From: a virus | IMG/VR virus record: IMGVR_UViG_3300010883_000459 | Coordinates: 1-24,202 of that record | Direction: 5' to 3' (one strand) | DNA: 24,202 nucleotides | In this document: positions 1 through 24,202 of the stretch, piece after piece | Position numbering within the stretch: the stretch's first letter is position 1 | Layout: every line of letters begins with the position of its first letter | Notes under the pieces: model-generated | The model's database searches: none | Seen by the model: the letters and a program-made list of their open reading frames with translations, nothing else | What the model was told of the DNA's origin: nothing | Program-made: the position numbers and the translations under genes

Positions 1-33
1 TATCTCCATACTTGTAAATTTCTTCGCTTTCAT
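1..33 (-). CDS. Partial start of an unidentified gene leaving the window
   Basis: An ATG at 33 opens a frame that stays open to the window edge and gives 11 residues (MKAKKFTSMEI). It lies just downstream of the ligase stop codon in the same direction. A GGAG sequence sits about 15 bases before the ATG, which is further than a good ribosome binding site. A tiny alternative frame (MQSAAMAGAQV) lies between it and the ligase. Too little is visible to name a product. Confidence 0.3.
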   Translation of the reverse strand, partial: MKAKKFTSMEI

Positions 34-71
34 ATTAAACTTGTGCTCCTGCCATTGCTGCTGATTGCATA

Positions 72-1922
72 TTATTCAATTCCTAGAAGTTGTAGAAGAT
101 ATTCTTCTGTCATTACTTGTACGCCAAGTGTCTCACATTTCTTTAGTTTAGCTGGTCCACAATTGTCTCCAATCACTAATGCTGTCAGCTTACCGGACAC
201 ACTTGCGATTTTACCACCATTGTCCTTAATGATATTCTGTAGTTCTACACGAGAGCGTTGAGTCTTCCCACTGACACAATAAGATTTCCCCTCTAACATG
301 CCCGTTGCTGCAGCGAGTACAACTTTATTCTCTATAATTGGATTGTAATACTCAGTAGATGTGATCGCCATCACTTTGGATTGATTAGATTTGAACACTG
401 AATAGATGTGCTCAAGGGTAATTACTCCAACTCCCGCAGGAAGTGGACGATGCCATAGAGACTTACCATCAGTATTCATCATTCCTTCAAAGCCTTCCAA
501 TCCATAATGTTCAATAATCTTACCAATCGTCTTTCTACCTGCTCCAGGCCAAGTCAGACATTGATATAGCTTCGCGATTGGAGCACGAAAAATTTTCTCG
601 CGGATGTCAGTATTAAGCTTCAACTGCTTCTTATAGTTAGGATCAGGAATGAAGGTATAAAGATCATCAAATGATTTGATGCCGAACTTTGTAAGGCTCT
701 TCTCTGTAATGCCTTCAATACCTAATTTGATAATGAATGACTCAAGTTGCTTCATGATCTTACCAGCACAATTATGATTAGTGCACATGAGATGTGTCTT
801 ATTTTCATCCCATTCAGCAGTATGACCACAAACGGGACACTTAACATCATCAATGTAACATGTGCCAATCTTCTCAACCTTAATGATACATGGAATAATG
901 TCACCAGACTTTTGAACAGTTACAATTGAACCTCGAACAATTCCCTTATCGAAAATATATGAGCCATTATATGCTGATGCTCGAGAGACTGTAGTCCCAT
1001 TTAACTCAACGGGTTCGATGATCACAATTGGCGTAAGCTTTCCAGTCTTTCCAAGATTCCATTCAATGTCAATCACCTCTGACCTCTCATTAGTATCGTT
1101 AACTTTAAATGCTCTTGCTGCTGATGGATAATATTTGTCGTTTTCGGACACCCAATCAGTTGAGTGAATTACTAGACCATCAACCATATAAGGGGCTGCG
1201 TCTCTGAATGTATTATAGATTGCAACAAGTCGATCGTCTGTCACCATGGATGTATCTACCCATATAAATTGTGGTACCATAAACCTCCAACTTTGAAGAG
1301 TTAATAATTGCTTGAATCTATTATCATCATGACCTACAATTTCATATGCTACAAATTTGATCAACTTACATAGTTCGGGATGGCAGGTCTTATGACCAAT
1401 AATTCCAACAGTTGAGTTACGAATGTTTTTATGTTCGCGAGTTTTATCAATCTTCTTAAGCTTCTCAAACGACTCATAAGTCATTGTAAGTTCGCCTCGA
1501 ATTGTTCCTGTGAACTCATTGTCAATGTCATCAATAATATATCTACACTTATCAGTTTGATTCTCTCCATATTCTCCATCCCCTCGAGTAGTCGCTTGGA
1601 CAAATTTACCCTGACGAAACTCTGCAACGAGAGCCATCCCATCAATTTTGGCTGATGCACCTAGATTTGCTGTTTTATTGGACTCCCACCAACTCAAAAG
1701 CTCTTCCGCTCCTGCTGTAATCTTTTTGAACGAGCCAATCATTACAGAGTGTTTAACCTTTCCAGGAATATCCATTAGCTGGCGGCGAATATCAATTTCG
1801 CTAGAAGTGGAAGCTTCAATATATGCTTCGAGCTCTCGATCATATTCAGTATCTGACATGATCGGATCTCCCATCCGATACGCAATATTTGCGTTTGTTA
1901 GTGTTTGGTTGATTTCCATCAT
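72..1922 (-). CDS. ligA: NAD+-dependent DNA ligase (LigA-type)
   Basis: The enzyme seals nicks in duplex DNA using NAD+, in phage replication and repair. Domains in order are: an N-terminal Ia-like segment with the SDTEYD motif (about residues 22-29), which binds the NMN moiety of NAD+; the adenylation motif AKIDG with catalytic Lys about 92; TRGDGEYGEN (about 112-121); an OB fold; a four-cysteine zinc finger (CPVCG ... MCTNHNC); a helix-hairpin-helix region; and a C-terminal BRCT domain beginning near GKSYCVSGK. At 616 residues it is slightly shorter than bacterial LigA (about 670) but all domains are present, so it looks functional. T4 itself uses an ATP-dependent ligase, so this is a different solution. 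The frame begins ATGATG. A TATAAT box lies 5 bases before the first ATG and no Shine-Dalgarno is visible. Confidence 0.95.
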   Translation of the reverse strand: MMEINQTLTNANIAYRMGDPIMSDTEYDRELEAYIEASTSSEIDIRRQLMDIPGKVKHSVMIGSFKKITAGAEELLSWWESNKTANLGASAKIDGMALVAEFRQGKFVQATTRGDGEYGENQTDKCRYIIDDIDNEFTGTIRGELTMTYESFEKLKKIDKTREHKNIRNSTVGIIGHKTCHPELCKLIKFVAYEIVGHDDNRFKQLLTLQSWRFMVPQFIWVDTSMVTDDRLVAIYNTFRDAAPYMVDGLVIHSTDWVSENDKYYPSAARAFKVNDTNERSEVIDIEWNLGKTGKLTPIVIIEPVELNGTTVSRASAYNGSYIFDKGIVRGSIVTVQKSGDIIPCIIKVEKIGTCYIDDVKCPVCGHTAEWDENKTHLMCTNHNCAGKIMKQLESFIIKLGIEGITEKSLTKFGIKSFDDLYTFIPDPNYKKQLKLNTDIREKIFRAPIAKLYQCLTWPGAGRKTIGKIIEHYGLEGFEGMMNTDGKSLWHRPLPAGVGVITLEHIYSVFKSNQSKVMAITSTEYYNPIIENKVVLAAATGMLEGKSYCVSGKTQRSRVELQNIIKDNGGKIASVSGKLTALVIGDNCGPAKLKKCETLGVQVMTEEYLLQLLGIE

Positions 1923-1925
1923 ATC

Positions 1926-1946
1926 TAATTATATCAATGCTCCTTA
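1926..1946 (-). promoter_or_regulatory. Early-type promoter-like element before ligA
   Basis: Read on the minus strand, this is AAGGAGC followed by an extended minus-10 (TGATATAAT), then TAGAT and the ATG. It belongs to the repeated family described in the findings. Transcription starting the usual distance from TATAAT would begin at about the start codon. Confidence 0.5.
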
Positions 1947-2230
1947 TTATTAATCCATTGCCCCCAAACTGATTCTGCATACGTATCTCGGATATCGAAA
2001 TCCTCGTATGTCCCGACTTTTCGAGCATCGAGCTCTTGTCGTACAAACTCCTTCCACATTACATCCTTAAGAGATGGTGAAGGATCTATGTTTACACTTC
2101 TCATGAAATAATATAGATCCTTCTCAGATTTGGCTGTTAATAGGTTATCAATATCGTCCCAAGAAGCGCTACGACGTTCTAAAGCGAGGTCGTAAACCAG
2201 TTCATCAATGAGCACGTCTAATCTAGGCAT
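1934..2230 (-). CDS. Hypothetical protein, 98 aa
   Basis: I do not recognise this protein. It is charged and probably helical and soluble (MPRLDVLIDELVYDLALERR ...), with no membrane segment or cysteine motif. It ends with TGA inside the promoter-like element of the ligase gene downstream. Its own ATG at 2230 follows an AACGAAC ... TATAAT element with only 6 bases between box and ATG. That element supports this start and suggests expression alongside the other early-type genes. Confidence 0.75.
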   Translation of the reverse strand: MPRLDVLIDELVYDLALERRSASWDDIDNLLTAKSEKDLYYFMRSVNIDPSPSLKDVMWKEFVRQELDARKVGTYEDFDIRDTYAESVWGQWINNKEH

Positions 2231-2234
2231 ACTC

Positions 2235-2256
2235 TAATTATAACGGAGTTCGTTTA
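2235..2256 (-). promoter_or_regulatory. Early-type promoter-like element
   Basis: The minus strand reads AAACGAAC, five bases, TATAATTA, then GAGT and ATG. It is a member of the recurring AASGAAC plus TATAATTA family. No Shine-Dalgarno lies between box and start. Confidence 0.5.
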
Positions 2257-2267
2257 GCTTTGAACAT

Positions 2268-2342
2268 AAATTTAGCGGGTCCGTTACTCAGTTAAACACT
2301 CGGAGTGCAATTGGCAACAGACCCGCTTGGACCCGCAAATTT
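2268..2342 (-). repeat. Inverted repeat, 14 bp of arm with one bulge
   Basis: AAATTT-A-GCGGGTCC (2268-2282) pairs with GGACCCGC-AAATTT (2329-2342), with one bulged base. A second copy of the right arm, GACCCGC, occurs at 2320-2326, so two pairings compete. The internal segment carries a CACTC-G-GAGTG hairpin. It lies immediately 3' of the tRNA-like element on the minus strand. It may fold as part of a larger structured RNA or act as a processing or termination site. It does not fit a tRNA cloverleaf on either strand. Confidence 0.5.
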
Positions 2343-2400
2343 CATCAGATTGGGACTCGAACCCAACTCGCCGGGCGAGTTATCCACTACACTATCTGCT
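2343..2400 (-). tRNA. Truncated tRNA-like element (CCG in anticodon position)
   Basis: Read 5' to 3' on the minus strand there is an acceptor-like pair AGCAGAT/ATCTGAT (6 of 7 bp), a D-loop-like GTGTAGTGGATA, a perfect arm AACTC-GCCCGGC-GAGTT and a canonical T arm GGG-TTCGAGT-CCC. At about 58 nt it is too short for a normal tRNA. The variable region is missing, the D and anticodon arms compete for the same bases, and position 33 is C instead of U. The triplet at the anticodon position is CCG (Arg). This is probably a deleted tRNA or a tRNA mimic rather than a working Arg tRNA. Confidence 0.45.
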
Positions 2401-2401
2401 C

Positions 2402-2440
2402 AATACTCCAAGTTGTGCGGCCACGCACTAAGGGAGTATT
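2402..2440 (-). repeat. Two-part stem-loop just 5' of the tRNA-like element
   Basis: The outer stem AATACTCC (2402-2409) pairs with GGAGTATT (2433-2440). The inner stem GTGCG (2415-2419) pairs with CGCAC (2424-2428) around a four-base loop. The 13 bp of pairing make this one of the strongest RNA folds in the intergenic stretch. No T-run follows on either strand, so it is not an obvious intrinsic terminator. Confidence 0.5.
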
Positions 2441-2493
2441 CACCGTTCCTGTCCACAATTCAGAAATTGGCCTCCGAATTGTGCTGGTTGGTG
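2441..2493 (-). repeat. Stem-loop between the 2504 gene and the structured cluster
   Basis: CACAATTC (2454-2461) pairs perfectly with GAATTGTG (2476-2483), and CACC (2441-2444) pairs with GGTG (2490-2493) outside it. It is the first of a run of stem-loops covering almost all of the untranslated space between 2231 and 2503. It directly follows the stop codon of the 2504 gene on the minus strand. Confidence 0.45.
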
Positions 2494-2503
2494 CTTTTGA
2501 TTT

Positions 2504-2770
2504 TTAATCGAAGATATCTGTTAAGAAGCTTCTCTTTGGTACATCTTCTGGATTTCTCTCAGCTCTGTACTTGGCGCTATCTAACTCGCGCTTGGTAAGC
2601 ATAATAGGAAACTCTTTTCCGCCATCCTCACAATGAATTACATAATAAATTGTGTTAGCATTGGAGAATTTAGGTTTCTCTGTATTCCATACCTGTAAGA
2701 TATGTCCCTGCTTTACTTTCTCGTCGTTAATTTGATTAGCCATAATTTTAAAGTTTGTACTCTTTGGCAT
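2504..2770 (-). CDS. Hypothetical protein, 88 aa, possibly the 3' part of an interrupted gene
   Basis: I do not recognise the family. The body (WNTEKPKFSNANTIYYVIHC ... PIMLTKRELDSAKYRAERNP) looks like a compact soluble domain ending in a basic helix, and the frame stops with TAA. The start is uncertain: ATG at 2770 (MPKSTN) or GTG at 2779, both without a Shine-Dalgarno. The same frame stays open upstream to a TAA at 2825-2827, and beyond that TAA continues in frame to an ATG at 2887. The stretch before the ATG (GESTPPSQTSEAGVDVGR) reads like a natural protein linker, so the true gene may be 2504-2887 with an in-frame stop. Confidence 0.65.
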   Translation of the reverse strand: MPKSTNFKIMANQINDEKVKQGHILQVWNTEKPKFSNANTIYYVIHCEDGGKEFPIMLTKRELDSAKYRAERNPEDVPKRSFLTDIFD

Positions 2771-2824
2771 TCTACCCACATCTACACCCGCTTCAGATGT
2801 CTGCGAAGGAGGAGTACTTTCTCC

Positions 2825-2887
2825 TTAAGATTGTTGATTGTTTAAATTGGTACTAAGGTTATCTATATTTAGTATATCAGTGTTCAT
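2825..2887 (-). pseudogene. Possible N-terminal part of the 2504 gene, ended by an in-frame TAA
   Basis: An ATG at 2887 opens 20 codons (MNTDILNIDNLS ... NNQQS) that end at TAA 2825-2827. The next codon continues in exactly the same frame, without another stop, into the 88-residue protein at 2504-2770. A CAA to TAA change at that codon would account for it. Against this, a promoter-like sequence (TAATGAAC ... GATATACT) overlaps the first codons, so the segment could instead be an untranslated leader. An AAGGAG follows the TAA but has no start codon at the right distance. Confidence 0.35.
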
Positions 2888-2912
2888 TATGCAACACTTT
2901 TGTTACAAAGTT

Positions 2913-2987
2913 TGGAGCACATTACTGAAATCTAACCAGCTTCATCGGTTTTGCAAACCGCCCCTTATATCAACTAGGTCAATGTGC
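2913..2987 (-). tRNA. tRNA-Cys (anticodon GCA)
   Basis: The cloverleaf is complete over 75 nt. The acceptor GCACATT/AATGTGC pairs over 7 bp, the D arm has stem CCT/AGG, and the anticodon arm is GCGGT-TTGCAAA-ACCGA with U33, GCA and A37. A 4-nt variable loop and the T arm GCTGG-TTAGATT-TCAGT with two wobble pairs follow. U73, the Cys identity base, precedes an encoded CCA. The T loop is unusual (TTAGATT, where TTCGANT is normal). The 5' end overlaps the last 14 bases of the gene at 2974-3231, so the tRNA must be processed out of that transcript or the two compete. Confidence 0.75.
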
Positions 2988-3231
2988 GTTGAAATTCAGA
3001 TGCCATTGGCACACTAAGAATATGATCAATTCCTGTTAGATATTGATCAATATCGTTTGCCATAGCGACAATATCTTCAAATCCACCATTTTCTCCACTT
3101 TCAAATAATTCTGCAGCTAACTCATGAAAATCAAGATTCAATTGTTTCATCTTATCAGCAATTATTTTATCAGGATCATCTTGAGACACTGCTTCATATA
3201 GTCGCTCTAAATTTTTCTTATCTGTGGTCAT
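2974..3231 (-). CDS. Hypothetical protein, 85 aa
   Basis: I do not recognise this protein. It is acidic and predicted helical (MTTDKKNLERLYEAVSQDDP ... ELAAELFESGENGGFEDIVA), without cysteines or membrane segments. Its TAG stop and last four codons lie inside the 5' part of the tRNA-Cys gene. The ATG at 3231 follows a TTAAATA box with 6 intervening bases, which resembles the late-type element of other genes here and supports this start. Confidence 0.7.
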   Translation of the reverse strand: MTTDKKNLERLYEAVSQDDPDKIIADKMKQLNLDFHELAAELFESGENGGFEDIVAMANDIDQYLTGIDHILSVPMASEFQRTLT

Positions 3232-3237
3232 GCTTAT

Positions 3238-3244
3238 TATTTAA
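3238..3244 (-). promoter_or_regulatory. Late-type box (TTAAATA), weak match
   Basis: TTAAATA on the minus strand lies 6 bases before the ATG at 3231. It matches the TAAATA core seen before structural genes, but the first base differs and the spacer is one base longer. Confidence 0.3.
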
Positions 3245-3258
3245 TTGCTATACACTTA

Positions 3259-3519
3259 TTATATTGGATTTCCTTTTGGCCATGGACCCGTAAAGATACG
3301 AGGAATTTTCTTAACAGGTGTGAAATATCCAGGGTCAATGACAACTCCAACATCAAACGCTCCACTTAGTGATGATTGATCGTTCTTCTTCCGGAGGATG
3401 ACAGCACTATATTCGAGGCTGTTTGTGTAAACAAGCATCATAATATCACCATCTTCGTCGTAGAAGCAGTCTCCAGGTTGTATATTGAGTTTCTTCATTG
3501 AATAGCATTGAGAGCTCAT
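3259..3519 (-). CDS. Hypothetical protein, 86 aa, with C-terminal TGPWPKG motif
   Basis: This is a small soluble protein with a beta-rich middle (GDCFYDEDGDIMMLVYTNSL) suggesting a compact barrel-like domain. The C-terminus reads IFTGPWPKGNPI. The TG-x-WP-x-G motif recurs in two other small proteins of this window, at 3594-3815 and 9653-9922. Unlike most genes here it has a clear Shine-Dalgarno (GGAG, 8 bases before ATG 3519), with an AAATAAATA stretch just before it. No function can be assigned. Confidence 0.75.
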   Translation of the reverse strand: MSSQCYSMKKLNIQPGDCFYDEDGDIMMLVYTNSLEYSAVILRKKNDQSSLSGAFDVGVVIDPGYFTPVKKIPRIFTGPWPKGNPI

Positions 3520-3593
3520 GGGCTCTCCTATTTATTTGTCGTTAATTGATAGGTCATTTGATTACTTTGCACTAGTTTAGACCTTAAATACGA

Positions 3594-3815
3594 CTAGTAT
3601 TCTCCGTTGTGTAGGATTCTCACGTCTCCTTGATTATACTTATCAGATTTATTGAACTGTACCATATTAAAGTCATCAACATCTCCAGGAAGTCCTTCAG
3701 CAATTAGTGCTTCATTTAGCTTTTCAGCTGCTTCAACCTTATTTTTAGCTCGAACTACAGCAGCTGCTCCAGTTGGCCAATGCCCTGTAAATGTGTTGTT
3801 AGTATAGATTCTCAT
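3594..3815 (-). CDS. Hypothetical phage-conserved protein, 73 aa, with N-terminal TGHWPTG
   Basis: The N-terminus (MRIYTNNTFTGHWPTGAAAV) is followed by an alanine-rich helix (KNKVEAAEKLNEALIAEGLP) and a strand ending in VRILHNGEY. From memory, small proteins of this pattern occur in other tailed phages, but I cannot name a function. The Trp-Pro motif is shared with two other genes in the window. The ATG at 3815 follows an early-type element with TATAAT 6 bases away, which fixes the start. Confidence 0.75.
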   Translation of the reverse strand: MRIYTNNTFTGHWPTGAAAVVRAKNKVEAAEKLNEALIAEGLPGDVDDFNMVQFNKSDKYNQGDVRILHNGEY

Positions 3816-3819
3816 AATA

Positions 3820-3840
3820 TAATTATATAGGTGTTCCTAA
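3820..3840 (-). promoter_or_regulatory. Early-type promoter-like element
   Basis: The minus strand reads TTAGGAAC, then CACCTA, TATAATTA, and ATG shortly after. It is a member of the AASGAAC plus TATAATTA family. Confidence 0.5.
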
Positions 3841-3877
3841 TTGAAGGTATTCAGGAGATACATCATAGTTCCATAAC

Positions 3878-4291
3878 TTAGCTCCCGGCTCCTAAACGAA
3901 TTAGTGTTCCACCTTGATCGATTTGAATCTCTTCAAGATGCACGTGATGTCCATCATTGTTGCGATGGAAGAATTTGAATACATCTTTCCAAGTAGGATC
4001 GATCATAATAACCTTCTTCTCATCCCAATCCTCGATGACAACTGTCACTCTCTGCAGATCAGCGACCTTCACCTCTGAAATTGCTAGAAGGTCGATCGAC
4101 TTATATCCACCATCAACATCTGATTCATAGATTGACCACCTTGATGCTTGCTCAAATTTGTCACCTCCATAAGTTTCATGGACTGGGACATCCTCTCCCT
4201 CTTCAAACTTTACAAGTTCTTGCCAAATGTTATCTAGCTCTTCATCTTCATAAAGTACTACTCGATGCGCATATTGTTTTTCGAAGTCCAT
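3878..4291 (-). CDS. Hypothetical protein, 137 aa
   Basis: I do not recognise the family. The protein is acidic (pairs such as DEELDN and EEGEDVP), with beta-like segments (VTVVIEDWDEKKVIMIDPTW) and a histidine-rich patch (FHRNNDGHHVHLEEI) near residues 108-122. No membrane segment or signal peptide is visible. The start ATG at 4291 lies 2 bases after the stop of the gene at 4294-4488, so the two are probably co-translated. The ATG is directly preceded by TTAAATAT. Confidence 0.7.
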   Translation of the reverse strand: MDFEKQYAHRVVLYEDEELDNIWQELVKFEEGEDVPVHETYGGDKFEQASRWSIYESDVDGGYKSIDLLAISEVKVADLQRVTVVIEDWDEKKVIMIDPTWKDVFKFFHRNNDGHHVHLEEIQIDQGGTLIRLGAGS

Positions 4292-4293
4292 AT

Positions 4294-4488
4294 TTAATTT
4301 ACATGTTCAAATTCACCTAACTCACAACAACTATTATAGAGATGGCCCATTAAGCTAATTTCTGTTTGAGTTAGCTTATGAGTATTCTTATGGTCGATTT
4401 CACTCGAGTGTGCAAGGATCTGGTAGACAGCATGCATCTCTTCGTGAGTGAGAGTATAAACATATATCTTTTTAGTTTTTCTTTTCAT
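4294..4488 (-). CDS. Hypothetical protein, 64 aa
   Basis: A small basic protein with strand-like beginning (MKRKTKKIYVYTLTHEEMHA) and helical remainder rich in His, plus a Cys pair (NSCCELGE). It has an isolated HEEMH sequence that resembles HExxH by pattern, but nothing else suggests a protease. It is separated from the downstream 137-residue gene by 2 bases, implying translational coupling. An AT-rich segment (AATTTAAATT) lies immediately before the ATG, with no Shine-Dalgarno. Confidence 0.65.
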   Translation of the reverse strand: MKRKTKKIYVYTLTHEEMHAVYQILAHSSEIDHKNTHKLTQTEISLMGHLYNSCCELGEFEHVN

Positions 4489-4505
4489 AATTTAAATTAT
4501 TGGCC

Positions 4506-4520
4506 CTCTTGAGTCAAGAG
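4506..4520. repeat. Perfect 15-base palindrome in a short intergenic segment
   Basis: CTCTTGA-G-TCAAGAG is perfectly self-complementary around one central base. It lies in the 107-base space between the genes at 4294-4488 and 4596-4796. No T-run follows on the minus strand. It could be a protein-binding operator or a weak hairpin. Confidence 0.35.
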
Positions 4521-4595
4521 TAGTTCTTGAAGGCCTAAACACCTCGAGAATTTTGCTTCATCTACTATTACGAGAGGCGCTCAAGGTAAGTTTGT

Positions 4596-4796
4596 TTAGA
4601 CCTTTGGAACAATCAAAGTTTTAAACCCAAACATTTCACTATCTTCCTTGTGTTGCTTAATAGTGCCCTGATGACTTCGCTTAGTGGAAGCCTCCTTCTG
4701 CAAACTATGCTGCGTGAGCATAGTTTGGTGTTTGCGATGTCTTGCTTTGGTAGTCTCCATTGGCTCCCCTTCGTGCTTGTTTTGTTTATCACTCAT
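4596..4796 (-). CDS. Hypothetical basic protein, 66 aa
   Basis: The protein is strongly basic and low in hydrophobics (ARHRKHQTMLTQHSLQKEAS, many Lys, His and Gln), so a nucleic-acid or protein-binding role is conceivable but not shown. The reading is supported by an early-type promoter-like element ahead of ATG 4796, with no competing gene. A perfect 11-bp inverted repeat lies within the frame at 4701-4727. The overlapping plus-strand frame is not credible because it lacks such an element. Confidence 0.55.
   Translation of the reverse strand: MSDKQNKHEGEPMETTKARHRKHQTMLTQHSLQKEASTKRSHQGTIKQHKEDSEMFGFKTLIVPKV
4701..4727 (-). repeat. 11-bp perfect inverted repeat inside a small gene
   Basis: CAAACTATGCT (4701-4711) and AGCATAGTTTG (4717-4727) are perfect complements around a 5-base loop (GCGTG), inside the 66-residue gene. 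No T-run follows, so it is unlikely to be an intrinsic terminator. It may be an operator or an mRNA hairpin. A similar 11-bp repeat lies inside another small gene at 13937-13964. Confidence 0.6.
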
Positions 4797-4805
4797 ATTC
4801 TATCT

Positions 4806-4826
4806 TAATTATATCAAAGTTCCTTT
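4806..4826 (-). promoter_or_regulatory. Early-type promoter-like element
   Basis: The minus strand reads AAAGGAAC, TT, extended minus-10 TGATATAAT, then 11 bases and ATG 4796. It overlaps the stop codon of the 41-residue gene at 4814-4939. Confidence 0.5.
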
Positions 4827-4939
4827 TTACTATCTTCGTACGCTTTCTCAATTTGTTCAATTGTCCTATTGCATCCTGAACACTTACCATTAACGAGACA
4901 ACATTTATTAATGCACTTAGTAACAATCTTCAGGCTCAT
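4814..4939 (-). CDS. Cysteine-rich peptide, 41 aa, resembling DUF1289
   Basis: Translation from ATG 4939 gives 41 residues whose core is CINKCCLVNGKCSGCNRT followed by IEQIEKAYE. The spacing C-x3-C ... C-x2-C followed by R-T and a Glu/Ile-rich helix closely matches the short DUF1289 proteins of proteobacteria, which probably bind one zinc through the four cysteines. The function of that family is not known to me. The ATG lies 5 bases after the stop of the 105-residue gene upstream (4945), so translation is probably coupled. The TGA stop falls inside the promoter-like element of the next gene. Length cut-offs would miss this gene. Confidence 0.7.
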   Translation of the reverse strand: MSLKIVTKCINKCCLVNGKCSGCNRTIEQIEKAYEDSKKEL

Positions 4940-4944
4940 AATTA

Positions 4945-5262
4945 TTACATAGCCTTCGTTGCCTCTGAATCTTTTGCAAATGCTCGACAAGCATCACGAC
5001 CAGCACCTACAACCGGCTCAAGATCTACTCGAACGTCATCTGGAAAGATCCAAATCTCAGAAGGGCTGTTATCTTCATTGACAAATATTAGAGCAGTTTC
5101 AGATTTAGTTGGTTTAGGCTCATCGCCGAGGAAGGTCCCATCAAATAGTCCGAGACCGGATTGTGGTGGTTGAGGAACTACTGCAAGATATGAGCTCATA
5201 ATGTCTCCTACTTGTGCTACAACGTTCTGTCCGCCCTCGAATGGGGTATAGTTTAGTTTCAT
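4945..5262 (-). CDS. Hypothetical protein, 105 aa
   Basis: I do not recognise the family. The N-terminus (MKLNYTPFEGGQNVVAQVGD) and a middle beta segment (ALIFVNEDNSPSEIWIFPDD) suggest a small soluble domain, with Gly/Pro-rich linkers. The start is set at ATG 5262 and not at the further upstream in-frame codon, because an early-type AACGAAC ... TATAAT element ends 6 bases before it. It is followed closely by the 41-residue zinc peptide, so the two likely form one unit. Confidence 0.7.
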   Translation of the reverse strand: MKLNYTPFEGGQNVVAQVGDIMSSYLAVVPQPPQSGLGLFDGTFLGDEPKPTKSETALIFVNEDNSPSEIWIFPDDVRVDLEPVVGAGRDACRAFAKDSEATKAM

Positions 5263-5265
5263 AAT

Positions 5266-5287
5266 CTTATTATATTGGTGTTCGTTA
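5266..5287 (-). promoter_or_regulatory. Early-type promoter-like element
   Basis: The minus strand reads TAACGAAC, ACCAA, TATAAT, AAGATT and ATG 5262. It decides the start of the 105-residue gene. Confidence 0.5.
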
Positions 5288-5337
5288 TTAGTTGGAAGGG
5301 GAGGAAGCACCTCAGCATTAGCAGCTATTATGCGGCA

Positions 5338-5520
5338 TTATGATGAGGGCTTCCAATTAGTGTAGCTCACGGAGCTTTTCTCCGATTCCCTCGTATGGTG
5401 GCAAGGATCTTCATTAGATGATGAGCTACAAGGGGATTGGTCATATGAATGTATGACGATCTGTTCTGGATAAGACGGAACTAGTATATTGATGTATATA
5501 GTCTTAGTAAATTTCTTCAT
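5338..5520 (-). CDS. Hypothetical protein, 60 aa
   Basis: A short protein with a strand-like N-terminus (MKKFTKTIYINILVPSYPEQ) and a polar, Ser-rich tail containing two cysteines (SPCSSSSNEDPCHHTRESEK). Support comes from the strong early-type element immediately before ATG 5520 and the absence of a competing gene. The low-complexity second half makes it less certain that the whole frame is translated. No function is assigned. Confidence 0.55.
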   Translation of the reverse strand: MKKFTKTIYINILVPSYPEQIVIHSYDQSPCSSSSNEDPCHHTRESEKSSVSYTNWKPSS

Positions 5521-5525
5521 CTATA

Positions 5526-5546
5526 TAATTATATCAGAGTTCGTTA
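5526..5546 (-). promoter_or_regulatory. Early-type promoter-like element
   Basis: The minus strand reads TAACGAAC, TC, TGATATAAT, then TATATAG and ATG 5520. It is one of the best matches to the family, with a full extended minus-10. Confidence 0.55.
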
Positions 5547-5548
5547 TA

Positions 5549-5608
5549 AAAGCTAGTAGTAATTACATTTACAGCTTCTCGTTCAGTATCAACGACTTAC
5601 TACTGGCT
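5549..5608 (-). repeat. Inverted repeat, 11 of 12 bp, 3' of the second tRNA-like gene
   Basis: AGCTAGTAGTAA (5549-5560) pairs with TTACTACTGGCT (5597-5608) with one mismatch. On the minus strand the right arm is followed by TTTTAT, so a terminator-like or processing role is possible. It sits between the tRNA-like gene and the promoter-like element of the 60-residue gene. No reading frame of note lies inside. Confidence 0.4.
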
Positions 5609-5629
5609 AAAGAACTGCTGTAAAGAGAT

Positions 5630-5705
5630 GGATGCGGGCAGAATCGAACTGCCGTCTTCAACAGTTAGACCGGAGCCGCTGTTAAATCGATACCATTACG
5701 CACCC
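5630..5705 (-). tRNA. tRNA-like gene, possibly Arg (CCG), with abnormal anticodon arm
   Basis: The acceptor GGGTGCG/CGCATCC pairs over 7 bp with one G-U, and the T arm GGCAG-TTCGATT-CTGCC is canonical. A D-like segment AAT-GGTATCG-ATT follows the acceptor. The anticodon arm is odd: AACAG pairs with CTGTT, but 14 bases lie between. These can be read as a 7-base loop CTCCGGT (U33, CCG, G37) on a 2-bp stem, separated from the outer 5 bp by a C/AA internal loop. No CCA is encoded. It is clearly derived from a tRNA; whether it is charged or decodes CGG is uncertain. Confidence 0.55.
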
Positions 5706-5712
5706 TTAAAGT

Positions 5713-5916
5713 TTAAGATGGTATTTGACTCATCCACGTACATAAGCAAACTCCAAAACATAAGATAAGAAATCCACAACCAAGAGCCCGACCTAGTGCT
5801 GTATCTCCAAATGCAGTCATAGCTTGATACTCATCATTGAGATCAGCGAAGTCTTGCTCCATCTGCTCTTGAAATTCTGCTCTCATGAATGTATTAATAA
5901 GTATTTTGCTATTCAT
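5713..5916 (-). CDS. Small membrane protein, 67 aa
   Basis: The N-terminal half is polar and helical (NSKILINTFMRAEFQEQMEQ, then DFADLNDEYQ). The C-terminal half holds one clear transmembrane segment (ALGCGFLILCFGVCLCTWMS) containing three cysteines. It is probably a single-pass, C-tail-anchored inner membrane protein. The chosen ATG at 5916 overlaps the stop of the upstream gene (5909). An in-frame ATG two codons further up is also possible. The tRNA-like gene begins just after its stop. Confidence 0.6.
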   Translation of the reverse strand: MNSKILINTFMRAEFQEQMEQDFADLNDEYQAMTAFGDTALGRALGCGFLILCFGVCLCTWMSQIPS

Positions 5917-6127
5917 CGGCATCGATAGGAAAAATCTTCAACCAGCCAGCTTCAGATATACCACTAATAATGAACTCGCGATCATCTGGACTCAAATGTG
6001 GAAGAGCATCCTGAATATTCAGCTCGTTGCGATTATACGCGCGCCACTTATCAGGATTAACCTTCAAAACCTTAGTCGCTGTAACGCCTGTAATTGGGCA
6101 TGTTCGTGTAATATCAATATCAATCAT
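5909..6127 (-). CDS. Hypothetical protein, 72 aa
   Basis: A small soluble protein (MIDIDITRTCPITGVTATKV ... EFIISGISEAGWLKIFPIDA). The beginning resembles a short beta hairpin and the rest is mixed. It has a single cysteine and no membrane segment. It ends in an 8-base overlap with the membrane-protein gene at 5713, suggesting coupling. Upstream is a purine-rich stretch (AAAGAAACTAAAG) with no good Shine-Dalgarno. Unrecognised. Confidence 0.65.
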   Translation of the reverse strand: MIDIDITRTCPITGVTATKVLKVNPDKWRAYNRNELNIQDALPHLSPDDREFIISGISEAGWLKIFPIDADE

Positions 6128-6142
6128 CTTTAGTTTCTTTTT

Positions 6143-6532
6143 TTATTTTAACAATTTCGCTGCATCATTCATGATGCGATAAATTTCCTCCTCACTCATT
6201 GTACTATCAGGAGTCTTATATGGTTCATGAACTTCAACACTTTCAAATTCTTTAGATTTAATTTGATCTCGATGATCATCCAAATACTCTTTAATAGCCT
6301 CTCGAGCTAGCTCTACTGTTTCGAATCCTTGGCAAGTGGAACTAGTACATACATAGATGATAGATGTTCTATCCAGTCGATAACTGGAATAAGAGTACTT
6401 TTTAGAACCTCCCCAAAATCCTGTTTCACCTGTAATGTAAAATTTTCCAAGTCCATCTTTAATAATTTGAAACTTACGAGTTAAAATCCACTGACTGTTG
6501 TCAGTTTTGCTACATCGGCAACGATTAAGCAA
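6143..6532 (-). CDS. Hypothetical protein, start unclear, probable frame break near 6508
   Basis: The C-terminal 110 residues (WILTRKFQIIKDGLGKFYIT ... EAIKEYLDDHRDQIKSKEFE) form a plausible soluble alpha/beta domain. The frame has no ATG at its start: the first usable codon is TTG at 6532. In another frame, an ATG at 6570 overlaps the previous stop (TAATG) and encodes a hydrophobic segment (MVLLVTISSFLLICLIVADV). Adding one A to the run of four A at about 6507-6510 joins the two into a single 139-residue protein with an N-terminal membrane anchor. I think that joined version is the ancestral gene. Confidence 0.55.
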   Translation of the reverse strand: MLNRCRCSKTDNSQWILTRKFQIIKDGLGKFYITGETGFWGGSKKYSYSSYRLDRTSIIYVCTSSTCQGFETVELAREAIKEYLDDHRDQIKSKEFESVEVHEPYKTPDSTMSEEEIYRIMNDAAKLLK

Positions 6533-6569
6533 ATCAATAAGAATGAAGATATAGTCACTAATAGTACCA

Positions 6570-7202
6570 TTACCCTAGACTTTCTATCAATTGACCGATC
6601 CAATCTCCGGATGATACTGCAGATGTGTCAGCTTCTTTAGCTTTTGCTTCTGCTAGTTGATCCATGTAATCTTGACGGATATCTCGGGCAGTGATGAGAC
6701 GTTCATTCCAATAGCTAATACCACTTGGATAGGCTTCATAATCAGCAATTGATTTCTCATAATAACTCGACATATCAGACTTCGATACCTTGAGCTGCTC
6801 GAGCATAAAATCTTTCAACCCTCTATGATCCTCAGTTGGAGGACTCCAAATAAGTACCTCTGCCGCCATGGCTTCATATTTTGCATTTTCAGCTCTACAA
6901 CGTTCAAGATTTTCAGTTGAATCTTTAATCCCCTCGGCGATCTTACGGGAGCCGTACGCCTCACGACCAGGATCGCTCATTTCTGTGAGCTTCTCAATCT
7001 CAAGATTTTGGTTATCAAGATATCTTTGATATCTTTTGACTGCAGAGTTATCAGATCCTTCTGGTCGGGCATATAGCGGAGCATCCATGGGTGCGTCGCG
7101 CATGTGGGAGCATGCTCCAAATGCGCGAGCGCATTGCTGCGCGAAGTCCTTGAATGTGTAATCTTCTTTATCTATAATGTTGGCTGTATATCCTGTTGGC
7201 AT
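6570..7202 (-). CDS. Phage-conserved hypothetical protein, 210 aa
   Basis: The N-terminus (MPTGYTANIIDKEDYTFKDF, then AQQCARAFGAC) matches a family of unnamed proteins I recall from many tailed phages, which begin MPTGYTA and carry an MRDxPxDAP segment near residue 35 (here MRDAPMDAP). The middle and end are long charged helices likely to form coiled coil. The start at 7202 is chosen to match that family and excludes 19 upstream codons that overlap the preceding gene. Its TAA overlaps the ATG of the next reading frame (TAATG). Function unknown. Confidence 0.75.
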   Translation of the reverse strand: MPTGYTANIIDKEDYTFKDFAQQCARAFGACSHMRDAPMDAPLYARPEGSDNSAVKRYQRYLDNQNLEIEKLTEMSDPGREAYGSRKIAEGIKDSTENLERCRAENAKYEAMAAEVLIWSPPTEDHRGLKDFMLEQLKVSKSDMSSYYEKSIADYEAYPSGISYWNERLITARDIRQDYMDQLAEAKAKEADTSAVSSGDWIGQLIESLG

Positions 7203-7218
7203 ATTAGTTGTTTGTTGT

Positions 7219-7818
7219 TTAGTGTACGAGAGTTTTCCATGCATCGTCAAACAGATCAAAGATGAGTCCGTTTTTCGGGCGAGTAGGCTTCCAAAGTAAT
7301 TTTAATCCTGCTTCTTCAACAGACATATCACTTTTTTTGCTATTAAGTTGTCGATCACATGTGATTAAGTTTTCCCATGTGTCTTCTCCACCCTTTGAGG
7401 ATGGGATGATGTGGTCCATGCTAAGGTTTGCCTTTGTTAGGCGCGAACCAGAGTATCCACAGATGTAACCATCACGCTTCCAAATATTTTTTTTTGTTGG
7501 AAATTGTGCGCGGAGTTGAGGTATGCGATCATACTTTGAACATACTACAACTCGTGGAACAATGAATGGTCCGTTTCCAGTTTGTACAAAGTTGTCATCC
7601 TCCCCTGGAGCTAGCTTGATCCAATCTTTAATATCATTAAAGACAGTAAGATTGGATAGTACTCCATCTTCCATTTCAACTCGAGCAGGTTTAAGTGACT
7701 GCTGGTTCGTAATTGGATGTGGAAATAAATTAGGGATGATCGTCTGCCAGTCGCAGACATCAATAGGAAACCATCCCTGATTTAGCTTTAGTACTTTATA
7801 TGTAGAGCGTTTGACCAT
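7219..7818 (-). CDS. HNH endonuclease-like protein, 199 aa
   Basis: An N-terminal region of about 110 residues (KVLKLNQGWFPIDVCDWQTI) precedes an HNH core: YICGYSGSRL, then MDHIIPSSKGGEDTWENLIT and CDRQLNSKK (about residues 117-165). The Asp-His, the Asn of WENL and the terminal NSKK correspond to the nuclease motif. The usual CxxC zinc knuckle is reduced to one cysteine (CGYS), so metal binding may be altered. Proteins with this layout are common in bacteria and phages, either as free-standing homing-type nucleases or DNA-processing enzymes. A degenerate early-type element lies before ATG 7818. Confidence 0.8.
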   Translation of the reverse strand: MVKRSTYKVLKLNQGWFPIDVCDWQTIIPNLFPHPITNQQSLKPARVEMEDGVLSNLTVFNDIKDWIKLAPGEDDNFVQTGNGPFIVPRVVVCSKYDRIPQLRAQFPTKKNIWKRDGYICGYSGSRLTKANLSMDHIIPSSKGGEDTWENLITCDRQLNSKKSDMSVEEAGLKLLWKPTRPKNGLIFDLFDDAWKTLVH

Positions 7819-7820
7819 AC

Positions 7821-7842
7821 CTGATGATATCGGAGTTTGTTA
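7821..7842 (-). promoter_or_regulatory. Degenerate early-type element
   Basis: The minus strand reads TAACAAAC, TCCGA, TATCAT, then CAGGT and ATG 7818. It keeps the layout of the family but both boxes deviate, suggesting a weaker site. Confidence 0.4.
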
Positions 7843-7846
7843 TCGT

Positions 7847-8353
7847 TTACGATCCAGCTAGCTCATATCCTAGATCTTTCGCTTTGGCTGGAGATAGTGT
7901 CTTCAACCAAAACCCTTGAGTGTGCAGATTCCCCTTGTCTCCCGTAAGCTCACACGTTTGATTTGCAATATAACATAACGCGTCATGAAATCCTGTGATC
8001 TCAGCTCGAGCCTCCTCAATATAATCCTCGATTACATCTTTATCAAATACTTCTAATGTCTTTTGATTTAGCGTATTATCAGAGGTTCTGAAATATATTC
8101 GAAGTGTTCCAAATTTCTCCTTAAGTTGCTCAAATTGAAATTCAAATAAATCTTCTTCAACTCGGCTCCACAACCTAGAATCATCATTCCTGATGAGGAG
8201 TGGTCGCTGCTTCTCTACAATATACTCACAAAACCGCTTAATTAGTGGCTGCCAGCCCTCAGGCATAAACGAGGCTAGTTGGCAATTTCTTTCAAACAAC
8301 TTATCATATCGTACATACAGATCCTCCATGATCTCATTATTATATTCATCCAT
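7847..8353 (-). CDS. Phage-conserved hypothetical protein, 168 aa
   Basis: Key features are a GWQPLIKRFCEYI segment near residue 33 and the motif LKEKFGTLRIYF near residues 78-89. The C-terminal part (CELTGDKGNLHTQGFWLKTL) resembles the end of a family of unnamed phage and bacterial proteins that often carry a Cys-Gly motif before a Trp. No enzymatic motif is visible. A strong early-type element ends 5 bases before ATG 8353. It precedes the HNH gene by about 30 bases in the same direction. Confidence 0.75.
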   Translation of the reverse strand: MDEYNNEIMEDLYVRYDKLFERNCQLASFMPEGWQPLIKRFCEYIVEKQRPLLIRNDDSRLWSRVEEDLFEFQFEQLKEKFGTLRIYFRTSDNTLNQKTLEVFDKDVIEDYIEEARAEITGFHDALCYIANQTCELTGDKGNLHTQGFWLKTLSPAKAKDLGYELAGS

Positions 8354-8356
8354 ATC

Positions 8357-8377
8357 TAATTATATAAGAGTTCGTTA
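8357..8377 (-). promoter_or_regulatory. Early-type promoter-like element
   Basis: The minus strand reads TAACGAAC, TCTTA, TATAATTA, GAT and ATG 8353. It has near-identical layout to the element before ligA. Confidence 0.55.
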
Positions 8378-8420
8378 TAGGTTAATTTACTCATACCTAA
8401 GTATAAGAAGGTTCCTTAAC

Positions 8421-8450
8421 AAAAAAAGGAGCATTCGATCGAATGCTCCT
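8421..8450 (-). terminator. Rho-independent terminator after the PAS gene
   Basis: On the minus strand a perfect 10-bp stem (AGGAGCATTC / GAATGCTCCT) around a GATC loop is followed by seven T residues. It lies 26 bases beyond the stop of the PAS-domain gene and ahead of the promoter-like element of the 168-residue gene. It therefore separates two transcription units. Confidence 0.9.
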
Positions 8451-8475
8451 AATTAGTAATTACTAAATCTTTAGT

Positions 8476-9141
8476 TTATAGTGGGATGATTATTGATATG
8501 AAGTGGATAAAGGATCCTGTACTTGGATATCTGAATACATAAAGGGCGCATTTCTGCTGCGCTCCATCTTTCTTAACATATATCTTTTCCATTCTGTATC
8601 GCTTCGTTGACCCTGCTTGTAGTAGTTGAAGGTTTTCTATATCTGCTGCGATATCAGATTCGTGTGTTATATCCTCAAATGATAGGGCGGATAACTCTCC
8701 TGCTGAATATCCCCATAACTCTTCACATGCGAGATTGGCTCGAATAAATTTACGATCAGCATCAGAAAAGCATATAGCTATTGGATTTTTATGGAATAGA
8801 ATCTCAAACAATTCTTCATCATCTGGACGAGCTTGAATAGCAGAAACTAATTGACGCTCTAGACTCTCAATAGCGATCCTATTATCTCTAAGTGAGTCAT
8901 TAATTGTATTTCGAAATACTGTTAATGAATCTGAATTACTCTTTGCAACTTCAACTATCGCCTCTTTCATAGAGCGTGAATCTTCACCAATTTGTCGAAC
9001 ATGTGCAGGAATTATTCCTGTCTTATCACTAAACAGATGCACTCCGAGCCATTTTATTATTCTCCATAATGCATATCCTCCAAACAGGACAATAAATGCC
9101 CATGGATGTTCTACTGCATTGGTCCACCATGTTTCTACCAT
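8476..9141 (-). CDS. Membrane-anchored PAS-domain protein, 221 aa
   Basis: An N-terminal membrane helix (WAFIVLFGGYALWRIIKWLG, about residues 12-31) is followed by a helical, coiled-coil-like linker to about residue 105. A PAS domain closes the protein: NPIAICFSDADRKFIRANLA, CEELWGYSAGEL, and a final strand ALYVFRYPS. PAS domains bind small ligands or cofactors and sense signals. No kinase, cyclase, GGDEF or methyl-accepting output domain follows, so any signal must pass to a partner. The start is placed at ATG 9141 because a CATAAATA late-type box ends exactly 5 bases before it. An upstream in-frame codon at 9165 would read through that box. A strong terminator follows. Confidence 0.8.
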   Translation of the reverse strand: MVETWWTNAVEHPWAFIVLFGGYALWRIIKWLGVHLFSDKTGIIPAHVRQIGEDSRSMKEAIVEVAKSNSDSLTVFRNTINDSLRDNRIAIESLERQLVSAIQARPDDEELFEILFHKNPIAICFSDADRKFIRANLACEELWGYSAGELSALSFEDITHESDIAADIENLQLLQAGSTKRYRMEKIYVKKDGAQQKCALYVFRYPSTGSFIHFISIIIPL

Positions 9142-9146
9142 AATAA

Positions 9147-9154
9147 TATTTATG
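9147..9154 (-). promoter_or_regulatory. Late-type box CATAAATA before the PAS gene
   Basis: CATAAATA on the minus strand is followed by 5 bases and ATG 9141. It matches the T4 late promoter consensus TATAAATA except at the first base. Confidence 0.55.
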
Positions 9155-9207
9155 GTGAGTAACAATTAGGTTGAGTACTTTATATCATAAGATTCTATTG
9201 AAATCTC

Positions 9208-9663
9208 TTATCTAAAGTGCTTAATATAAACTTCATTCGCTCGGGCGTTCGCCTCTATCTCCCATGGCCATTGGAGATATTCTTCATGTGGAGCGTTTGC
9301 GTTGTACTTTTTACCAAACCACGTAAAACTTTCAAAGTCTGATCTTAATCGTCCCTCATGAAACTGCTCAATATGAGTGAGCTCATGAAGCATAATTTTA
9401 ATGACCACTAATGTACTAATTTCTGGTGTACATATTCGAGGATCAATCTCAACAATGTGATCCTCTAAGGAGCATTGTGCCATGGTTTCGTTATCAGCTG
9501 ATTGCCTAATAGGTCTAATAATCATTGAAACATCATCCGGGAGGGAAAACGGAGACGTTAAGCGATCTATTATACTCTCAGTATAAGACTGGAGCTGTTT
9601 TGAAGTCTTGAGGAGACTTTTATAGTTCCCATATCGAATTGAATGGGCAATATTAACTTTCAT
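9208..9663 (-). CDS. Putative zinc metallopeptidase, 151 aa
   Basis: The zincin motif HELTHIEQF lies near residues 93-101 (two His ligands and the catalytic Glu). A downstream PWEIEANARA segment near 133-142 supplies a likely third ligand Glu. This arrangement is seen in SprT- and ImmA-like small metalloproteases and in unnamed phage proteins. The substrate is unknown. No signal peptide or membrane segment is visible, so it probably acts in the cytoplasm. The ATG at 9663 overlaps the end of the upstream gene (9653) by 11 bases, implying coupling. A GTG one codon earlier is the alternative start. Confidence 0.75.
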   Translation of the reverse strand: MKVNIAHSIRYGNYKSLLKTSKQLQSYTESIIDRLTSPFSLPDDVSMIIRPIRQSADNETMAQCSLEDHIVEIDPRICTPEISTLVVIKIMLHELTHIEQFHEGRLRSDFESFTWFGKKYNANAPHEEYLQWPWEIEANARANEVYIKHFR

Positions 9664-9922
9664 CACTTAGTGCTTCAAAAATCCGCTCATATGCGTTCGG
9701 GAATTGAGCTTCGTAATCTGGATGTGGGTCTCCCAGTTTATACACACTATCCTTAGTATATACTAGCCCACCTTTAACGTTTTGAATCGATGTAGATGTT
9801 TTATTTGTGCCATCAGGCCAAGTGCCATTTAAGTGAGGAGTCGCCATCTCTGGAGCAGTATAGGAATCTGGATGATACACTATTGCCCAATTCTCCACTG
9901 TTTTAACTTCTTTAGTTTCCAT
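9653..9922 (-). CDS. Hypothetical protein, 89 aa, with GTWPDG motif
   Basis: A small soluble protein with a beta-like N-terminal half (VENWAIVYHPDSYTAPEMAT) and a helix at the end (YERIFEALSDES). The LNGTWPDG segment parallels TGHWPTG and TGPWPKG in two other small proteins of this window, suggesting a shared short fold or binding motif. It overlaps the metallopeptidase gene at its 3' end. The ATG at 9922 has no Shine-Dalgarno. Unrecognised. Confidence 0.65.
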   Translation of the reverse strand: METKEVKTVENWAIVYHPDSYTAPEMATPHLNGTWPDGTNKTSTSIQNVKGGLVYTKDSVYKLGDPHPDYEAQFPNAYERIFEALSDES

Positions 9923-9935
9923 ACCGTATTATCGC

Positions 9936-10457
9936 TTAGTTCCTTTTGATATAAACATCCATCCACATGTCACGTTTCCGCATATGAACCTTCATTTTAG
10001 CTGTTGATGATACAAACACATCAAACACATATAATAGCTTCCCATCATTACATCTTTTACCTTTCGCGGCCTTTTTACTCTTAACCGCACCTCCTCGATC
10101 CTGAACAAGGAATTTCCCATCACCAACATGATTATTCAATCCAGGAATCTGAACTTCTGTCCCAAACTTAAAGTCAGGATGAGCCGCAACAGTTACTCCC
10201 TCTTTTGCTCGCTTAGTTTTAGGATCTGCAGTCTGACTTCCCCATTTATCCTCATATGGAGTATAGTATGTAATTCGCGCCCGAGTCTTAACCCACTTCT
10301 TTGGATTTTCAATACCCTTAGGAGTGGGTTTGATCTTCTGGGCAAATCTCTCCACAATAGGTTTAAAGCTTTTAACCTTAAACATCTCTCCTGGTTGAAT
10401 AGGAGTGCAGGAAGATAATATTGCACCTAGTGCTGCTGTTTGTATTAATGTTATCAT
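9936..10457 (-). CDS. 3D-domain lipoprotein, probable cell-wall hydrolase, 173 aa
   Basis: The N-terminus is a short lipoprotein signal (MITLIQTAALGAILSSC) with lipobox cysteine at residue 17, so the protein is likely exported and lipid-anchored. From about residue 58 a 3D domain of the MltA/YabE type is visible: ARITYYTPYEDKWGS, VAAHPDFKFGTEVQIPG, VQDRGGAVKS and DVFVSS. The conserved aspartates of DRGG and DVFV are the catalytic-type residues of lytic transglycosylases with this double-psi barrel. It probably cleaves peptidoglycan during lysis or in preparation for release. It is followed by small genes, not by a recognisable holin. Confidence 0.75.
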   Translation of the reverse strand: MITLIQTAALGAILSSCTPIQPGEMFKVKSFKPIVERFAQKIKPTPKGIENPKKWVKTRARITYYTPYEDKWGSQTADPKTKRAKEGVTVAAHPDFKFGTEVQIPGLNNHVGDGKFLVQDRGGAVKSKKAAKGKRCNDGKLLYVFDVFVSSTAKMKVHMRKRDMWMDVYIKRN

Positions 10458-10464
10458 AAGTTGT

Positions 10465-11364
10465 TTAAAGCTTCATGAAGGTTGCAGATGGGCCGCGGCC
10501 AACTTTAGCAAGCTTACCTTCATCGCAAAGATCTTTAAGGATGATGTAAGCCTTTCCAGAACTAACTCCAAGTGTATTAATCAACTTAGTCTTAGTAATA
10601 GTCTGCTTCATTTCGAGGACTGCATCTTTATGCTTATCCTTTTCAGAACGTTTAGGTTGTGGAACAAACACATCTCCAGAGAATTTGATACCTGAGGCAG
10701 TCATTTCAGCAGGGTAGTCGTTTGTTGCTCCAAAGCGGTTCTTGTAGAACGAAACAGTCAAAGCGTGATCACCCATCTCAGGCTCGTGCATTAACTGAAT
10801 GTTGCAATCTACAGAGTGAGGAACAAGTGTACCACCCTTCATTTTACCATCCTTAGTAAGGTGCATGATAAAGAAGATTGAACAATTATTCACCTTAGCA
10901 GCAGATGTTAGAGTGTCACATGCATACTTTTCAAGTCCGCGAGAGTTCATTTTACCATGAACGGACTCGTCAATTGAAAGTGCTTGGAAAGAATCGATTA
11001 CAATAACATCAAGAGTCTTCATTGCATCAGCAATTTCATCAACGTCAGTCATGTTTGCAACTCCAGCTTCCTTAATATTCAAGCGCTTACAAGTGAAGGC
11101 TAATTGAGTAACGTCCTCTTCACCAGAAGTGTAACCAGTCTGATATCCAGCAGCTTCAAGAGCTTCCATGATTTGAAGCATCATTGTAGTCTTACCGGTT
11201 CCTGCTTGAGCAGTGATAGTAAAGGCACATCCTGGAAGAATGCCGTCACCGAACATCTTATCGATGTCGTCGTCCCCAGTCTTAAATCTGTTGTAGAAGC
11301 TATCAGGGATCTTAACCTTGCCAACCTTCGTAAATCCTTTACTTTTAGTAATGTTTAATTTCAT
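10465..11364 (-). CDS. RadA-like recombination ATPase, 299 aa
   Basis: The RecA-fold ATPase core is close to bacterial RadA (Sms). It has Walker A AQAGTGKTT (about residues 52-60), TSGEED, Walker B VIVIDSFQAL, HLTKDGKMKGG, and the RadA-specific KNRFG (about 210) followed by AT-x-DYPAEM. The N-terminal C4 zinc finger and the C-terminal Lon-like domain of bacterial RadA are both missing. Instead a small winged-helix-like tail (KTKLINTLGVSSGKAYIILK) is present. RadA drives branch migration in recombination; a phage version likely serves replication-linked recombination. An early-type element precedes ATG 11364, and a second lies 65 bases further upstream. Confidence 0.85.
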   Translation of the reverse strand: MKLNITKSKGFTKVGKVKIPDSFYNRFKTGDDDIDKMFGDGILPGCAFTITAQAGTGKTTMMLQIMEALEAAGYQTGYTSGEEDVTQLAFTCKRLNIKEAGVANMTDVDEIADAMKTLDVIVIDSFQALSIDESVHGKMNSRGLEKYACDTLTSAAKVNNCSIFFIMHLTKDGKMKGGTLVPHSVDCNIQLMHEPEMGDHALTVSFYKNRFGATNDYPAEMTASGIKFSGDVFVPQPKRSEKDKHKDAVLEMKQTITKTKLINTLGVSSGKAYIILKDLCDEGKLAKVGRGPSATFMKL

Positions 11365-11370
11365 CGTACC

Positions 11371-11391
11371 TAATTATATCAGAGTTCATTA
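11371..11391 (-). promoter_or_regulatory. Early-type promoter-like element before the RadA-like gene
   Basis: The minus strand reads TAATGAAC, TC, TGATATAAT, then TAGGTACG and ATG 11364. It is the proximal of two tandem copies. Confidence 0.55.
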
Positions 11392-11423
11392 TGAATGTTA
11401 TAAGACATTCGATATGATACCAT
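11379..11423 (-). CDS. Possible 14-aa leader ORF between tandem promoter elements
   Basis: ATG 11423 opens MVSYRMSYNIHNEL and stops at TGA 11379-11381, inside the second promoter-like element. It lies downstream of a complete early-type element (11436-11456). It may be a leader peptide or a chance frame. A comparable 11-codon frame lies between tandem elements at 14882-14917. Confidence 0.25.
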   Translation of the reverse strand: MVSYRMSYNIHNEL

Positions 11424-11435
11424 CGTTAGTGTACC

Positions 11436-11456
11436 TAATTATATGAATGTTCCTTA
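11436..11456 (-). promoter_or_regulatory. Distal early-type promoter-like element
   Basis: The minus strand reads TAAGGAAC, ATTCA, TATAATTA, then GGTACACTAACG and ATG 11423. It starts within the stop region of the small membrane-protein gene at 11457. Confidence 0.5.
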
Positions 11457-11630
11457 TTACCTTACATTGACTGACTCAGAAATGCACCACACTAAAGTTC
11501 CTAAAGTTCCTAGAAAGCATCCAAATCCCCAAAACAGCTCAGAAGTTGAGACTCCGGGAGCAGTATCTACAAAAAACCAGGAGCATGTTGCAAATACTCC
11601 CAGAATTATTGCTAATATAGTCTTACTCAT
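11457..11630 (-). CDS. Small two-helix membrane protein, 57 aa
   Basis: Two hydrophobic segments, ILAIILGVFATCSWFFV (residues 5-21) and LFWGFGCFLGTLGTLVWCI (about 33-51), are joined by a short polar loop, giving a hairpin membrane protein. The size and layout would suit a holin or a superinfection-type membrane protein, but nothing specific shows this. The start at ATG 11630 is preferred because ATGAGTAA overlaps the stop of the upstream 57-residue gene, a standard coupling signal. An upstream in-frame codon exists at 11642. Confidence 0.6.
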   Translation of the reverse strand: MSKTILAIILGVFATCSWFFVDTAPGVSTSELFWGFGCFLGTLGTLVWCISESVNVR

Positions 11631-11796
11631 GATCGATTGCAATTAAATCAAACGAATTTAATTGAGCTTCTGTTAAACTTGGACGAGGTGTACCTTTTTG
11701 ATCTCTCCAATTTGAAAATTCAAGTGGTCCTTCATATTCATTGAACCCTTCTGCAGTCATCTGAACAGGCACAATTTTACGGTTTGCTGTTTTCAT
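11623..11796 (-). CDS. Hypothetical protein, 57 aa
   Basis: ATG 11796 to TAA 11623-11625 encodes a soluble protein with an aromatic, acidic centre (VQMTAEGFNEYEGPLEFSNW) and a tail SLTEAQLNSFDLIAIDHE. It fills an otherwise empty 160-base gap. Its last 8 bases overlap the start of the membrane-protein gene downstream. No family is recognised. An AT-rich segment precedes the ATG and there is no Shine-Dalgarno. Confidence 0.55.
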   Translation of the reverse strand: MKTANRKIVPVQMTAEGFNEYEGPLEFSNWRDQKGTPRPSLTEAQLNSFDLIAIDHE

Positions 11797-11818
11797 AAAT
11801 TTTATTTTGGTGGTGATA

Positions 11819-12202
11819 TTATTTGTTGCAATACGCTTGATTTTTTTCGTTAAATTTCTTGTTGATACTTAAATCGTTCCATCGCTTGAACATGGATACA
11901 AAGTTGGTCCACCCAGCATATATGTCATTACTCATTATATCCTGAAATGAATTGTTGTTATGTACTATACCTAAGTGATGAGCTGTACATAACATTACAC
12001 CATTATCAAGATCCAGAGCTAGCTCTGGAAATAGAGATTTAGGTTTAATGTGGTGAGCCTGCATACTTGCAGGGCGGTGGAACGTATCAGGACCACATAG
12101 AACGCATGTGCTCAGTTTATCACCTCCTGGTCGAATATATCGAGCATCTCGTATTACTAAACATCTTCGCCATTTAATTAGTCTATATGGTGTAGTTTTC
12201 AT
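11819..12202 (-). CDS. HNH endonuclease, 127 aa
   Basis: A complete HNH site is visible: the first knuckle CVLC (Cys 33 and 36), AHHIKPKSLFP with the catalytic His pair near 50-51, LDNGVMLCTAHH near 65-76 (the Asn, a third Cys and further His), then a His at 81. Free-standing HNH proteins of this size are frequent in T4-like phages as homing nucleases or packaging-related nickases. The C-terminal part (WTNFVSMFKRWNDLSINKKF) is basic and may bind DNA. The gene sits between unrelated small genes, as expected for an inserted homing gene. Confidence 0.85.
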   Translation of the reverse strand: MKTTPYRLIKWRRCLVIRDARYIRPGGDKLSTCVLCGPDTFHRPASMQAHHIKPKSLFPELALDLDNGVMLCTAHHLGIVHNNNSFQDIMSNDIYAGWTNFVSMFKRWNDLSINKKFNEKNQAYCNK

Positions 12203-12258
12203 ATTTCAATAACAAGTCGTAGCATATCAACTGGTGAACCCCTACAAGTTCATAGTCT

Positions 12259-12639
12259 TTAGAATAAGAAGTATTCAGGGTGATCTTTATGTAGTTGTTT
12301 AAGATCAGCAGCCTTCTTGGCTTTGTCTTTCTTGTAGTCTAGCTTGTCAGTACGAGTCATTGGCTCAGGAGTAATACGAAATTCTGATTCTTTTCCTTCA
12401 ACATACTCAATAGTTTTGATTTTGAGACCTTTTGGGAGTTTGTCGTGAAGCTCTTCTAAGACTTCGCCAACACTAATGAATGGACCTCCAGAGGGGTCGA
12501 CGAATGAGATACCCACCTCGTCTCCCTCTCTGAATCCTATACGATGATATTTCGTACTGAACTGTAAATTGTATCCGGATTCAGATTCTACAAGTGTATG
12601 GCGATCTCCATACCTACCAGTAATTATATATCTTTTCAT
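12259..12639 (-). CDS. Hypothetical protein, 126 aa
   Basis: The N-terminal half is beta-rich (MKRYIITGRYGDRHTLVESE, then GFREGDEVGISFVDPSGGPF), suggesting a small barrel. The C-terminal part is highly basic and helical (DKLDYKKDKAKKAADLKQLH). No catalytic motif is seen. The combination could be nucleic-acid binding, but this is inference. A full early-type element lies 3 bases before ATG 12639, supporting the start. Confidence 0.7.
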   Translation of the reverse strand: MKRYIITGRYGDRHTLVESESGYNLQFSTKYHRIGFREGDEVGISFVDPSGGPFISVGEVLEELHDKLPKGLKIKTIEYVEGKESEFRITPEPMTRTDKLDYKKDKAKKAADLKQLHKDHPEYFLF

Positions 12640-12642
12640 ACC

Positions 12643-12663
12643 TAATTATATTAAGGTTCCTTA
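12643..12663 (-). promoter_or_regulatory. Early-type promoter-like element
   Basis: The minus strand reads TAAGGAAC, CTTAA, TATAATTA, GGT and ATG 12639. It overlaps the stop of the HAD phosphatase gene upstream. Confidence 0.55.
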
Positions 12664-13188
12664 AACTCGCTCATTAATAAACTCAATTACATCATCTGCA
12701 AATGAATCACCTGGAAAATCTACTCCAAAGTAGTCACGAACCTTCATGTAATTGGAGACCTTCATATTCATATCCAAGAAAGCAATCTTTTCGTAATTCT
12801 CTCCTGACTTCCTATTATCAATCAATATGTTCCGAGTATCGCATAAATCTTTATGTGGTACAATACTTGTGGCACAATAGCCTGTGCTAACACTTTGATT
12901 TGCAATGTCTTCACGTGCAAAAACACGATCCATTGGGATTCCAAATTTAGCAATCTTCAGGATAGCTTCAGCGTATGCTCGTGTTGCAATTGTTAAGATA
13001 AATACATTCTCCTTACCAACTAGCTCCATTGCACCTCGAATTGCATCTAGTGCGTCCGGCTTGATTCTAAAATGGTAATCACCATCGTAAAGTTCAATCT
13101 TCTCACAACGATCGTCATAAGAATGAACTTCAGTGTGTATCAAGGTTTCATCTAAGTCAAAGAATACGCGTATGTTTTTATCGCTCAT
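12661..13188 (-). CDS. HAD-superfamily phosphatase, FCP1/NIF-like, 175 aa
   Basis: Motif I is FFDLDETLIHTE (Asp 11 nucleophile, Asp 13, with Thr two residues further), the DxDxT signature of FCP1/NLI-interacting-factor phosphatases. Motif II is the Thr in FILTIATRAYAEAIL, a segment typical of that group, and motif III/IV is KDLCDTRNILIDNRKSGE. HAD enzymes of this kind remove phosphate from proteins or small molecules; the substrate here is unknown. A nucleotide or DNA-end phosphatase would fit a phage. The ATG at 13188 overlaps the end of the preceding gene by 11 bases, so expression is coupled. Confidence 0.8.
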   Translation of the reverse strand: MSDKNIRVFFDLDETLIHTEVHSYDDRCEKIELYDGDYHFRIKPDALDAIRGAMELVGKENVFILTIATRAYAEAILKIAKFGIPMDRVFAREDIANQSVSTGYCATSIVPHKDLCDTRNILIDNRKSGENYEKIAFLDMNMKVSNYMKVRDYFGVDFPGDSFADDVIEFINERV

Positions 13189-13609
13189 ATCCGTGTTCTT
13201 TATAGATGGTCCAGTTATGTCGATGGAAAAGAATTGTTTTCAATGTTTGATCATCAAGCCTATCAATCTTTGAACTGATCTTAGTGATCTCTGATAATGT
13301 AATGTCAAAGTTTATTGAATCGCCTTCAGACCCTAAGTCCTTGTATAGCACATCAACATATCCTTGCAGTCTAGGACGGACTGTTTGCATATATTCAAGT
13401 ACGTCCTGAAGAGTATGATTAACTTCATTTGGATCACGGAGCTCATCAAATTTAAGCACGCACTCAAACATTGCGATTCTCATAACATCATCTAGATCGA
13501 TCTCATCAACTGGCATTGAATCTAGGATCCATTCCTGACGCGGACAGAACCAGCATCTCAATGCGTATAGTCTTCCCCAGTTCCAGGAGTTGTATAATTT
13601 TTTAAACAT
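13178..13609 (-). CDS. Hypothetical protein, 143 aa
   Basis: The N-terminus is rich in Trp, Arg and Cys (MFKKLYNSWNWGRLYALRCW), and the rest is acidic and helical (VDEIDLDDVMRIAMFECVLK). No known motif is seen. The first 52 bases overlap the preceding 85-residue gene in another frame. That is long for this compact genome, so the true start may be later, for example the Met at MPVDEIDLDD. Its end overlaps the phosphatase gene. Confidence 0.65.
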   Translation of the reverse strand: MFKKLYNSWNWGRLYALRCWFCPRQEWILDSMPVDEIDLDDVMRIAMFECVLKFDELRDPNEVNHTLQDVLEYMQTVRPRLQGYVDVLYKDLGSEGDSINFDITLSEITKISSKIDRLDDQTLKTILFHRHNWTIYKEHGYER

Positions 13610-13815
13610 TTCACTAATTTTATAATTAATTCTTCTTCTTTATATCCAAGATATTTAGCAGCTAAAAATGGTGCAGATGTTTCAACAGTATCTAGATATT
13701 CTCCTGTTGAGATTAGGGAGCATCTCCACGATTTCTTAGCTAAGAAGTCCATTTTTGGAGCTTTAGTTTGAGGTCTTCGTTTGTCTCCCTTTCCTCCTGA
13801 CCATGAGCCACTCAT
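13558..13815 (-). CDS. Hypothetical protein, 85 aa
   Basis: It begins with a Gly/Ser-rich basic segment (MSGSWSGGKGDKRRPQTKAP) likely to be unstructured. A helical part follows, ending in KYLGYKEEELIIKLVKCLKN. It starts at an ATGA overlap with the upstream 57-residue gene, so translation is probably coupled. The 3' end overlaps the 143-residue gene. Unrecognised. Confidence 0.65.
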   Translation of the reverse strand: MSGSWSGGKGDKRRPQTKAPKMDFLAKKSWRCSLISTGEYLDTVETSAPFLAAKYLGYKEEELIIKLVKCLKNYTTPGTGEDYTH

Positions 13816-13985
13816 TCTCCTACAAATTGCGTGTACCAGTTCATAATCTCATAGTGAAATGTCTTTTCATCAATCTCACCAACATCTAAAATCGCAATGG
13901 GATCAAAATCCCCTCGTCGATATACTGTTATATTAGGGTTTGCATACTCAAAGGTATGCAAACCTATTGTGTCACTATATTCCAT
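13812..13985 (-). CDS. Hypothetical protein, 57 aa
   Basis: ATG 13985 to TGA 13812-13814 encodes a compact acidic protein (VYRRGDFDPIAILDVGEIDE, then KTFHYEIMNWYTQF). The pattern of alternating beta and helix looks like a real domain, and the frame fills the gap before the DUF932-like gene. The stop overlaps the next start (ATGA). A perfect 11-bp inverted repeat lies near its 5' end at 13937-13964. No family is recognised. Confidence 0.6.
   Translation of the reverse strand: MEYSDTIGLHTFEYANPNITVYRRGDFDPIAILDVGEIDEKTFHYEIMNWYTQFVGE
13937..13964 (-). repeat. 11-bp perfect inverted repeat inside a small gene
   Basis: GGTTTGCATAC (13937-13947) and GTATGCAAACC (13954-13964) are perfect complements around a 6-base loop. 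It lies about 20 bases inside the 57-residue coding sequence. No T-run follows on either strand. It could be an operator, an mRNA hairpin or an RNA-processing site. Compare 4701-4727. Confidence 0.6.
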
Positions 13986-13991
13986 TTGGTT

Positions 13992-14447
13992 CTAAGCTAC
14001 GTCTAGGATCTCAAGCGCTTTGTTTGAGAGGTTACTAGTACTTAGTGTACGAACGAACTTTTCCGGAGAGAATTTTTGATGTGTTTCAAACTCTGTGAGA
14101 GCGTTCAATGCATCCCAACGAGTGAGACCAACGTTACCCTTACCAGTTTCAAACAAATCAACCACTTTCTCACGCTTATGAATGAGGCGAGTTGAAGGCT
14201 CCTTGTCATTCTTAGGATCTGGAAGAAGTCTTACAGTCAACTTGATCATTTCATCCTTTGAATACTTAGCGTTACGCAAACGCTCCATTCGAGCACCGAA
14301 GTTAACTACAGTCTTCATATTGCTTTCAAGTCCAGCTACAAACTCATCAACATTTACGTCGAAGTTTGAGTTATGTCGGAGAGTTGATCGAAAGCCGTTC
14401 TCAGCATTAGTTGCTAAGTGTAGTGCATTCGAGCAAACGATACGCAT
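13992..14447 (-). CDS. DUF932-like protein, C-terminal portion, 151 aa
   Basis: The start MRIVCSNALHLAT matches the internal RVVCxNTLxxA motif of DUF932 proteins (phage/plasmid-like family), which normally lies mid-protein. The following helices (EFVAGLESNMKTVVNFGARM) and the tail (RWDALNALTEFETHQ) are consistent with the second half of that family. The N-terminal half is the gene at 14450-14830 in another frame, two bases away. Insertion of one base near 14450 would fuse them as ITPLTMRIVCSN. It is best read as half of a split gene. DUF932 function is not established. Confidence 0.7.
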   Translation of the reverse strand: MRIVCSNALHLATNAENGFRSTLRHNSNFDVNVDEFVAGLESNMKTVVNFGARMERLRNAKYSKDEMIKLTVRLLPDPKNDKEPSTRLIHKREKVVDLFETGKGNVGLTRWDALNALTEFETHQKFSPEKFVRTLSTSNLSNKALEILDVA

Positions 14448-14449
14448 TG

Positions 14450-14830
14450 TTAAGGTGTAATACGATTAGCACTAATTCCTGTGTTATTAATAAGGGTGTA
14501 CAAATACCCTTCAAGTAAATCATCATCTGTCGAGATGATATCATTCATACGAGATTGGATAAGGATTCGTTTTCCATCTCCAACGTATGTATATCCTGTA
14601 TGCTCCACATTACCAAGACGCTCACTAGCGGTATCGATAATGTCCATCATTTCATCAACCTGAATAGGTCGATACTTATCACTACATGTTCCAAAGTGGG
14701 ATCTTGTATCGGAACGCATAATTGAAAATGTGTTCGGCACGATCTTACCTCGTGAATCATATAGTTGCTCTTTTTCCAACTCGAAGGTTGGGACATCGGA
14801 CAGGGACTTAATGTTTTTAATAAATGACAT
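14450..14830 (-). CDS. DUF932-like protein, N-terminal portion, 126 aa
   Basis: The segment DKYRPIQVDEMMDIID corresponds to the conserved YRPIQN-like motif near the start of DUF932 proteins. VGDGKRILIQSRMNDIISTD and LEGYLYTLINNTGISANRIT match the following strands and the TNxHDG-type region. The frame then stops at TAA, exactly where family members continue into RVVCxNTL. That continuation is present in the next gene. Two TATAAT-like boxes precede ATG 14830, one in a full early-type element. Confidence 0.7.
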   Translation of the reverse strand: MSFIKNIKSLSDVPTFELEKEQLYDSRGKIVPNTFSIMRSDTRSHFGTCSDKYRPIQVDEMMDIIDTASERLGNVEHTGYTYVGDGKRILIQSRMNDIISTDDDLLEGYLYTLINNTGISANRITP

Positions 14831-14850
14831 GTTATTATATTGTTGTTACT

Positions 14851-14871
14851 TGATTATATCGAGGTTCGTTA
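14851..14871 (-). promoter_or_regulatory. Early-type promoter-like element before the DUF932-like gene
   Basis: The minus strand reads TAACGAAC, CTCGA, TATAAT, then CAAG. A second TATAAT (plus 14834-14839 complement) lies closer to ATG 14830, so the actual start of transcription may be at either. Confidence 0.45.
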
Positions 14872-14881
14872 CGACTGCTTC

Positions 14882-14917
14882 TCAGATTGAGGAGATATTG
14901 TAAGTTATCGTCGGCAT
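14882..14917 (-). CDS. Possible 11-aa leader ORF between tandem promoter elements
   Basis: ATG 14917 opens MPTITYNISSI and stops with TGA at 14882-14884. It follows a complete early-type element and precedes another. It matches the arrangement of the 14-codon frame at 11379-11423 ahead of the RadA-like gene. It may be a leader peptide or chance. Confidence 0.25.
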   Translation of the reverse strand: MPTITYNISSI

Positions 14918-14921
14918 ACCC

Positions 14922-14942
14922 TAATTATAACGGTGTTCGTTA
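14922..14942 (-). promoter_or_regulatory. Distal early-type promoter-like element
   Basis: The minus strand reads TAACGAAC, ACCGT, TATAATTA, GGGT and ATG 14917. It begins at the TAA stop codon of rmlB, leaving no free spacer. Confidence 0.5.
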
Positions 14943-15926
14943 CGAAATATCATAATATTCAATGGTTTTGCGAATTCCAGCTTCGAAGTTTATCTGATAT
15001 TTCACAGAATGTAGAGGTTGCTTATATATAGTGGCAATCTCATACTTAAAATCATGACCTAGTCGATCTGCAACAAATTCATATGAATCCTCAAATACTA
15101 AATTAGCTCCGGTAGGAGACGTTGAATTTAAACTTGTTACAATAATCTTTAACAGTTCAAGATTTGTATGACTCACCTTTCCTGGGATATTTCTAATATA
15201 ATTGCTATGTTCAAATTTCTCAAATGGTGTATCACTAACCTCAATAATCGCTTTTGCATGATCATCAACGTAAATCCATTCACGAATATTTGAGCCGTCT
15301 CCGTATATTGGAACCTTCGCGCTTGTTTGGAGCTTACCGAGGATAGTTGGAATCAATTTTTCACCATGTTGACGTGGGCCATAGTTGTTGCAACAGCGTG
15401 TTATTGTAGCTTCTACCTCAAAAGTCTTGATATAGGAGAGAACTAGGAGATCGCTTGCAGCCTTTGACGCTGAGTATGGGGAACGAGGATCTAGTATATC
15501 TGTCTCTAAAAAGGCCGGTTCTGTTAGATCCAATTGTCCATAGACTTCGTCAGTTGATACATGAACCATTCGACAACCGTACTCCTTAACTAACTCGAGA
15601 ATTTTGAATGTGCCAACAACGTTAGAGTTAATAAAACTTCCTGGATCGGTAATTGATCGATCAACATGTGATTCAGCGGCTAGGTGTAGTACTACATCCG
15701 GCTTATGTGTATCAAAAAGTGCCTTCATTGAACCATCAGTAGCGATATCAGCGTAGTAGCTCTGGAATCGATCACTCTTCTGAATATCATCTGAGATATT
15801 ATATTCGCATGAGCCAGTTGTCATACTGTCTATAACAACAATAAAATTATTTTCATCTCGGAATAATTCTTCTACCACTGCAGATCCAATGAACCCAAAG
15901 CCTCCGGTAACTATATATGTCTTCAT
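14940..15926 (-). CDS. rmlB: dTDP-glucose 4,6-dehydratase (RmlB-like), 328 aa
   Basis: This extended short-chain dehydrogenase converts dTDP-D-glucose to the 4-keto-6-deoxy sugar. It shows the NAD+-binding TGGFGFIGS (residues 7-15), HLAAESHVDRS, the STDEVYG loop with its Thr/Asp/Glu acid-base residues, YSASKAASD (catalytic Tyr and Lys), NNYGPRQHGEKLIP and the GDGSNIREWIYVDDH substrate-binding segment. These are hallmark RmlB motifs. The length is close to the usual 330-360. It is the last gene of a three-gene sugar-nucleotide cluster. A TATAAT with 6 bases to ATG 15926 suggests its own promoter. Confidence 0.93.
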   Translation of the reverse strand: MKTYIVTGGFGFIGSAVVEELFRDENNFIVVIDSMTTGSCEYNISDDIQKSDRFQSYYADIATDGSMKALFDTHKPDVVLHLAAESHVDRSITDPGSFINSNVVGTFKILELVKEYGCRMVHVSTDEVYGQLDLTEPAFLETDILDPRSPYSASKAASDLLVLSYIKTFEVEATITRCCNNYGPRQHGEKLIPTILGKLQTSAKVPIYGDGSNIREWIYVDDHAKAIIEVSDTPFEKFEHSNYIRNIPGKVSHTNLELLKIIVTSLNSTSPTGANLVFEDSYEFVADRLGHDFKYEIATIYKQPLHSVKYQINFEAGIRKTIEYYDIS

Positions 15927-15985
15927 AATTCTATTATATAGTATAGTTACACTTTTGCTACTAGTAGCTAGTGATCCTTCTTAGG

Positions 15986-16736
15986 CTAAGCTTCGTAACC
16001 AACTGTTACACTAGTTCGACTCTCGATAGCACTAACAACGTTAGCACACTCAAGAAGGCTATCATGAGATCCACAATCAAACCAGTGACCATCTAACTGT
16101 TCGACAAACAATGGTATGTGAGCATTGTTATCCACCAATTTAATGAGGTCAACAATCTCCAATTCACCACGAGCTGAAGGTTTCAATGTTTTAGCTAGTT
16201 CTACAACCTCATTTGAGAATGCATATAATCCTACAACTGCATCATTGCTTACAAACTCTGTAGGCTTTTCAATAATTTGCTCTATCCGTCTTTGCCCACT
16301 ATAAGAGGTATAAGTTGTGATAACACCATAATCTTGAGGATTACTAACATTGTATGAAAATATAGTATTAGTTTCAGCTTTCTCTAGATCACCAGAGTGA
16401 ATAAATACATTATCTCCTAGAATTAGAACCACGTCATCATCCCCAATAAACTCTTCACCTATAATAAATGCTTCTGGAATTCCCTTTGGTGAGTCTTGAA
16501 TCTTAAATGTTATATTTAACGGCTCATCAATAAATAGATTCTTATAGATGTTGCATTGGAGCTCATTAGCTGCAATTATTAGAATCTCATCGACTCCCAT
16601 ATCTAATAGAGTCTGCAATGGATAAAATATCATTGGCTTATTATAAACAGGGAGCATTTGCTTACTCATTACTCTTGTTAGTGGATCTACGAGTTCCGGC
16701 TCCACCTGCCAAGATTATACCTTTACGATTCTTCAT
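15986..16736 (-). CDS. rmlA: Glucose-1-phosphate thymidylyltransferase (RmlA-like), frame-disrupted
   Basis: The enzyme would make dTDP-glucose from glucose-1-phosphate and dTTP. From ATG 16736 the frame reads MKNRKGIILAGGAGTR, the N-terminus with the nucleotide-binding GG-x-GTR loop, and then runs to a stop within a few codons. The rest of the enzyme (DPLTRVMSKQMLPVYNKPMI, later LVLGDN-like LILGDNVF, EKP, SARGELEI, WFDCGSHDSL) continues in another frame. Without the break, that frame could only start at GTG 16705, losing the nucleotide loop. Loss of two bases near 16688 (from a likely CGT-CTA-GAT) explains it and would restore GTRLDPLTR. ATG 16736 overlaps the upstream stop. Confidence 0.85.
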
Positions 16737-17596
16737 TATTTAGAGTAATTTATGAATGCTTGCTCCATTGCTGACGATTCTGATTGAATTTTGAAGTCAG
16801 GGAACATATTCTCAAGCTTATTAATACTAAGTGTACAGTTAGATCGAGGAGCTGTAATTTTCAAATCCTCAATTGGTACCCAGTTCCATAATGGGTTGCG
16901 CATTCCATTACGACTCATGATTTCTGCCACATCTTTAGTGTGTAGCGGTTCTGGATTAACAACATTAATAATACCGACCTCAGCGGCTGTATAATCACTC
17001 ATTATTACTGTTTTTACAAATCTGCACAGATCGGGGATATATGTCTTTGAGTTTTTATAATCTACTAGATCATTATAATTCTTAATCTTTGTAAGATAGC
17101 TACGACCTGTAAAGTCACCGCAAAATGGCATCCGAACGCGAACAATACAGCACTTCTTTGAAATCTCTTCATAAGCATGCTTAGATCTTGAGTAAAATGA
17201 ACATTCAGAATCAACTCCGAAATTAGGAGGATCAGTCTCTTCCCAGGCCTTATCATATCCTGAGAATATACAACCTGATGAGATATGGATATATTCTACA
17301 CCTGTTCTTTCACATACAACATTAACATTGTACGGAACTACAGTATTTAGATTCCAACACTCCCACTTCTTAAGTTCACACTCATCAACATTTGGTCGCC
17401 CTGTAAACCCAGAGCAATTAACAATATGTGTAATATTATTAATGTTTATAAAGGCTTGGAGCGTTCCTCTATGTTGGTAATCTAACTCCGCTCGTGATCT
17501 ATGGAATATATTGATATCCTTTGAGCTCTGTAGGTATTCGTTTAGTTGAGTACCTACATATCCTTTACCTAGGATTAAAATTGTGTGCTTACTCAT
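16736..17596 (-). CDS. rmlD: NAD(P)-dependent sugar-nucleotide reductase, RmlD / NRS-ER-like, 286 aa
   Basis: An extended SDR with an N-terminal Rossmann motif (ILGKGYVGTQL), NCSGFTGRPNVDECE, the SSGCIFSGYD loop, catalytic YSRSK and RVRMPFCGD. The combination GRPNVD, GCIF, a ETDPPNF stretch and APRSNCTLS is unusually close to the eukaryotic and giant-virus NRS/ER enzymes, which do both the 3,5-epimerisation and the 4-reduction to rhamnose. Bacterial RmlD does only the reduction. With no RmlC in the window, a combined role is plausible. An AATAAATA box ends exactly 5 bases before ATG 17596. The stop overlaps the rmlA start. Confidence 0.85.
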   Translation of the reverse strand: MSKHTILILGKGYVGTQLNEYLQSSKDINIFHRSRAELDYQHRGTLQAFININNITHIVNCSGFTGRPNVDECELKKWECWNLNTVVPYNVNVVCERTGVEYIHISSGCIFSGYDKAWEETDPPNFGVDSECSFYSRSKHAYEEISKKCCIVRVRMPFCGDFTGRSYLTKIKNYNDLVDYKNSKTYIPDLCRFVKTVIMSDYTAAEVGIINVVNPEPLHTKDVAEIMSRNGMRNPLWNWVPIEDLKITAPRSNCTLSINKLENMFPDFKIQSESSAMEQAFINYSK

Positions 17597-17601
17597 ATGT
17601 A

Positions 17602-17609
17602 TATTTATT
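17602..17609 (-). promoter_or_regulatory. Late-type box AATAAATA before the sugar cassette
   Basis: AATAAATA on the minus strand, 5 bases from ATG 17596, places the sugar-nucleotide genes in the same putative late class as the structural genes. Confidence 0.5.
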
Positions 17610-17682
17610 ATATAATATTGTAAGTACTTTGCAACTACCTAATATAAAGTGAATTACTTTAAATAGAATGAATTAAGTTAAA

Positions 17683-17907
17683 TTATTCATCTTGAGATTC
17701 AATTGATGTTAGGTTGTCAATCGCATCTATAATATCATCGACATCCTTATCAAGAATACATTGAATATTGTCACGGAGTGTCTTTGTAAGATCTGTGACA
17801 ACTTCATCATCAACATCCAATTCTAAAAGATCTGATACGTTATCTAAAGTGGTGTATAGTTCGTCAATGTAGCTATTGAACTTGTATAGTATATTTTGTT
17901 TCTTCAC
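17683..17907 (-). CDS. Hypothetical acidic protein, 74 aa
   Basis: A strongly acidic, probably helical protein (DELYTTLDNVSDLLELDVDD ... KDVDDIIDAIDNLTSIESQD). It starts with GTG at 17907, the only suitable codon. A CTAAATA box lies 6 bases upstream, and the stop of the nuclease gene is 5 bases before the GTG. Acidic small proteins of this type in phages are sometimes DNA mimics or chaperones, but no specific similarity is seen. Confidence 0.6.
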   Translation of the reverse strand: MKKQNILYKFNSYIDELYTTLDNVSDLLELDVDDEVVTDLTKTLRDNIQCILDKDVDDIIDAIDNLTSIESQDE

Positions 17908-17912
17908 TATAA

Positions 17913-18629
17913 CTATTTAGTACTAAGTCTATAATTCTCTAATATATTTATTACGTCAGATTTTAGATAGTTACAAGCAATTGATCTCCAGGTGGTACCC
18001 TCAAGATAATATACAATCAATCCCTTACATTTCTTACCTGTTTCCTGCTCATACATATATGCATAAATTGATAATTGTATAGTATAGTTGTTGAATTCAC
18101 ATGAAGTTAAATGATCAACAGGTGGTAATAAAAACTCATCATATTGACTTGTAAATTTAAAGGCTTTATTAGTTTTAAAGTCTCCAATGTAGAAGTATTT
18201 GTTACAGTCATATACAATATCAGCCATTCCAGCTAGCTTATACTTATCGAGACTTAGAATCATCTCACTGTATGTATCTTTATGTGAACGGTCTGGAACA
18301 CATTGCTTAACTAACTGATCATATGAACTGTACATCTCGTTAAGAATTAGTTGAGACTTAGTGCTACCATCTGGTATCGGTTTACCCTCAATATGATCCT
18401 CCATAATCTTGTGTATTCGTGTACCTTTAGCGCATGCAATATCTTTAGTCTTTTCCCACTCGTCAATTATAAACTGTTTAGATACACCATCTCTCTTAGA
18501 TATACGAGTTGCGTGCCCTTCAGTATCAAACTTATTCTTATAATCACCTAATAGTGTTGTTGTAGAAATATATCTCTCTCCAGTCTCCGGATTTGTGTAC
18601 GTATGAGCCTCCTCATCAAAAATAACCAT
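17913..18629 (-). CDS. PD-(D/E)XK nuclease, RecB/Cas4-like, 238 aa
   Basis: The active-site order of RecB-family nucleases is visible: GTRIHKIMEDHIEG (GxxxH, His about 73), SEMILSL (Glu 122), LAGMADIVYD (Asp 137), IGDFKTNK (Asp 150 and Lys 152) and QLSIYAYMYE (QxxxY, from 185). This is the arrangement of single-domain exonucleases used with recombinases or in DNA-end processing. It is probably involved in recombination-dependent replication or host DNA breakdown. No iron-sulphur cysteine cluster like that of Cas4 is present. ATG 18629 is 3 bases from a TATAAT. Confidence 0.85.
   Translation of the reverse strand: MVIFDEEAHTYTNPETGERYISTTTLLGDYKNKFDTEGHATRISKRDGVSKQFIIDEWEKTKDIACAKGTRIHKIMEDHIEGKPIPDGSTKSQLILNEMYSSYDQLVKQCVPDRSHKDTYSEMILSLDKYKLAGMADIVYDCNKYFYIGDFKTNKAFKFTSQYDEFLLPPVDHLTSCEFNNYTIQLSIYAYMYEQETGKKCKGLIVYYLEGTTWRSIACNYLKSDVINILENYRLSTK
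17914..17920 (-). promoter_or_regulatory. Late-type box CTAAATA
   Basis: CTAAATA lies on the minus strand 6 bases before GTG 17907 of the acidic gene, one base further than in the other late-type elements. Confidence 0.4.
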
Positions 18630-18679
18630 AAGATTATAATCGTATTGATCCGCGAAAATGCAACTAAGAAATATTCAGA

Positions 18680-19591
18680 TTAGTAATACTCACCATAAAT
18701 ATCTGTAGGATTACCTGACATGTCAAATACCTCCTCTACAGAATTTACATCTACATCATGCTCATATGATTTATCAGGTGATCTGTATGATTCACCCCAT
18801 AGTTCAGGGCTATCCCACAATTCTGGAGCGATCCATATATTGGTGGTAGTAGTTCCAGTAAACTCGTTATCATACACCTGCTCATTTCCAGCTTCTTGAG
18901 GTGCTCTTGTAATTAGAGGAGCTCCAGGTTCGAATGAATGTTCATATCTCTTAGCTCTCAATCTCCATGTATAATGTCCAAGCATTGGATTCATAGATGA
19001 AAGATCTTGATCATCCTCTTCTGTAACTTGGAAGATCTTAGCACCTCGATTACCTGGACGATCACAGCCTAATATTGCTAGTTCAATTAGATCGCCAGCT
19101 TTTGGCTCCACATCTTGATTGTTACTTAAGTGTGGTGTATCAATCTTAAGCAGATCAAATATATCAGCAGCAGTTAGTACCGCTCCATTATCTGTATAGA
19201 TATTAAAGTTTGTACCACTCATTGTCTCCATGAAGGTATCAATATGGACGAACCCTGTAAATGAATCATCAGACTCAAATCCGAAACTTGCTAATGAAAT
19301 TGCATCTTCCTGCAACTCAACATACATCATTAATGGAATCGGTCCATAAAATTTTGCTAGGGGCTCCTCACCATATAATAGGTCAGCAGTTTCAATATTG
19401 AACGTATTAATATAATAGTTGACAGGAATGCCTCGAGAGTTAATCAGATCCTTGAATGCGCTGTCGTAGATCAGTTGTTCAGCATTATAGTTAATAGGGT
19501 TAGTAATCATCGCGCAAGGGGGAGACGCCAAAGCTCCAAAGACTTCTTCAGCTGTGCATTCCTTACGAGTTGTGTTACATGGTGCAGCCAT
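18680..19591 (-). CDS. Neck protein resembling T4 gp14, 303 aa
   Basis: Likely a head-to-tail joining protein. The N-terminal region NAEQLIYDSAFKDLINSRGI, VNYYINTFNIETADLLYGEE and the later EPKAGDLIELAIL with FQVTEEDDQDLSSMNPMLGH follow the same order as T4 gp14 ([20 protein letters not shown] ... LIFGED ... PKEGDLIYFPM ... FEINWVEPYDPFYQLG). The C-terminal part is acidic and probably flexible. Similarity is at motif level from memory, so the assignment is likely but not proven. It lies next to the 111-residue gene and near the terminase, as in T4-like late clusters. Confidence 0.65.
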   Translation of the reverse strand: MAAPCNTTRKECTAEEVFGALASPPCAMITNPINYNAEQLIYDSAFKDLINSRGIPVNYYINTFNIETADLLYGEEPLAKFYGPIPLMMYVELQEDAISLASFGFESDDSFTGFVHIDTFMETMSGTNFNIYTDNGAVLTAADIFDLLKIDTPHLSNNQDVEPKAGDLIELAILGCDRPGNRGAKIFQVTEEDDQDLSSMNPMLGHYTWRLRAKRYEHSFEPGAPLITRAPQEAGNEQVYDNEFTGTTTTNIWIAPELWDSPELWGESYRSPDKSYEHDVDVNSVEEVFDMSGNPTDIYGEYY

Positions 19592-19592
19592 T

Positions 19593-19928
19593 TTATCGTT
19601 TGTTTAGTGTCCCCATTAATCCTCGAGGAGTATTTTTAATTGTAATTGATACTTGAGAATTTCCAAGTACCTTTGAGCCTACTTCAGGAGCCATTCCATA
19701 AGCCTTGAGCACGCTCTGTAATACCTGGCCTTGAACTGGAACGTTGTTAGCACCTCCTCGACAAATTTTATCAACAATAGGATGTTTGTGGTCATATTCT
19801 TTGTTTACAGTATTAGCATGTTTGCGCTGGAGCACATTGTTAGGATCCTTATTAGTCTTAGATCCCATCTTTGGGTTCAGCAGAGGGTCTCCTTTGTAAT
19901 ATTCTAGCACGAAACGCTTATATGTCAT
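19593..19928 (-). CDS. Hypothetical protein, 111 aa, in structural cluster
   Basis: A basic protein with an N-terminal aromatic segment (MTYKRFVLEYYKGDPLLNPK) and a Gly/Val-rich end (GSKVLGNSQVSITIKNTPRG). It ends one base before the gp14-like gene, so the two are surely co-transcribed. A CTAAATA box precedes ATG 19928 with exactly 5 bases between, and an intrinsic terminator lies just upstream of that. It is probably a virion or assembly protein by context only. Confidence 0.65.
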   Translation of the reverse strand: MTYKRFVLEYYKGDPLLNPKMGSKTNKDPNNVLQRKHANTVNKEYDHKHPIVDKICRGGANNVPVQGQVLQSVLKAYGMAPEVGSKVLGNSQVSITIKNTPRGLMGTLNKR

Positions 19929-19933
19929 AATAT

Positions 19934-19940
19934 TATTTAG
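19934..19940 (-). promoter_or_regulatory. Late-type box CTAAATA
   Basis: CTAAATA lies on the minus strand 5 bases before ATG 19928. CTAAATA is, from memory, a late-promoter variant reported for marine T4-like phages. Confidence 0.55.
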
Positions 19941-19951
19941 TCAATGTACAC

Positions 19952-19981
19952 AAAAAAGCCGTTGACTTACATCAACGGCTT
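19952..19981 (-). terminator. Rho-independent terminator after the acidic structural gene
   Basis: On the minus strand AAGCCGTTGA and TCAACGGCTT form a perfect stem with a 6-base loop, followed by TTTTTT. It lies 20 bases beyond the TAA that closes the 77-codon extension of the 20236 gene. Its position suggests the extension belongs to the transcript. Confidence 0.9.
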
Positions 19982-20001
19982 AATTAAGTTTTATTCTAAC
20001 C

Positions 20002-20235
20002 TTATTGACCGAACATGCTCTTACCCTGCTTGAGAGTTCCGACCTTGTTCTTAGTTCCCATATTAGGTGCTTTACCGCTTGTGATTGCGTGTCCATGATC
20101 TCCATCATTTCCTTGCTTATCAGTATATGCGCTAGAAGCTGTTCCTCCAGTAGGCTTTACATCGCTATTACCAACTTTGTTTTGCTTTCCGTCATTTACT
20201 GATCCAGGGCTTGAAACTGCGGTTCCGAGAGTTTC
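20002..20235 (-). pseudogene. 77-codon in-frame extension of the acidic structural gene after a TAA
   Basis: Directly after the TAA of the 304-residue gene the same frame stays open for 77 codons (ETLGTAVSSPGSVNDGKQNK ... KVGTLKQGKSMFGQ) to a second TAA at 20002-20004. No ATG, GTG or TTG occurs before a Met near the end, so it cannot easily be a separate gene. The composition (Gly, Ser, Lys, Asn and Asp) reads like a flexible protein tail. Either the first TAA is a mutation or sequence error, or it is read through at some rate. Confidence 0.55.
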
Positions 20236-21150
20236 TTAATCTTCTTCGAAGTCACCACTAAATCCATCTTCTTCACCACCTTCAAGACCTTCTTCTCCAC
20301 CTTCGAGACCTTCTTCACCACCAACAGCAGATTGTAGAAGCTCAAGAAGTTGCTTAGCAACGTCAACGTTTAGAGTTAGTGTAACCTCTTCGAGATCACC
20401 TTCACCTTCACCTTCATCGTCAATACCTAGAGCGTCTAATTCTTCATTATCAACTCCTGCATCTTCGTCGCCGAACATTACACCTTCATAAAGCTTATCA
20501 AAAACAGATTTTTTATTCTTCATGAAATTATTTATGCTCTCCTTGACAACTTCTTTGAGTTCTTCATTAACTTCTTCATCAACTTCTGCATCAACTTCCT
20601 CATCTTCAAATCTATCTTGGCTGGTGGGTATCTCTCCATCCTCATCCTTCATATTAAAATGATTCCAGATGTTAATTGAGTAGTCACTTGCTTCTGGATT
20701 TGGAGTAGGGGCGTTAGATAGGTAATATTCACGCTCTGCATCGGAAGTCTCATGAGACTTCCACTTAGCTTGAAGATCGCTAGATGGTCCTGGACGGTTA
20801 GATGCTATCACAGGTGATGGCTTATTACCTCTCTGCATATTCTCTTCGGCGGCACGTTCAGATTTCCTATTAGGAGATGGGAACCCGCTTGATTGGCGAC
20901 GGGATGTTGACTCTTCATCTTCATCATATGAGAGCTTATTAATTCCATACGCACTTTCAATATCCGGATTGAGTTTATTATCGACTTGATGCTCCTCCCA
21001 ACCTTCAGCAGTTTCAGGACCACCTTTTAATAGAGGTGAATCACCAATTTCTTGCTTCTCTTTGGACTCTTTAACTACCTGAACATTGTTTAGCATCGCG
21101 CCGTAAACATCTCCAATTGAACCAAGTTGGTTAGCTTTTCTCTTAGACAT
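20236..21150 (-). CDS. Acidic prohead-core/virion-like protein, 304 aa
   Basis: The N-terminal half is polar and low complexity (Ser, Pro, Asn, Glu). The C-terminal part has a helix NFMKNKKSVFDKLYEGVMFG, an acidic stretch (VDNEELDALGIDDEGEGEGD), a short hydrophobic strand-helix unit (VTLTLNVDVAKQLLELLQSA) and a GGEEGLEGGEEGLEGGEE repeat. Such acidic proteins beside T4-like terminase genes are usually prohead core or internal virion proteins, though no named T4 counterpart is certain. The frame ends with TAA, yet continues open for 77 codons afterwards. A CATAAATA box precedes ATG 21150 by exactly 5 bases and overlaps the divergent terminase promoter. Confidence 0.6.
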   Translation of the reverse strand: MSKRKANQLGSIGDVYGAMLNNVQVVKESKEKQEIGDSPLLKGGPETAEGWEEHQVDNKLNPDIESAYGINKLSYDEDEESTSRRQSSGFPSPNRKSERAAEENMQRGNKPSPVIASNRPGPSSDLQAKWKSHETSDAEREYYLSNAPTPNPEASDYSINIWNHFNMKDEDGEIPTSQDRFEDEEVDAEVDEEVNEELKEVVKESINNFMKNKKSVFDKLYEGVMFGDEDAGVDNEELDALGIDDEGEGEGDLEEVTLTLNVDVAKQLLELLQSAVGGEEGLEGGEEGLEGGEEDGFSGDFEED

Positions 21151-21157
21151 ATAAATA
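21150..21157 (+). promoter_or_regulatory. Late-type promoter TATAAATA for terminase
   Basis: This is an exact match to the T4 late promoter consensus TATAAATA, with ATG 21161 3 bases on and a second in-frame ATG at 21167. The core is a 12-bp palindrome (ATAAATATTTAT) shared with the opposite-strand box. Confidence 0.65.
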
Positions 21158-21163
21158 TTTATG
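21156..21163 (-). promoter_or_regulatory. Late-type box CATAAATA on the opposite strand
   Basis: It is the divergent partner of the terminase box. It lies exactly 5 bases before ATG 21150 of the acidic structural gene and overlaps the terminase start codon. Confidence 0.55.
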
Positions 21164-22873
21164 AAAATGTCAACTAAAGCCTACAAGAATGAATACTATT
21201 TAGGAAATAAAAAATTACCTAATAAGAATTGGCAGGGAGAATATACTAGTAAGCAAGTTAAACAGCTACAAAAATCTATACGTAACCTATTATACTTCGC
21301 AGAGAGTTTCTTTTATATTATTGATCCGGATTCCACTCCACCAAAGCAGGTAATTAAATTGTACCCATATCAAAAGAAGTCGCTTAGGATGTTACGAGAT
21401 CATCGGAAGTGTCTATTACTAGCTTCTAGACAGATTGGTAAGACAACAGTTCTGACAATTTACGCCTTATGGGTTGCACTATTCAATGATTATCAGAATA
21501 TTGTTATTGTTGCTAACAAAGAGGCAACAGCTGTAGAGATCTTTAGAAGAATACGACTTGCATACGAAGAAATGCCTAATTGGGTTAAGTGTGGTGTTAA
21601 GGAATACGGTAAAACTTCATGTGAATTTGAAAATGGTTCGAGGATTAGTATTAGTACAACGACTGGTAGTGCTGCTCGTGGACAATCGATTACATGCCTA
21701 TTAATTGATGAAATGGGCTTCATTGAGCCTGAATCAATTCTTGAAGACTTCTGGCGTTCAGTATTCCCTACAATTTCACGCTCTGAGAATTCAAAGGTTC
21801 TTATCGCTTCTACTCCAAATGGTACAGGTAACCTATTCCACACATTATGTGATGGAGCTGAGAAGGAGGTAAATGGCTTTGTAATTGATAAAGTGTATTG
21901 GCATGATGTGCCAGGACGTGGAGAGGAATGGAGAGAGGAGCAAATCCGAGCTCTTGGTAGTGTTGAGTCATTTAATCAGGAGTACAACTGCTCATTCATT
22001 GCTACTGGAGACTCAGCTATTGATGAAGATCTATTCTATGATCTATCTAAGAATTGTGAATCTCCAAAGATTATATTAGATGATGGCCATTATAAGATAT
22101 GGGAAGAGCCTCAAGCTGATAAACATTATGTAATTGGAGTTGATGTATCTGAAGGTGTTGGTCAAGATGCTTCTGTTGCTCAAATCTTTGATATTACAGA
22201 TATCTCTGATATGAAGCAGGTTGCAGTTTATCATAACAACCAAATACCGCCATTAGAGTTTACAAACAAACTATATAGTATATTAGGCAACTGGGGAAAT
22301 CCACTAGTGCTAATTGAACGCAATAACTGCGGAGCTCAAGTAGTTGATCGAATATTCCATGATTACGGCTACGAAAAGGTTGTATCATATGGAGCTAAAA
22401 CAGCAGGTCGCTCAAAACCTCAAATTGGAATGATTGCTCATACAAACACCAAATATAAAGGTGTATTGAATATGAGGTACTTTGTAAGTGAAATGCGAGC
22501 TGTAACATTCAAAGATATTGAGACATTGAAAGAGTTTAAGAACTTTGTTAGATATCCAAATGGTACATGGAAGGCTAGAGGTGGTTATCATGATGATCGG
22601 GTAATGTCCACACTATATACACTGTTCATTCTTGAGAAGGAGTTGACAGAGCAATATTATGATATACTTGAGTTGGATGATCACGGAAAGCCTAAATCTA
22701 TCGAGGTTATGGATTATGGAGTTCAGAATTTTGTAAATCCTACATCAATATACTCTGATAATGAGATTGTAGGTGAAGCCAATCAGCGAATGGTTCCAGT
22801 TGTCTTTGGTATGGATGATGTTGGTGATGATTTTGGTGAACTTGAAGGTCTTGGTTATGAGCTTCTATACTAA
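21161..22873 (+). CDS. terL: Large terminase subunit, T4 gp17-like, 570 aa
   Basis: The DNA-packaging motor ATPase and headful nuclease. The N-terminal ATPase has Walker A LASRQIGKTTVL (about residues 88-99), ISTTTGSAARGQS, Walker B CLLIDEMGF with catalytic Glu (about 179-187) and the coupling motif IASTPNGTGN. The C-terminal RNase H-like nuclease has VIGVDVSEGVGQDAS (first Asp), VLIERNNCGAQVVD (Glu) and GGYHDDRVMSTLY (Asp). All key residues are present and the length fits gp17 (610). The gene runs opposite to most of the window from a shared divergent control site. The second ATG (21167) is an alternative start. Confidence 0.95.
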   Translation: MKMSTKAYKNEYYLGNKKLPNKNWQGEYTSKQVKQLQKSIRNLLYFAESFFYIIDPDSTPPKQVIKLYPYQKKSLRMLRDHRKCLLLASRQIGKTTVLTIYALWVALFNDYQNIVIVANKEATAVEIFRRIRLAYEEMPNWVKCGVKEYGKTSCEFENGSRISISTTTGSAARGQSITCLLIDEMGFIEPESILEDFWRSVFPTISRSENSKVLIASTPNGTGNLFHTLCDGAEKEVNGFVIDKVYWHDVPGRGEEWREEQIRALGSVESFNQEYNCSFIATGDSAIDEDLFYDLSKNCESPKIILDDGHYKIWEEPQADKHYVIGVDVSEGVGQDASVAQIFDITDISDMKQVAVYHNNQIPPLEFTNKLYSILGNWGNPLVLIERNNCGAQVVDRIFHDYGYEKVVSYGAKTAGRSKPQIGMIAHTNTKYKGVLNMRYFVSEMRAVTFKDIETLKEFKNFVRYPNGTWKARGGYHDDRVMSTLYTLFILEKELTEQYYDILELDDHGKPKSIEVMDYGVQNFVNPTSIYSDNEIVGEANQRMVPVVFGMDDVGDDFGELEGLGYELLY

Positions 22874-22876
22874 ATA
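22870..22876 (+). promoter_or_regulatory. Late-type box CTAAATA before the tube-like gene
   Basis: CTAAATA overlaps the terminase TAA stop and lies exactly 5 bases before ATG 22882. Confidence 0.5.
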
Positions 22877-22881
22877 ATAAT

Positions 22882-23448
22882 ATGAGCGAAGTTCACCAAT
22901 CACATCTTAATAAGGCACATGATGATAAGTTTCTGCTAGTTTTTGATGTTCCAAATATTCTGAAGTCTAAATCTTCAACCACTGAACGTAGCAATAAGAC
23001 TATAATACCTGACTCAGTTCAGTTCTCTGTATTTGGAACAGCTGTTCCAGAAATTGTCGTTCCAGCTATTGAGACTCGGATGACTGGTAGCACATTATAC
23101 GTTTCATCACATTCTAAGAATCCCTACCCTCCTGTAGCTATTGGATTCAACGTAGACAGTGAATATAACAACTATTGGACAATCTATAAATGGCTTGATT
23201 TACTCCATGATCAATATTATGGTCGGTACAATTCAGAAGAACTAGAATCTAGTGAAATCTTCAGTGACTACCAAACAGATCTGACCATTTATGGTATGGA
23301 TGGATTTAACAAGAAAAAAATTAAATTTACTTATACTAAGGCATTCCCAACAGCTATAAATGATATAACGTACGACTACAAAGAAGGAGCTGAACTAATC
23401 TCAGGTTTCCGGTTTGTTTATTCGCAACTACACACAGAGATTATCTAA
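22882..23448 (+). CDS. Probable tail-tube-family structural protein, 188 aa
   Basis: The layout resembles myovirus tube or tube-initiator proteins of the T4 gp19/gp54 fold: an opening strand DKFLLVFDVP, a middle TVPEIVVP-like strand, then WTIYKWLDLLHDQYYG, the strand DYQTDLTIYGMD, FTYTKAFPTAINDITYDYKE and a final strand SGFRFVYSQLH. The FPTxIxD turn followed by a Y and an F-x-F strand is typical of such proteins. The similarity is at pattern level only. It starts 8 bases after the terminase stop, so the two are expressed together, with a CTAAATA box in the gap. Confidence 0.55.
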   Translation: MSEVHQSHLNKAHDDKFLLVFDVPNILKSKSSTTERSNKTIIPDSVQFSVFGTAVPEIVVPAIETRMTGSTLYVSSHSKNPYPPVAIGFNVDSEYNNYWTIYKWLDLLHDQYYGRYNSEELESSEIFSDYQTDLTIYGMDGFNKKKIKFTYTKAFPTAINDITYDYKEGAELISGFRFVYSQLHTEII

Positions 23449-23530
23449 AATCATCATCGCTGTGAACTTCTAGGTCGATTGTATTTCTTTGCGTTGCTAA
23501 CTTATCAATACGTTCTTGTGCTATATAGAG
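23441..23530 (-). pseudogene. Possible remnant of a gene 3' end, no start codon
   Basis: A 29-codon open stretch reads IAQERIDKLATQRNTIDLEV and HSDDDFR, then TAA inside the end of the convergent tube-like gene. The composition looks like real protein (a charged helix), but the stretch is closed upstream by TAA with no ATG, GTG or TTG at a sensible place. It could be a leftover of a deleted gene or chance. The rest of 23531-23622 is AT-rich with no gene or strong hairpin seen. Confidence 0.2.
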
Positions 23531-23622
23531 TTATTTAAACCCTATAAATTAGTAATCAACAAGATGTTTATATTCTATAGTAGAATAATATATACGTATT
23601 TTTACTTTATTTTTCATACAAA

Positions 23623-24168
23623 TCAAGTAAGTTTATACAAAATTCCTAGACCAAAATGCTCTTGAATGTTCATATATCCCACATTATAGTTAGCTGCTAT
23701 ATCATTACATACTCTATTTATTTCAGGAAAAGATAAGGTATCGTGTAGTATGACTATATCACTATGCTGAACTGCCCACTCTGCACAAGCGTATGTTGGA
23801 ATATATTCATGTACAATATCAATATGAATCAGATCATATCTGCTACTGTTATCTTTAATAAAATCTTCAAATGAACTTTTAACAAGATCTACATTTGAGT
23901 TAACGAATGATTCGCATACGCTCTTATAAAAAGCTTCTCCTTGAGCGTGATTTATATGTTGGTCACCTATAAATGAATCAACTCCTACAACCTTATCGAA
24001 TATATTAGAGAATGCTTCTGAGCTATATCCCAAATCTACTCCAAACTCTAGAGCGGTTTTAGTATCAGCATTGAAGTGCTCGATGATTGGTAAAATATAT
24101 CTCTCGAGACCTTTCCAGGCAGAAGATACATCTCTCAGTTTATGTGGATATGGTTGTGGGTTTATCAT
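23623..24168 (-). CDS. Class I SAM-dependent methyltransferase, 181 aa
   Basis: The Rossmann methyltransferase pattern is visible. Motif I is ALEFGVDLGYSS (residues 39-50, the SAM loop), followed by VVGVDSF with the acidic residue that contacts the ribose. YDLIHIDIVHEY carries a likely metal- or substrate-binding Asp, and then comes SDIVILHDTLSFPEINRV. This matches the Methyltransf_24 group, members of which act on sugars or small molecules. Near a deoxysugar cassette it may methylate a glycan, but the two are about 6 kb apart. No clear promoter box is seen before ATG 24168. Confidence 0.75.
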   Translation of the reverse strand: MINPQPYPHKLRDVSSAWKGLERYILPIIEHFNADTKTALEFGVDLGYSSEAFSNIFDKVVGVDSFIGDQHINHAQGEAFYKSVCESFVNSNVDLVKSSFEDFIKDNSSRYDLIHIDIVHEYIPTYACAEWAVQHSDIVILHDTLSFPEINRVCNDIAANYNVGYMNIQEHFGLGILYKLT

Positions 24169-24202
24169 AATTTATTAAGTGTAATTGGGTCTGAGATATT
24201 CA

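Follow-up and report, generated by a model that had tools for sequence, protein, structure and literature searches.

An in-frame TAA in the gene for an acidic protein of the window – the whole stretch of viral DNA that was analysed, 24,202 nt – is probably a real and recent nonsense allele of the ordinary kind, which would leave a truncated protein of 304 aa without its conserved 77-residue tail, and not a readthrough system. The tail is ancestral, the other relatives of the gene are open in frame at this site, and the TAA is present in two records. The features concerned are listed in Table 1.

Table 1. Features at the interrupted gene and its neighbours in the window.
Feature	Position	Strand	Remark
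Acidic protein as translated to the stop, 304 aa	20239..21150	(-)	N-terminal part of an uncharacterised T4-like-phage protein family
In-frame TAA replacing the relatives' Glu codon (third of the EEDEE motif)	20236..20238	(-)	
77-codon tail with GKxNKVG repeats, end GKSMFGQ	20005..20235	(-)	homologous to the relatives' C-terminus
TAA terminating the full-length reading frame	20002..20004	(-)	
Rho-independent-type terminator hairpin and U-run, past the tail	19951..19985	(-)	
T4-like terminase large subunit, divergent neighbour	21161..22873	(+)	query used to find relatives
Head closure Hc2 (gp14-like neck) protein, neighbour	18680..19591	(-)	

The ORF at 20236–21150(-) encodes 304 aa, including 77 D+E and 29 K+R, and its C-terminal end reads GAAGAAGAT-TAA, i.e. 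...GDFEED followed by the stop. The preliminary description was right that a TAA splits the frame but placed it at 20233–20235, which is the next codon, GAA; the true stop is at 20236–20238. The rest of its account of this segment was borne out. Past the stop, 77 sense codons follow in frame, reading ETLGTAVSSPGSVNDGKQNKVGNSDVKPTGG...KSMFGQ, before a second TAA. The tail has no usable start codon – its earliest in-frame ATG is codon 59, and GTG and TTG are absent before it – and a strong terminator lies just past it, a hairpin followed by a U-run with a folding energy of −19.1 kcal/mol (z −5.1). A separate gene, already thought unlikely, was ruled out, since the only start is at codon 59 and the relatives carry the tail as the C-terminus of a single protein. 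Under a first-order Markov model of the window, a stretch of 77 codons would stay open by chance in ca. 0.4% of cases. Two further ORFs of the window continue in frame past their stops, for 77 and 130 codons, which appears to be due to same-frame neighbouring genes, so the openness of the tail alone is little proof. By sequence comparison, the decisive evidence for a real observation is the homology of the tail to the C-termini of the relatives.

When the main part and the tail were used as direct queries, a single near-identical record was recovered. With the divergent terminase as query, 73 loci were found, 59 of them with a homologue of the acidic protein, and profile searches raised the family to 222 loci, representing 138 distinct DNA stretches of viral contigs. 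The family protein is encoded divergently from the T4-like terminase. At the loci found through the terminase the homologues are, with few exceptions, continuous, so that acidic part, EED-EE and tail follow one another in one protein; the conserved EEDEE motif spans the stop position, and the family tail is rich in GKNNKVG. The preliminary description had proposed a comparison with homologues, and the tail is indeed found at the C-termini of the nearer relatives, with 48–60% identity and E values down to 2e-25. Nor do the homologues end where the window has its TAA, with an unconserved segment downstream: 204 of the 222 loci end uninterrupted in the conserved tail, and the tail motif ends 204 of the 207 whose hit frame finishes inside the contig; of the three that lack it there, one is locus L053 and the other two belong to the near-identical record.

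No usable family match for the acidic protein was found in PHROGs, Pfam, NCBIfam or PDB sequences, three family members having a weak PHROGs match to phrog_24078, of unknown function. No relatives were detectable in cultured phage records, and none were found in GTDB genome contigs. An AlphaFold model of the protein is mostly disordered (mean pLDDT 48). In the family alignment (A1), the middle linker of several members contains DxDxDG-like segments (DYDGDGKVES, DLDKDGNKKES) that resemble EF-hand or dockerin calcium loops, with only weak Pfam matches.

At the site of the stop, all eight of the nearest relatives that were read (L005, L006, L007, L010, L012, L015, L017 and L032) have GAA, and Glu is present in every complete relative in the alignment, at an otherwise invariant position of EEDEE. 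The intact sense codon of the relatives is thus one base away from the stop, which identifies the window's TAA as a single G-to-T nonsense change. A degenerate scan for the junction, with any first base allowed, found only the near-identical record and the contig of L032. The former, IMGVR_UViG_3300009420_002446, has the same TAA and differs from the window at 2 of 4,234 positions, both of them synonymous third-position transitions. On these alignments the stop is judged private to the window's lineage of T4-like phage.

The tail behind the stop has not decayed. Of the 18 tail columns that are invariant elsewhere it departs from two, as many as L009, L016 and L032 do, and the terminal branch of the window is 0.31 in the tail against 0.88 in the main part. 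The absence of decay implies that the stop is recent or that the tail is still made: the short tail branch and the retained conserved positions are as expected of a recent stop, and an undecayed tail is equally expected under suppression or readthrough. The age of the stop is not datable because the nearest relatives without it are only about 50% identical.

Other nonsense codons occur in the family and beside it. L044 (and also L096) has a separate allele, with TAA in place of the GAA of L038, which looks young too, as dN/dS past the stop (0.14–0.19) lies inside the range of intact pairs (0.09–0.25). L053 has TAG where L054 has Glu, and the three family stops sit at three different places. 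Two more nonsense codons were found in terminase genes of related contigs, L112 and L165 (Glu to stop in L165). The acidic family has 3 stops in 42,244 codons and four neighbouring genes have 2 in 136,795, a difference with p between 0.07 and 0.26, depending on the weighting, in a comparison prompted by the window's own stop. Enrichment of stops in the acidic family was therefore rejected, the excess not being significant, and the nonsense codons of the acidic family and the terminase are at background level.

Of the three readings offered in the preliminary description, a nonsense mutation is favoured by the Glu of the relatives and by the second record, which also speaks against a base-call error, while nothing positive was found for readthrough. 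A sequencing or assembly error, with Glu as the true codon and a full-length protein, is unlikely but carries some weight. G-to-T is a common damage artefact, and the terminase nonsense codons of L165 and L112 suggest a background of errors. Two other window genes are broken by frameshifts, which casts doubt on the sequence quality of the window: a DUF932 gene (13992–14830(-)) lies in two ORFs in different frames, matching positions 3–76 and 85–212 of Pfam PF06067, with the shift near 14450, and an RmlA-like nucleotidyltransferase gene (15986–16740(-)) encodes its N-terminal GIILAGGAGTR motif out of frame with the remainder, with the shift near 16690–16705. Exact-match scans found no second record of either frameshifted region. 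Against an error stands the same TAA in a second record that has its own two synonymous differences, which makes a random or independent base-call error unlikely, though that record may share its sample or reads with the window.

Functional readthrough or ochre suppression, in which a minor full-length form would be made and selected, is very improbable. The undecayed tail would fit it, as would three independent in-frame stops in the family with intact sequence downstream. Programmed readthrough goes with a conserved stop and a conserved extension; here the extension is conserved and the stop site is Glu, the stop being lineage-private and the other family stops lying elsewhere. It also goes with a leaky stop or a stimulatory structure. 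The stop is TAA followed by G, and of the three stop codons TAA is the one least prone to leak in bacteria. No RNA structure was found beside it, the surrounding 121 nt folding no better than shuffles (z +0.69), and structure-stimulated recoding was rejected on this ground. Reassignment of TAA, which would leave it unused as a terminator and frequent in frame, was likewise rejected: TAA is the main terminator of the window, ending 30 of the 39 listed ORFs. ARAGORN and Rfam found no suppressor tRNA for UAA within the 24,202 nt, and the candidate was rejected for the window, whose only tRNA is a tRNA-Cys(GCA) at 2916–2987(-), with encoded CCA, an Rfam score of 35.3 bits and the anticodon loop UUGCAAA, missed by ARAGORN. 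The window is a partial genome, so these results do not disprove low-level suppression. That the family repeatedly gains in-frame stops suppressed at a low level, with truncated and full-length forms both used in particle assembly, is rated lower still. The lack of significant stop enrichment over the control genes weighs against functional readthrough or ochre suppression. Least probable is a stable adaptive loss of the tail, with the shorter protein fixed as the working form of the lineage: the stop is common to two records, but the decay of the tail expected in this case is absent.

Under the preferred reading, a recent nonsense allele, the ancestral gene would have encoded one protein of ca. 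382 residues, in which a G-to-T change converted a conserved Glu codon of EEDEE to TAA. Ribosomes would stop after 304 residues, with TAA terminating normally, and the glycine/lysine-rich tail of 77 residues would be lost. The truncated protein may serve well enough, or the allele may be young and slightly harmful, with too little time so far for the tail to decay.

The gene is surrounded by those for the T4-like terminase, a gp14-like neck protein and the tail tube, which makes a part in head assembly or packaging plausible. The label of structural or virion protein is putative and unproven, this neighbourhood alone pointing to it. In L009, two gp14-like neck protein genes lie in tandem (2717–4521). 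The terminase gene is split near residue 179–180 by roughly 1.3–1.6 kb, a candidate intron or intein, in L066, L072 and L073, with an additional interruption near residue 95–98 in L072 and L073; Rfam gave no intron match for the interrupted terminase of L066 or L072. A 111-aa gene of the window has a 357-aa counterpart in L026 (3834–4907), whose long extra N-terminal part is, by eye only, nucleotidyltransferase-like.

Two points are of wider interest: a widespread, unannotated acidic family with a strongly conserved C-terminal tail lies beside the terminase in uncultured T4-like phages, and in metagenomic phage contigs an extension that looks conserved beyond a stop codon may reflect a nonsense allele private to one lineage. 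Among known systems, the window most resembles an ordinary nonsense (ochre) allele of a phage, in which one base turns a Glu codon into TAA in one lineage and the downstream frame stays intact; the sole difference is that the stop of the window is common to two near-identical records. Programmed readthrough of a phage structural protein, as in Qbeta A1, takes place at UGA. The window shares with it a major short form and a potential in-frame extension of the C-terminus, but its stop is TAA, is unconserved in relatives and has no detected stimulatory structure. The crAss-like phages that use code 15 and read TAG as Gln (PMC9523058) also have in-frame stops within coding sequence, whereas the window has a lone in-frame stop and uses TAA as its normal terminator.
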